Below are positions 1 through 50,805 of a DNA stretch of 50,805 nt, in pieces. The DNA is taken from positions 1 to 50,805 of the forward strand of contig NZ_BCTL01000046.1 in assembly GCF_001571265.1 (NCBI RefSeq), read 5' to 3'. The notes below the pieces were generated by a model, which did not search any database, was not told where the DNA came from, and saw only the letters and a program-made list of their open reading frames with translations. The position numbers and the translations under genes were made by a program. Numbering within the stretch: the first letter of the stretch is position 1; every line of letters starts with the position of its first letter. The stretch is from Cedecea neteri NBRC 105707 = ATCC 33855 (GTDB lineage: Bacteria > Pseudomonadota > Gammaproteobacteria > Enterobacterales > Enterobacteriaceae).

Positions 1-1
1 A

Positions 2-313
2 CAGGGCCTGATGGCCTTTGTTAAAGGCTGGGATAACAACACGCTTGGGATAACAGATGAAGGCAAACAAGCCAAAATCTGGGATGCCAAAGAAGGTGTT
101 TGTATTGGTCGCCGGGTTGTTGATGAAGTTAAAGAATGGACTGAACCGGGTAAAGGAAACCAGCAGGTTGTCCGGGTATCCTACTCATGGAAACTGGTTG
201 ATGTGCCGGGCTGGGTCGATAAAGAGGCGTTTTCCAGCGTCAAGGGGATGAATGAACCTGCTGATGGTGCCATGACGCTTGTTAAAACCAATAACGGCTG
301 GAAAGCTAACTAA
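2..313 (+). CDS. Hypothetical protein, probably 5'-truncated by the window edge
   Basis: The reading frame is open through the left edge, so the gene probably begins outside; an internal ATG at 11 with AGGG just upstream is an alternative start. The visible ~100 residues are soluble, rich in Lys, Val and Trp, with no signal peptide or membrane segment. I do not recognise the family. It is followed 10 bases later by a small zinc-ribbon membrane protein and may share a transcript with it. Confidence 0.5.
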   Translation, partial: QGLMAFVKGWDNNTLGITDEGKQAKIWDAKEGVCIGRRVVDEVKEWTEPGKGNQQVVRVSYSWKLVDVPGWVDKEAFSSVKGMNEPADGAMTLVKTNNGWKAN

Positions 314-323
314 GGATACGATC

Positions 324-599
324 ATGGAAAACAGTGCCATTCAGTGTCCTTTCTGTTTCAAAGAAAGCCAGCGTGGTGTTCATGTCTGTACGGGGTGTCA
401 GGCTTCTGTTTTATATGGAGCCTTTCCACAATGGTATGCTGTTGTAGTTATCTTCCTGTCTTTTGCATTATCGGTCCTGATAGGGATGTCTGCAGGAATG
501 GCTGGCGCTACTATCAGCCTACCGATAATTGCAGTTGTGGGTTTTGTGGCTGGGAAGGTGATTTTCTCTGATAATGTTGTTTTCAGACGAAGAATGTAA
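324..599 (+). CDS. Small zinc-ribbon membrane protein
   Basis: 91 residues. The N-terminus has two Cys pairs (CPFC near residue 8 and CTGC near residue 26), a typical zinc-ribbon layout. The rest is strongly hydrophobic and forms two probable membrane segments (about residues 38-58 and 60-82), ending in a basic RRRM tail. The ATG at 324 is preceded by AAGGA; an in-frame upstream start at 279 would overlap the previous gene and lacks a ribosome site. The function is unknown; such proteins are common small cargo in plasmids and islands. Confidence 0.65.
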   Translation: MENSAIQCPFCFKESQRGVHVCTGCQASVLYGAFPQWYAVVVIFLSFALSVLIGMSAGMAGATISLPIIAVVGFVAGKVIFSDNVVFRRRM

Positions 600-615
600 T
601 CAGCCTTACTACAGA

Positions 616-652
616 AAACCATACTTTTGATTTATCAGGGTATGGTTTTTTT
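616..652 (+). terminator. Rho-independent terminator
   Basis: A perfect 9-base inverted repeat (AAACCATAC at 616-624, GTATGGTTT at 640-648) is followed by a run of T. It ends the transcript of the two small genes to its left. Confidence 0.75.
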
Positions 653-909
653 GTGGGTAAGGGGAAAAGAAAATCTGAAATCGATATTGAGCTGACACTT
701 TTGTAACTCAGGACAATGTTTTACCTTACCGAGAGCTAGATGCCAGCAACGGACATAGGTAAAACCATATAATCAATAGCTTAGCCCATATTTACTTTAT
801 GGCATGATTGAATCAAAATCTTTTGAGGTAATGATTAGATACTTTATTTCTTTTCTGCAAACCGATGTTGTAGAATAACATTTCTTAGTCAATTACATGG
901 AAATTTCCT
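653..909. other. Gene-free stretch before the interrupted membrane gene
   Basis: AT-rich DNA with no plausible gene. It should contain the promoter of the interrupted membrane-protein gene that starts at 910. I see no clear -10/-35 pair that I would defend, and no repeats. Confidence 0.4.
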
Positions 910-1632
910 ATGGAATCTTCTCCGGGCAACGTTAGAGAACCTGTAGATAGTAGAGGCATTTCACAAAATTTAGTCGTGCATTTTAATCTATATCGAGATT
1001 ATTTCAATAAGCTTTTAAATAAAGACTTCAATAGCACTAATACTTTCTTTACGGTAGAGGATAAAGAAAAAATAAAAGAAGCTTACGAAAAAGCTCATCA
1101 CATCAGGGAGTACGAAATAAACCTTTATTGGTCCCGATTAAATTATCTATAAGCTATTACAGCAGTTCTCTTCACTGGTTGGGGAGTGATGCTAAATAGT
1201 ATGATTAATCCTGAAGAAGGTCATTTAATCAATGGGTTACAATATTTTACTTTATTTTTCATTTCGATTTTTGGTGTGGCATTGACAACAGTTTCAAGGT
1301 TGATTACAAAAGCGGGCAAGCATTGGCAACAGGTATGGGAATATCATTTAATGGCTTTAGAACCTTTTCAATCGGGTAGCCTTTACAGATTAAAATTCAA
1401 GAGTTATCGAATCGACTTGCCTTCGATCAGTCAATCTGTCAGCCTCTTTCATGTTTTTTTGTTGCTTATGTGGTGCGGTTCAGCATTGCTATCAGCTATT
1501 ATTCCATTTTTTAAAGATGACCATGCTTTCCTTATTGTTGAAGTCGTAGTGCTCATATTAATATATCAGATATATAAACGTATTAATAAATACGTTTTGA
1601 AATCATCTAATATTGATCTTACATTAATGTAG
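910..1632 (+). pseudogene. Membrane protein gene interrupted by an in-frame stop
   Basis: Two open frames (910-1152 and 1186-1632) lie in the same phase and are separated only by one TAA at 1150-1152. Read through, they give about 240 residues: a soluble, charged N-terminal part of about 80 residues with helical Lys/Glu character, a membrane segment just after the stop, a second one (about residues 105-125), a Trp-rich cytoplasmic stretch, and two more hydrophobic segments near the C-terminus. Start ATG at 910 follows GGAAA. The family is not recognised. Either a recent nonsense mutation has killed the gene, or two separate pieces are made, the second from an internal ATG; the first view is simpler. 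Confidence 0.65.
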
Positions 1633-1779
1633 TACTTTAGGTTTTTTTAAAAACATTCTGGCCCCAGCACATCAATTTCTCATTGAGTGCTGCTGGTGTC
1701 GCTTTTGTTACTGATGTTTTTAGCCATAGCGTGTGTTATCTCTGAGATTAAGTCTGAGCCAATGCTCATAAACACAGTG

Positions 1780-3195
1780 TCATTCATAATCACGATTATG
1801 ACGATAACCCGGTGGCCTCAACTTGGGAGCACGATTTTTTCCTGCATATTCTGGTGGCATTGATGGCGTGAAAGACATACTGTTATCAGCATCAGTTTTA
1901 TCTTTCTCTGGACGACTTGGGAAACGCCTGACCTCATCAGGTGTTGGACTATAAGTGTCACTGTTAAACCTTGCACGTCTTTCATGCTCTGCGCGTGAAA
2001 CATAGATCCCCTGAACCTCATCAAAGACATAGTTCTCAGCGATACGCTTATCGTGTTCAATATCAGGAGCAACAGCAACAGGCTTCTTCTTGGCCCAGAC
2101 AAACTTCTCTCTAACATATTCGACTACCAGAAGGGTAAAGCGCTTAAAGATGCCATCCTTACGAGGTTTAACATATTTCCTTTTAGATTTAACTGGAGCG
2201 CGTTTACCCGCTCTGGCTGTTGAAGATACAGGCGCTTTCAGTTTAGTGCGTGTATGAGGTGCAGGAGCAACCAGAACAGGTTTTTGGTTTTCTGACGACG
2301 AAGACTGTGAACCTGTTTCAGGTAATACAATTTCAACGGGTTCAGGAAGCTCTGTCACGGTGAAACTTCTGAGGTCAACAACGATCTGAAGATCCAAATC
2401 TTTAAAGACACCATATGTGGCCTGTGCTTCAAGTTTCATCTCATCACGAAGTGCCTGCTCTGCTGCGCGTTGCTCCTGAGCATCCTGATTTTTCCATTTA
2501 CCACGATGGATACGTGCCATTGGCCGGCGACTGGTTAATGTTGCCTTGGCAAGCCATAATGCTTTTTCTTCTGTATCTAAGGTAATAGCGGCGTTTTCAA
2601 TCGCTTCATTATATTGGGTATCAATGGAGCGGTGATCGATACGTTCCGGCACCCCTGACGTTTCAAGATAACGATTGGCAAGCGTAGCCCATGATTCACG
2701 CCACTGGATCGCATTTTTTTTATCGTTCCAGCTTCTTTCTTTTTTGCCAAAGCCATCAGCAGTGATCGGTTTTAATGTCAACATCACATGAGCGTGAGGG
2801 TTTCTACCATCAAGATCATGAAAAACGATATCAGCAATCATGCCTTTATCAACGAAATTGTTCTGGCAGTATTCAGCTACCAGTTTGATTTTCTCCTCAT
2901 GATTAAGCTCACAGGGAATAGCAACATCAAAATAACGAGCTGTTTGACCGTCTTTCTGACGCTCAACTTTTTCTACTTCATTCCATAAGGCGGCAGAACT
3001 TTCAATAATATGAGCAGGAGCGGAAACAGGCGATAATATCATATGGTGAAATAAATCTTTTCTGTGGCTGAAATCATAGGTATTACCTGTGCGGTCATCT
3101 GTTATTCTGCAACGCGCATGATAAGCTGCCTTCCCACAGGAAGACATACCCTCAGAACGTTTCACAATTTTAAACTCCAGATGAAATATCGCCAT
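1780..3195 (-). CDS. MobA/MobL (MobQ-class) relaxase
   Basis: About 471 residues. The N-terminus has the MobA/MobL nickase pattern: a beta-strand start (MAIFHLEFKIVKR), a conserved SCGKAAYHAR region, and the metal-binding histidine motif III in GRNPHAHVMLTLK (about residues 140-150). After residue 260 the protein becomes a low-complexity, basic, Pro/Lys-rich tail that has neither a primase domain nor a recognisable helicase. It would nick the oriT about 150-180 bases upstream of its start and pilot one strand into a recipient, using a helper's secretion channel. I chose the ATG at 3195; a TTG six codons upstream is possible. Reads away from the oriT and the divergent accessory genes. Confidence 0.85.
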   Translation of the reverse strand: MAIFHLEFKIVKRSEGMSSCGKAAYHARCRITDDRTGNTYDFSHRKDLFHHMILSPVSAPAHIIESSAALWNEVEKVERQKDGQTARYFDVAIPCELNHEEKIKLVAEYCQNNFVDKGMIADIVFHDLDGRNPHAHVMLTLKPITADGFGKKERSWNDKKNAIQWRESWATLANRYLETSGVPERIDHRSIDTQYNEAIENAAITLDTEEKALWLAKATLTSRRPMARIHRGKWKNQDAQEQRAAEQALRDEMKLEAQATYGVFKDLDLQIVVDLRSFTVTELPEPVEIVLPETGSQSSSSENQKPVLVAPAPHTRTKLKAPVSSTARAGKRAPVKSKRKYVKPRKDGIFKRFTLLVVEYVREKFVWAKKKPVAVAPDIEHDKRIAENYVFDEVQGIYVSRAEHERRARFNSDTYSPTPDEVRRFPSRPEKDKTDADNSMSFTPSMPPEYAGKNRAPKLRPPGYRHNRDYE

Positions 3196-3338
3196 TAATA
3201 CACATAATCTCAAATATAAAATATAACTATGCTGCCTTTAGTTTTTCGTAAAAAAAACTTTGTGGTTGACGTTGACTTTGTTTTCCAGAGGAAAACGGTT
3301 CTGGTTTTAGCCTGCGGCAGCAACCGTCGGTAGACCCC

Positions 3339-3369
3339 ACACGCTCACGAAGTGAGTGTATAAGTGGGC
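3339..3369. other. Probable oriT, RSF1010/MobQ type
   Basis: A hairpin with perfect CTCAC-GAA-GTGAG core (3344-3356), extended by ACA/TGT outside a two-base bulge, is followed at once by TATAAGTGGGC. The RSF1010/R1162 oriT has the same plan: an inverted repeat with a GAA loop followed a few bases later by TAAGTGCGCCC containing nic. The match in loop, arm spacing and TAAGTG, next to a MobQ relaxase gene, supports the call. The exact nick position is not shown by the sequence. Confidence 0.7.
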
Positions 3370-3387
3370 ATTGTTTTTTAAACAATG
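3369..3387. repeat. Perfect 8-base inverted repeat next to oriT
   Basis: CATTGTTT and AAACAATG are separated by TTT. It lies immediately beside the nic-like sequence. It could be an accessory-protein site or a weak terminator; the sequence does not decide. Confidence 0.5.
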
Positions 3388-3930
3388 TAAAAACCGCTTA
3401 CTTAATTAATACGAAATATATTAATGCCTGTAAAATTAACAACAAACAAAACGCCAAATTAAGCGGCGCTATCTGGATGAAAGGGCGAAGTGTCCCGCGA
3501 TATTACATGAATGGGTTTTGATAGTGTCCGAAGGACAGAAAAAGTATTAATTTATCCCGCCGTAAGGCGGGGAAGTGCTAAAGCAAGAAAATAGGTGAGC
3601 TTATCGGTAGTTTTCCCTGTTGCACAATTCACAGGTTAGGACATGAAATGCAATATCAAATCTAACAGATAAAATGAAAACCACTAAAAGACAAAAATAA
3701 GTAACGCGGAGAGGTCGGGGTTCTAAAGGGAGGGGTATTTTTGATACTCCGTTTGTAATTTTCATTTTTAACCTATTGTTATCTTCTTAATGATAATTTC
3801 ATGGTTTGTTTTGTAATTTTGGGGATCACTGTTGACCTGATGAGTTTATATTTAATAAAATATCTTTATTGTCTTGATAATTATCTAAAATATGGTAAAG
3901 GATAATTGTTAACAACAGTAAGGAGGTGTG

Positions 3931-4188
3931 ATGTATAAAAACAACGATGAGGCTATTGACTGGGAAACGAAGAGACTTCTTGATGAAGGAGTCTATACCG
4001 ATACAGAACAAGCCTATTTGGAAGCGGAAAAAATAGTAAACCGGATAAGGGAACAGGCAAAGCAACGACAGATTAAGCAGCAGTTTAGATTGAAGGTTAG
4101 ATCAATTAAGAAACAACTGAATAATGGTTATGATTATGCAAATATCCCTTACGCTAAAAATAAAAAACATTGGGGGGATGACATATGA
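3931..4188 (+). CDS. Small mobilization-associated protein
   Basis: 85 residues, highly charged, predicted mostly alpha-helical with Lys/Arg/Gln-rich central segment (about residues 35-65). ATG at 3931 follows a strong AGGAGG; the GTG one codon earlier is too close to it. The stop overlaps the start of the next gene (ATATGA), so the two are translationally coupled. The divergent position beside oriT and the relaxase suggests a relaxosome accessory role, but I recognise no named family. Confidence 0.6.
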   Translation: MYKNNDEAIDWETKRLLDEGVYTDTEQAYLEAEKIVNRIREQAKQRQIKQQFRLKVRSIKKQLNNGYDYANIPYAKNKKHWGDDI

Positions 4189-4466
4189 CAACAAAAACAA
4201 TCAAACAACAAATTGCTTCCGCACAGGAACGTTTATATTTTTTGGAAGCTAAAAAGAAACAACAAACTAAAAAAGAAAATACACGTCAGAAAATTATTTT
4301 CGGCGCAGAGGTTGCCAAAGTCTTGAGGTGTGATATTGATTATGTAGATAAGGAACTGGTCTTTGGGGTTCTACTTGATATCCCTAATCTACATGAGAGT
4401 GATATCGAAGCTTACAGAGCACGAGGCCAAGTCTATATCGACACAGTTATAAATAAATCCAAATAA
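4185..4466 (+). CDS. MobC/TraD-like relaxosome accessory protein
   Basis: 93 residues. A Lys/Gln-rich helical N-terminal half (about residues 1-35) leads into RQKIIFGAEVAKVL and a LVFGVLLDI segment. This order resembles the short TraD/MobC accessory proteins of MobQ systems, where a basic coiled-coil precedes an RKxxxLGxLV-like segment and a GxLL segment. The start overlaps the stop of the preceding gene and has GGGGGG upstream. It likely helps the relaxase open or bind oriT. The family match is by pattern and is weak. Confidence 0.5.
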   Translation: MTTKTIKQQIASAQERLYFLEAKKKQQTKKENTRQKIIFGAEVAKVLRCDIDYVDKELVFGVLLDIPNLHESDIEAYRARGQVYIDTVINKSK

Positions 4467-4497
4467 TAAATTTCCTTTTTCACGTCCGAACGGTGAG

Positions 4498-4524
4498 CCG
4501 ATCTGAAACTTGTTTTCAGGTCGG
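4498..4524. repeat. Inverted repeat between mob genes and pilV
   Basis: CCGATCTGAAA and TTTCAGGTCGG form an 11-base stem with one G-T mismatch and a short loop. No T-run follows, so it is not a standard terminator; it may stabilise an mRNA end or bind a regulator. Confidence 0.4.
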
Positions 4525-4655
4525 TGAACTGTTTATCAAGCCTGAAGGCGCGATAGTCAATTTTTATCTTCTTTGCCTTATTTTTCATGTTTCCAGTTGA
4601 CTACTTTTTTATTCTTGTTAATTGATGATTACGTGAAATAAAAAGGACAAGAAAA

Positions 4656-6419
4656 ATGATTAAACATAATAAAGGGTTTTCCCTGTTAGAACTGATACTG
4701 GTTTTAGGTGTCGGTACGGCAATAGCTTTCATTAAATTTCAGGATATGAAAGGTGAACAGGAAAACATGACTGCCAGTGCTGTTGGTTCACAAATTAAAC
4801 AGGTAGGGGAAGCGGTTAACCGTTATATTAGTATTCGCTTTGATAAGCTTTCAACACTTTCTACAAGCAGCAATCAGAGCAGCGATCCGGGGCCAAGAAA
4901 CTGCTCAACTGCCAATAATAGCTGTACTATTACCTACCAGACACTGATAAATGAAGGCTTATTACCAGCATCGTACAATGGCATAAATGTCAATCGCTCC
5001 GCTTATTCGATTGTTCTCAGACGCTCTGGCAATGCGCCAGATTATGTTATTAATGGGTTAGTTATGACCACCGAACAATGGAAGGAAGGAGATAGGATAC
5101 GTTATGATTTATTGGGTAAGTCTATGCAGACTGCTGGTATTGACAGTGGCGTAAGTAAGTTGACCTCGACGGTCTCCGGGTATGGAGGACAATGGTCAGA
5201 AAAAGCTTCTGATTATAACAACATTACGTCAACTGGTTTGCTGGCGTATCGTGTGGGTTATAACAGTGCTATGTATTCAGTTTATCTTCGCCGTGACGGA
5301 ACCCTGCCAATGACAGGTGATCTGAATATGGGAACTAAAAATATTTATAATGCGGATAACATAACAGCATCAGGAAAAGGAACTTTTGGTGGTGAGGTGG
5401 AAGCAGGTGCTTGGGTTCATGCCAGAAATGGATACGGGGATTTACTGAGTATTGGTGGTGATGCATTAGCCAATGATTATGAAATAAGAATGGACGCAGA
5501 TAAACCGTTAGGTATCCATATGAAAAGCAACCGATCTGATATTACAGTATTAAAAATTACAGGTGGTGTGGAGGTTGTCGGAGAGCTTAATACAACAGGG
5601 AATATTACATCGGGTAGAAATATAGCGGCTGGAAACTGGCTTATTGCTCATAATGGTGGTGGAAACACTATGTATATCGGTGGTGATGCTTCTGGAGTGG
5701 TTAACGGGACTGCTGGTAATGATTATGAGATAAAAATGGATACAGCTAAACCTTTAACTATATGGAATACTGCAATGTCAGACAGAACTCAAAATATGTT
5801 AGAGGTCTGGGGAACGCAGCAAATAACGGGTAATTTATCAGTGGCAGCTTCTGGTGATGCTAATGGTACCATTACCGCGTCTGGAAATATCACATCTAAT
5901 AATACTGTTTACGGTAAATACCTTAGTCCAACAGAAAACGTAGCCGTTGGTGATAGCTGTGCGGAAAATGGACTTATTGGTAAAACTTCGGCAGGTAGAA
6001 CGGTATCATGTATAAATAATATCTGGAAAAACCAAATAAGTATTATTGATTATCAAGAAATAAATGCTGTGAATGTAGCGGATAGGCCTGCATATGCTGG
6101 ATGTGCAACTGCAATTGTTAATGCTTCTAAAGTATATACTACTACAATTAATACGACGACAGAGGAAATTTTTTCAACCTCTTTAAATGGTGGCGGTGCG
6201 GACAAAACGCTTAATCCTGATAGTAAAAATAATTTGGCTCTCTGTGTTTTTGTTAATAATGCATTATGCTCAGCTGATACAAATATAAAAGGATATGCAT
6301 CTGGTAATGCAAGTTGTATAAAAAAATTAAATAAAGGCACTAACACTATCACATGGGTTGTAGGGCATACATATGGGCTTTCCCGATTTTTAATCCAATA
6401 CACAAGGTTTCAGTATTAA
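4656..6419 (+). CDS. pilV: PilV-type type IV pilus tip adhesin
   Basis: 587 residues. The N-terminus (MIKHNKGFSLLELILVL) has a basic leader, Gly, then a hydrophobic helix with Leu-Glu, as in type IV prepilins cut by a prepilin peptidase. The middle has repeated short Gly/Asn-rich blocks (DYEI-MD-KPL near residues 275-290 and 363-375; ASGNIT-type units) like the shaft of IncI plasmid PilV. Near residues 432-455, DSCAENGLIGKTSAGRTVSC matches the conserved Cys-flanked segment just before the shufflon-variable tip in R64 PilV. About 130 further residues form the receptor-binding tip. AAGGAC precedes the ATG. No other pil gene is visible, so it is an orphan in this window. Confidence 0.8.
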   Translation: MIKHNKGFSLLELILVLGVGTAIAFIKFQDMKGEQENMTASAVGSQIKQVGEAVNRYISIRFDKLSTLSTSSNQSSDPGPRNCSTANNSCTITYQTLINEGLLPASYNGINVNRSAYSIVLRRSGNAPDYVINGLVMTTEQWKEGDRIRYDLLGKSMQTAGIDSGVSKLTSTVSGYGGQWSEKASDYNNITSTGLLAYRVGYNSAMYSVYLRRDGTLPMTGDLNMGTKNIYNADNITASGKGTFGGEVEAGAWVHARNGYGDLLSIGGDALANDYEIRMDADKPLGIHMKSNRSDITVLKITGGVEVVGELNTTGNITSGRNIAAGNWLIAHNGGGNTMYIGGDASGVVNGTAGNDYEIKMDTAKPLTIWNTAMSDRTQNMLEVWGTQQITGNLSVAASGDANGTITASGNITSNNTVYGKYLSPTENVAVGDSCAENGLIGKTSAGRTVSCINNIWKNQISIIDYQEINAVNVADRPAYAGCATAIVNASKVYTTTINTTTEEIFSTSLNGGGADKTLNPDSKNNLALCVFVNNALCSADTNIKGYASGNASCIKKLNKGTNTITWVVGHTYGLSRFLIQYTRFQY

Positions 6420-6587
6420 AAAATATAGTGTTTTTATGATTTCTGAAAAGGTGTGCCTTGTATTGTTCCACTTTCAATCAAGATCAAAAGCCCGGAAGTA
6501 AGGGTTATAAATGGTGATTATCTTTGAATGGTGCTTAATTAGATACTTTTACGGTGCAAACTCAGATTGTCTGACCAAACTTTACTA

Positions 6588-7397
6588 TTAGCTGTGTGAT
6601 TCAATCAGCGCATTGACCTCATCTGCAAAATCAATAAAGGTTGCTCCTACTAGGTAATTTCCTCTTTTCGCTCGGTGCTCTTTAAATATACCAGCAGCCA
6701 GAAGGGAGAACTCACCGCTCGTGCGGTGCATAACGATCTGAGCAATAACACCTCCACTCATACCCGCCAGTGAAGGTATGGATGTAGTACTGCTTATTGG
6801 TTCAAAAGTGATATTTTTATTTTTTCCATCAGGTACAAAATGGAAGAAAATATCTTCGGTTTTCCGCTCATAGTAGAAATGGTGGAAGGTTAAGTTAAAA
6901 GGAGTCAGCCCCTTCTCTGGACGCAGTAAGTGTAGTTTATTGAGCTTTGCGGGATAACCAATGATAACAAAAGATGATGTTTTTATTTCGCAATCATCAT
7001 GAACTGAAGTGAATACTTTGCTGTAGGGGATATCCATAGCAATTTTTCTCGGCAGCGGAATTACTGCATAGTCTTGCTCATCATTGAAAAATATTTCGAG
7101 TTTTCCAAACGGGAATTTAACGCCATCGATTGAGATAAAAGGTGAAACACTTTTACGCATCTCAGTAATGACATGTGATGCCGTCACAATGCAGGGCATC
7201 TTCCCATCGCATAAATAAAGAAATCCACTACCGACCAGAAAAGCTTCTTGGGGGTTGAACTCTTTTCTAACAAAAAATGATACCAGTGCGCTACGCCAGT
7301 CCAGTGCAAGCGCCGATGTCTTATTTTTTTCTATCCAGTTCGGAACAAAGACACTAACAGGCAGAAAAGGATATATTAGAGTGGAATCAGACAGCAT
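6588..7397 (-). CDS. Stand-alone trypsin-like serine protease
   Basis: 269 residues, with no signal peptide, so probably cytoplasmic. It shows a chymotrypsin-fold triad: His75 in VTASHVI, Asp109 in QDYAVI and Ser214 in AGMSGGVI, preceded by a GSGFL strand (about residues 56-60). It lacks PDZ domains and is much shorter than DegP-class proteases. Similar stand-alone protease domains occur as effectors in bacterial defence modules, but no partner gene with a nucleotide sensor is beside it. It is flanked by pilV and the integrase. Function in the element is not known; the enzymatic assignment rests on the triad. Confidence 0.65.
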   Translation of the reverse strand: MLSDSTLIYPFLPVSVFVPNWIEKNKTSALALDWRSALVSFFVRKEFNPQEAFLVGSGFLYLCDGKMPCIVTASHVITEMRKSVSPFISIDGVKFPFGKLEIFFNDEQDYAVIPLPRKIAMDIPYSKVFTSVHDDCEIKTSSFVIIGYPAKLNKLHLLRPEKGLTPFNLTFHHFYYERKTEDIFFHFVPDGKNKNITFEPISSTTSIPSLAGMSGGVIAQIVMHRTSGEFSLLAAGIFKEHRAKRGNYLVGATFIDFADEVNALIESHS

Positions 7398-7572
7398 GCT
7401 ATCCCTTGAAAATTACTTGAATGAAAATTATAAAAATATTAATTAAAAGAAAGTTCAATTCAACCAAAAATTTTACTCGCGGCACTTTCTCTCTGCTCTT
7501 TACCAACTGTCAGATTTAATCGTGCTTTAACATCGACACTGCCAGATCAAGTCTGAACTAATACAATTCACG

Positions 7573-8811
7573 CTACACCTCTGAAACGCTCTCACCCACA
7601 CAATACCCCGCCCAATCCCTCATGAGAGCCACACGCTTTGGCCATAGCGTTCCCCGCTGGTAGGCTGCTTCAGCTTTATCAGCCAACTGGTGAGCCAGCG
7701 CATGTTCGATAACTTCCCTCTGGTGTGATGTAGTTTCACCCGCCCATTCGCGGAAGGTTGATCGAAAGCCATGCTGTGTTAATCCTGAGTGGTTCATTCG
7801 CTTTAATACTGCCAGCAAAGACATATCTGATAGCTGTCCACCACGTGGGGCAGGGAACACAAGGTTATTGTCCTTGAAACGTGGTAAAGCCTTTAACAAA
7901 GCTACTGCCGCTTCTGATAGCGGAACACGATGCTCTTTACCGGCTTTCATTCGGTTGCCGGGGATTGTCCATGTTTTTTCTTTCAAATCCATTTCATTCC
8001 ATTCAGCGCCGCGGACCTCACCAGAACGAGCAACGGTTAGGATTGAAAACTCAAGTGCTCGTGCTGAAATGCCAGCTCGTTTGCGTAGATCGGACATGAA
8101 CGAACCGATTTCACTATAGGGCAGTGCAGCGTGATGTTTTTGTTTCTGAACCTTACTTGGCATTGGCAGGAGGGGCTTGAGCATCCCTTTCCATGCCGCT
8201 GGGTTATCACCTTCAAAATATTCTCTGGCTTTGGCGTAATCAATGATGGTTTCGATACGTCCACGCAGGCGGCTGGCGGTTTCGTTTTTTGTTAACCAGA
8301 TAGGTTCAAGGATGGTTAGCAGATCGGCTCTGGTGATTTCACTGACAGCTTTTTGACCAATAACCGGGTAGGCATAGGTTTCCAGAGTGGAACGCCACTG
8401 CGCGATATGTTTCTGATTCTTTAGTTCCTTGGACTTAATTTCGATGACATCTTCAGCACAATCAGCAAACGTTTTTTTCTTATGTGCCTGCTTCTCCTGA
8501 TGCGCTTTATGGATGTGTTTTTCTTCCAGCGGATCGATACCATTACGGATCTGCTTACGTAGCGCACGAGCTTTGTCACGCGCTTCTGCTAAAGAAACTT
8601 CAGGGTAGGGGCCAAGACCTAAGTTTAAGCGTCTGGGAACGGTTCTTCCTTGTCCGTTAACTCTGACTCCCATCGCTACGCAAAGGATCCATGAACGGGA
8701 TTGCCCTCTGTTACGCAGATATAAGCCATCAACCCCACCAACTGCAAAAGAACCTTCTTTTTTTAGTTTTGATACGGCAAGTCCTGAGAGTTCTTTGGCT
8801 TTCTTTGGCAT
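7573..8811 (-). CDS. int: P4-type tyrosine integrase
   Basis: 412 residues. An N-terminal DUF4102-type arm-binding domain (residues 1-90) is followed by a core-binding SAM-like domain (about 110-200) and the catalytic domain. The catalytic residues are visible: Arg262 in VARSGEVRG, His347 and Arg350 in HGFR, His370/374, and Tyr384 in AAYQRG. It catalyses integration and excision at the attachment core 166 bases upstream of its start. It reads leftward into the element, away from the chromosome. Length and domain order are normal, so it is probably functional. Confidence 0.92.
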   Translation of the reverse strand: MPKKAKELSGLAVSKLKKEGSFAVGGVDGLYLRNRGQSRSWILCVAMGVRVNGQGRTVPRRLNLGLGPYPEVSLAEARDKARALRKQIRNGIDPLEEKHIHKAHQEKQAHKKKTFADCAEDVIEIKSKELKNQKHIAQWRSTLETYAYPVIGQKAVSEITRADLLTILEPIWLTKNETASRLRGRIETIIDYAKAREYFEGDNPAAWKGMLKPLLPMPSKVQKQKHHAALPYSEIGSFMSDLRKRAGISARALEFSILTVARSGEVRGAEWNEMDLKEKTWTIPGNRMKAGKEHRVPLSEAAVALLKALPRFKDNNLVFPAPRGGQLSDMSLLAVLKRMNHSGLTQHGFRSTFREWAGETTSHQREVIEHALAHQLADKAEAAYQRGTLWPKRVALMRDWAGYCVGESVSEV

Positions 8812-8976
8812 ATGTTAAATCCTGTCGTACAAACCGCCATGCATAAGGTACTGCATAAAATGTCAGATTTTTCCGCGCCTCGCAATACCTCTCCGAACAA
8901 AGGGTTTTGACAACATATTGTTTATTAATAGAAAAAATATACTTTCCCTGACGATTTCGGACATTATTATGGCGGA

Positions 8977-8990
8977 CTGCGCTTCCGCCA
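8977..8990 (+). other. Attachment site: 3' end of tRNA-Ser(UGA) (serT)
   Basis: CTGCGCTTCCGCCA is identical to the last 14 bases of E. coli serT, including CCA; the match stops just upstream, as expected where element DNA joins the core. In E. coli, serT lies roughly 30 kb upstream of agp, in the same neighbourhood as here. A terminator follows immediately. A caveat is that TGGCGGA at 8970-8976 makes a perfect inverted repeat with TCCGCCA, so the motif could have another origin. Confidence 0.6.
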
Positions 8991-8997
8991 ACATTCG

Positions 8998-9027
8998 AAG
9001 GGGTTGCCGAAAGGCAGCCCCTTTTGC
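8998..9027 (+). terminator. Rho-independent terminator, probably formerly of serT
   Basis: GGGGTTGCC-GAAA-GGCAGCCCC (9000-9021, one G-T pair) is followed by TTTTGCTTT. It sits 7 bases after the tRNA 3'-end copy and is oriented like serT. It looks like the original tRNA terminator, now separated from the intact tRNA gene by the inserted element. Confidence 0.8.
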
Positions 9028-9069
9028 TTTGGTCCAGACGCGGCATGTCGAATGTGCAGATTTTGTACA

Positions 9070-9408
9070 TCATCCCTGCGTACCTTTAGCCTTCCTGTAA
9101 GTTCCTGGCGACATCTTAAAGCTGCGGGTAAACAGCCGGTTAAAACTCTGCTGTGAATCAAAACCGTACTTTACCGAAATATCTACGATTCGTTCCTGGG
9201 TATTTTTGAGATCTTGTGCCGCCAGCTGTAATTTCCTGATTCTGATGTAGCGGCCTATACTTTCGCCTTTGTGATATAAAAAAATCCTCTGGAAGTGCCA
9301 TTTGGAATAACCAGAATAGCGAGCAATATCCTCTATTCGTAATCGTCGGTGAATATTGTTATCGATCCACCCGGTGATGGTTTCAATAACTTTGGCGGAA
9401 ATTTTCAT
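9070..9408 (-). CDS. RamA/SoxS/MarA-like AraC-family activator
   Basis: 112 residues, the size of the single-domain MarA/SoxS/RamA group. The start MKISAKVIETITGWID aligns by eye with RamA (MTISAQVIDTIVEWID). Two helix-turn-helix units are visible: IEDIARYSGYSKWHFQRIF (about 30-48) and the AraC signature VDISVKYGFDSQQSFNRLF (about 78-97). Members of this group activate efflux (acrAB-tolC), micF and redox genes in response to drugs or oxidants. The ATG at 9408 follows AGAGAG; the longer upstream frame is not family-like. No ramR or romA is beside it, so it is a paralogue of uncertain regulon. Confidence 0.8.
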   Translation of the reverse strand: MKISAKVIETITGWIDNNIHRRLRIEDIARYSGYSKWHFQRIFLYHKGESIGRYIRIRKLQLAAQDLKNTQERIVDISVKYGFDSQQSFNRLFTRSFKMSPGTYRKAKGTQG

Positions 9409-9767
9409 GCTTTTATCTCTCTGTGTTAGCAAACGCTTATTTACGCATTGAACGCTGCAGAAGTGACTTAATGAAATGTCGAAGGTGGCAAGATAAAAAA
9501 TAATGATCGAGATCTTTGGTTTTATCTGTATGACAACGCTTGATGTTGTTTTTATATAAGGGTGGTTTCGTATGGTGTGTTGAATGTATGTTTTTAACGT
9601 ATGTATTATTGCAGACGTTAAAATCACCCTTTTCGTACAGGCATGCTTTAAAATCATGGACTCCCGTTGAGGAGGGAGGTGCCGCGAAGATAAAAACCAG
9701 ACTAAGAGCGATCTTCATCACTGAGCTTCGGCCTGCTGTTTTAATCAACACGCGATGGCATAAGAAA
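9409..9767. other. Non-coding stretch upstream of the RamA-like gene
   Basis: About 360 AT-rich bases between the RamA-like start and the ancestral stop of the mipA-like gene. It should hold the RamA-like promoter. I see no marbox or TetR palindrome that I would defend, and open frames here have no coding character. Confidence 0.4.
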
Positions 9768-10557
9768 TCAGAAGGTATAATTGACGGCAAGCATGCCGGT
9801 TGTGCCGTCTTTTCTCATGACGATGGGGCTGTTGGATGCCTTCTTATTAAGCCAGGCGTAGCCCAGGCTAAACAAGCCTCCCCCAGTGTTCGCTGAACTG
9901 ATGGGTCAGCGTCAGGCTGGTGTCCGTGCCGTAAAACCCACCGGCGCTGCTGTAGCGCGAGAAACCGGAACGGCTGTGCTGCTGCTCATTGACCCCATAC
10001 CAGGTATTCATATAACGGGCATCGCCGAACAACGCGCTGGTCTGAAATGTCAGCGTATTATCCTCGTTCATAATAGGAATATAATTAATTGATGTGGAAT
10101 AAGACACGCCCTGGCCATCATTCAGCGGTAGCGTTGTTTTTCCTTCGAATACCAGCCACGGGGCCAGTGCCCAGCCGAGTGCAATACCCGAATTAACCGT
10201 AGATGAAATATCGCCCATGCCTTTAAGTTTATCGGAGCCTTTGCGCCAGCCTGAATTTTTATCCGTGCGGCCGGAGTCATAACCTAGTGTGGGTTCTATA
10301 TATAAACCATTATCGCTTTGAAGATGTATGCCAAGCCCATTCATCGAATCAAAGAAAATATTGTCTTTCTGGATGTGAATCAGCGGAATAATAGTGGAAC
10401 TCTGCTCATTGGCGCCGCTATAGCGCGGAGAAGACATGGCGCCCAGACCAAAAGTAATAGTGGTTTCATCAGCATTAAATTCACTTGCATACGCAGATGA
10501 AATACCGGAGATTAGCAGCGGTGCGATTAGGTATTTTATGCTTTTCTTCGTTAACAT
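9768..10557 (-). pseudogene. MipA/OmpV-family outer-membrane protein, +1 frameshift near the 3' end
   Basis: The gene starts with a clear signal peptide (MLTKKSIKYLI...SSAYA) and MipA/OmpV features (FGLGAMSSPRYSGA; alternating beta-strand sequence). The frame stops at 9868 after HQFSEHWGRLV. Removing one base from the run of five C at 9880-9884 (G on the coding strand) restores WGGLFSLGYAWLNKKASNSP and continues to TGA at 9768, ending in NYTF, the C-terminal Phe needed for outer-membrane assembly. As read, the protein lacks its last beta-strands and should not assemble. Start chosen at 10557, after GAGAA; an ATG four codons upstream is possible. MipA-type genes often sit beside two-component systems, as here. 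Confidence 0.75.
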
Positions 10558-10682
10558 TATGATTCTCATCGTCAGGTGTTTATATTTTTGTGCATACTTA
10601 ACTCAGTAAGTAAAAGGATTATGCTGGGGGCTTATCAATGAACAACCAGGGATTTGTGAAGAAACTGTCAAGGTAACATTAA

Positions 10683-11381
10683 ATGAAAAATAAACGGGTC
10701 CTGGTGATTGAAGACGACGCTGATGCGGCAAATGTGTTAGAGGCCTATCTTAAACGCGAAGGCTATAGCGTTTCGGTGGCGGGCGATGGCCTGTCAGGCA
10801 TGAACACGGTGGTAACCTGGAAACCCGATATTATTTTGCTGGATGTCATGCTTCCCGGGATGAACGGCACGGAAATCCTTGCTGCCGTCAGGCGAAAGGG
10901 CAATACCCCGGTCATCATGATCACCGCGATGGGCGAACCCTATGACAAGATCGGGGCTTTACGCTATGGCGCCGATGACTACGTGGTCAAGCCCTACAAT
11001 CCCGGTGAGGTTATGGCCCGGGTGCAGGCCGTGCTCAGGCGCAGCCAGGCCAACCAACTCCCCGCAGAAGATATTTTACGCTGGGGTCCACTGGAAGTGG
11101 ATGTCACCAATATGGTGGCACAGGCTTTGCCCGAGGGAGCTTCCCCGTTGCGCCTGGATTTAACGCTCACCGAGTTTTCTATTTTGAAAACGCTAATGCG
11201 CGCCCCGACGAGGCCGCTCAGCCGCCAGTTTTTGCTTGAAGAGTGCCTCCCGGAAAGCGACGCTCTGGAGCGAGTGGTCGACACGCATGTTTATAATTTA
11301 AGGAAAAAGCTTGAGGCGGCGGGAATTGATAATCTGATCCTGAACGTGCGTGGCATCGGCTACAGGTTCTGCAAACCATGA
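10683..11381 (+). CDS. OmpR-family response regulator
   Basis: 232 residues: receiver domain (1-115) with acidic pocket Glu10-Asp11-Asp12, phosphoacceptor Asp54 in LLDVMLPG, a Thr in MITAMG and Lys in VVKPY; then a winged-helix DNA-binding domain (about 130-230) with LTLTEFSILKTLM and VDTHVYNLRKKL. The stop overlaps the kinase start by 4 bases. It is divergent from the MipA/OmpV-like gene across about 125 bases and probably controls it. Sequence style is near BaeR/AdeR/SmeR-type regulators of envelope stress or efflux; the signal is unknown. Confidence 0.88.
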   Translation: MKNKRVLVIEDDADAANVLEAYLKREGYSVSVAGDGLSGMNTVVTWKPDIILLDVMLPGMNGTEILAAVRRKGNTPVIMITAMGEPYDKIGALRYGADDYVVKPYNPGEVMARVQAVLRRSQANQLPAEDILRWGPLEVDVTNMVAQALPEGASPLRLDLTLTEFSILKTLMRAPTRPLSRQFLLEECLPESDALERVVDTHVYNLRKKLEAAGIDNLILNVRGIGYRFCKP

Positions 11382-12565
11382 AAGATAAAAAGAGCAAATC
11401 TCTCCTGCTGTGGATATCGATTCGTATCATCGTGGTGGCCGTCAGCGTCCTGTTTTTCATTGTGCTGGCGATGTGGAGCATCTACGCGGTTCAGTATTAC
11501 TGGGTTGTGCATCATATGTCGCCTGCCGCTTATCAGGAGTTCCTGACGCTGCGGGCGGATCCTGATTTAGACATTGTCCGTTTTCATCAAATTGTCGATG
11601 CCCGCTGGGGAATCGAATACAGCACGCCTTCCATTAGCTCACTTAACTGGGGCTGGCTGTTCATCTTTATTTCGATGGCGACCCCGTTTGTTATCGTCAG
11701 CTGTTTACGGGCCACACGCCCGCTTGCCGCACAATTTCGCAGCCTCACGGACGTCGCAGAGATTGTTGCTCAAGGGGATTTCAATCAGCAGGCGAAAAGG
11801 GTGGATGAATGTCCGGCTGAGGTGACTCGCTTTGCCAGCAACTTTAATAAAATGATCAGCCAACTGGCGCTGTACGAACGTGAACTTAAGGCTTCGCATG
11901 TGGCCGCCGCGCATGAGCTGCGTTCACCGTTAACCGCAGCAATGGGGCGGCTGCAGGGCATGATCGATAATGTGTTTCCGGCGGATGAAAAACAGCTGAA
12001 CATGGTGATGACACAGCTGAAAAACCTCAGTCACCTCACCGATGATTTGCATCTCCTTTCCCTGGCGAGCGCGGGGCAATTATCGCTTCATTACAGCGTA
12101 TTCGCGCTTTCTGAAGTCCTGAATGAGCGGGTCGCATGGCTAAAACCCCAGCTGGAAGCTGCCGGGATGTCCGTCCTGGTTGAGGCAGAAGATGAATTCT
12201 ATTACTCAGGAGATGAAGCCCGCCTGGGGCAGGTCTTCACCATTATCATTGAGAATATGCTTCGCTATTGCAGCAGGGGCGATCGCATGTTCATTCGTTT
12301 TCGCCACCTTGAGCAGCACATTGCGATAACGTTTCAGGATACCGGGCCAGGCGTCTCGGAGGATTATTTGCCCCATATTTTCGAGCGCTTCACGCGTGGA
12401 GAACGCTCGCGGGCCAGAGACTCAGGCGGCAGCGGGCTGGGGCTTTCTATTGCCAGAGAAATCTGTCACGCGCACCAGGGAGATATCCGCGCCAGCCTGC
12501 CTGCTGAAGGCGGGTTGCTGATGACGATAAATTTGCCCGTGCCGCTCAGCGAAGATGAACCTTGA
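11378..12565 (+). CDS. Membrane sensor histidine kinase
   Basis: 395 residues. Two membrane segments (about 12-42 and 92-112) bracket a short periplasmic sensor of about 50 residues. A HAMP linker (about 112-165), the dimerisation/phosphoacceptor box with His179 in AAHELRSPL, and the ATPase domain with N-box (IIENMLRY), G1 (DTGPGV), F and G2 (GGSGLGLS) boxes follow. It pairs with the overlapping response regulator. Note that the usual N-box NLLxNA is IIENMLRY here, still with its Asn. Confidence 0.88.
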   Translation: MKDKKSKSLLLWISIRIIVVAVSVLFFIVLAMWSIYAVQYYWVVHHMSPAAYQEFLTLRADPDLDIVRFHQIVDARWGIEYSTPSISSLNWGWLFIFISMATPFVIVSCLRATRPLAAQFRSLTDVAEIVAQGDFNQQAKRVDECPAEVTRFASNFNKMISQLALYERELKASHVAAAHELRSPLTAAMGRLQGMIDNVFPADEKQLNMVMTQLKNLSHLTDDLHLLSLASAGQLSLHYSVFALSEVLNERVAWLKPQLEAAGMSVLVEAEDEFYYSGDEARLGQVFTIIIENMLRYCSRGDRMFIRFRHLEQHIAITFQDTGPGVSEDYLPHIFERFTRGERSRARDSGGSGLGLSIAREICHAHQGDIRASLPAEGGLLMTINLPVPLSEDEP

Positions 12566-12566
12566 C

Positions 12567-13349
12567 TTACTCGTACCATGCCGGTGCCAGCGAAAACTGC
12601 CGCCAGACGTCGGGATCGTGCCCGGGAATCAATTTCGCCGCGTGTTGCCCGGTTAGCGCCCGCAGTTTTGCCACCGAGCGTGCGGCGTCGCTGGCAGAAG
12701 TCATCAAGCCCGGAAGCGCACGGTCATAAAAATGATCCAGCGTATAGGCGGCATCAATCGCCAGCGTGAAGGCCTGGCCGCTGGCGAGCGTTACCAGGAA
12801 TGACTGATGCCCTGGAGAGTGCCCCGGCGTTGAGACGCAGCGCAGCGTCCCGTCGCCGTACAGATCAAAGCCGTCCTCATCCAGCAATTTCCAGTTGAGG
12901 TTCGGGCGGGCAAAATCATTGCGGCAATAGGCGCCTGCGGTGAACCAGTCAGGCTGAAAGGCATAGTCGTATTCCTGCCTTTGGACGATATGCAAGGCGT
13001 TTGGGAAGCGTCCAATCGCGCCTGTGTGGTCAGAATGCAGATGAGAAAGTAATACATAGCGAATATCTTCTGGCTGAATGCCCAGCGCACCCAGCTGTGC
13101 CACGCATCCCTGTTCTTCGGTCATTAACGGCTGATAATGATCCACCGTATCTCCCCAGTATGCATGAGGATTGGCCAGCCCTTCGGCGGCAAGCCCCCCA
13201 TCGATAATGACGTGGCCCCTGGGATGCGTCAGAAGGAACCAGGGAACGGGGATTTCGTAGCTGCTACCTTCCCCTTGATTCATCCTGATATCGTGATACT
13301 TGCAGCGTTGAGTACCGGACTGAAACAGATAAAGCCTGATCTCTGACAT
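12567..13349 (-). CDS. AHL-lactonase-like metallo-beta-lactamase-fold hydrolase
   Basis: 260 residues, no signal peptide. The metal motif HLHSDH (His103, His105, Asp107, His108), His177 in TPGHSPGHQ, Asp199 and His244 in PGHD are all present, and Tyr202 follows Asp199 as the catalytic Tyr does in AiiA. The surroundings (VQRQEYDYA, LNWKLLDED, TIDASYT-like AIDAAYT) follow AiiA/AttM/AhlD lactonases. It likely opens the lactone ring of N-acyl-homoserine lactones or a related lactone, acting in the cytoplasm. GGAG precedes the ATG. Divergent from a LysR-type regulator. Confidence 0.8.
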   Translation of the reverse strand: MSEIRLYLFQSGTQRCKYHDIRMNQGEGSSYEIPVPWFLLTHPRGHVIIDGGLAAEGLANPHAYWGDTVDHYQPLMTEEQGCVAQLGALGIQPEDIRYVLLSHLHSDHTGAIGRFPNALHIVQRQEYDYAFQPDWFTAGAYCRNDFARPNLNWKLLDEDGFDLYGDGTLRCVSTPGHSPGHQSFLVTLASGQAFTLAIDAAYTLDHFYDRALPGLMTSASDAARSVAKLRALTGQHAAKLIPGHDPDVWRQFSLAPAWYE

Positions 13350-13456
13350 GATATTTCTCCTGATTAATAAGGGCTAAAAGCGCGCTATAAGCACCACCAG
13401 GTATCAGTTTTATCTAAATCGTACTGGCGCAGTAGGTCTCTGCCGCTGCTTTCATC

Positions 13457-13473
13457 TATCGGATAAACCGATA
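13457..13473. promoter_or_regulatory. Candidate LysR operator in the lactonase/lysR intergenic region
   Basis: Perfect inverted repeat TATCGG-ATAAA-CCGATA, 10 bases before the LysR-type gene. Its position fits autoregulation and control of the divergent lactonase gene. Assignment to this LysR protein is inference. Confidence 0.5.
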
Positions 13474-13483
13474 TACTGAGCGA

Positions 13484-14389
13484 ATGGATCTTTTGGCGGC
13501 AATGCGCATCTATGTGCGGGTGGTAGAGCGGGGCAGTATGTCCGCCGCCGCGCGCGATATTGGCATCGGACAGCCGGCGGTGAGTGAGAGGATAGAGCGG
13601 CTGGAGGCTCACCTTGGCACCCGTCTGCTGCGGCGAAACACGCGCCGAATGTCCCTGACCGACAGCGGCGCTTTATTCTATGAGCGCAGTAAAGTCGCGA
13701 TTTCAGCGGCAGATCTTGCGCTGGCGGTCGTGGATGAGCGGGTGGCATTAAAAGGGCTGATTCGTATCGCGGCGCCCTATGGCGCGGGGGAGGAAGTCCT
13801 GATGCCCGCCTTGTTAAAGCTGAGAGCAAAATACCCTGAGCTAAATATTGAGCTGATCCTGAATGATCGTGTCATCGATCCGGTGACGGAAGGCGTCGAT
13901 ATTTCGTTGCGGCTTGGCGACCCCGGCGAGGGCGATTTTGTGGCGCATCCGCTGGGTGATGTGCGGCGGGTGCTGGTTGCTTCGCCAGATTATCTGATGC
14001 GAAACGGTACGCCAGCCTCTCCGGATGAACTTATCCATCACGCCTTTGCGCGAGTTTCCGGCCTGTTTAACGACGGCCGTCTGCCGCTTATTTCGCAAAA
14101 TAACCAGATTGTTAGTGCCCGCCTGAACGTGGTGTTCAGCGCTAATCACTGGCGGCCGCTTTACACGATCCTGAGGGCAGGGGAAGCCATCGGCGTGCTG
14201 CAGTATCCGGTATGCCAACAAGCGCTGCAAAGCGGCCAGCTCGTCTCGCTGCTGCCGGAATACACCGTCCCGTCGTTCAGCGCCTTTTTACTTTATCCGC
14301 CGATCAACAAAGCCTCCCGCGAGGTCAGCGCCTGTGTTGCTTTCCTGAAAAGCGAGCTCGCAGAGACGTTGCAGGAGAATATTACCTAA
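13484..14389 (+). CDS. LysR-family transcriptional regulator
   Basis: 301 residues, normal for the family. The N-terminal winged helix (residues 1-60) has the LysR signature GSMSAAARDIGIGQPAVSERIERLEAHLGTRLLRR. The C-terminal part is a two-lobed effector domain (about 90-295). It resembles the group of regulators that control a divergent single enzyme gene (the lactonase here). The effector is unknown; a lactone or its hydrolysis product is a reasonable guess. Confidence 0.85.
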   Translation: MDLLAAMRIYVRVVERGSMSAAARDIGIGQPAVSERIERLEAHLGTRLLRRNTRRMSLTDSGALFYERSKVAISAADLALAVVDERVALKGLIRIAAPYGAGEEVLMPALLKLRAKYPELNIELILNDRVIDPVTEGVDISLRLGDPGEGDFVAHPLGDVRRVLVASPDYLMRNGTPASPDELIHHAFARVSGLFNDGRLPLISQNNQIVSARLNVVFSANHWRPLYTILRAGEAIGVLQYPVCQQALQSGQLVSLLPEYTVPSFSAFLLYPPINKASREVSACVAFLKSELAETLQENIT

Positions 14390-14393
14390 CCTC

Positions 14394-16700
14394 TCAGGCT
14401 ACGAAAGCCGGTGGATCAAACGCGGTAATCGGCGGGAGTACTTCGCGCCAAAGCTCTATTTCCACCCGGCAGCTTTGGGCGCTACAGCCCTGACCTAGGC
14501 GCGAAGAACCGCGATCCTCGGTCAATACGTTCGGGTTACCGTGCTTGTCCAGCGAACCTGGCATGGAAGGATCCAGTGGGTCATACCAGGCGCCGGTCGA
14601 GATCTGAACCACGCCCGGCAGGATCTGGTCGCTGATATGGACGCCGGCCAGAATGGCCCCCCGACCATTGAAGACCTTTACCACCTCCCCTTCCTGAATG
14701 CCGCGTTTTTGCGCATCGGTTGGGTGCATCCACAGCGGCTCGCGCCCCTGAATTTTCGTGGCCCGGCTAACGCTGCCGTGGTCGTACTGACTGTGCAGTC
14801 GGGTGCGTGGCTGGCTGGAAAGCAGATGTAAAGGCCAGTGCTTAGCCTGCTGTTGCTGATAAGCCGCCTCTTCTTCATCCCAAAACGGAAAGCCCGGGCA
14901 CTCCCGATAGCCGAACCCGGCCACGGTCGCTGAATAAAGCTCGATTTTTCCCGACGGCGTGGACAGCGGAAAGCGATCGGGATCGGCGCGAAAATCGGCC
15001 AGGAAGATTTGTGGCTCAGTGGGAGGCGTGAACTCCAGTTTGCCCTGTTCCCAGAAGGTGTCAAAAGAGGGAAGCTCCACGCCATCTTCCTGCGCTCTCT
15101 CCCGCGAAGATTCATACAGATGCGGCAACCAGTCAGCTGCGGTACGTCCTTCGCTGAAGGTTTCGTAAAAGCCCAGCCTTTTCGCCAGCCCGCAGAAAAT
15201 GGTGTAGTCATCCTGAGCTTCAGCCAGCGCCGGTATTTGCTGGCGCATGGCAATCATAAAGCCGTCGTGGCTGCCGCTGCCGATATCGTCGCGCTCGAGG
15301 GAAGTGGTCACCGGCAGCACAATATCGGAAAACTTTGCCTGCGCCGTCCAGTACTGCTCGTGGGCAACGATGGTTTCCGGGCAGCGCCAGGCTTCAACCA
15401 GGCGGTTGAGATCCTGATGATGATGGAAAGCGTTGCCGCCCGCCCAGTAGACGAGGCGGATGTCGGGATAATGGCAAAGCTTGCCATCAAATTCATATTC
15501 ACCGCCGGGATTCAGCAGCATGTCCGATAAGCGAGCTACAGGGATTGCCGTTTTTATCTTGTTCTCACCGGCAGGAAGGCGAGGGCCAGAGAAAGGCACC
15601 CGTGCAGCCCCGGCAAGGTTGGTACAGGCATAGCCGAAAGCCAAACCTCCCCCGGGCGTACCAATCTGGCCAAGCAGGGAAGTCAGCGCCACGGTTGCCC
15701 AGTACGCCTGTTCTCCCTGGCGGGCGCGCTGAATGGACCAGGAAATATTGATCATCGTGCGCTTGCCCGCCATGGTACGAGCCAGCGTTAAGATTTGTTC
15801 GGCATCAATGCCGGTAATGCCTGCCGCCCAGTCTGCGGTTTTAGGCACGCCGTCGTGTTCGCCGAAAAGATAACGGCGCAGCTGCTCGAAGCCGACGGTA
15901 TGGCTGCTGATAAAGGCCATATCGTGTAGGGACTCTGCAATCAGCGTATGGCAAAGCGCCAGCAGCAGTGCTGTATCTGTGCCGGGGCGAATCGCCAGCC
16001 AGCGGGCGCTTTCTACTGCACTGAGATCGTTTTGTACCGGGCTGATGTTCACGAACTGCACGCCATTTTGCTCAAGACGTTCAAGCCAGTGCTTCAGCAT
16101 GTGGTCGTTTGCGCCACCGCCGTTTACCTGAGCGTTTCTGAGCGGCAACCCGCCGATGGCCACGAACATCTCGCAATGTTCTGCCAGCACCGAGAAATGA
16201 GTGTGTTGCTTATGCAGCGGGCTTAACGGGCCAAGAATATGCGGAAGGATCCGTTCTCCGGCCGCGCTGCTGTAGGTATTTGTACTGGCGGTGTAGCCGC
16301 CAAAGCCTTTAAGAAAACGGTGCAGCTGGCTTTGGGCATGGTGAAAGCGCCCGGCGCTGGCCCAGCCGTAAGAGCCGCCAAAAATCGCCTCGTTGCCAAA
16401 GCGTTCCTGCACTGAACGGAGATCTCGCGCCAGCAGATCCAGCGCCTGCTCCCAGCTCACCTCGACAAACGGTTCTTTGCCCCGGCCTTCACGAGAAGCC
16501 GGGCCGTTTTGCAGATAGCCCAGGCGAACCGCCGGGCGGCGAATACGCGTATTGCCGGTGACAGCGTCCGCCAGAGACTGTCCGATACGGGAAGGATTTT
16601 TGTCCCAGGATACGGGAGAAATGGCGGCAATACGCTTGCCTTCGGTGGTGACCTGGTAGGTTCCCCAGTGCATTACCGCCAGCTGATGTTCCGCTTTCAT
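14394..16700 (-). CDS. BisC/TorZ-class molybdopterin oxidoreductase
   Basis: 768 residues from the chosen ATG, close to E. coli BisC (777). The order of motifs follows the DMSO-reductase family: HWGTYQV start, VSWEQALD, GGSYGWASAGRFHHAQSQ, the Mo-ligand Ser region TNTYSSAAGERILP, GTDTALLLAL, GQIGTPGGG, WAGGNAFHHHQD, and the molybdopterin-guanine-dinucleotide C-terminal domain. No N-terminal Fe-S cysteine cluster and no twin-arginine signal are seen, so it is probably cytoplasmic, as BisC is. Likely substrates are S- or N-oxides (biotin sulfoxide, methionine sulfoxide). An upstream in-frame ATG at 16772 is possible but adds a non-family extension. Confidence 0.8.
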   Translation of the reverse strand: MKAEHQLAVMHWGTYQVTTEGKRIAAISPVSWDKNPSRIGQSLADAVTGNTRIRRPAVRLGYLQNGPASREGRGKEPFVEVSWEQALDLLARDLRSVQERFGNEAIFGGSYGWASAGRFHHAQSQLHRFLKGFGGYTASTNTYSSAAGERILPHILGPLSPLHKQHTHFSVLAEHCEMFVAIGGLPLRNAQVNGGGANDHMLKHWLERLEQNGVQFVNISPVQNDLSAVESARWLAIRPGTDTALLLALCHTLIAESLHDMAFISSHTVGFEQLRRYLFGEHDGVPKTADWAAGITGIDAEQILTLARTMAGKRTMINISWSIQRARQGEQAYWATVALTSLLGQIGTPGGGLAFGYACTNLAGAARVPFSGPRLPAGENKIKTAIPVARLSDMLLNPGGEYEFDGKLCHYPDIRLVYWAGGNAFHHHQDLNRLVEAWRCPETIVAHEQYWTAQAKFSDIVLPVTTSLERDDIGSGSHDGFMIAMRQQIPALAEAQDDYTIFCGLAKRLGFYETFSEGRTAADWLPHLYESSRERAQEDGVELPSFDTFWEQGKLEFTPPTEPQIFLADFRADPDRFPLSTPSGKIELYSATVAGFGYRECPGFPFWDEEEAAYQQQQAKHWPLHLLSSQPRTRLHSQYDHGSVSRATKIQGREPLWMHPTDAQKRGIQEGEVVKVFNGRGAILAGVHISDQILPGVVQISTGAWYDPLDPSMPGSLDKHGNPNVLTEDRGSSRLGQGCSAQSCRVEIELWREVLPPITAFDPPAFVA

Positions 16701-17121
16701 GCTTATACCGCGCGTTATCGATAGGGCTAAAGCGGCATCATACGGGGAGGTGGGAGCAAAGAGGAAATTCATCTGGCGATGAAAAATCAGGTAAATGGGC
16801 AGAACTTTAGCGAATACTGTTTCATTTATATAGACTGGCAGGATTTATAATTAACCGGTGAGGATATATCGTCGTTTAATTTTATTTTAAGGTGTTTTTG
16901 TTGTGCTGAGAAATTAATTAACCCGCAAGTTTAATGTGGTTGAATTATTTTCTTGTTGTATGTTTTACATGTGTTTTTTTCATGTTCATCCACCTCATTC
17001 TAAAGTGACTTAATGCCATCGCTGTGAAAGTATAAGATATATCTATTTTTTATTTTGGCTTGATAAAGCTTGTTGTCATGCTGTCGCTTTAGTGAACGAT
17101 GAATACAGGATAATTATAGCA
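16701..17121. other. Divergent promoter region between the molybdoenzyme and sugar operon
   Basis: About 420 bases, notably AT-rich for this part of the window, with no gene. It must carry the promoters of both neighbours. A TGTGA half-site near 17022 and a TATAAGATATAT stretch just after it are compatible with CRP-activated transcription of the sugar operon, but the second CRP half is poor. Confidence 0.4.
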
Positions 17122-18102
17122 ATGAAGGTTCAAACAAAACTTTTATCTGCGGTTATTGGGCTGGTGTCACTGGCATCTGGCGCTGCTTTTGCCGCAGACA
17201 CGCTTTCGTTACAGGGGAAAACAATCGGCGTTGCCGTGGTGGGCACTCAGCATTTTTGGGATCGTGAAGCCTACAAGGGCGCGACCGAAGAAGTGGAAAA
17301 GCTGGGCGGCAAGGTTATTGGCGTTGATGGCGGCAGAGACAACCAGGTTCATGCCAATAACCACGATATTCTGCTGTCCCGTAAGGTTGATGCGGTAATC
17401 AGTATTTTGGGCGACAGTGCCGTTGAGCCAAAATTCAAAGCATTGCGCGATGCAGGTATTCCGGTCTTTACCGTTGACCATGTTTCTCAGTATTCCGTGA
17501 ATAATACCACGTCCGACAACTACACGTTGGGCTCAACCATTGGCCGTTATATGGCTGATGCGCTTGGCGGCAAAGGTAATGTTGCGGTATTTAATGCGTT
17601 CTCTAGTTCATTACGCATTTGCGGCATACGTTATGACCAATGGAAATATGTCCTGAAGGACTACCCGGATATTAAAATTATTCAGCCGGAGCTGGCAGAG
17701 CAATTTGCTAACTCACCGGAGGATGCGCGTAAGAAAACCCTCGAATTACTTAGTCAGTATCCGAAAGGCAAGCTGGATGCTATCCATGTTGCCTGCTGGG
17801 ACCAGCCGGCTATCGGCATCGTTCAGGCACTGGAAGAGACCGGACGTGATAAAGACGTGAAGGTCACCGCTATCGACGCAGGCCCGGAAACGCTGGAAAT
17901 CATGGCGGAAAAAGACAGCCCGCTGGTGGCCAACGTTGCCCAGCAGCCGCACCTGATTGGCCAGACTTCTGCCGAAAACGTGGCGCGCTACTTCGCAGGC
18001 CAGAAGCTGCCGATCCAGACCTTTATTCCGGTAATCCCGGTGAAAGGCCCGGATGAAGCCAAAGCGGTGTACAAAAAGCTGGGCTACGGTGAGCTGAAGT
18101 AG
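17122..18102 (+). CDS. Ribose-type sugar ABC transporter, periplasmic binding protein
   Basis: 326 residues. Signal peptide MKVQTKLLSAVIGLVSLASG...FAA with cleavage near residue 25, then a type I periplasmic binding fold: IGVAVVGTQHFWDREAYKG, a VDGGRDNQVHANN segment, PVFTVDHVS and TAIDAGPE as in RbsB/YtfQ-type proteins. AGGA precedes the ATG; a start ten codons upstream would spoil the signal peptide. It delivers its sugar to the two permeases encoded downstream. The ligand is not evident from sequence; the operon context points to a pentose or modified pentose. Confidence 0.85.
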   Translation: MKVQTKLLSAVIGLVSLASGAAFAADTLSLQGKTIGVAVVGTQHFWDREAYKGATEEVEKLGGKVIGVDGGRDNQVHANNHDILLSRKVDAVISILGDSAVEPKFKALRDAGIPVFTVDHVSQYSVNNTTSDNYTLGSTIGRYMADALGGKGNVAVFNAFSSSLRICGIRYDQWKYVLKDYPDIKIIQPELAEQFANSPEDARKKTLELLSQYPKGKLDAIHVACWDQPAIGIVQALEETGRDKDVKVTAIDAGPETLEIMAEKDSPLVANVAQQPHLIGQTSAENVARYFAGQKLPIQTFIPVIPVKGPDEAKAVYKKLGYGELK

Positions 18103-19640
18103 TGGACGCTGCAACACCGCAACGCGGTCTGGTGATGGACCGCATCAGTAAACGATTTGCCAATGTGACCGCGTTAAACGCGGTCACGCTGACGATAGGC
18201 CCCGGTGAAATTCACGGGCTTATCGGTGAAAACGGCGCGGGCAAATCCACCTTAATTAAAATTCTTGCCGGGGTTTATCAGGCCGATGGCGGCACGGCCA
18301 CGCTCGACGGCGTCCCGCTTCCGCTTGGTAAGCCCTCGGCCATTGAGGCCCAGGGCATACGCGTTATTCACCAGGAACTCAATCTGATCCCACACTTTAC
18401 CGTGGCCGAGTCGGTGTTTCTGGGGCAGGAATATCGCCGTGCCGGTGGGCTGCTGGACAGCCGCCGTATGCGGCAGGCCACAAAAGACTTTTTCCTGCGT
18501 ACCTGGCAACTGGATCTCGACCCCGATCGCCTGATCCGGCAGTTGAGCCTGGCCGAACGCAAGCTGGTGCAAATTGCCAGAGCGCTGATCGACGGCGCGG
18601 CTAAGCTGGTGGTTTTTGATGAACCTACGGCCCCGCTTGAAGCCCACGAGGCAAGCCTGGTGTCCGATGCGATACTACGGCTCAAAGAGCAGGGCATCGC
18701 CATTCTGTACATCTCCCACTATCTCAACGAAATCGCCGCGCTGTGCGATGCGGGCACCGTGCTGCGCAACGGAGAAGTGGTGGGCTATCCGGATCGCGAA
18801 GTGTTGCAGAATACCGATGCCGTCATCCACATGATGGTGGGCAGAGAAATCGACCGGCTTTACGCCCCTCGTGAACATGAGGCTGATACCCCGGCCGACG
18901 AAACACCGCTGCTTGCCGTTCGCTCGCTTTCTGACGGGCAGCAGCTGCAGAACATCAGCTTCGAAATTCGCAAAGGCGAAATTGTTGGCGTGGCGGGGCT
19001 GCTGGGCGCGGGCCGGGACGTGCTGGTGGATACGCTTTACGGGCTGAATACGGCGAAAAAGGGCGAGATTGTTATAGAAGGGCGTTCGCGCCGAATCCGC
19101 TCGCCGCGACAGGCTATCCGGGCCGGTATGGCGCTGGTGCCGCGTGATCGCCGCCATCAGGGGCTGATCCTGCCGTTTTCGGCTACCGATAACATTAACC
19201 TTGCGTCGCTGCCGGACACGGCAACGTTTGGCTGGGAACACCGTTCCCGGGCGCTGCAAAAAGCCCGCGACTGGATAGAGCGGCTGAGCATTCGTCCTGC
19301 GCTCCCGGCGCTGCCGGTGCGCTTTATGAGCGGGGGAAATCAGCAAAAGGTGATTCTTGCCCGCTGGCTGGGGACCGACGCCCGACTGTTTATTCTCGAT
19401 GAACCTACGCTCGGCGTCGACATTGGCGCACGTAGCGACATTTATCAGCGCACCCGCCAGCTTGCTGAACAGGGGCGTTCGGTGCTGGTTTCTTCCAGCG
19501 ACGCGACCGAACTGCTTGGCCTGTGCGACCGCATTCTGGTGATGTGGCGTGGTGCGCTGGTGGCGAATTTGCCGACCCAGGGCCTGACGCTTGATGCGCT
19601 GCTGGCGACGATTAACGGTGGGCAGGAAAATCCGCTATGA
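18102..19640 (+). CDS. Ribose-type sugar ABC transporter, double ATPase
   Basis: 512 residues with two nucleotide-binding domains as in RbsA/MglA. The first has Walker A GENGAGKST, a signature region LSLAERKLVQIARAL and Walker B VVFDEPTAPL; the second has the usual degenerate Walker A (GLLGAGRDVL), SGGNQQKVILARWL and LFILDEPTLGVD. The GTG start overlaps the previous stop (TAGTG) with GGTGAG upstream. It powers uptake with the permeases. The signature SLAER in place of SVGQQ/SGGQ in domain 1 is unusual. Confidence 0.9.
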   Translation: MDAATPQRGLVMDRISKRFANVTALNAVTLTIGPGEIHGLIGENGAGKSTLIKILAGVYQADGGTATLDGVPLPLGKPSAIEAQGIRVIHQELNLIPHFTVAESVFLGQEYRRAGGLLDSRRMRQATKDFFLRTWQLDLDPDRLIRQLSLAERKLVQIARALIDGAAKLVVFDEPTAPLEAHEASLVSDAILRLKEQGIAILYISHYLNEIAALCDAGTVLRNGEVVGYPDREVLQNTDAVIHMMVGREIDRLYAPREHEADTPADETPLLAVRSLSDGQQLQNISFEIRKGEIVGVAGLLGAGRDVLVDTLYGLNTAKKGEIVIEGRSRRIRSPRQAIRAGMALVPRDRRHQGLILPFSATDNINLASLPDTATFGWEHRSRALQKARDWIERLSIRPALPALPVRFMSGGNQQKVILARWLGTDARLFILDEPTLGVDIGARSDIYQRTRQLAEQGRSVLVSSSDATELLGLCDRILVMWRGALVANLPTQGLTLDALLATINGGQENPL

Positions 19641-20626
19641 GGACTGAAATTCGCCGTTTTGCGGCATACCGCTCCGTTGCTTTGTTTGAAAAATTCCCGC
19701 TGCTGCTGTTTGTTGGCCTGCTGGTCTGGCTAAGCATTCAGTCGCCGTGGTTCCTTAGCTGGCAGAACATCAGCCTGATGTTGGTGCAAAGCGTTCCGCT
19801 GGCTATTCTCAGCTTCGGCCTTGTTTGCGTGATTGCAGCAGGGGGAGATGACGTCGTCTCCGGCGGCATAGATCTTTCGCTCCCGGCCATTGCCGTGTTC
19901 GGCGTGGCGCTGCTCAGCCTGGGTATGACCGAATGGTTAACGCCGTGGCCGCTGCTATTGCTGCTGGTGGCGGCCCTGAGTCTGCTGTGCGGAGGCATCA
20001 ACGCGTTGCTGGTGCTGGTTGCCGGGCTGCCGCCGCTGCTGGCCACGCTCTCAACCTCGGTGGCCTTTACCGGCCTGACCGATCTGCTTACCGGGCAGCG
20101 TCGGATTAGCGTCAGCGACCCACTGATGGTGGCCTTTCGTGACGGCAGCGTGCTGGGCATTCCCTATGCGCTGGTATATCTGCTGCTGGTGTTCATTGGC
20201 TTTCAGCTTCTGCTGCATCACACCCGCTTTGGCCAGCACTTGCAGGCGACGGGCGGTAGCAAAGACATGGCGCAGATGTCCGGGCTTAATGTGCGCCGTC
20301 TTATCCTCTCGTCCTGGCTTATTGCCGCCGTTGCGGCCGGGCTGGCGGTCTTCCCGCTGCTGGCTCAGGGGTCGGGCAGCTCCAGCGGAACCGCGACGCC
20401 TTTACTGATGGAGACGGTGCTGGCGACCTTCCTTGGCGCAGCCTTCTCGCGCCGCCGCGTGGTCACCGTTTGGGGAGCATTGCTGGGGGCTATCCTGGTT
20501 AACGCCTTGTCTAACGGCCTGGGGCTGCTGGGGGTAAATATCTTCTGGGTGGGCGCAATTAAAGGCGGACTGATTCTCGTGGTGCTGGCGGCTTCTGCCC
20601 TGCAGCAGAAAGGGGCCAATAAATAA
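19637..20626 (+). CDS. Ribose-type sugar ABC transporter, permease 1
   Basis: 329 residues, about 8-10 hydrophobic segments, RbsC family (GGIDLSLPAIAVFGVALLS; QATGGSKDMAQMSGLNVRR coupling loop near residues 205-225). Starts 4 bases before the ATPase stop. With the second permease it makes a heterodimeric channel, as in transporters of the YtfT/YjfF (galactofuranose) and AI-2 type, and unlike the RbsC homodimer. Confidence 0.88.
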   Translation: MRTEIRRFAAYRSVALFEKFPLLLFVGLLVWLSIQSPWFLSWQNISLMLVQSVPLAILSFGLVCVIAAGGDDVVSGGIDLSLPAIAVFGVALLSLGMTEWLTPWPLLLLLVAALSLLCGGINALLVLVAGLPPLLATLSTSVAFTGLTDLLTGQRRISVSDPLMVAFRDGSVLGIPYALVYLLLVFIGFQLLLHHTRFGQHLQATGGSKDMAQMSGLNVRRLILSSWLIAAVAAGLAVFPLLAQGSGSSSGTATPLLMETVLATFLGAAFSRRRVVTVWGALLGAILVNALSNGLGLLGVNIFWVGAIKGGLILVVLAASALQQKGANK

Positions 20627-21633
20627 TGAAAGTTTTTTCTGCTCTGGCGGCAACGCTTCCGGCCGGTGAGTCCGGGAGAAAACCACTGGCCTGGCTGTCG
20701 CGCGCGGGCTTTGCGCTGGTCACGCTGTTTTTTATCGTCCTGTTCAGTTGGTCTAATCCGGTCTTCCTGACGCTGGATAACTGGAGCAACCTGCTTCAGG
20801 GCAGTGCCATTCTGCTGATTGTGGCGCTGGCGATGACGCTGATTGTCAGCGCTGGCGCGATCGATCTTTCCGTCGGTGTGGCTATCGACTTTGGCGCCAT
20901 GCTGGCGCTGATTGCCCTCAAAACCTGGCAGCTTCCCTGGCAGGTGGCGGTGCTGTGCGCCCTGCTGGGCGGCGTGATGATAGGCCTGGTCAACGCTTTT
21001 CTTATCCTTGCCTGCCGCATCAAGCCGTTTCTGGCCACGCTCGGCACCTGGTTCATTGCCAGCAGCGCCGAACGTATTTATACCGACGGCGGCGGGGCGA
21101 TTTCCTGGCGGCGCATGGCTCCTGAGTATCATGATTTAGCCGTGGGCAATGTTTGGGGGATCCCCACGCCGGTGCTTATCGTGTTGGTGGTCTGGCTCGC
21201 CGCCTGGCTGCTGACCGAACGAACGCTGTTTGGTAAGCGGGTACGTGCGATTGGTCAAAACAGCGAAGCCGCGCGTATCGCCGGGATAGCCGATAAACGT
21301 ACGCTCTTCTGGGTGCTGATTGCTGCCTCGGCAATGTGCGCCGTCGGCGGCATTATTTTGTCCGCCAACCTGCGCCAGTTTACGCCGCTTGCCGGGCAGT
21401 CTTACCTGATGGATGCCATTGCCGCCGTGTTTATCGGCACCGCATTCCAGCGGCAGGGGCGCGTCAGCATGGGCGGCACGCTTGGCGGCGTGCTGTTCCT
21501 GGCGATTATTGATAACGGCCTGAACCTGATGGGGCTGAACTACCTGGTAAAAGACGCGCTGGTGGGCGTGATTCTGGTGGTGGCGCTGGCCGTTTCCTTC
21601 TGGCAGGCTCGCCTGCGTCAGGAGCACCGGTGA
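20626..21633 (+). CDS. Ribose-type sugar ABC transporter, permease 2
   Basis: 335 residues, RbsC family. The signature SAGAIDLSVGVAIDFGAML (about residues 80-100) and coupling loop RAIGQNSEAARIAGI (about 205-220) are clear. Its start overlaps the stop of permease 1 by one base (TAATG), so the operon is tightly coupled. It presumably pairs with permease 1. Confidence 0.88.
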   Translation: MKVFSALAATLPAGESGRKPLAWLSRAGFALVTLFFIVLFSWSNPVFLTLDNWSNLLQGSAILLIVALAMTLIVSAGAIDLSVGVAIDFGAMLALIALKTWQLPWQVAVLCALLGGVMIGLVNAFLILACRIKPFLATLGTWFIASSAERIYTDGGGAISWRRMAPEYHDLAVGNVWGIPTPVLIVLVVWLAAWLLTERTLFGKRVRAIGQNSEAARIAGIADKRTLFWVLIAASAMCAVGGIILSANLRQFTPLAGQSYLMDAIAAVFIGTAFQRQGRVSMGGTLGGVLFLAIIDNGLNLMGLNYLVKDALVGVILVVALAVSFWQARLRQEHR

Positions 21634-21640
21634 GGGCGCT

Positions 21641-22585
21641 ATGAGCAAATTTGATGCCGTTTTCGTGGGGCTGACCATCCTTGATATTGCTGGTCGCCCT
21701 GTAGTGGAGATCCCCCCGGGCGGCGGCGTGCAGTTTATCGAGCAAATTCGCCTGAACCCGGCGGGGACAGCGGCCGGGGCCTTGGTAAACGCCGCTAAAC
21801 TGGGGATCCGTACTTCAACCGTGGCCTGCCTGGGCGAGGACGAAAAAGCCGAATTTATTCTGGGCAACTATCGCCGCCTGGGCATTGACTGTTCGCTCAT
21901 TCAGCGCACGTCACACATAGAGACGTCGGCGACGATTCTGCCCATTCGCCCCAACGGCGAGCGGCCCGCGCTGCATTGCCGGGGCGCGTCAGACGAGCTG
22001 TTCGTCGCCGAGGCCGATTTCGATAAGGTGCTGGACACTCTTTATCTGCACCACGGCGGCACCGGGCTGCTGGCGGCCATGGACTCTGGCCAGAGCGTCC
22101 GTTTGCTGGCCGCGGCGAAAGCGCGAGGAGTCATCACCAGTTTTGATTTAATCGCCCCTGATGAAAATACGCTGGCGCTATTACGCCCGCTGTTGCCGCA
22201 TGTGGATTATTTTATGCCCGCGCTCGAAGAAGCGGCGTTTATCTCCGGGCTTGTGGAGCCAGCAGAAATTGCTGATTTCTTCCTCTCGCTGGGCGCGAGA
22301 TGCTGCATTTTTAAAGACGGAGTGCGCGGCTCCTGGCTGTTCAGCCGGGAGGAAAAACACCATATCCCGGCCTATAGCGTCACGGCGAGCGACACAACCG
22401 GCTGCGGCGACGGCTACTGCGGTGGGTTTATCGCTGCGCTCGCGCGGGGGCTTTCCGTAAAAGAGGCCTGCAGGGTCGCTTCCGCAACCGCCGCGCTGGT
22501 AGCGACCGGATTAGGCTCCGACGCTGGCGTGGTGAACTGGGAACATCTGCAGGATTTTATGGCGACCACGCCTTTGCTGGCGTAA
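21641..22585 (+). CDS. PfkB-family carbohydrate kinase
   Basis: 314 residues. Ribokinase-fold features: an N-terminal VGLTILDIAGRP, the GGGVQ...GTAAGALVNAAKLG substrate region, and the C-terminal signature DTTGCGDGYCGGF with the catalytic Asp (about residue 250) and anion hole. GAGGG precedes the ATG. As last gene of the importer operon it likely phosphorylates the imported sugar or nucleoside. A bidirectional terminator follows. Confidence 0.85.
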   Translation: MSKFDAVFVGLTILDIAGRPVVEIPPGGGVQFIEQIRLNPAGTAAGALVNAAKLGIRTSTVACLGEDEKAEFILGNYRRLGIDCSLIQRTSHIETSATILPIRPNGERPALHCRGASDELFVAEADFDKVLDTLYLHHGGTGLLAAMDSGQSVRLLAAAKARGVITSFDLIAPDENTLALLRPLLPHVDYFMPALEEAAFISGLVEPAEIADFFLSLGARCCIFKDGVRGSWLFSREEKHHIPAYSVTASDTTGCGDGYCGGFIAALARGLSVKEACRVASATAALVATGLGSDAGVVNWEHLQDFMATTPLLA

Positions 22586-22586
22586 T

Positions 22587-22615
22587 AAAAAACAGGCCTT
22601 AAGGCCTGTTTTTTT
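22587..22615. terminator. Bidirectional rho-independent terminator
   Basis: Perfect 20-base palindrome (AACAGGCCTT with its complement) flanked by A-run on the left and T-run on the right, between two convergent operons. It can end both transcripts. Confidence 0.9.
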
Positions 22616-22617
22616 GG

Positions 22618-23646
22618 TTAGTGCCAGGCGTATAGCAGCGGCTCTCCGGCAACAAAGCGCTGGAGATCGGCGGCAATCATCGCGGTGTGCTTCTGGATGC
22701 TTTCGCGGGTGGCGCCGGCGATGTGCGGCGTAATAATGACGTTATCCAGCTCGCTGATAAACGGGTGATTACGCCACAGCGGTTCCTGGTGGTAAACGTC
22801 CAGCGCCGCGCCGCCGAGTGGCCCATGGCGTAAGGCTTCGATGAGGTCGGTTTCCACAACCACGGAGGCGCGGGAGGTGTTGATTAACTTCGCGCCCGGC
22901 TTCATGCTTTGCAGCAGAGAGGCATTGACCAGGCCCTCGCTGTGCGGCCCGCTGCTCAGGTGCAGACTAACAATATCTGACTCGCGGAACAGCGCTTCCA
23001 GCGTGGTTTTATGCAGACCTGGCTCGTCGATATCTTCGGCGGCGACAAACGGATCTACCACCAAAATATTCATCCCGAAAGCGCGGGCAATACGCGCCAC
23101 GCGGCGGCCAATATTGCCGTAGCCAATCAGCCCCAGCGTTTTATTCCGTAATTCTCCGCCCTTAAAAACTTCGTACGGACTTTCCGGGCTAACGTCCCAC
23201 ACCACATCTTTGCGCAGGCCGGACTGGGTTTGCTGCTCGCTTTGGTTTTCACGGGTAAACTCCCCGCGCTTAAGGGCCGCATGCGACTGCGGAATGTGGC
23301 GCATCAGGCCGAGCATCAGGCCCAGCGTGAGTTCTGCTGCAGCATCGGCGTTGCGTCCTGGCGTGTAAAGCACGGTGATGTTACGTGCCCGAGCAGCCTG
23401 AACGTCAATGTTGACCGGGTTAGCGCGGGTGCAGGCGATAACCTTCAGGTTAGGGCAGCTGTTTATTACTTCGGCGGTAATGTCGTCATAGCTGGTAACA
23501 ATCACCCCAGCGTCGTGGGCCAGGTCGATAATCTCTGATGCCTGAAGCTTAGGTTTGCCGATGGCCCAGCCCTCGACAACCAGTTCGCCAAGCTGGCTAA
23601 AGGGTTCAAGGCTGCCTGCATACTCGGCGGTAAAGACGATTTTCAT
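22618..23646 (-). CDS. D-isomer-specific 2-hydroxyacid dehydrogenase
   Basis: 342 residues. Rossmann motif GLIGYGNIGRRVARIARAFG (about 188-207), catalytic Arg in INTSRASVVV (about 262), Glu in DVYHQEPL and His in TPHIAG (about 312) are present. It should interconvert a 2-keto acid or ketone with the (R)-2-hydroxy acid using NAD(P). The ATG overlaps the kinase stop (ATGA), so it is the third gene of the mtnB-like operon. Substrate unknown; in context it could oxidise or reduce the product released by the aldolase-type enzyme. Confidence 0.85.
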   Translation of the reverse strand: MKIVFTAEYAGSLEPFSQLGELVVEGWAIGKPKLQASEIIDLAHDAGVIVTSYDDITAEVINSCPNLKVIACTRANPVNIDVQAARARNITVLYTPGRNADAAAELTLGLMLGLMRHIPQSHAALKRGEFTRENQSEQQTQSGLRKDVVWDVSPESPYEVFKGGELRNKTLGLIGYGNIGRRVARIARAFGMNILVVDPFVAAEDIDEPGLHKTTLEALFRESDIVSLHLSSGPHSEGLVNASLLQSMKPGAKLINTSRASVVVETDLIEALRHGPLGGAALDVYHQEPLWRNHPFISELDNVIITPHIAGATRESIQKHTAMIAADLQRFVAGEPLLYAWH

Positions 23647-25139
23647 TGTGCATTATCCTGAGAGAGACTTTGTAAGGCCTGGTGCCTGGCCTGCCATACC
23701 GGCTGGAGCTGTTCGCGCAGCAGGCGGAATACCGGGAACAGTGCCCGATAGGCGGCATGGGCCTGAGGCTGGGGCAGATAGCGGGTTTGTTCGATTGCCG
23801 GATAGCGTTCCAGCGCATCAACGCTGCGGGCGGCAAGCAGCGCCGCGCCTCGGGCGCTGAGTTCGTTAAAGTGGCTGGCGATGACCGTGCGTCCGGTGCA
23901 GTCGGCGATAATTTGCAGCCAGGTGGCGGAAGCTGCTCCGCCGCCGGTGAGATACAGGTCGCCTTCGCTGGCATAGCCCGTCAGCGAATCCACAATGGCA
24001 TAGGCCAGCCCTTCAAAAACGGCGCGTTGAAGCGCCGCGCGGGACGTGTGCTGGTCAACGCCAAAAAAACCTGCGCGGGCGGTGGGGCTGTAAAACGGGG
24101 CGCGTTCGCCGTTCAGGTAAGGCTGCCAGAAAACGCCGCCGCTGCCCGGCGGAATAGCGGCAATCTCTTGTTCCAGCGCCACTAAGTCCGGCGTCAGGGA
24201 AATATGCTGCTGCAGCCAGTCGATATTTGGCGTTCCGGCCTGCATCGGGAACAGGTTAATAAAGCTGCCTCGTTCGGTATGGGTCACAAAACGGGTGCCG
24301 CTGCTGACGGTTTCTCGCCCGTGGCAAACGACGCCTGTGCAGCAGGTGGTGCCGAGAATGGTGTAAATATCGCCGTCATGAATCGCGCCACAGCCTAGCG
24401 CGGCGCTGCATACGTCCAGCGCACCTGCGGCAACCGGTGTCTCAGGCGGCAGGCCACAAAGCAGGGCGGCGGCTTCGCTTAAGCTACCTGCCTGGGCGTC
24501 AGGGCGAAGCAGGGGCGGAAAACGGTTTTTCAGAAAATCAATACCCAGAGCCTGCAGGGCGAAATCGGAAATCTCGCCGGTTGACTGGTTCAGCAGCGAA
24601 GCGCTGGTATCCGTCAGCTCAAGAGCGGCGACCTGGGTCAGGCGAAAGCGAATCCAGTCCTTGGCGAAGAAAATATAGTCGGCGGCGGCCAGGCGTTCGG
24701 GCTGATTTCGCTTGAGCCAGCAGAGCTGCAGGCTGGTGTTACAAGGCTGCAGCTGAGAGCCTGTTTCATCGAACAGGGCTTTGTCCAGATCCGGGGACTG
24801 CAGAAGTTCGTCCATCAGCGCCCGGCTGCGGGTGTCGCTCCAGAGTATGCCCGGGCCAACCGGATTACCGTTTTTGTCGCTTAGCCAGACGCCTTCGCCC
24901 TGGCCCGCCAGACCGATTGCTTTGAGTTTGCCCTGTTGGAGTGCCGGGCAGTCGGCCACTTCCCGCAGCGTGCGCACGACCGACTGCCAAAGCTGCTCCA
25001 TGTCCTGCTCGGCGTAGCCCTGAGGGGAAAGGGTTGGCGAGGTGTTTTCCGCCGCGCTGGCCACCGCATGGAAATTGCTGTCAAACAGCACGGCTTTTAC
25101 CCGCGACGTGCCGATATCAATACCCAGGAAATACTCCAT
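23643..25139 (-). CDS. FGGY-family carbohydrate kinase
   Basis: 498 residues. The actin-like ATPase start FLGIDIGTSRVKAVLFD, AEQDMEQLWQ, GILWSDTRS, GALDVCSAALG and the ATP-site signature LTGGGAASATWLQIIADCTGR near residue 400 are FGGY hallmarks; size and motifs are like L-xylulose/L-ribulose/xylulose kinases. It likely phosphorylates a ketose made available to the MtnB-like enzyme. It is the second gene of its operon, 43 bases after the mtnB-like gene. Exact sugar cannot be read from the sequence. Confidence 0.85.
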   Translation of the reverse strand: MEYFLGIDIGTSRVKAVLFDSNFHAVASAAENTSPTLSPQGYAEQDMEQLWQSVVRTLREVADCPALQQGKLKAIGLAGQGEGVWLSDKNGNPVGPGILWSDTRSRALMDELLQSPDLDKALFDETGSQLQPCNTSLQLCWLKRNQPERLAAADYIFFAKDWIRFRLTQVAALELTDTSASLLNQSTGEISDFALQALGIDFLKNRFPPLLRPDAQAGSLSEAAALLCGLPPETPVAAGALDVCSAALGCGAIHDGDIYTILGTTCCTGVVCHGRETVSSGTRFVTHTERGSFINLFPMQAGTPNIDWLQQHISLTPDLVALEQEIAAIPPGSGGVFWQPYLNGERAPFYSPTARAGFFGVDQHTSRAALQRAVFEGLAYAIVDSLTGYASEGDLYLTGGGAASATWLQIIADCTGRTVIASHFNELSARGAALLAARSVDALERYPAIEQTRYLPQPQAHAAYRALFPVFRLLREQLQPVWQARHQALQSLSQDNAQ

Positions 25140-25182
25140 ACCTCAAGCCTCACGCTAGCGAACAGAAACAGGAATACGACGG

Positions 25183-25794
25183 TTAATCACGCTCGTACAG
25201 GCGGCGCTGCATTTCGCATTCAAACAGGAATTCAAGCCCTTCGAGCTGGCGGCGCGCCTCTGCAACGTCTTTGCCCCAGCAGGTCAGGCCGTGACCGCGC
25301 AGCAGGAAACCGTAGTTTAGGGGCGTCTGTTTGGCATGCTGTTCAATGCGTTTTGCCAGCGCGTCGATGTCCTGATCGTTATCGAAGATGGCAATCGGCA
25401 CCGTGTTGAGGTGCGTCTGCTGGCCGGTAAGGGTTTTTTGCATTTCATAGCCGCTGATGTTCAGGGCAGGGCCTTTCTCAATCCGCGACAGGACGGTGGC
25501 GTTCACGGTGTGAACGTGAAGCACCACGTTTGCCTCCGGAAAGAGACGATAAACCAGCGTGTGCAGCCCGGTTTCGGCAGAAGGTTTACGCCCGGATGGG
25601 GCTTGATTAGTGGCAATGTCTACCTGAAGGAAATCCTCGCTGGTCAGGCTGCCTTTGTCGCGGCCGGATTCACTCAGCCAGCACCACTCGGCATCCTGAC
25701 GAATAGACATATTGCCGCCCGTCGCCGGAGCCCAGCCTTTAGCGCCAATCCAATGACAGGTGGTGACCAATTGCGCGAGTCTTTCTTGCCACAT
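25183..25794 (-). CDS. MtnB-like methylthioribulose-1-phosphate dehydratase / class II aldolase
   Basis: 203 residues. The sequence follows MtnB of Klebsiella closely: WIGAKGW-PATGGNMS, SESGRDKGSL, PSAETGLHTLVYR, the zinc pair HVH (about residues 97-99), NATVLSR, GYEMQKTLTGQQTHLNTVPI-IFDNDQDI and RGHGL-CWGKDVAEARR. MtnB dehydrates 5-methylthioribulose 1-phosphate in methionine salvage; relatives of this fold cleave 5-deoxy-ketose 1-phosphates to DHAP. AGGA precedes the ATG. No mtnA, mtnC, mtnD or mtnE neighbour is present, so this copy may serve a variant pathway with the adjacent kinases. Family call firm, exact reaction inferred. Confidence 0.82.
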   Translation of the reverse strand: MWQERLAQLVTTCHWIGAKGWAPATGGNMSIRQDAEWCWLSESGRDKGSLTSEDFLQVDIATNQAPSGRKPSAETGLHTLVYRLFPEANVVLHVHTVNATVLSRIEKGPALNISGYEMQKTLTGQQTHLNTVPIAIFDNDQDIDALAKRIEQHAKQTPLNYGFLLRGHGLTCWGKDVAEARRQLEGLEFLFECEMQRRLYERD

Positions 25795-25821
25795 ACGGTA
25801 TTCCTCAATGCTTTTTAGTTT

Positions 25822-25845
25822 AACTGTCTAGCCGTCTAAATGGCT
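25822..25845 (-). promoter_or_regulatory. Tandem MetJ-box-like 8-mers
   Basis: Three contiguous 8-mers read on the minus strand AGCCATTT, AGACGGCT, AGACAGTT; they match the MetJ consensus AGACGTCT at 5, 7 and 5 of 8 positions. They lie 28-51 bases upstream of the mtnB-like start, where a repressor would act. MetJ binds tandem met boxes with S-adenosylmethionine. The match is suggestive, not proof. Confidence 0.45.
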
Positions 25846-25995
25846 GTTTACATGATGCTATCATTGTGTGAACACACGGGCAACACTTGCCGGGTTATAA
25901 GATATATCGAGCAAATCAGCGGTTTTTCACCGAGTTTTCTCCTGTGACTGGGCGGTTTCGCTTTACAGTCGAAACGTCGCTTTGCATACATTGGT

Positions 25996-26019
25996 TTTGT
26001 TATGTTATAACGTAACAAA
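25996..26019. promoter_or_regulatory. Zur box upstream of folE2
   Basis: A 24-base palindrome with only one mismatched pair; its core TGTTATGTTATAACGTAACA carries the GTTAT-N3-ATAAC pattern of enterobacterial Zur operators. It ends 14 bases before the folE2 start, so bound Zur would block transcription while zinc is plentiful. The downstream gene set is what one expects for a Zur target. Confidence 0.8.
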
Positions 26020-26033
26020 TTAACGGTAAGACG

Positions 26034-26972
26034 ATGCGTGCTATGACGGTCACCTCAATGTTATGCCCTAAAACGCTGCCTGATATTCAGTCACTCAGAA
26101 GCCACGAATTCGACACGGCCCTGTCCTGGGTCGGCATGGAACAGATCGATCTTCCGGTTGAGATTGCCGGACGCCCGCTGACGGCCAAAGTTAGCGCAGG
26201 CATTAATCTGCTCAGCACGCCGGAAGCCGAGAAGGGGATCCACATGTCCCGACTTTATCTGCTGCTGGACGAGCTAACCCAGGGCGAGGTTACGCCTGCC
26301 GCGCTGCGCAATTTGCTGGGTAAATTTCTGGTTTCTCACCAGCGCAGCAGCAACCGCGCGAGCGTTGAAATTGCGGGCGAGCTGCTGCTGTCCCGCCGAT
26401 CTTTAACCTCTAATCACTTTGGCTGGAAGGCTTATCCCATCCGCGTGCAGGCAGAGCGTGGAGAAACGTTTACCGTCACGCTGCGAGTGGGGATGCCTTA
26501 TTCATCTACCTGTCCCGCATCGGCGGCGCTCAGCCGTAATCTCGCCCAGCAGCAGTTTCAGCGGGACTTTGCCGGGCGAAGCGACAACATCTCTGTTGAA
26601 GAAATGATGGCCTGGCTGGGCGAAAAGGGGATGCCGGGCACGCCCCACAGCCAGAGAAGCTGGGCATGGATTGGCTGCCAGTTGAAGCCGGATGTTGCCA
26701 CGCTGCCTTTCGAGGAGCTTATCGACCGCGGCGAGGCCGCGCTTGGAACGGCGGTGCAGACGGTGGTTAAGCGCGGCGACGAACAGGCTTTCGCCCTGGC
26801 CAACGGACAAAATTTGATGTTTTGCGAAGACGCCGCTCGCCGCCTGAACAAGGCGATGCTGGACGCGCCTTTCAGCGCCGCTTTTACCCTCCGCGTTGAG
26901 CATCAGGAAAGCCTCCATGCGCACAATGCGGTGGCTCATATTCACTGGACAGGAAATCACCATGTTGCGTAA
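26034..26972 (+). CDS. folE2: GTP cyclohydrolase I type B (FolE2)
   Basis: 312 residues, FolE2/GCYH-IB family: GMEQIDLPVEI, SAGINLLSTPEAEKGIHMSRLY, RSSNRASVEI, YPIRVQAERG, MPYSSTCPASAALS with the conserved active-site Cys (about residue 161), and a C-terminal VEHQESLHAHNAVA. It makes 7,8-dihydroneopterin triphosphate from GTP, the first step of folate and 7-deazaguanine synthesis. Unlike zinc-dependent FolE, FolE2 works with Mn or Fe and is known to be induced by zinc shortage. First gene of the operon, directly after the Zur box; GGTAAG precedes the start. Confidence 0.92.
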   Translation: MRAMTVTSMLCPKTLPDIQSLRSHEFDTALSWVGMEQIDLPVEIAGRPLTAKVSAGINLLSTPEAEKGIHMSRLYLLLDELTQGEVTPAALRNLLGKFLVSHQRSSNRASVEIAGELLLSRRSLTSNHFGWKAYPIRVQAERGETFTVTLRVGMPYSSTCPASAALSRNLAQQQFQRDFAGRSDNISVEEMMAWLGEKGMPGTPHSQRSWAWIGCQLKPDVATLPFEELIDRGEAALGTAVQTVVKRGDEQAFALANGQNLMFCEDAARRLNKAMLDAPFSAAFTLRVEHQESLHAHNAVAHIHWTGNHHVA

Positions 26973-27522
26973 AAATCCCTCCGGCCACCTGCCACAGGTC
27001 TCTCCCAAAGCGTATATCGACCCTACGGCGGTCATTTGTGGCCGGGTCATTATTCATGACTATGTGTATGTCGGGCCTTATGCGGTGATCCGCGCCGACG
27101 AACTGAACGCCGAAGGGGATATGGATCCTATCGTTATCCATTCCCATTCGAATATTCAGGACGGCGTAGTGATTCACTCTAAAAGTGGTGCCCCGGTCAC
27201 TATTGGCAGCGGCACGTCAATTGCTCACCGGGCAATTGTCCACGGCCCTTGTCGGGTCGATGAGCGCGTATTTATCGGCTTCAACAGCGTGCTGTTCAAC
27301 TGCCACGTACAAACCGGCTGCGTCATTCGCTATAACGCCGTGGTGGATGGCGTCACGCTGCCGAAGCAAACCTATATTCCGTCCACCGAACGCGTGGGGC
27401 CGGACTCTGATTTAACCCAATATTCACGCGTTGACCCTGCCTCGGTGCAGTTTTCAGAAGAGGTGGCGAACACCAACGTCAAGCTGGTGGAAGGTTACCA
27501 GCTGCTGCGCAATGAGTTCTGA
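26962..27522 (+). CDS. Gamma-class carbonic anhydrase-like protein
   Basis: 186 residues with hexapeptide-repeat left-handed beta-helix pattern (GRVIIHDYVYVGPYAVIRADE, IVIHSHSNIQDGVVIHSK, TIGSGTSIAHRAIVHG, VFIGFNSVLFNC). The metal-binding His set of gamma-carbonic anhydrases is apparent in NIQDGVVIH, SIAHRAIVHG. Longer than YrdA, nearer to Cam/CcmM-type. Starts at the ATG 11 bases inside folE2 with AGGA upstream. In Zur regulons such proteins are thought to replace zinc beta-carbonic anhydrase because they can use iron or cobalt. Confidence 0.85.
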   Translation: MLRKNPSGHLPQVSPKAYIDPTAVICGRVIIHDYVYVGPYAVIRADELNAEGDMDPIVIHSHSNIQDGVVIHSKSGAPVTIGSGTSIAHRAIVHGPCRVDERVFIGFNSVLFNCHVQTGCVIRYNAVVDGVTLPKQTYIPSTERVGPDSDLTQYSRVDPASVQFSEEVANTNVKLVEGYQLLRNEF

Positions 27523-27524
27523 GT

Positions 27525-28316
27525 ATGCATCTTTCATCCGCAGAGCCAGAGCTGAGCGTTTCCCTGCGATCGATTGCCCGTCCGCAGGGCGAGTCCTGGC
27601 CGGTAGCGATAAATTTTCAGCTGCTTAAAGGCGAGCGGCTCACGGTGATTGGGCCCAACGGTAGCGGCAAAACGTCGCTGCTGCGGGCGCTGAGTCAGGA
27701 GCTAAAGATTGAAGGGGAGATAACGCTTGCGGGCCGCCCCTTAAATAAGCTCAACCCGCTGCTGCGGGCGAAGCTCGTGGCGGTGATGTCGCAAAACGAT
27801 CTCCCTGATTTGCGCCTGTCCATCGAAGATTATGTCGCACTTGGGCGGCTGCCTTTTGCCCGGGATATGCCTGAGCCAGAACATCGCTGCATTGTCTGTG
27901 GGGCGATGAAAGAGGTGGGTGTGCTTGGGATGCGGCATAAATCGCTGGCCTGCCTGTCCGGCGGTGAACGGCAGCGGGCGATTCTGGCGCGAACGCTGGC
28001 GCAAACTTCACGGCTGCTGTTGTTGGATGAACCGACCAACCACCTTGACCTGGCGGCGCGGGAAGAACTGCTGATGCTGGTGAAAGCTCGTGGTACCACG
28101 GTTATTGCCGTCTTGCACGATCTCAACTTAATCGAAGGGTTTGCCGACAAGGTTCTTATTTTGTCTGCGGGGCAACAGCGGGCTTTTAACGTGCCTGACG
28201 CTGCCCTGAGTACCGAAACCCTTCGCCCCGTTTTCGGCCTCGACAGCTTTACCGTCGACCATCCTGGCCAACAAGGCAGACGAGTCCGTTTTTTTGAACC
28301 TTCACGCCCACGGTAA
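27525..28316 (+). CDS. FecE/BtuD-type ABC transporter ATPase
   Basis: 263 residues. Walker A GPNGSGKTSLLRAL, Q-loop region VAVMSQND, signature LSGGERQRAILARTLA, Walker B RLLLLDEPTNHLDL and the switch His in VLHDLNL are all present. It belongs to the siderophore/cobalamin importer ATPases. It follows the carbonic anhydrase stop after 2 bases and precedes its binding protein and permease, an order (ATPase, binding protein, permease) that is less common than the reverse. Confidence 0.88.
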   Translation: MHLSSAEPELSVSLRSIARPQGESWPVAINFQLLKGERLTVIGPNGSGKTSLLRALSQELKIEGEITLAGRPLNKLNPLLRAKLVAVMSQNDLPDLRLSIEDYVALGRLPFARDMPEPEHRCIVCGAMKEVGVLGMRHKSLACLSGGERQRAILARTLAQTSRLLLLDEPTNHLDLAAREELLMLVKARGTTVIAVLHDLNLIEGFADKVLILSAGQQRAFNVPDAALSTETLRPVFGLDSFTVDHPGQQGRRVRFFEPSRPR

Positions 28317-28332
28317 CTTTTCAGGGATCGTT

Positions 28333-29286
28333 ATGATGTTAAAAATCGCTACCGGCTTTTTGCTTGCTTTTACCTCCTTTACAGCGCTTGCCTCCGGCTT
28401 CCCGGTGACCATTACTAGCTGCGGCAAACCCGTGGTGTTTAACGCGGCGCCTAAGCGTGCGGTAATAAATGACCTGAACATGTCAGAAATGGCTTTCGCC
28501 CTCCATTTGCAACCGCAGATTGTGGGTCTGACGGGCATCTCAGGCTGGTACAAAATGACGCCAGAATTTAAGCAGCAAATGGGGACGATCCCTGAGCTTG
28601 CGCCCAAATATCCCTCGCTTGAAACGCTGCTGGCCGCCGAACCAGACTTCTTCTTTGCCGGCTGGAATTACGGCATGAAGGTGGGGGGCGATGTAACTCC
28701 CCAAAGCCTGGCGAAATACGGCATCAAAACATTTGTGCTCAGCGAAAGCTGCGCCATTTCCGGCGAAAGCAAAACCAAAGCGACCCTGGATCTGCTCTAT
28801 AACGATGAGCTTACGCTGGGCAAAATATTTGGTAAGGCAGAGGCTGCTCAAAAGCTGGTTGATGGCTGGAAGGCGCGGCTGGCTGCCCTCCCCAAAGCGC
28901 AGCCAGGCGCAGTGCCGCCGAAAGTCTTTGTTTATGACTCCGGGGAAGACAAGCCGTTTACTAGCGGAAAATATGCCATGCCGCAGGCCATTATCGAGGC
29001 CGCAGGTGGCAAAAACGCAATGGAAGGGCTGGACACCAGCTGGGGCACAACATCCTGGGAAAGCGTTGCGGCGACTGAGCCGGACGTGATTATCCTGCTG
29101 GATTACCAAAACGGCGGTGGGGCTGATTCGCTGCGCCTGTTCCTTGAGCGCCACCCGCTGATGAAGCTCACCCCGGCGGTTAAACAGCACCGTTACCTGA
29201 AGCTGCAGTACGCCGAATTGACGCCCGGCCCGGCAAATATCGCCGCGGTTGAGAAGCTCGCTCACGTTCTGTTCGCGGCACAGTGA
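28333..29286 (+). CDS. FecB/BtuF-type periplasmic binding protein (zinc-limitation importer)
   Basis: 317 residues. Signal peptide MMLKIATGFLLAFTSFTALA, then a class III binding fold: KRAVINDLNMSEMAFAL, YPSLETLLAAEPDFFFAGWNYG, and a second lobe with ITFEAAGGKNAMEG-like IIEAAGGKNAMEGLDTSWGTTSWESVAATEPDVIILLD pattern. Binding proteins of this fold take Fe-siderophores, heme or cobalamin. The position inside a Zur-type operon suggests a zinc or zinc-metallophore ligand, which is inference. GGGA precedes the ATG; the longer frame overlaps the ATPase gene and lacks a signal peptide. Confidence 0.82.
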   Translation: MMLKIATGFLLAFTSFTALASGFPVTITSCGKPVVFNAAPKRAVINDLNMSEMAFALHLQPQIVGLTGISGWYKMTPEFKQQMGTIPELAPKYPSLETLLAAEPDFFFAGWNYGMKVGGDVTPQSLAKYGIKTFVLSESCAISGESKTKATLDLLYNDELTLGKIFGKAEAAQKLVDGWKARLAALPKAQPGAVPPKVFVYDSGEDKPFTSGKYAMPQAIIEAAGGKNAMEGLDTSWGTTSWESVAATEPDVIILLDYQNGGGADSLRLFLERHPLMKLTPAVKQHRYLKLQYAELTPGPANIAAVEKLAHVLFAAQ

Positions 29287-30284
29287 TGTTTATAGTTTCC
29301 CGTTACTGCCGGGCCGCGTGCCTGGCCGTGTTTCTGATCGTACTTTTTGCGGCGCTTAGTCTGACTGAGGGCGCTGTCCGGCTGTGTCTGCATCAGGTGG
29401 CAAGCGCGCTGCAGCCCACTGCGACGGACGTTTCACCGATGATTCGCGGCATTGTGCTGGATATCCGGCTCCCAAGAACACTGCTGGCCCTGATGACCGG
29501 GGCGGGGCTTGCCGTGGTCGGCGCTTTGCTGCAAACCGCCACGCGCAATGAGCTGGCGGATCCTTTTTTGTTCGGGCTTTCTTCGGGCGCCTCCGCCGGT
29601 GCGGTGCTGGTTTTTACCCGTTTTGGCGACTTCTTCGGCGGCTGGACGCTGCCGGTGGCGGCCTTTTGCGGCGGGCTGCTTTCTTCCCTTGCGGTGCTGT
29701 CCTTGTTCCAACTCAAGCGCGAGCGGGGAGCGGAAACGCTGATCATCTGTGGGCTGGCCATCTCCTTTTTGTTCGGGGCATTAACCAGCTACCTGATATT
29801 TGCCGGTGACCAGCGCACCGCCAGCTCGGTATTGTTTTGGTCGCTCGGCGGCCTGGGGCTGGCTCGGTGGGATAACCTGGGATTTGCACTGGGCGGCTTG
29901 CTGCTGTTAGCCACATTTTGCCTGCTGAGATGGCGGTCGCTGGATGGATTACTCGCGGGCGATCGCACGGCATTTTCGCTCGGTATCAACGTCAACCGCC
30001 TGCGCACCGAAATCTTTCTGTGCTGCGCATTTTCTACCGCCATTTTCGTGGCGCTGACCGGCGTGATTGGCTTTGTCGGGCTGATGGTGCCGCATCTCTG
30101 CCGACATTTTTCCGCCATTAAGCATGCCAGACTGCTGCCTTTGTGCGCCCTGGCCGGGGCCTGTTTATTGTGCGGCGGCGATTTGGTTAGCCGTGTGCTG
30201 GTTGCGCCGCAGGAGCTGCCCATCGGCATTATTACCGCCGGAATTGGCGGGCTGTTTATCGTTGTGATGGTTGCCCGACGCTAG
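29286..30284 (+). CDS. FecCD/BtuC-type ABC transporter permease
   Basis: 332 residues with about ten membrane segments. FecCD landmarks are visible: DIRLPRTLLALMTGAGLAVVGALLQ near residues 57-81, ATRNELADPFLFGLSSGASAGA, and the coupling segment GVIGFVGLMVPHLCRHF near residues 255-271. The ATG overlaps the TGA of the binding-protein gene. It forms a homodimeric channel with the FecE-type ATPase. Confidence 0.88.
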   Translation: MFIVSRYCRAACLAVFLIVLFAALSLTEGAVRLCLHQVASALQPTATDVSPMIRGIVLDIRLPRTLLALMTGAGLAVVGALLQTATRNELADPFLFGLSSGASAGAVLVFTRFGDFFGGWTLPVAAFCGGLLSSLAVLSLFQLKRERGAETLIICGLAISFLFGALTSYLIFAGDQRTASSVLFWSLGGLGLARWDNLGFALGGLLLLATFCLLRWRSLDGLLAGDRTAFSLGINVNRLRTEIFLCCAFSTAIFVALTGVIGFVGLMVPHLCRHFSAIKHARLLPLCALAGACLLCGGDLVSRVLVAPQELPIGIITAGIGGLFIVVMVARR

Positions 30285-30315
30285 CGCAGCCTTTTTAAGC
30301 CGGAGAAAACGACTA

Positions 30316-31665
30316 ATGAAACCTCTGTTACTGACCAACGCGCTGATGATGAATGAGGATCGGCGTTACCAGGGCGATTTACTCATCGTGGATGGGCGAA
30401 TTGAAAAAATAGCCGCTGCGATTACGGCTCGCTCAACGTGGAGCGTGCTCGATCTTGCCGGGAAATGGCTGCTGCCGGGCATGATTGACGATCAGGTGCA
30501 TTTTCGCGAACCGGGGTTGATGCATAAGGGCACGATAGCCAGTGAGTCACGCGCGGCGGTGATGGGCGGGATCACCAGCTATATGGAAATGCCCAACGTT
30601 TCGCCGCCAACCACCACAAGACAGGCGCTGGAAGGCAAATTTCAGCGGGCATCCGCATGCTCACTGGCGAATTACAGTTTCTATTTTGGCGCCACTAACG
30701 ACAATCTTGAAGAACTTAAGGCGCTGTCAGCCGATGCGGCCTGCGGCGTGAAAGTATTTATGGGGGCCTCCACCGGCAACATGCTGGTGGATGATGAACG
30801 TATCCTGGAGGCCATTTTCCAGCATGCGCCAGGGCTGGTGGCCACGCATTGCGAAGATACGCCGACCATTAAACGTAATGAGGCGCTGTGGCGAGAGCGA
30901 TATGGGGAGCAGATCCCGGCTGCAGAACATGCGGCCATTCGCTCGGTAGAGGCCTGCCTGTTGTCTTCGTCCCGGGCGGTTGCGCTGGCTAAAAAACACG
31001 GCACGCGGCTTCATGTGCTGCATGTCACCACGGCCGATGAGCTGGCGCTGTTTGAGCCCGCGCCCACGCTTGAAGCCTTACGCAGAAAAACGATTACGGC
31101 GGAAGCCTGTATCCATCACCTCTATTTTAATCAGGATGATTACACGGCGCTGGGGCACAGGCTGAAGTGCAACCCGTCGGTGAAGGGCCAGGAACACCAG
31201 CGGGCGCTATGGCAGGCGGTTAAGGCGGGCGTGATTGATATTATTGCGACCGATCATGCGCCGCATTTACTGGCGGAAAAGCAGAATGATTATTTCTCTG
31301 CACCTTCGGGATTGCCGCTGGTGCAGCATGCGCTGCCCGCGTTGCTGGATATGTGTGCCAGAGGGATCTTTACACCTGAACTTATCGTCAGAAAAACCAG
31401 TCATGCGGTGGCCGAGCGCTTTCAGATTAAGGATCGCGGTTATATCCGGGAAGGTTACTGGGCCGATCTGGCGGTGATCAACCCGTGGAAACGAATCAGC
31501 ATTGAGAGCGGCAACATTGCCTACAAATGCGGCTGGTCACCCTTCGAAGGGCACACCTTGCAGGGCGGCGCGGTTGAAAGCACGTTGGTGAACGGGCGGC
31601 TTGTCTGGGATGGCGAGTCCGTTGCCGAGGGAATTTACGGTCATGCGCTGGCGTTTAACCGCTAA
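30316..31665 (+). CDS. Second dihydroorotase (PyrC2-type)
   Basis: 449 residues, amidohydrolase family (class I dihydroorotase/dihydropyrimidinase-like). Visible: GMIDDQVHFREPG (about residues 55-67), the carbamylated Lys in CGVKVFMGASTG, His in ATHCED and HVLHVTT, Asp in IIATDHAPH. The first metal His of the usual HxH is Gln (DDQVH), as in the DDQVHFREPG subgroup of dihydroorotases. It should convert carbamoyl-aspartate to dihydroorotate in pyrimidine synthesis. PyrC paralogues are a known Zur-controlled back-up for zinc PyrC. GGAG precedes the ATG at 30316; the frame opens earlier within the permease gene. Confidence 0.85.
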   Translation: MKPLLLTNALMMNEDRRYQGDLLIVDGRIEKIAAAITARSTWSVLDLAGKWLLPGMIDDQVHFREPGLMHKGTIASESRAAVMGGITSYMEMPNVSPPTTTRQALEGKFQRASACSLANYSFYFGATNDNLEELKALSADAACGVKVFMGASTGNMLVDDERILEAIFQHAPGLVATHCEDTPTIKRNEALWRERYGEQIPAAEHAAIRSVEACLLSSSRAVALAKKHGTRLHVLHVTTADELALFEPAPTLEALRRKTITAEACIHHLYFNQDDYTALGHRLKCNPSVKGQEHQRALWQAVKAGVIDIIATDHAPHLLAEKQNDYFSAPSGLPLVQHALPALLDMCARGIFTPELIVRKTSHAVAERFQIKDRGYIREGYWADLAVINPWKRISIESGNIAYKCGWSPFEGHTLQGGAVESTLVNGRLVWDGESVAEGIYGHALAFNR

Positions 31666-31811
31666 CGTTCGCGAGGGTTGAACAGATCTTCGATGTAATG
31701 CATTAGCTCAGACATTTGTTGCAGGATATTGGCGCTGTCCACGATCAGCGCTCCCCAGAGCACAATCAGCGCGGCAACCATTCCGGCGGCTGAATAGTAA
31801 AACAGTTTCAT
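31662..31811 (-). CDS. Small single-pass membrane protein
   Basis: 49 residues: a short N-terminus, one membrane segment (about residues 8-24, AGMVAALIVLWGALIVD) and an amphipathic, acidic C-terminal helix ending NPRER. A promoter-like CTGACA-N16-TATAAT pair (about 31840-31867) would start the mRNA downstream of the more distal ATG at 31856, which favours the ATG at 31811. Its stop overlaps the convergent dihydroorotase stop by 3 bases. Not recognised. Confidence 0.5.
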   Translation of the reverse strand: MKLFYYSAAGMVAALIVLWGALIVDSANILQQMSELMHYIEDLFNPRER

Positions 31812-31910
31812 CACAGCATCATATTGGCAGGAATTTGCCCCATTATAGCGAGACATTACGGCCTGTCAGTAAATGATGGGCAGATGCCGCCGGACATCTG
31901 CCCTGGTAAA

Positions 31911-32699
31911 CTAGCGGGCGTAGCGAGGGGCGGGTGTGCCTACACCTGCTGCATCAAACATGGCCTGCGCCGTAGTGGCATAGGTTTCCCACAGGCTGAG
32001 ATCGTGTAATGGCGGGATGGTGACCGCTTCACCGCTATCCAGCCCCGCCAGCGCAGAATCCACCAAATCATCCACTTTCATCACCGCACCTTCCGGCAGC
32101 GAGTCCACCGACACGCCAGCGCGATCCCAAATTTCCGTTGCCGTGGCCGCCGGCAGCACCGCCTGAATACGAATGCCGGTACCGGCCGCTTCGGCCTGCA
32201 GAACTTTCGTCAGGTTCAAAACATAGCCTTTTGTGCCGCTGTATACCGCGCTACCCACCCAGCTCTGTACTGCCAGAATCGACGAGATATTGATCAGTGT
32301 GCCGCTGTTCTTTTGCTGGAAATTAAGCAGGGCGGCATGGCTCAGGCGAGTTAACGCCGTGATGTTCAGCGTGATAAGTGCCTGATGCTGTTCCACGCTG
32401 GCGGCGGTAAACGCTGCGCTGTGGGCGGTGCCTGCGTTGTTAACCAGCACGCTGATGCGTGGATCTTTAAGCGCCTCCTCAACGGCAGCGATGTCCTGGT
32501 CGTTAACCAGATCGGCTTTTAGCGTAGTCACGGCTATGCCGTGGCGGGCTTCAAGCTTTGCGGCCAGATCGCGCAGGCGATCTTCGCGCCGGGCAACCAG
32601 CAGTAAATCAAAACCACGGGCCGCGAAACGATCGGCATAAACCGCACCAATACCGGAAGACGCGCCGGTAATTACCGCGACAGAACGGGAGTTAGCCAT
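31911..32699 (-). CDS. Short-chain dehydrogenase/reductase
   Basis: 262 residues. Rossmann glycine motif TGASSGIG (about 10-17), NNAG (about 87-90), Ser in NISSI and catalytic YSGTK (Tyr about 152, Lys about 156) are all present. NAD(P)-dependent oxidoreductase of unknown substrate. The ATG at 32699 follows GAGGTG; the frame extends four codons further but without a ribosome site. It is the likely target of the HxlR-type regulator encoded just upstream in the same orientation, with two operators in between. Confidence 0.85.
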   Translation of the reverse strand: MANSRSVAVITGASSGIGAVYADRFAARGFDLLLVARREDRLRDLAAKLEARHGIAVTTLKADLVNDQDIAAVEEALKDPRISVLVNNAGTAHSAAFTAASVEQHQALITLNITALTRLSHAALLNFQQKNSGTLINISSILAVQSWVGSAVYSGTKGYVLNLTKVLQAEAAGTGIRIQAVLPAATATEIWDRAGVSVDSLPEGAVMKVDDLVDSALAGLDSGEAVTIPPLHDLSLWETYATTAQAMFDAAGVGTPAPRYAR

Positions 32700-32733
32700 A
32701 AAACACCTCACAAGAAGTCGAATAACATTGGTT

Positions 32734-32752
32734 TGGTTTCATAATGAAACCA
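32734..32752. promoter_or_regulatory. Candidate HxlR operator 1
   Basis: TGGTTTCATAATGAAACCA is a perfect 9-base inverted repeat around one central base, 35 bases upstream of the dehydrogenase start. A related repeat lies 39 bases away, so two regulator dimers could bind on nearly the same face of the helix. Confidence 0.6.
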
Positions 32753-32772
32753 TGAGGTGAATGTAAATATGT

Positions 32773-32791
32773 TGGTTTTATTATGCAACCA
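32773..32791. promoter_or_regulatory. Candidate HxlR operator 2
   Basis: TGGTTTTATTATGCAACCA shares the TGGTTT/AACCA arms and spacing of operator 1, with imperfect symmetry. The pair lies between the dehydrogenase and the HxlR-family gene. Confidence 0.55.
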
Positions 32792-32871
32792 AATTGAGGT
32801 GATTTTTTTGTTATGCGCAGGAATTGATAAAGAGGAAATCAGTAAGCACCTGAATAACAGATGCTTAGTGG

Positions 32872-33321
32872 TCAGGAGGAAGGGCGTGCCTGAGTGACGA
32901 TTTCGCCCGACTGCAGCTCGCGGCCGTCTTCGGCCTGTAAGGTCAGCTTGCGGATGGGGCGATGCTGCTGGCTGTCTACCAGCACGCTGCGCGTCTCGTC
33001 TTTAGCATACAGATTTTCGCAGCCCCACTGGGAAAGGGCGGCCAGCACGGTTTGCAGCGCCCGGCCTTTCTCCGTCAGCACGTACTCGCTCCAGGCGCTG
33101 CCGTCCGAGGCCGGGCGAAGCTCAAAAATGCCGTTGTCGACGAGCTGTTTGAGGCGAACAGTCAGCATATTTTTGGCGATGCCGAGGTTCTTTTGGAATT
33201 CACCGAAGCGAGACATGCCGTTCAGCGCATCGCGCACGATAAGCAGTGACCACCAGTCGCCGATCACGTCCAGCGTGCGGGCAACCGAACAGACGCTGTC
33301 TTCAAGGCTTTTGCGTTTCAT
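32872..33321 (-). CDS. HxlR/MarR-type winged-helix regulator
   Basis: 149 residues. HxlR features: CSVARTLDVIGDWWSLLIVRDAL (about residues 10-32), RFGEFQKNLGIAKNMLTVRLKQLVDNGIFELRP and YVLTEKGRAL. Most members sense electrophiles or redox stress through a Cys near the N-terminus (one Cys at about residue 10 here) and repress an adjacent oxidoreductase gene. GGAGG precedes the second of two tandem ATGs. The C-terminal 40 residues extend beyond the usual domain. Confidence 0.85.
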   Translation of the reverse strand: MKRKSLEDSVCSVARTLDVIGDWWSLLIVRDALNGMSRFGEFQKNLGIAKNMLTVRLKQLVDNGIFELRPASDGSAWSEYVLTEKGRALQTVLAALSQWGCENLYAKDETRSVLVDSQQHRPIRKLTLQAEDGRELQSGEIVTQARPSS

Positions 33322-33387
33322 CATTCCTCCCGATGGGCTTGTCAGGTTCTATTATAAAACTTTTTGTTGAGAGGCTGAGCGGTAATT

Positions 33388-34269
33388 TCAATGATACCAG
33401 GCGGCCAGCGTGCGGCGCAGGCCGTCTATCAGACGCTGCTTCCATTCCACGGTGGACGTCCGGTACTGCAAAAACAGGCTGCCGATGGCCTGTTCTCCGG
33501 AAAGCGGCAGCGTAAAAAGCTGGGCTTTGTCATTCAGGGTATCAAACCACGGGGCAGGCACAATAGCCATCAGCGGGGCGTTACGCAAGGCCGGAGCAAG
33601 CTGGCCATAGTCGCTACAGATAAATGCCAGGCGGCGCCCAAACCCGGCACGCGCCTGCTGGCGATCGAGTTCGTTAATGTCCTGCGGCCAGGGGTGACAA
33701 TAAAAATGTTCAAATTGCGCCAGCTCGTCAAAGGCCAGGGTTTCCCGCCCGCTGAGTCTGGAGCACAGCGGCTGGCCGAAAACGGCGATCAGCCGCGTGC
33801 TGCCTATACGTTCATAATGCAGGGCGCTGACGCGTTTTTGATGATCGCCGACGGCAAGCAGCAAATCTATTTTGCCTTCCAGCAGCTCATCCCGCCACGC
33901 CCGCCGTTCAAACGTCAGGCATTCAATCATAGCCCCGGCCTGATGCCCTTTGCGGGCGAGTTCAGGGGTGAGTAATACGTTAAGCGCCGGGGGCAGGACA
34001 AGACGAAAACGGCGCTCCTCCGTGTGTTCTTCACCAAATAACTCTTCATTGAGGGAGACAAAGAGCGGGATGAGACGCTCTTTTATGCCGAGTGCATAAG
34101 GCGTGGGAACCTGGGTATTTCCCTCCCGGCGAAAGAGCGGATCGCCCAGCGCGTCACGCAGGCGGGCAAGAGCATGGCTGACTGCGGACGGGCTAAGAGC
34201 CAGCTTCTGTGCCGTTCGGCTGGTTGAGCCAGTGGTTAACATCACGTACAGCACCTTCAGCAGGTTCAT
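33388..34269 (-). CDS. LysR-family regulator divergent from the B3-type hydrolase
   Basis: 293 residues from the chosen ATG. The N-terminus MNLLKVLYVMLTTGSTSRTAQKLALSPSAVSHALARLRDALGDPLFRR is the LysR winged helix, of the NodD/SyrM-like subgroup that begins with NLL. I chose the start at 34269 because the candidate LysR box (34285-34299) would otherwise lie inside the gene; longer frames start at 34311 and 34362. Divergent placement suggests it controls the metallo-beta-lactamase-fold gene, in the manner of AmpR and ampC. Confidence 0.82.
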   Translation of the reverse strand: MNLLKVLYVMLTTGSTSRTAQKLALSPSAVSHALARLRDALGDPLFRREGNTQVPTPYALGIKERLIPLFVSLNEELFGEEHTEERRFRLVLPPALNVLLTPELARKGHQAGAMIECLTFERRAWRDELLEGKIDLLLAVGDHQKRVSALHYERIGSTRLIAVFGQPLCSRLSGRETLAFDELAQFEHFYCHPWPQDINELDRQQARAGFGRRLAFICSDYGQLAPALRNAPLMAIVPAPWFDTLNDKAQLFTLPLSGEQAIGSLFLQYRTSTVEWKQRLIDGLRRTLAAWYH

Positions 34270-34284
34270 GTCTAATTGCAGGAT

Positions 34285-34299
34285 ATTCACGATATGAAT
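34285..34299. promoter_or_regulatory. Candidate LysR box (T-N11-A)
   Basis: ATTCA-CGATA-TGAAT is a perfect 5-base inverted repeat with the T-N11-A pattern, between the regulator and the divergent hydrolase gene. A TATACT element at 34332-34337 with a poor -35 fits an activated promoter for the hydrolase. Confidence 0.5.
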
Positions 34300-34364
34300 T
34301 CTCAATTGCATCGGACTAAATTGCCCGGCAGTATACTGCGCCTCCTGACAAAAAGGAGCCACCC

Positions 34365-35246
34365 GTGAACCGTTATAGCCTGTTGTTTATCTGCATGATT
34401 TCGACCTTCTCTGCCGGCAGCATTGCGGCACTAAACCCAACGCAACCGCTGTCCGCCGCGCCGCCTTATTCGCTTTTTGAGGGTTGGGCCAAACCGGTTA
34501 AACCATTCCGCATGGCAGAAAATGTCTGGTATGTCGGCACCGAAAACCTCTCGTCCATTCTGATTACCACGCCTGAGGGCCATATCCTGGTGGACGGCGC
34601 GCTGGATGCCAGCGCCAGCGGCATCAAAGAGAATATGACTTCTCTGGGTTTTGATATTCGCGACGTGAGGTACATCCTCAATAGTCACGCCCGGCTCGAT
34701 CAGGCCGGAGGGATAGCCAAACTGAAGCGGTGGAGCGGGGCGAAACTGGTTGCCAGTAAGGCGAATGCAGAGCAAATGGCGCGAGGAGGAAAAGAGGACT
34801 TTGCGCTTGGGGACGCGCTGCCGTTTCCGCCGGTAAGTACGGATAAAATTATTCACGATCGCGAGACGCTGACGCTCGGCGGTGTGACCGCGACGGCGCT
34901 GCTGACGCCGGGGCACCTGCCGGGCAGTACTTCATGGTTGTTTACTCTGCCCGGCGGCAGCAGGCTTATCTACGCCGACAGCCTGGCTACGCCGGACTAC
35001 TATCTGGTGGCGAATAAAAACTATCCGACGCTGGTGGGCGATATTCGCCATAGCTTTGCCACACTTGCCGCGCAGAAGGTCGACATTTTTGTGGCGAATA
35101 AAGGAGAGCGCTTCGGCCTGGCGGAGAAACAGGCCCGGCTTGCCGCCGGAGATAGCAACGCGTTTATCGACAGGGACGGTTTACAACGCTATGTGGATCT
35201 CTCCCGGCAGCGCTTTGAAGCGCAGCTGAAACAACAAACGGAATAA
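34365..35246 (+). CDS. Subclass B3 metallo-beta-lactamase, RQK variant
   Basis: 293 residues with an N-terminal signal peptide (to about residue 22), so periplasmic. The B3 layout is clear: LFEGWAKPVKPFRMAENVWYVGT, SILITTPEGHILVDG, NSHARLDQAGG, TPGHLPGSTSW, LIYADSL, FVANKGERFGL. Of the usual metal ligands, His116 (H108 here), Asp120 (D112) and His196 (H184) remain, while His118, His121 and His263 are replaced by Arg110, Gln113 and Lys246. This is the RQK pattern reported for SPR-1 of Serratia and CSA-1 of Cronobacter. GTG start with AAGGAG. It may bind one zinc and have weak or different hydrolase activity. Confidence 0.82.
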   Translation: MNRYSLLFICMISTFSAGSIAALNPTQPLSAAPPYSLFEGWAKPVKPFRMAENVWYVGTENLSSILITTPEGHILVDGALDASASGIKENMTSLGFDIRDVRYILNSHARLDQAGGIAKLKRWSGAKLVASKANAEQMARGGKEDFALGDALPFPPVSTDKIIHDRETLTLGGVTATALLTPGHLPGSTSWLFTLPGGSRLIYADSLATPDYYLVANKNYPTLVGDIRHSFATLAAQKVDIFVANKGERFGLAEKQARLAAGDSNAFIDRDGLQRYVDLSRQRFEAQLKQQTE

Positions 35247-35341
35247 TAGGGCTTTTTGCGATCCGCCAGGCAGGTCGGCTGTCATTTTTCTGTCACAATA
35301 TATTCTTCACATTTTATTAATCACTCCCTGAGGAATAAGTA

Positions 35342-36586
35342 ATGAAGAAAAAAATTGTTGCCTCATTGCTGGCTGCCGCCTGTTTTGCCCCAGGCCTGGC
35401 GAAAGCGGACACCGTGCCGGACGGCTATCAGCTGCAGCAAGTCTTGCTGATGAGTCGTCACAACCTGCGTGCGCCGCTGGCCAACAACGGCAGCGTGCTT
35501 GAGCAATCTACCGCTCAGGCATGGCCGGAGTGGGATGTGCCGGGCGGGCAGCTCACCACCAAAGGCGGCGTGCTGGAAGTGTATATGGGGCATTACATGC
35601 GTGAATGGCTGGCGAGTCAGAATCTGGTAACCAGCGGCGAATGCCCGGCGCCGGATAGCGTTTATGCCTACGCCAACAGCCTCCAACGCACCGTCGCTAC
35701 TGCGCAGTTCTTCATTACCGGCGCTTTCCCAGGCTGCGATGTGCCGGTACATCATCAGGAAAAAATGGGCACCATGGATCCGGTGTTCAACCCGGTTATC
35801 ACCAACGACTCGCCAGAGTTTAAAGCCAAAGCCGTTCAGGCGATGGAAAAACAGCGCACCGAATACAAGCTGGCCGACAGCTACAAACTGCTGGAGCACA
35901 TCGTCGGCTATAAAAACTCGCCAACCTGCAAAGAGAAGCAACAGTGTGAGCTGAACGGGCCAAAAGATGTCTTTAGCGCCAATGCAACTCAGGAGCCCGG
36001 CGTTAACGGTTCCCTGAAGGTAGGCAATGCCCTGGTCGATGCGTTCACGCTGCAGTACTACGAAGGCTTTCCGATGGATCAGGTGGCATGGGGAAAAATC
36101 AAAACGGCTGAACAGTGGCGAGTACTTTCCCAACTGAAAAACAGCTACCAGGACACCCTGTTTACTTCCCCGGAAGTGGCCCGTAACGTCGCGGCTCCGT
36201 TGGTGAAATACATTCAGAATGCGTTAACGTCCAAAGAGGCGGCTTCCGGGCCGAAAGTGACGCTAATGGTGGGGCATGACTCTAACATTGCTTCGCTGCT
36301 GACCGCGCTGCAGTTCAAGCCCTATCAGCTGCCGGGTCAGTATGAGCGCACCCCGATTGGCGGCAATATCCTGTTCCAGCGTTGGCACGATAAGAACAGC
36401 AACCGTGACCTGCTCAAAGTGGAATATGTTTACCAGAGCGCCGAACAGCTGCGCAATGGCGATGTATTAACCCTGAAGCATCCGCCAAAACGCGTCACGC
36501 TGCAGCTGGAAGGTTGCCCGACGGACGCTAACGGTTACTGCTCGTGGGATAAGTTTAGCGAAGTGCTGAATGAAGCCGTGAAGTAA
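35342..36586 (+). CDS. agp: Periplasmic glucose-1-phosphatase
   Basis: 414 residues (E. coli Agp 413). Signal peptide [22 protein letters not shown], then the histidine acid phosphatase motif RHNLRAP (His40 takes the phosphate) and the C-terminal proton-donor region VGHDSN. It frees glucose from glucose-1-phosphate in the periplasm, and members also act on inositol phosphates. Gene order agp then convergent yccJ-wrbA is as in E. coli. Confidence 0.95.
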
Positions 36587-36592
36587 GAAGAG

Positions 36593-36614
36593 GCTGCCCC
36601 CTTCCGGGGGCAGC
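36593..36614. terminator. Hairpin between convergent agp and yccJ
   Basis: GCTGCCCCC-TT-CC-GGGGGCAGC forms a very strong stem with no T-run on either side. It may act as a transcript end-stabiliser or weak terminator for both genes. Confidence 0.5.
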
Positions 36615-36621
36615 GGAGAGT

Positions 36622-36849
36622 TTAAACGTTTTTGCGCTCGATGGTTTGTTCGCCCCAGAAGAGCGAGTCCTTATCCGTTTTAGCAAAGGCGAGCGGTAAA
36701 ACCTCATCGCTCCCTTCTTCCCAAATTTTTTCGGCCAGCTTTTCGTCGTATTTCGCCAGCTCAAAAATGGCTTCTGCAATTTCTGGTGAGGTGTTGCGTA
36801 GACTTGCCCATTCGCCAACGTGATGGGCTTTTGCTTGCGATGTGGTCAT
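36622..36849 (-). CDS. yccJ: YccJ family small protein
   Basis: 75 residues, nearly identical to E. coli YccJ over [20 protein letters not shown] and the C-terminal [21 protein letters not shown]. Acidic, soluble, function unknown; in E. coli it is co-transcribed with wrbA. GGAGGA lies just before; the ATG at 36849 is preferred over the GTG one codon upstream. Confidence 0.92.
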
Positions 36850-36859
36850 CACTCCTCCG

Positions 36860-37833
<974 letters not shown>

Positions 37834-38007
37834 ATGGCAAACCATCGTGGTGGTGCAGGTAATTTCGCTGAAGACCGAGAAAGAGCATCAGAAGCAGGCC
37901 GTAAAGGTGGCCAGCACAGCGGCGGTAATTTCAAAAACGATCCGCAGCGCGCCTCAGAAGCTGGTCAAAAAGGGGGTAAAAACAGCCACGGCAGCAAGAA
38001 TAAATAG
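37834..38007 (+). CDS. ymdF: KGG-repeat stress protein (YmdF/YciG type)
   Basis: 57 residues, too short for many gene callers. Two copies of the KGG motif unit are visible: NFAEDRERASEAGRKGGQ and NFKNDPQRASEAGQKGGKN. This is the general stress (RpoS-dependent) con-10/GsiB-like family; the E. coli gene ymdF holds the same place after wrbA. GGAGG precedes the ATG. A different frame of the same DNA also stays open but has no family signal. Confidence 0.9.
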   Translation: MANHRGGAGNFAEDRERASEAGRKGGQHSGGNFKNDPQRASEAGQKGGKNSHGSKNK

Positions 38008-38059
38008 CCGTGGCTTTGTGAAGCGCACGGCGAATTAACGCTTGCGCCGAAAGCCCCCC

Positions 38060-38087
38060 AACCGCCGGTTTATCCGGCGGTTTTTTT
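38060..38087 (+). terminator. Rho-independent terminator of the KGG gene
   Basis: AACCGCCGG-TTTAT-CCGGCGGTT stem followed by a run of T, 52 bases after the stop. Confidence 0.88.
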
Positions 38088-38232
38088 ATCCTCAAAATGC
38101 GAAGCCTGAATTTCTTAATTTTATTATTTTGTTTTAATTTAAATAATTAGGTGGCTGTTGTGATTCATGAATGCACTCGATGTGTTTACACTTGCCGTCA
38201 ATTAATACTGGAAACTATAAGGAATTAGGAAA

Positions 38233-38340
38233 ATGGCGATACCGGGTAATATGTGGCTATACGACGACGGCGGTGCGCTGATTAAAGGTGGCTGCGATGT
38301 AGAGAACAGGGAGTTCAGTATCGTTAATCGCAATCGTTGA
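38233..38340 (+). pseudogene. N-terminal remnant of an Hcp (type VI secretion tube) gene
   Basis: 35 codons starting MAIPGNMWLYDDGGALIKG, the standard start of type VI secretion Hcp proteins, followed by CDVENREFSI (Hcp: CDVTGREGSI). The similarity ends and a stop follows, so about 130 residues of Hcp are missing. AGGA precedes the ATG. No other T6SS gene is in the window. Probably the left end of a deleted hcp-effector fusion whose tail survives next to it. Confidence 0.7.
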
Positions 38341-38432
38341 TTATTACTATCCAGCTTGCAGCAAAACGAACGCGTGACAAATACAACCTGATTGCACGAC
38401 CGAAAGATCGTATACGGTGGACTTCATTCTGA
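38337..38432 (+). pseudogene. Possible C-terminal remnant of the Hcp-fused effector
   Basis: A short open stretch in another frame ends LAAKRTRDKYNLIARPKDR...F and its TGA overlaps the ATG of the first DUF1493 gene (TGATG). This overlap is what one expects between an effector and its downstream partner gene. With the hcp start just upstream, an internal deletion that fused the two ends explains the layout. The toxin family is not recognised. Confidence 0.4.
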
Positions 38433-38763
38433 TGGACAAGATTGCAACTAATGTTCTGGATATGTTCAACGATGAAATCTCACGTGATCTGGACGATAAC
38501 GGGAAAGAAATTCTACTTGGACTCGACTCTGATTTGTTTGAAGCTCCGGGTGATGATCTCCACGATGCCCTGAACCGTTACGAGAGGGAATTCAATGTTG
38601 ATTTATCGTCTGTTAACTGGGCTTTATATTTTCATGGCAAAACACTCCGCTGCTAAGCCGATGGTTTAAGGCCAAAAGGGAAGAGGTGGAGTCTACTCGC
38701 TTACCGCTGACGGTTAGAATGTTTGCAGAATCAGCCCAGGCAGGTAAGTGGCTGTTTGACTAA
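38432..38763 (+). pseudogene. DUF1493 family gene, frameshifted
   Basis: The frame starts MDKIATNVLDMFNDEIS and runs to a stop at 38656. After NWALYF the family continuation is in another frame: adding one base near 38632 gives PWQNTPLLSRWFKAKREEVE and then LTVRMFAESAQAGKWLFD, stopping at 38763. The restored protein of about 110 residues ends like the second copy downstream. DUF1493 proteins have an acyl-carrier-protein-like look and are often found beside type VI effectors. As read, the C-terminal third is lost. Confidence 0.7.
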
Positions 38764-38845
38764 AACATTACCCTCATAGGTTACGCTCGTGGCTATTCAC
38801 TCAGGGAGTGGGTTAGAGATCAATGGATATGGAACAGCGCAAGTT

Positions 38846-39178
38846 ATGGTGACCGATAATGATGTGATCGCCTGGTACAATGAGCGTTTTAATAAACCGG
38901 GATTGTTTTCCGGTAAACGCTGGCCTGTTACGATTGATACCAGTTTGACCACAGGACGCTATTCTTGGGTCTGGGAAACTGGCGAGGAAATCCTCGATGA
39001 GTATTTCAAGACTTTCAATGTTGACCCGGCTGATTTTGACTTCCTGAAATACTGGCCTGACGAAGAATCCTTTCTGTGTGCGCTGTTCAGTTGTGGAGGT
39101 GATGATGAGGAACCCAAACCCTTAACACTTCGTATGCTTGCAGAATCAGCCCGGGCAGGTAAATGGCTATTCGACTAA
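38846..39178 (+). CDS. DUF1493 family protein
   Basis: 110 residues from the chosen ATG (MVTDNDVIAWYNERFNKPG); the GTG at 38789 would add 19 non-family residues. Acidic, with EILDEYFKTFNVDPADFDFLKYWPDE and the family end LTLRMLAESARAGKWLFD, shared with the broken copy upstream. Perhaps an immunity or chaperone partner of the lost Hcp effector; this is inferred from position only. Confidence 0.75.
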   Translation: MVTDNDVIAWYNERFNKPGLFSGKRWPVTIDTSLTTGRYSWVWETGEEILDEYFKTFNVDPADFDFLKYWPDEESFLCALFSCGGDDEEPKPLTLRMLAESARAGKWLFD

Positions 39179-39184
39179 GCAAAG

Positions 39185-39212
39185 CCGCCTTTAAAGGCGG
39201 TATTCTATTTTC
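39185..39212 (+). terminator. Terminator-like palindrome after the DUF1493 genes
   Basis: CCGCCTTT/AAAGGCGG perfect palindrome followed by a T-rich stretch, 7 bases after the stop. Confidence 0.6.
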
Positions 39213-39283
39213 CCATTGCAACAAAATGTGACTGGAAGCACTATAGACCCTCGACTTTCACCCTGATGTTTCCGGTCTCCCTC

Positions 39284-40219
39284 ATGTCTGCGCCATTAAG
39301 CCGTTATAAATTCTCCGTTAAGCCGCAGGAAGCGCTGCTTATCCTCATTACGATGTTCTGGGGCGGTACGTTCCTGGCCGTGCAGTACGCCATGACGATG
39401 AGTGACCCGTTCTTCTTCGTTGGCCTGCGCTTTGCGACCGCCGCCGTGGCCGTGGGGCTGCTGTCGCTGAAATCGCTGCGTGGATTAACCTGGCTTGAAA
39501 TCAAGGCGGGGGTAATGATTGGCGTGGCTATCGCCATCGGCTACAGCATGCAGACCTGGGGGCTGCAAACCATCCCCAGCAGTAAATCCGCCTTTATTAC
39601 CGCGATGTACGTTCCCGTTGTGCCGCTTTTGCAGTGGATCTGCCTTGGCCGTATGCCGGGCCTGATGTCCTGGATAGGGGTGATTCTGGCATTTGTTGGT
39701 CTTATTTTTCTTGCCGGGCCGGAAGGCACCAGCCTGTCACTGGGCGCAGGGGAAATCATCACGCTCATCGGCGCGGTGGCGATTGCCGCTGAGATAATCC
39801 TGATCAGCGCCTGGGCGGGAAAAGTGGACATCAAGCGCGTCACTGTGGTGCAGCTGGCGACGGCTTCGCTGGTGTCGTTTGCGGCGATGGTGCCCGCCGG
39901 GGAAAGCGTGCCGCATTTCAGCCCCGGACTGGTGATGATTGCCCTGGGCCTGGGGATTTTCAGCGCCATTATTCAGGTGACGATGAACTGGGCGCAGCGC
40001 AGCGTGTCGCCGACCCGCGCGACGGTGATTTATACCGGTGAGCCGGTGTGGGCGGGGATCTTTGGCCGCATGGCGGGGGAGCGGCTTCCCGTACTTGCGC
40101 TGCTGGGTGGGGCGTTGATCGTGCTCGGAGTGCTGGTTAGCGAGCTGAAGCTCAAGCGCAAGAAAGCAGCGAACGCGGAGCGCGACTGGCAGGAAGATAC
40201 CGAAGGCGAGGGTGCCTGA
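39284..40219 (+). CDS. EamA/DMT-superfamily transporter
   Basis: 311 residues, ten membrane segments in two EamA halves (about 15-140 and 155-290): LLILITMFWGGTFLAVQYAM, GLRFATAAVAVGLLSL and in the second half NWAQRSVSPTRATVIYTGEPVWAGIFG. Likely an inner-membrane exporter of amino acids, nucleobases or drugs; substrate unknown. It occupies the place where E. coli has the rut operon and precedes rutR by 37 bases. The start is uncertain (ATG at 39266 also possible). Confidence 0.8.
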   Translation: MSAPLSRYKFSVKPQEALLILITMFWGGTFLAVQYAMTMSDPFFFVGLRFATAAVAVGLLSLKSLRGLTWLEIKAGVMIGVAIAIGYSMQTWGLQTIPSSKSAFITAMYVPVVPLLQWICLGRMPGLMSWIGVILAFVGLIFLAGPEGTSLSLGAGEIITLIGAVAIAAEIILISAWAGKVDIKRVTVVQLATASLVSFAAMVPAGESVPHFSPGLVMIALGLGIFSAIIQVTMNWAQRSVSPTRATVIYTGEPVWAGIFGRMAGERLPVLALLGGALIVLGVLVSELKLKRKKAANAERDWQEDTEGEGA

Positions 40220-40256
40220 GCTATACTTCGGGCCAGCGTAAAAAAGGAGATCTCGC

Positions 40257-40898
40257 ATGGCCGCCGCAACTGACATAAAAACCCCTGGACGCCGCTCGAA
40301 AGCCGTCGCCGCCAAAAAACAGGCCATTCTTGACGCTGCGCTGGCGTTTTTTTCGCAATACGGCATCCACGGCACCAGTCTGGAGCAGGTAGCCGAGCGG
40401 GCCGAAGTGTCAAAAACCAACCTGCTTTATTACTACCCTTCCAAAGAAGCGCTCTACATCTCGGTGCTTAAGCAGATCCTGGATATCTGGCTGGCGCCGC
40501 TGCGTGCCTTTCGGGAGGATTTGCAGCCGCTGGTGGCGATTGGGGAGTACATTCGGCTCAAGCTGGAGGTTTCGCGCGATTATCCGCAGGCATCTAAGCT
40601 GTTCTGCCTGGAAATGCTGCAGGGCGCGCCCCTGCTGAAAGGCGAGCTGACGGGCGACCTTAAAGCGCTGGTTGACGAGAAGTCGGCGATTATTGCGGGG
40701 TGGGTAGCCAGCGGCAAACTGGCGGCGATAGATCCGCATCATCTGATTTTTATGCTCTGGGCCACGACCCAGCACTATGCGGATTTTGCCAGTCAGGTTG
40801 AGGCCGTGACCGGTAATACGCTGCAGGACGAAGATTTCTTCCGCCGCACGGTGGAAAACGTGCAGCGGATGATTATTGAGGGGATTCGGGTGAGGTAA
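40257..40898 (+). CDS. rutR: RutR, uracil/thymine-sensing TetR-family regulator
   Basis: 213 residues (E. coli RutR 212) with very close sequence: RSKAVAAKKQAILDAALAFFSQYGIHGTSLEQVAERAEVSKTNLLYYYPSKEALYISVL is the TetR helix-turn-helix, then KLEVSRDYPQASKLFCLEML and LIFMLWATTQHYADFA in the ligand domain. In E. coli RutR represses rutABCDEFG and tunes carAB and other purine/pyrimidine genes. Here no rut gene is next to it. AAGGAG precedes the ATG. The gene may be co-transcribed with the transporter. Confidence 0.93.
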   Translation: MAAATDIKTPGRRSKAVAAKKQAILDAALAFFSQYGIHGTSLEQVAERAEVSKTNLLYYYPSKEALYISVLKQILDIWLAPLRAFREDLQPLVAIGEYIRLKLEVSRDYPQASKLFCLEMLQGAPLLKGELTGDLKALVDEKSAIIAGWVASGKLAAIDPHHLIFMLWATTQHYADFASQVEAVTGNTLQDEDFFRRTVENVQRMIIEGIRVR

Positions 40899-40904
40899 TC
40901 GCGC

Positions 40905-41297
40905 TTACTTAGGGGGCAGGACGCAGCTCACGTCGCCCTCTTCGCACTCCAGCGTACCTTTCAGCAGCTCGGTACGTTCCAGCGTTTTATCCGCCAGGCA
41001 GTTGGCGCGCACCATAGGGTAAACCGAGCCCTGTTCCGCGCCTGAACTCATAAAATCACAGTCTGCATCGCGGAAGGCAATCCACGCGTTTTGCGCCTTT
41101 TTAAGCAGAACTTTTTGCTTGTCGGTTGCCCGGGACATGACTTCTTTATAGGTTTTGTTCAGCCGCTCGTCCTGCTTTTTATACTCTGCGGCATAGCACT
41201 GGTTCATATCGGCCTGGTTGGCGGCGGAATCACAGCCATCGGCCATTGCGGCTCCGCTCAGCAGTAGCCCACCAACAAGTAAACATATGCGTTTCAT
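40905..41297 (-). CDS. LprI/DUF1311-type secreted protein
   Basis: 130 residues with a signal peptide (MKRICLLVGGLLLSGAAMA), then four-to-six Cys and the DUF1311 pattern: CDSAANQADMNQCYAAEYKKQDERLNKTYKEVM and LKKAQNAWIAFRDADCDF, YPMVRANCLADKTLERTELL. Periplasmic; some members inhibit lysozyme. It converges with rutR, with a 6-base gap. Confidence 0.85.
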   Translation of the reverse strand: MKRICLLVGGLLLSGAAMADGCDSAANQADMNQCYAAEYKKQDERLNKTYKEVMSRATDKQKVLLKKAQNAWIAFRDADCDFMSSGAEQGSVYPMVRANCLADKTLERTELLKGTLECEEGDVSCVLPPK

Positions 41298-41313
41298 ATC
41301 GCTGTCCTCAAAT

Positions 41314-41340
41314 AAAAAAAGGGCCCTCAGATGAGAGCCC
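41314..41340 (-). terminator. Rho-independent terminator of putA
   Basis: On the minus strand GGGCTCTC-ATCT-GAGGGCCC (one G-T pair) is followed by seven T. It lies 18 bases after the putA stop and just before the LprI-like gene. Confidence 0.85.
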
Positions 41341-41358
41341 TCGTATCCTGGCAGACTG

Positions 41359-44300
41359 TTAACCGATTGTCATCAGGCTGGCGTTGCCGCCTGCGGCTGC
41401 GGTGTTCACGCTCAGGGAGCGCTCCACATAAAGACGCTCAAGCAGGATATTGCTTTCGCCACGGGCAAAGCCCTGGACGGAAACAATCGCGCCCGTGCGG
41501 GCGGCTACGGCTTCGCAGAGTTTGCGCAACTGGTCGGAGTCGCCGTGGTAAATCACCGCGTCGAACGGCTGTTTCAGCAGCTCCTCCTGCTTCGCAAAAT
41601 CAATCTGCTGCTGCACGGCTTTCGGCAATTGCTTAGCCAGCTCGCGGTGCAGGCTGTCATCCGCCCACAGTGCACGGGTGCCCACGCTGGTGACCGCCGC
41701 AAGCTGCACTAACGCATCGCGTTCGTCGTCGGCAACGCACAGAATGCGTTCACGCGGCAGCAGGGCGTAGGTATTGCGCTCCCCGGTTGGGCCAGGCAGC
41801 ACGCGCAGCGTCCCGCTTTGCGCCAGTTCGCCAAACTGCTGGCAAACTGCTTGCAGCTCTTCGCGGTTGGTCGCCCACTCGCTCAGCGCCTGATGGGCAA
41901 CCTGCAGATCGCTCTTCAGGGACGCATCCACCGGAGTTTCCGCATCATGGCGGTTAAAGGTTGTTTGCAGTGCATTTTCCGGACGGCTGGCCAGCAGGCG
42001 GTACAGATACAGCGGGCCGCCTGCTTTAGGGCCGGTGCCGGACAGGCCTTCACCGCCGAACGGCTGAACCCCGACCACGGCGCCGACCATATTGCGGTTA
42101 ACGTACATGTTGCCGACGTGGGCGGAGCCGGTGACCTGGGCAATCGTTTCGTCGATACGGGTATGCACGCCGAGCGTCAGGCCATAACCTGCGGCATTGA
42201 TCTGCTTGATTAAGGATTCAAGATTGTTGCGGTTGTAGCGCACTACGTGCAGTACAGGACCGAACACCTCTTTCTTCATCTCGTCGAAGCTTTCCAGTTC
42301 GATAAGGGTTGGAGCCACAAAGGTGCCGGACTGCCATTCGCGCGCGTCCAGGCTGTTTTCACGCACGGCCTGGAAGACGGTACGGCCTTTGGCGCGCATC
42401 GCCTGGATGTGCTTCTCAATATTTTGCTGTGCTTCGGCGTCAATCACCGGCCCGATGTCGGTAGTCAGGCGGCCTGGGTTACCCATGCGGCATTCCGCCA
42501 TCGCGCCACGGAGCATTTGCAGCGTGTGGTCAGCCACGTCTTCCTGCAGGCAGAGTACGCGCAGGGCGGAGCAGCGCTGGCCTGCGCTGTCGAACGCAGA
42601 GGAGACCACGTCCACCACAACCTGCTCGGTCAGCGCGGAGGAGTCAACGATCATCGCGTTGAGGCCGCCGGTTTCCGCAATCAGCGGCGTTGGGCGCCCT
42701 TGCGGATCCAGTCGGTCGGCGATGTTGCGCTGCAGCAGGGAAGCTACTTCGGTTGAGCCGGTGAACATCACGCCGCGCACGCGCGGGTCGCCCGTCAGCT
42801 GCGCGCCGACGGTTTCACCGCGGCCAGGCAACAGCTGCAGCACGCCCGCAGGCACGCCAGCTTCCAGCAGGATCGCCACGCCCTGGGCGGCAATCAGCGG
42901 CGTTTGTTCCGCAGGTTTCGCCAGCACGCTGTTACCGGCGGCAAGCGCGGCGGCAATCTGGCCGGTAAAGATAGCCAGCGGGAAGTTCCACGGGCTGATA
43001 CACACGACGGGGCCAAGAGGGCGGTGAGTTTCATTGTCGAAGTCGTCACGTACCTGGCCTGCGTAATAGTGCAGGAAGTCCACCGCCTCGCGAACTTCGG
43101 CGATGGCGTTGCTGAAGGTTTTACCCGCTTCGCGGACCAGGATGCCGATCAGCTGCTGCATACGGCTTTCCATCATCACGGCGGCACGCTCAAGAATAGC
43201 GGCACGTTCCTGCGGCGGGGTGGCAAACCAGATCGGCGCGTGGTTGACGGCGTTCTCAAGGGCGAGGGAAACTTCTTCGCTCGTTGCTTCGCGGGTGTAG
43301 CCCACAACGTCCGTTGGTTCAGCCGGGTTTTTCACCGGCGTTAATTCGCCTTCAACAACCGGCTGCTCCAGTACAGGTATGGCCTGCCACTTCTGCGCGG
43401 CGCTGTTCAGCAGGGCGGAAGAAAGCGATGCCAGGCGGTGTTCGTTCGCCAAATCCAGGCCGCTGGAGTTGCTGCGTTCTGTACCGTACAGCTCTTTCGG
43501 CAGGGCGATTTTAGGATGAGGTAACCCAGGCTGGCCTTCTTTAACGGCCATAGCTTCAACCGCGCTGACCGGGTCGGCAACCAGCTCGTCCAGCGGCAGG
43601 GTTGCGTCGGCGATGCGGTTGACGAAGGAGGTGTTGGCGCCGTTTTCCAGCAGGCGACGCACCAGGTACGCCAGCAGCGTTTCGTGGGTGCCGACCGGGG
43701 CGTAGATGCGGCAAGGGCGGTTCAGCTTGCCGTCGGCCACTTTCCCGACCACCTGCTCATAAAGCGGTTCGCCCATACCGTGCAGGCACTGGAATTCGTA
43801 CTGGCCAGGATAATAGTTCTGGCCAGCAAGGTTATAAATCGCTGCCAGCGTGTGGGCGTTGTGGGTCGCAAACTGCGGGTAGATAAGGTTTGGCACTGCC
43901 AGCAGCTTTTTGGCGCACGCGAGGTAGGAGATGTCGGTGTACACCTTGCGGGTATAAACCGGGTAACCCTCCAGGCCATCAACCTGAGCGCGTTTAATTT
44001 CGCTGTCCCAGTAAGCGCCTTTTACCAGGCGAATCATCAGGCGACGACGGCTGCGGGTGGCCAGGTCGACCAGGTAATCAATCACAAACGGGCAGCGCTT
44101 CTGGTAAGCCTGGATAACAAAGCCGATGCCGTTCCAGCCCGCCAGTTCAGGTTCAAAGCACAGTTTTTCCAGCAGATCGAGGGAGATCTCCAGGCGATCG
44201 GCTTCTTCGGCGTCAATGTTAATGCCGACGTCATACTGGCGCGCCAGTAGCGTCAGGGATTTCAGGCGTGGGTACAGCTCTTCCATTACGCGGTCGTACT

Positions 44301-45321
44301 GCGCGCGGCTGTAGCGTGGGTGCAGGGCGGAAAGCTTGATGGAGATGCCCGGGCCTTCATAAATGCCGCGGCCGTTGGAAGCTTTACCGATGGCGTGGAT
44401 CGCCTGCTGATAAGAGACCATATAGGCCTGAGCGTCGGCGGCGGTCAGCGCGGCTTCGCCCAGCATGTCGTAAGAGTAGCGGAAGCCTTTTTCTTCCAGC
44501 TTGCGGGCGTTAGCCAGCGCTTCGGCGATGGTTTCGCCGGTCACGAACTGCTCGCCCATCAGGCGCATGGCCATGTCCACGCCTTTACGCACCAGCGGTT
44601 CGCCGCTTTTGCTGATGATGCGATTCAGGGAGCGGGAAAGGCTTGCCTCGTTATGGGTTGAAACCAGGCGGCCGGTAAACAGCAGGCCCCACGTCGCGGC
44701 GTTCACGAACAGCGAAGGGCTGCGGCCAATGTGCGAGTGCCAGTTCCCGTTGCTGATTTTGTCGCGGATCAGCGCGTCGCGGGTGGCTTTATCCGGGATA
44801 CGCAGCAGCGCTTCCGCGAGACACATCAGCGCCACGCCTTCCTGAGAGGAAAGAGAAAACTCCTGCAGCAGGCTCTGAACCATGCCCGCGCGGCCGGAAG
44901 CTGTTTTCTGATTACGCAGCTTGTCGGCCAGCTGATAAGCCAGCTTTTGAGTCTGTTCGGCGATGGCCGGGGCCAGGCGAGCCTGCTCAAGGATCATCGG
45001 GACTGCGTCGGTTTCAGGGCGGCGCCACGCGGCGGTGATCGCAGCCCGGCTGACGGACTGCGGCAGGATTTGCTCGGCAAAGTCGAGGAACGGCTGCGCC
45101 ACTTCTTCAGGCTGCGCCGGAGACTCTTCGCTCTCATTGGCCGCACCGGCCAGCAGGGCAGGAAGCTCAGGCAAATCGTCGCTGCTTTCCAGGCGTTCCA
45201 GGTAATTAAAGATGGCCTGCTTAATCAGCCAGTGTGGCGTGCGGTCAATACGCGAGGCGGCCTCTTTAATGCGGTCGCGCGTCGCTTCATCCAGTTTTAC
45301 GCCCATCGTGGTGGTGCCCAT
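41359..45321 (-). CDS. putA: Trifunctional PutA: repressor, proline dehydrogenase, P5C dehydrogenase
   Basis: 1320 residues, same size and domain order as E. coli PutA: ribbon-helix-helix DNA-binding start GTTTMGVKLDEATRDRIKEAA (1-45), proline dehydrogenase barrel (about 260-610; DYLVDLATRSRRRLMIRLVKGAYWD FAD site region), aldehyde dehydrogenase domain (about 650-1130; LAETGGLNAMIV with catalytic Glu, SAGQRCSALRVL with catalytic Cys), and the C-terminal lid/second ALDH-like domain to SLSVNTAAAGGNASLMTIG. Oxidises proline to glutamate at the membrane and represses putA and putP when proline is absent. Divergent from putP. Confidence 0.97.
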   Translation of the reverse strand: MGTTTMGVKLDEATRDRIKEAASRIDRTPHWLIKQAIFNYLERLESSDDLPELPALLAGAANESEESPAQPEEVAQPFLDFAEQILPQSVSRAAITAAWRRPETDAVPMILEQARLAPAIAEQTQKLAYQLADKLRNQKTASGRAGMVQSLLQEFSLSSQEGVALMCLAEALLRIPDKATRDALIRDKISNGNWHSHIGRSPSLFVNAATWGLLFTGRLVSTHNEASLSRSLNRIISKSGEPLVRKGVDMAMRLMGEQFVTGETIAEALANARKLEEKGFRYSYDMLGEAALTAADAQAYMVSYQQAIHAIGKASNGRGIYEGPGISIKLSALHPRYSRAQYDRVMEELYPRLKSLTLLARQYDVGINIDAEEADRLEISLDLLEKLCFEPELAGWNGIGFVIQAYQKRCPFVIDYLVDLATRSRRRLMIRLVKGAYWDSEIKRAQVDGLEGYPVYTRKVYTDISYLACAKKLLAVPNLIYPQFATHNAHTLAAIYNLAGQNYYPGQYEFQCLHGMGEPLYEQVVGKVADGKLNRPCRIYAPVGTHETLLAYLVRRLLENGANTSFVNRIADATLPLDELVADPVSAVEAMAVKEGQPGLPHPKIALPKELYGTERSNSSGLDLANEHRLASLSSALLNSAAQKWQAIPVLEQPVVEGELTPVKNPAEPTDVVGYTREATSEEVSLALENAVNHAPIWFATPPQERAAILERAAVMMESRMQQLIGILVREAGKTFSNAIAEVREAVDFLHYYAGQVRDDFDNETHRPLGPVVCISPWNFPLAIFTGQIAAALAAGNSVLAKPAEQTPLIAAQGVAILLEAGVPAGVLQLLPGRGETVGAQLTGDPRVRGVMFTGSTEVASLLQRNIADRLDPQGRPTPLIAETGGLNAMIVDSSALTEQVVVDVVSSAFDSAGQRCSALRVLCLQEDVADHTLQMLRGAMAECRMGNPGRLTTDIGPVIDAEAQQNIEKHIQAMRAKGRTVFQAVRENSLDAREWQSGTFVAPTLIELESFDEMKKEVFGPVLHVVRYNRNNLESLIKQINAAGYGLTLGVHTRIDETIAQVTGSAHVGNMYVNRNMVGAVVGVQPFGGEGLSGTGPKAGGPLYLYRLLASRPENALQTTFNRHDAETPVDASLKSDLQVAHQALSEWATNREELQAVCQQFGELAQSGTLRVLPGPTGERNTYALLPRERILCVADDERDALVQLAAVTSVGTRALWADDSLHRELAKQLPKAVQQQIDFAKQEELLKQPFDAVIYHGDSDQLRKLCEAVAARTGAIVSVQGFARGESNILLERLYVERSLSVNTAAAGGNASLMTIG

Positions 45322-45384
45322 ACGACAGTCTCCAGGTTAAGGATTATTCGGGGTTGTACTTTGTTAGCCAGCAATATCCATGAA

Positions 45385-45561
45385 GTTGCAACTTTGTGCA
45401 ACCTTGTTAAATCGAAGCCGATAATGGGCTCGCAAAAAAGGCGATTTGTTACCAGTAAGATAAGAAAATCGTCTGACAGGGAGGCAGGTGGAACGCTAGA
45501 TTTATCGATGAAGTTAACACTTTTTAACGGTGCAACCGCGAAAAGTGTGAGCAAGTGCAAC
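45385..45561. promoter_or_regulatory. PutA operators in the putA-putP control region
   Basis: The 426-base intergenic region has GTTGCA-type sites, the E. coli PutA target: GTTGCAAC at 45385-45392, TGCAAC at 45397-45402, 45531-45536 and 45556-45561. They fall in two pairs, one near each gene, as expected for joint repression of the divergent genes. The rest of the region holds both promoters and no gene. Confidence 0.8.
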
Positions 45562-45747
45562 CTGGTGAAAAATGCTTACCTAAGGCAGATGCAAACGATG
45601 TAAATGCCGTGTTAAATCGTTTGTGAAAAATAAAGGGTTCCGGCAGGATGCATTCCCCATTACATCACGATAACAACACAGCGCCTCGTTCCGGCGCGAA
45701 GCAGCCTGGTCAGAGAGAGCAGGCGTAATAGCTATGGAGAAGTCTGA

Positions 45748-47256
45748 ATGACAATAAGCACACCGATGCTGGTGACCTTTCTCGTTTATATCTTTGGCAT
45801 GATTCTCATCGGTTTTATCGCCTGGCGGTCCACCCGCAGCTTTGACGACTATATTCTTGGCGGCCGCAGCCTCGGGAGCGTGGTTACCGCGCTGTCGGCG
45901 GGCGCCTCGGATATGAGCGGCTGGCTGCTAATGGGCCTACCGGGCGCGATTTTCATCTCCGGTATTTCTGAAAGCTGGATTGCCATCGGCCTGACCTTAG
46001 GGGCATGGGTTAACTGGAAGCTGGTTGCCGGGCGACTGCGCGTTCACACCGAAGTGAACAACAATGCACTGACGCTGCCGGATTATTTCACCGGGCGTTT
46101 TGAAGACTCCAGCCGCCTGCTGCGTATTATCTCCGCGCTGGTGATCCTGCTGTTCTTCACCATTTACTGTGCTTCCGGCATCGTGGCCGGGGCGCGCCTG
46201 TTTGAAAGCACCTTTGGCATGAGCTATGAAACGGCGCTGTGGGCCGGGGCGGCAGCGACCATCATCTACACCTTTGTAGGCGGGTTCCTTGCGGTTAGCT
46301 GGACGGATACCGTGCAGGCCAGCCTGATGATCTTCGCGCTGATTCTGACGCCAGTGATGGTGATTGCGGCGGTTGGCGGCCTCGATGATTCTCTGCTGGT
46401 GATTAAGCAGAAGAGCATCGAAAACGTCGACATGCTGAAAGGACTGAACTTTGTCGCCATCGTTTCCCTGATGGGCTGGGGCCTGGGCTACTTCGGCCAG
46501 CCGCATATCCTGGCGCGCTTTATGGCGGCAGACTCACACCACACCATCGTGAACGCACGTCGCATCAGCATGACCTGGATGATTCTTTGCCTGGCGGGTG
46601 CCTGCGCGGTGGGCTTCTTCGGGATTGCCTATTTTAATAACAACCCTGAGCAGGCCGGAGCGGTGACGCAGAACGGCGAGCGGGTGTTTATCGAGCTGGC
46701 GCAAATTCTGTTTAACCCGTGGATTGCCGGGGTGCTGCTCTCTGCGATTCTGGCAGCGGTAATGTCCACGCTGAGCTGCCAGCTGCTGGTATGTTCCAGC
46801 GCGATTACTGAAGATCTGTACAAAGCTTTCCTGCGTAAAGGCGCGAGCCAGAAGGAGCTGGTGTGGGTGGGGCGCATGATGGTACTGGTGGTGGCGCTGG
46901 TGGCGATTGCACTTGCCGCTAACCCGGAAAACCGCGTGCTGGGTCTGGTCAGCTACGCCTGGGCTGGATTTGGTGCCGCATTTGGCCCTGTGGTCCTGTT
47001 CTCTGTGATGTGGTCACGTATGACCCGCAACGGGGCGCTGGTGGGGATGATTGTTGGGGCTGCCACCGTGCTTATCTGGAAGCAGTTTGGCTGGCTTGGG
47101 CTGTACGAGATCATACCTGGCTTCGTGTTCGGGAGCCTGGCAATTGTGGTGGTAAGCCTGATGGGCAAAGCGCCGTCGGCCTCCATGCAGAAGCGTTTTG
47201 CCGAAGCGGATGCGGTTTATCACACTCCGCCTCCGGGCAAATTGCAGACCGACTAA
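45748..47256 (+). CDS. putP: Sodium/proline symporter PutP
   Basis: 502 residues (as E. coli PutP), 13 membrane segments, SSS family. FDDYILGGRSLGSVVTALSAGASDMSGWLLMG near residues 30-60 includes the Asp and Ser residues of the sodium/proline site; WGLGYFGQPHILARFMA near 240-258 is the core signature. GGAG precedes the ATG. Imports proline with sodium at the inner membrane. Confidence 0.97.
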   Translation: MTISTPMLVTFLVYIFGMILIGFIAWRSTRSFDDYILGGRSLGSVVTALSAGASDMSGWLLMGLPGAIFISGISESWIAIGLTLGAWVNWKLVAGRLRVHTEVNNNALTLPDYFTGRFEDSSRLLRIISALVILLFFTIYCASGIVAGARLFESTFGMSYETALWAGAAATIIYTFVGGFLAVSWTDTVQASLMIFALILTPVMVIAAVGGLDDSLLVIKQKSIENVDMLKGLNFVAIVSLMGWGLGYFGQPHILARFMAADSHHTIVNARRISMTWMILCLAGACAVGFFGIAYFNNNPEQAGAVTQNGERVFIELAQILFNPWIAGVLLSAILAAVMSTLSCQLLVCSSAITEDLYKAFLRKGASQKELVWVGRMMVLVVALVAIALAANPENRVLGLVSYAWAGFGAAFGPVVLFSVMWSRMTRNGALVGMIVGAATVLIWKQFGWLGLYEIIPGFVFGSLAIVVVSLMGKAPSASMQKRFAEADAVYHTPPPGKLQTD

Positions 47257-47272
47257 AAGTATAACTTTTTGA

Positions 47273-47297
47273 AGGGCCGGATAATCCGGCCCTTTTT
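47273..47297 (+). terminator. Rho-independent terminator of putP
   Basis: AGGGCCGGAT/ATCCGGCCCT stem followed by a T-run, shortly after the stop of putP. Confidence 0.9.
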
Positions 47298-47346
47298 ACA
47301 TCTGGTCATAAATATGTCATCCCGGTCTCTTGTTTTTCTTATCAGC

Positions 47347-47365
47347 GCTAATGATAATCACAATC
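47347..47365. promoter_or_regulatory. Fur box upstream of efeU
   Basis: GCTAATGATAATCACAATC matches the 19-base Fur consensus at 16 positions. It lies about 60 bases before efeU, so the operon should be off when iron is plentiful. In E. coli efeUOB is also under CpxAR control, which I could not confirm here. Confidence 0.75.
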
Positions 47366-47423
47366 GTTATGGTTTACTTTTCTTTACGTCAATTGACTTG
47401 TATTCACATCTGAGGTGTCAGGC

Positions 47424-48257
47424 ATGTTTGTTCCGTTTCTCATCATGTTACGCGAAGGGCTGGAGGCGGCGCTCATCGTCAGCCTGATTGCCAGCTACCT
47501 GAAGCGTACCCAGCGCGGCCAGTGGATAGCCGTGATGTGGATTGGCGTCTTCGCCGCCGCCGCGCTTTGCCTTGGCCTCGGTATCTTCATCAATGAAACC
47601 ACCGGCGAGTTCCCGCAGAAAGAGCAGGAGCTGTTTGAGGGGATTGTGGCGGTGATTGCCGTATTTATCCTCACCTGGATGGTGTTCTGGATGCGTAAAG
47701 TGTCCCGCAACGTCAAAGTGCAGCTGGAGCAGGCGGTTGATAACGCGCTGCACAGCAAAGGCAACCACGGCTGGGCGCTGATCATGATGGTCTTTTTCGC
47801 CGTGGCGCGCGAAGGCCTGGAGTCAGTGTTCTTCCTGCTGGCGGCTTTCCAGCAGGACGTCGGCATTTGGCCACCGCTGGGCGCGATGCTTGGCCTGGCT
47901 ACCGCGGTAGTGCTTGGGTTCCTGATTTATTGGGGCGGTATTCGTCTCAACCTTGGCGCATTCTTTAAATGGACCAGCCTGTTTATTCTGCTGGTGGCCG
48001 CCGGACTTGCCGCCGGTGCCGTCCGTGCATTCCACGAAGCCGGGCTGTGGAACCACTTCCAGGATATCGCATTCGATATGAGCAACACGCTCTCCACCCA
48101 CTCGCTGACCGGCACGCTGCTGGAAGGGATTTTTGGCTACCAGGAAACCCCAACCGTGAGCGAAGTGGCGATGTATTTCATCTATCTGATTCCGGCGCTG
48201 GTGCTGTTCTTTATGCCGCCGCGCGTGAACCACCAGGCGACCAATACGGCTCGTTAA
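47424..48257 (+). CDS. efeU: Ferrous iron permease EfeU (intact)
   Basis: 277 residues, Ftr1-like. Two REGLE motifs are present (MLREGLEAAL near residue 8 and AREGLESVFF near residue 132), with about seven membrane segments. Moves iron across the inner membrane in an oxidase-coupled, low-pH system with EfeO and EfeB. The frame is complete, unlike the frameshifted E. coli K-12 copy. The ATG at 47424 follows GAGG; the frame extends three codons further to a GTG. Confidence 0.95.
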   Translation: MFVPFLIMLREGLEAALIVSLIASYLKRTQRGQWIAVMWIGVFAAAALCLGLGIFINETTGEFPQKEQELFEGIVAVIAVFILTWMVFWMRKVSRNVKVQLEQAVDNALHSKGNHGWALIMMVFFAVAREGLESVFFLLAAFQQDVGIWPPLGAMLGLATAVVLGFLIYWGGIRLNLGAFFKWTSLFILLVAAGLAAGAVRAFHEAGLWNHFQDIAFDMSNTLSTHSLTGTLLEGIFGYQETPTVSEVAMYFIYLIPALVLFFMPPRVNHQATNTAR

Positions 48258-48321
48258 TTGATTTCCGGCGGGCTGACCCGCCGTTTAGTGATAACTACTC
48301 ATTGCTTAATAGGGATAGGTC

Positions 48322-49446
48322 ATGACCAAACATTTTCGTCTGAAGGCACTGCACGTTGCGCTGCTCGCGCTTGTCTCTTCCTCGTTTGCCGCACAGGCGG
48401 CGGATATTCCCCAGGTAAAAGTCACCGTCACCGATAAACAGTGTGAGCCGATGAGCGTCACCGTGAATGCCGGGAAGACCCAGTTCATCATCCAGAACAA
48501 CAGCCAGAAAGCGCTGGAATGGGAGATCCTGAAAGGGGTGATGGTGGTGGAAGAGCGTGAGAACATCGCGCCGGGCTTCTCCCAGAAGCTGACCGCCAAC
48601 CTGCAGCCGGGTGAATACGACATGACCTGCGGCCTGCTGACCAACCCGAAAGGCAAGCTGGTGGTGAAAGCTTCCGGTAAGCAGGAAGCGCCTAAAACCG
48701 ATCTGCTGGCGCTGACCGGCCCAATCACCGAATACAAAGCCTATGTGACCGCCGAAGTCGCCGAGCTCGTTAAAGGCACCAAAGCCTTTACCGACGCGGT
48801 GAAAGCCGGTGATTTAGAGAAAGCCAAAGCCCTGTATGCGTCAACCCGCCAGCATTACGAGCGTATTGAACCGATTGCCGAGCTGTTCTCTGACCTCGAC
48901 AGCAGCATCGATGCCCGTGAAGACGACTTCGAGAAAAAAGCGGACGACCCGAAATTCACCGGCTTCCACCGTCTGGAGAAAATCCTCTTTGGCGATAACA
49001 CCACCAAAGACGCCGCGCAGTTTGCCGACAAGCTGAACGCCGACGTGCTGGATCTGCAGACCCGAGTTTCCGAGCTGGCCTTCCCGCCGAGCAAAGTGGT
49101 TGGCGGCGCTGCCGGTCTGATAGAAGAAGTTGCGGCCACCAAAATCAGTGGGGAAGAAGATCGCTACAGCCACACTGACCTGTGGGACTTCCAGGCGAAC
49201 GTTGACGGCGCGCAGAAAATCGTTGACCTGCTGCGTCCTCAGCTGACCAAAGAGAACCCGGCACTGCTGGCGAAAATAGACGCCAACTTCAAGAAAGTTG
49301 ACGCCATTCTGGCGAAATACCGTACCAAAGATGGGTTTGAAACCTACGACAAGCTGACGGATAACGATCGCAAAGCGCTGAAAGGGCCAATCACCACGCT
49401 TGCGGAAGACCTGTCCCAGCTGCGTGGCGTGATGGGTCTGGACTGA
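48322..49446 (+). CDS. efeO: Periplasmic iron-binding EfeO
   Basis: 374 residues. Signal peptide to about residue 26, an N-terminal cupredoxin-like domain ([30 protein letters not shown]; about 30-115) and a C-terminal M75 imelysin-type helical domain with [11 protein letters not shown] carrying the HxxE motif. Feeds iron to EfeU. Sits 64 bases after efeU and 5 bases before efeB. Confidence 0.95.
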
Positions 49447-49451
49447 GCATC

Positions 49452-50738
49452 ATGAGTGATAAGGACAACACCGGCGCGCACCAACCGGCGCGCCGCCAGC
49501 TTCTGAAAACACTGGGCGCCCTTGGGGGCGCTTTTGCCGTGGGCGGCGGTTGCCCGATGGCGGCTCACGCGGCAAACTCTGCTTCTTCCCCCGGCACGCT
49601 GCCGCCGGACGGTCGCCTGGAAAACCAGCCGCTGTACGGTGAGCACCAGGCCGGTATTCTGACGCCTCAGCAGGCCGCCATGATGCTGGTGGCGTTTGAC
49701 GTGCTGGCCAGCGACAAAGCCGAGCTTGAGCGCCTGTTTCGCCTGTTGACCGCCCGTTTTGACTTCCTGACCAGCGGTGGCCCGGCACCGGATACGCCAA
49801 ATCCACGGCTGCCGCCGATGGACTCAGGCATTCTTGGGGCAGAAATCTACCCGGATAACCTGACGATCACGGTTTCCGTCGGCAGTTCGCTGTTTGATGA
49901 GCGTTTTGGCCTGCAAAAACAGATGCCGAAAAAGCTACAGCCAATGACCCGCTTCCCGAACGATTCGCTGGATGCTGGGCTGTGCCACGGCGATCTGCTG
50001 CTGCAGATTTGTGCCAACACCAACGACACGGTGATCCACGCGCTGCGCGACATCATCAAGCACACGCCCGATCTCCTCAGCGTGCGCTGGAGGAGGGAAG
50101 GGTTTATCTCCAACCATGCGGCACGTAGCCGCGGCAAAGAGACGCCGATTAACCTGCTTGGCTTCAAAGACGGCACGGCCAACCCGGACAGCCATGATAA
50201 GCCACTGATGGATGACGTGGTGTGGGTGACGAAGCAGCAGCAGGAGCCTGCCTGGGCTACCGGCGGCAGCTATCAGGCGGTGCGCATTATTCAGTTCCAC
50301 GTTGAGTCCTGGGACCGCACGCCGCTGAAAGAGCAGCAGACTATCTTCGGGCGTGATAAACACAGCGGCGCGCCGCTGGGCATGAAGAATGAGCATGATG
50401 TGCCGGACTATGCCGCCGATCCTGACGGCAATGTGATTGCGCTGGATGCCCATATCCGCCTGGCAAACCCGAGAACCAAAGAGACGCAGTCGGGGCTAAT
50501 GATGCGCCGGGGCTACAGCTATTCGCTCGGCGCCACCAAATCTGGCCAGCTGGATATGGGGCTGCTGTTCGTGTGTTATCAGCATGACCTCGAGAAAGGG
50601 TTCCTGACGGTGCAGGGCAGGCTGAACGGTGAGGCGCTGGAGGAGTACGTGAAGCCGATTGGCGGCGGGTATTTCTTCGCGCTGCCCGGCGTGCCGGATA
50701 AGCAGCATTATCTGGGGCAGGGGATGATGGAGGAGTAG
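49452..50738 (+). CDS. efeB: DyP-type peroxidase EfeB
   Basis: 428 residues. A twin-arginine signal peptide ([15 protein letters not shown], cleavage near AHA) exports the folded heme protein. DyP features: GFKDGTANP (about residue 237, distal Asp) and the proximal His in the region IQFHVESWD, plus the family end [11 protein letters not shown]. It acts in the periplasm, oxidising ferrous iron or heme-type substrates with peroxide for the EfeUO system. Last gene in the window; the following 67 bases show no gene. Confidence 0.95.
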
Positions 50739-50805
50739 TTATTGCTTTGGATCTTTTCTAAGGGAATATCTGTTGCTTACCAATTGTTCCGTTCACTCGT
50801 AGATT

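Follow-up and report, generated by a model that had tools for sequence, protein, structure and literature searches.

The stretch of DNA analysed here (the window, 50,805 nucleotides of a Cedecea neteri contig) contains what we take, with a probability of roughly 0.86, to be a Zur-repressed zinc-starvation operon, in which six genes on one transcript would provide enzyme stand-ins together with a metal-chelate importer. When zinc is plentiful, zinc-loaded Zur is predicted to sit on a palindrome 5′ of folE2 and to block the six-gene transcript, which would be made when zinc is low. FolE2, a gamma-class carbonic anhydrase and a PyrC2-type dihydroorotase would then replace FolE, beta-carbonic anhydrase and PyrC, as judged from family knowledge and the presence of these counterparts, and a FecBCD-type ABC importer would take in a metal chelate. 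The importer appears to be a widespread Zur-linked unit, usually with an operator of its own; in the Cedecea-like lineage it lies behind folE2 and the carbonic anhydrase gene with no recognisable own operator, followed in some members by the dihydroorotase.

Gene order and the Zur-like operator

The features of the region are listed in Table 1. The original prediction described an array of six genes on one strand with overlaps or short gaps, and this is confirmed by the ORF coordinates and domain matches. All six frames are open, spanning 26034-31665 on the plus strand in the order folE2, gamma-carbonic anhydrase, ATPase, binding protein, permease and dihydroorotase, with gaps between genes of 31 bp at most. 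No sigma-70 consensus promoter was found on the plus strand of 25800-31950. Terminator-like matches numbered 12 against 8.2 (sd 3.3) expected, and all were within the operon span (10 of the 12 on the plus strand), so that a single transcript is not proved.

Table 1. Features of the putative zinc-starvation operon, with positions in the window.
Feature	Coordinates	Strand	Evidence
Zur-like operator, 24-bp palindrome TTTGTTATGTTATAACGTAACAAA	25996..26019		22/24 symmetric; top matrix score in window
folE2, GTP cyclohydrolase IB	26034..26972	+	NF010200 290.2 bits (cut-off 215); PF02649 212.1 bits
gamma-class carbonic anhydrase-like hexapeptide protein	26962..27522	+	PF00132 59.9 bits; 11-base overlap with folE2
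ABC importer ATPase	27525..28316	+	PF00005 95.9 bits; gap of 2 after carbonic anhydrase
periplasmic binding protein, Peripla_BP_2	28333..29286	+	PF01497 71.8 bits; gap of 16 after ATPase
FecCD-family permease	29286..30284	+	PF01032 274.8 bits; start overlaps binding-protein stop
second dihydroorotase, PRK09236 type, PyrC2/PyrQ-like	30316..31665	+	NF006688 684.5 bits (cut-off 535); gap of 31

The near-perfect 24-base Zur-like palindrome claimed for the region was found, symmetric at 22 of 24 positions and separated from the folE2 ATG by 14 bases. Two matrices were used to score it, and only one strand was scanned because both are symmetric. With matrix A, built from six other sites of the C. 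neteri genome, the window maximum was 36.5 bits at 25996 and the runner-up 17.1. With matrix B, for which relatives supplied 40 distinct importer-promoter sites (four same-operon loci excluded), the palindrome scored 38.3 bits across 50,782 window positions, against 9.5 for an overlapping position and 7.5 for the best non-overlapping one. The Zur-matrix scan proposed along with the prediction therefore places the operator far above background. A position at 3844 scored 17.1 bits with the own-genome matrix and 5.9 with the larger one, and was treated as background. An E. coli-type 23-bp consensus, in the form that we recall it, was set aside as non-discriminating (15 of 22 letters matched at the folE2 site and 16 at the main znu site) and the matrices were used instead. 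No second Zur-like site within 2 mismatches occurs anywhere in the window.

In the genome as a whole, 11 places match. Seven were examined and all seven lie upstream of zinc-linked-looking genes: an rpmE2-like L31 gene, folE2, a TonB receptor cluster, a second znuCBA-like set, a COG0523-like GTPase, zinT and an SPFH pair. Between 10 and 22 of the 24 positions are symmetric at these sites (zinT lowest), so not every site is a good palindrome. A full-length Zur is encoded at C24:71752 (327.3 bits, cut-off 167). Together, the operator score and the presence of the Zur gene support the Zur control that had been claimed, which is strongly predicted from the sequence.

Putative stand-ins for zinc enzymes

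FolE, PyrC and two beta-carbonic anhydrases are all encoded in the C. neteri genome, and with Zur also present a replacement under zinc starvation makes sense. FolE2 passes its family model cut-off (NF010200, 290.2 against 215). The gamma-carbonic anhydrase, aligned to CcmM (3kwc), keeps three candidate metal histidines (His72, His89 and His94 in our numbering); Cam (1thj) is likewise a match. It misses the NCBIfam carbonic anhydrase equivalog cut-offs (NF040597, 110.5 of 380; NF050158, 55.9 of 250), and hence we assign it to the general gamma class and no further. The nearest solved chain to the dihydroorotase is 2gwn. In place of the HxH metal motif of binuclear-zinc dihydroorotases it has DDQVH, with Gln60-Val-His62 found in 5/5 aligned sequences and in 2gwn, whilst Lys146, His178, His233, His236 and Asp313 are kept in 5/5; one metal histidine is lost and no more.

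The same three enzymes are found in the same order, and Zur-linked, in PA5539-PA5541 of Pseudomonas aeruginosa (folE2, PaCAgamma1 and pyrC2/pyrQ; PMC4542158, PMC13261364). According to the text available of PMC4542158, these genes respond to zinc depletion by induction, are up 93.6-, 37.6- and 37.9-fold in a znuA mutant and have a Zur site at folE2; FolE2, Cam and PyrC paralogues were also predicted to be Zur-linked by Haas 2009 (PMC2770081, available part). The original prediction likewise stated a Zur link of FolE2, PyrC paralogues and gamma-carbonic anhydrases in other proteobacteria. The portions of PMC4542158 and PMC13261364 available describe no importer between carbonic anhydrase and dihydroorotase, where three importer genes intervene here. 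The further claim, that three zinc enzymes are replaced, stands in so far as the counterparts are encoded and the triad has a precedent; it is weakened by the carbonic anhydrase, which keeps its three candidate metal histidines, and by the dihydroorotase, which loses just one. For the P. aeruginosa relative of the carbonic anhydrase, the available text of PMC13261364 has its authors suggesting that the Zur link may reflect zinc dependence.

The importer and its cargo

Matches to PF01497, PF01032 and PF00005 identify the transporter as an ABC importer of the FecBCD/BtuCDF type. The ATPase reached no cut-off among the 25 listed of the 186 NCBIfam models that it matched, the best being a heme importer ATPase model, and the permease scores fall under the BtuC, FecC and F420-0 cut-offs. 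Across 81 binding protein sequences 68 positions are invariant, including Cys30 and Cys140, with a single invariant histidine, His274; we take this protein to be of the cluster A-II type. The ZnuA family domain (PF01297) is absent from the binding protein, which matches PF01497 and nothing else, and no TonB receptor is present in the window operon. The cargo is probably a metal chelate, of zinc or cobalt.

Zinc, whether chelated by a zincophore of the cell itself or of another organism or in some other form, is a serious candidate at somewhat under even odds: the importer has Zur-type sites in 50/80 loci, and COG0523/zigA, folE2 and other zinc-linked genes adjoin it in some of them. However, the binding protein lies outside PF01297, and the genome contains no match to the nicotianamine synthase family (PF03059), a model whose coverage of bacterial enzymes is uncontrolled. 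A cell-made zincophore of the staphylopine or pseudopaline type was set aside on this result, with the same limit on the model.

Uptake of a cobalt chelate, with enzymes running on cobalt under zinc starvation, is a tentative alternative. The binding protein belongs to a chelate-binding family and has just one invariant histidine, His274, which is not the pattern expected of a ZnuA that binds bare zinc. Moreover, the Zur-regulated PA2911-PA2914 of P. aeruginosa, a TonB receptor and a FecBCD-type importer with a cluster A-II binding protein, resembles the window importer by type (PMC4542158, PMC11481552, available parts) and is reported to import pyochelin-cobalt; cobalt is also reported to reduce zinc demand (PMC11481552, available part). 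In PA2911-PA2914, however, the receptor is the first gene, whereas the window operon is receptor-less. Searches across the class returned matches in 5/369 genomes at E 1e-50 and 7/369 at E 1e-18, none recognisable as PA2911-PA2914.

Transport of an organic cofactor, cobalamin or similar, with no metal-supply role as such, is improbable. The permease and binding protein are similar to BtuC/BtuF and to the putative F420-0 transporter, but every cut-off was missed, both for BtuCDF (BtuC 191.2 of 334, BtuF 34.5 of 234, BtuD 111 of 281) and for TIGR03868/03869/03873 (168.1 of 392.4, 216.3 of 437.35 and 175.9 of 372.4).

A second Zur-site cluster lacking an ATPase

A second cluster (C1) contains genes for a TonB receptor, a binding protein, a SAM methyltransferase and a FecCD permease behind a Zur-like site, with no ATPase gene. 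Its binding protein was found in 12 of 294 sampled genomes, always within the receptor cluster, and a Zur-like site (≤1 mismatch) lies near that cluster in 11 of the 12. Directly 3′ of the cluster permease, three genomes (G170, G254 and G025) have an importer-type ATPase; the other nine (G000, G192, G064, G216, G112, G109, G087, G134 and G113) lack one there. In G216 and G109 the same strand carries, ~1 kb beyond, the ABC ATPase of a seemingly separate transporter.

Judged by its binding protein, the window-type importer is present in seven of the nine ATPase-less genomes, or eight if G064 is included on the strength of an ATPase close to the end of a contig; in G112 both the importer binding protein and the ATPase are missing. 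In G113 a stop codon falls within the ATPase match, and the receptor cluster is broken too. Compared with 32/285 other genomes, in a sample containing many reduced genomes, this gives Fisher p = 1.3e-5 (7/9) or 5e-7 (8/9), kinship ignored. The importer likewise occurs in two of the three genomes in which the cluster includes an ATPase, and G071 has the operon with the receptor cluster absent at E 1e-60. On the basis of co-occurrence, the ATPase-less cluster may borrow the ATPase of the window importer. Comparison of coupling helices did not support this idea: in that segment the two own-genus permeases are 33% identical to the one in the window, all nine from ATPase-less clusters 33-50% and the three with an ATPase 46%. 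A metal-substitution unit, in which one Zur transcript encodes an importer of a cobalt or other non-zinc chelate and enzymes that can use this metal, the importer ATPase also powering C1 and C1 supplying the missing outer-membrane step, is rather unlikely.

Importer and operon in relatives

The importer was found in 39/294 sampled genomes of the family (E up to 1e-60). On plasmids, 589 of 1326 matching records fall at 60-80% identity, and Klebsiella is the commonest host name (579/1326, any identity). A Zur-like site lies at the importer promoter in 50 of 80 named loci, representing 21/37 genus or strain labels made by hand; the rest of these loci holds 25 sites in 1,422,504 bp, a background that predicts 0.0069 per 390 bp. 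In 4 additional loci the site lies 5′ of folE2 in the same operon. In the remaining 30 of the 80 no such site lies close to the importer, and for 15 of them none was found or accounted for. With sites at the importer itself in so many loci, it looks like a recurrent member of the Zur regulon.

The six-gene order is identical in G071, L051 and L052 (= G192). The operon of Cedecea davisae, like that of one relative, stops at the permease. Since the dihydroorotase is missing from the operon in 2/4 of the closest named loci, it is an optional last gene. A chance neighbourhood, with Zur governing folE2 and the carbonic anhydrase alone and the other genes under separate promoters, is very unlikely: the two close loci without a dihydroorotase and the terminator-like matches within the span would fit it, but gene-to-gene distances that range from 11 bases of overlap up to a 31-bp gap, the absence from the window of another Zur-like site within 2 mismatches and the gene order shared by G071, L051 and L052 argue against it.

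Looser associations occur elsewhere. In Superficieibacter (G262/L095) and G134, the importer, FolE2-carbonic anhydrase (the latter 92% identical) and dihydroorotase (75%) lie within ~22 kb with several Zur-like sites. There they form separate units among COG0523-, DksA-, CysRS-, ThrRS- and HemB-like genes (named by eye), in contrast to the one operon here. Phytobacter (G096/L096) has the importer and a shortened dihydroorotase within ~7 kb, with folE2-carbonic anhydrase absent from the 19 kb seen. On Klebsiella pneumoniae plasmid NZ_CP072497.1 the ATPase, binding protein (75% identical) and permease are succeeded by zigA. The gene table of this stretch, which is incomplete, lists 15 annotated features, and folE2, carbonic anhydrase and dihydroorotase are not among them. 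A Zur-regulated cluster on pLVPK was marked by Haas 2009 (PMC2770081, available part).

Significance

The enzyme triad is already known as Zur-regulated in P. aeruginosa, and the importer found within it here makes the present case a variant. The six-gene arrangement and the wide link of the importer to zinc starvation look new, every part being of a known kind. In the literature searched, we recognised no work on this importer in either Enterobacterales or Vibrio. The operon combines replacement of zinc enzymes and import of a metal chelate in one predicted Zur transcript. It also points to a likely role in zinc starvation for a common importer on which no work was recognised. Should that importer carry cobalt, enterobacteria and vibrios in general would share a strategy that we found reported for P. 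aeruginosa alone.

Gene string and host lineage

The six-gene string is real: gene calls and domain searches bore out the order and arrangement given in the original prediction. FolE2 and the dihydroorotase both score above their NCBIfam cut-offs. The three importer genes clearly encode FecCD, Peripla_BP_2 and ABC proteins, none of which reached a substrate-specific NCBIfam cut-off among the matches listed. The carbonic anhydrase (CA) is a hexapeptide protein, closest among solved chains to CcmM; aligned with it, the protein retains the three candidate metal histidines. Contig C46, which makes up the window, belongs to a 5.2 Mb genome. We label its lineage Cedecea-like because the closest named relatives of the importer's binding protein are from Enterobacter sp. 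Cy-643, Enterobacter sp. Ag1 and strain RIT693 (95–96% identity) and from Cedecea davisae (87%). For the two minus-strand genes beside the operon (see table) no zinc link was seen.

Predicted Zur control

The operon is strongly predicted to be under Zur. In the own genome, TGTTATAACGTAACA with up to two mismatches gave 15 rows, representing 11 distinct places, and the reversed control gave 6 rows. Seven of these places were examined, and all seven precede genes that look zinc-linked; the names zinT, znuCBA, COG0523 and L31 were read from the sequences by eye, not from model matches. The second SPFH/Band 7 protein has a His-rich start, and a study of a P. aeruginosa znuA mutant reports that PA2437–PA2439 (Hfl-type) are also up (PMC4542158).

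Predicted Zur-like sites and neighbouring features
Feature	Position	Strand	Contig
Zur-like palindrome before folE2	25996–26019		C46 (window)
Methylthioribulose-1-phosphate dehydratase gene (above cut-off) adjoining sugar-kinase-like gene (by eye)	23643–25794	-	C46 (window)
Cluster of TonB receptor, binding protein, SAM methyltransferase and FecCD permease, preceded by site	L048:6892–11710		C1
Second znuCBA-like set, preceded by site	C14:8713		C14
Site before COG0523-like GTPase gene			own genome
Site before zinT			own genome
Two SPFH/Band 7 protein genes, site 47 bp before	L014:750–3724		C42
89-aa L31-type protein gene, site ~8 bp upstream	L009:3805–4074		C18

A matrix made from the six other sites of the own genome scored the folE2 site at 36.5 bits, with the next match in the window at 17.1. 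A second matrix was made from 40 distinct sites of relatives, drawn from 50 loci within L055–L130 with four same-operon loci excluded. The original prediction was to fall if a Zur matrix scored the site no better than background; as far as sequence can tell it lies above background, at 38.3 bits versus 7.5, the only higher secondary match (9.5) overlapping it.

Operon variants

The window and loci L051–L054 share the order folE2, CA, ATPase, binding protein, permease, and contain no further site within two mismatches. The dihydroorotase follows the permease in the window, L051, L052 and genome G071, and is missing from the operon in L053 and C. davisae (L054); therefore the five-gene form stands alone and the dihydroorotase is an optional last gene, gained or lost at the operon end. 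It was found in 8/294 family genomes (E up to 1e-100). In Shimwellia (L055) the importer has its own site, and folE2 follows after ~9 kb, itself preceded at ~0.5 kb by a second site. In a Superficieibacter genome and G134 the importer, FolE2-CA and dihydroorotase are separate units within one ~22 kb island. The large zinc-sparing islands L139–L142 (G262, G134) also carry two extra Fur-like regulator genes, several Zur-like sites and CysRS-, ThrRS-, HemB- and DksA-like paralogues (names by eye).

The importer across relatives

Eighty named loci that encode the binding protein, the best 80 of 392 relatives, were surveyed for sites with no more than one mismatch in the stretch between 300 bp upstream and 90 bp downstream of the ATPase ORF start. 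Such a site was present in 50/80, and in 21/37 by hand-made genus or strain label; elsewhere these loci held 25 in 1,422,504 bp. Because congeneric species do not count as independent cases, the binomial figure for this enrichment is not to be taken as a probability. The 30 misses comprise four of the window's operon type, with the site before folE2 (L051–L054), five in which a COG0523-like gene lies upstream of the importer and has the site at its start or before it (L066, L096, L097, L117, L121), and five Phyllobacterium loci plus L081 with versions carrying 2–3 mismatches. The remaining 15 have no site at the importer (L063, L075, L077, L089, L090, L099, L102, L103, L105, L111, L116, L119, L128–L130); these include all four Rhodoferax loci, and L102 is cut by a contig end. 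The binding protein occurs in 39/294 family genomes (E up to 1e-60; a few are fragments), a set partly overlapping the 80 loci. Binding proteins 60–80% identical to the window's occur in 589 plasmid records, and a Klebsiella plasmid (L155) carries the importer together with zigA.

Among 81 binding protein sequences 68 positions are invariant, including Trp72, Tyr73, Trp111, Tyr113, Trp237, Trp242, Tyr258, one His, and also Cys30 and Cys140. Arguing by family, these would fit the binding of a chelate better than that of a bare ion. A zinc chelate is a plausible, if tentative, cargo. A cobalt chelate is a somewhat less likely candidate; in its favour, one paper reports pyochelin-cobalt uptake by the Zur-controlled PA2911–PA2914 of P. 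aeruginosa (PMC11481552), a system of the same general type as the window importer.

The C1 cluster contains no ATPase gene. Clusters of its type occur in 12 genomes, 9 of which have no ATPase directly after the permease, and co-occur strongly with the window-type ATPase by a statistic that ignores kinship. A coupling-helix comparison gave no support for ATPase sharing between this cluster and the window importer. In the boldest reading, the importer's ATPase may also serve the C1 cluster.

Proposed stand-in enzymes

Because the own genome also encodes FolE, dimeric PyrC and two beta-carbonic anhydrases, every stand-in enzyme is paired, by family, with one that uses zinc. In the stand-in dihydroorotase, Gln60 takes the place of the first His in the HxH of binuclear enzymes, as in 2gwn among solved chains. 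Haas 2009 (PMC2770081) describes a Zur-linked PyrC with zinc residues missing and dihydroorotase activity shown nonetheless. Lys146, His178, His233, His236 and Asp313 are kept, and therefore the enzyme may still bind metal. A study of the gamma-CA of P. aeruginosa suggests that this enzyme depends on zinc (PMC13261364), which counts against a zinc-free role.

The enzymes and the principle are already known, from P. aeruginosa and others; what is new is the importer embedded in the operon and the wide predicted link of that importer to Zur.
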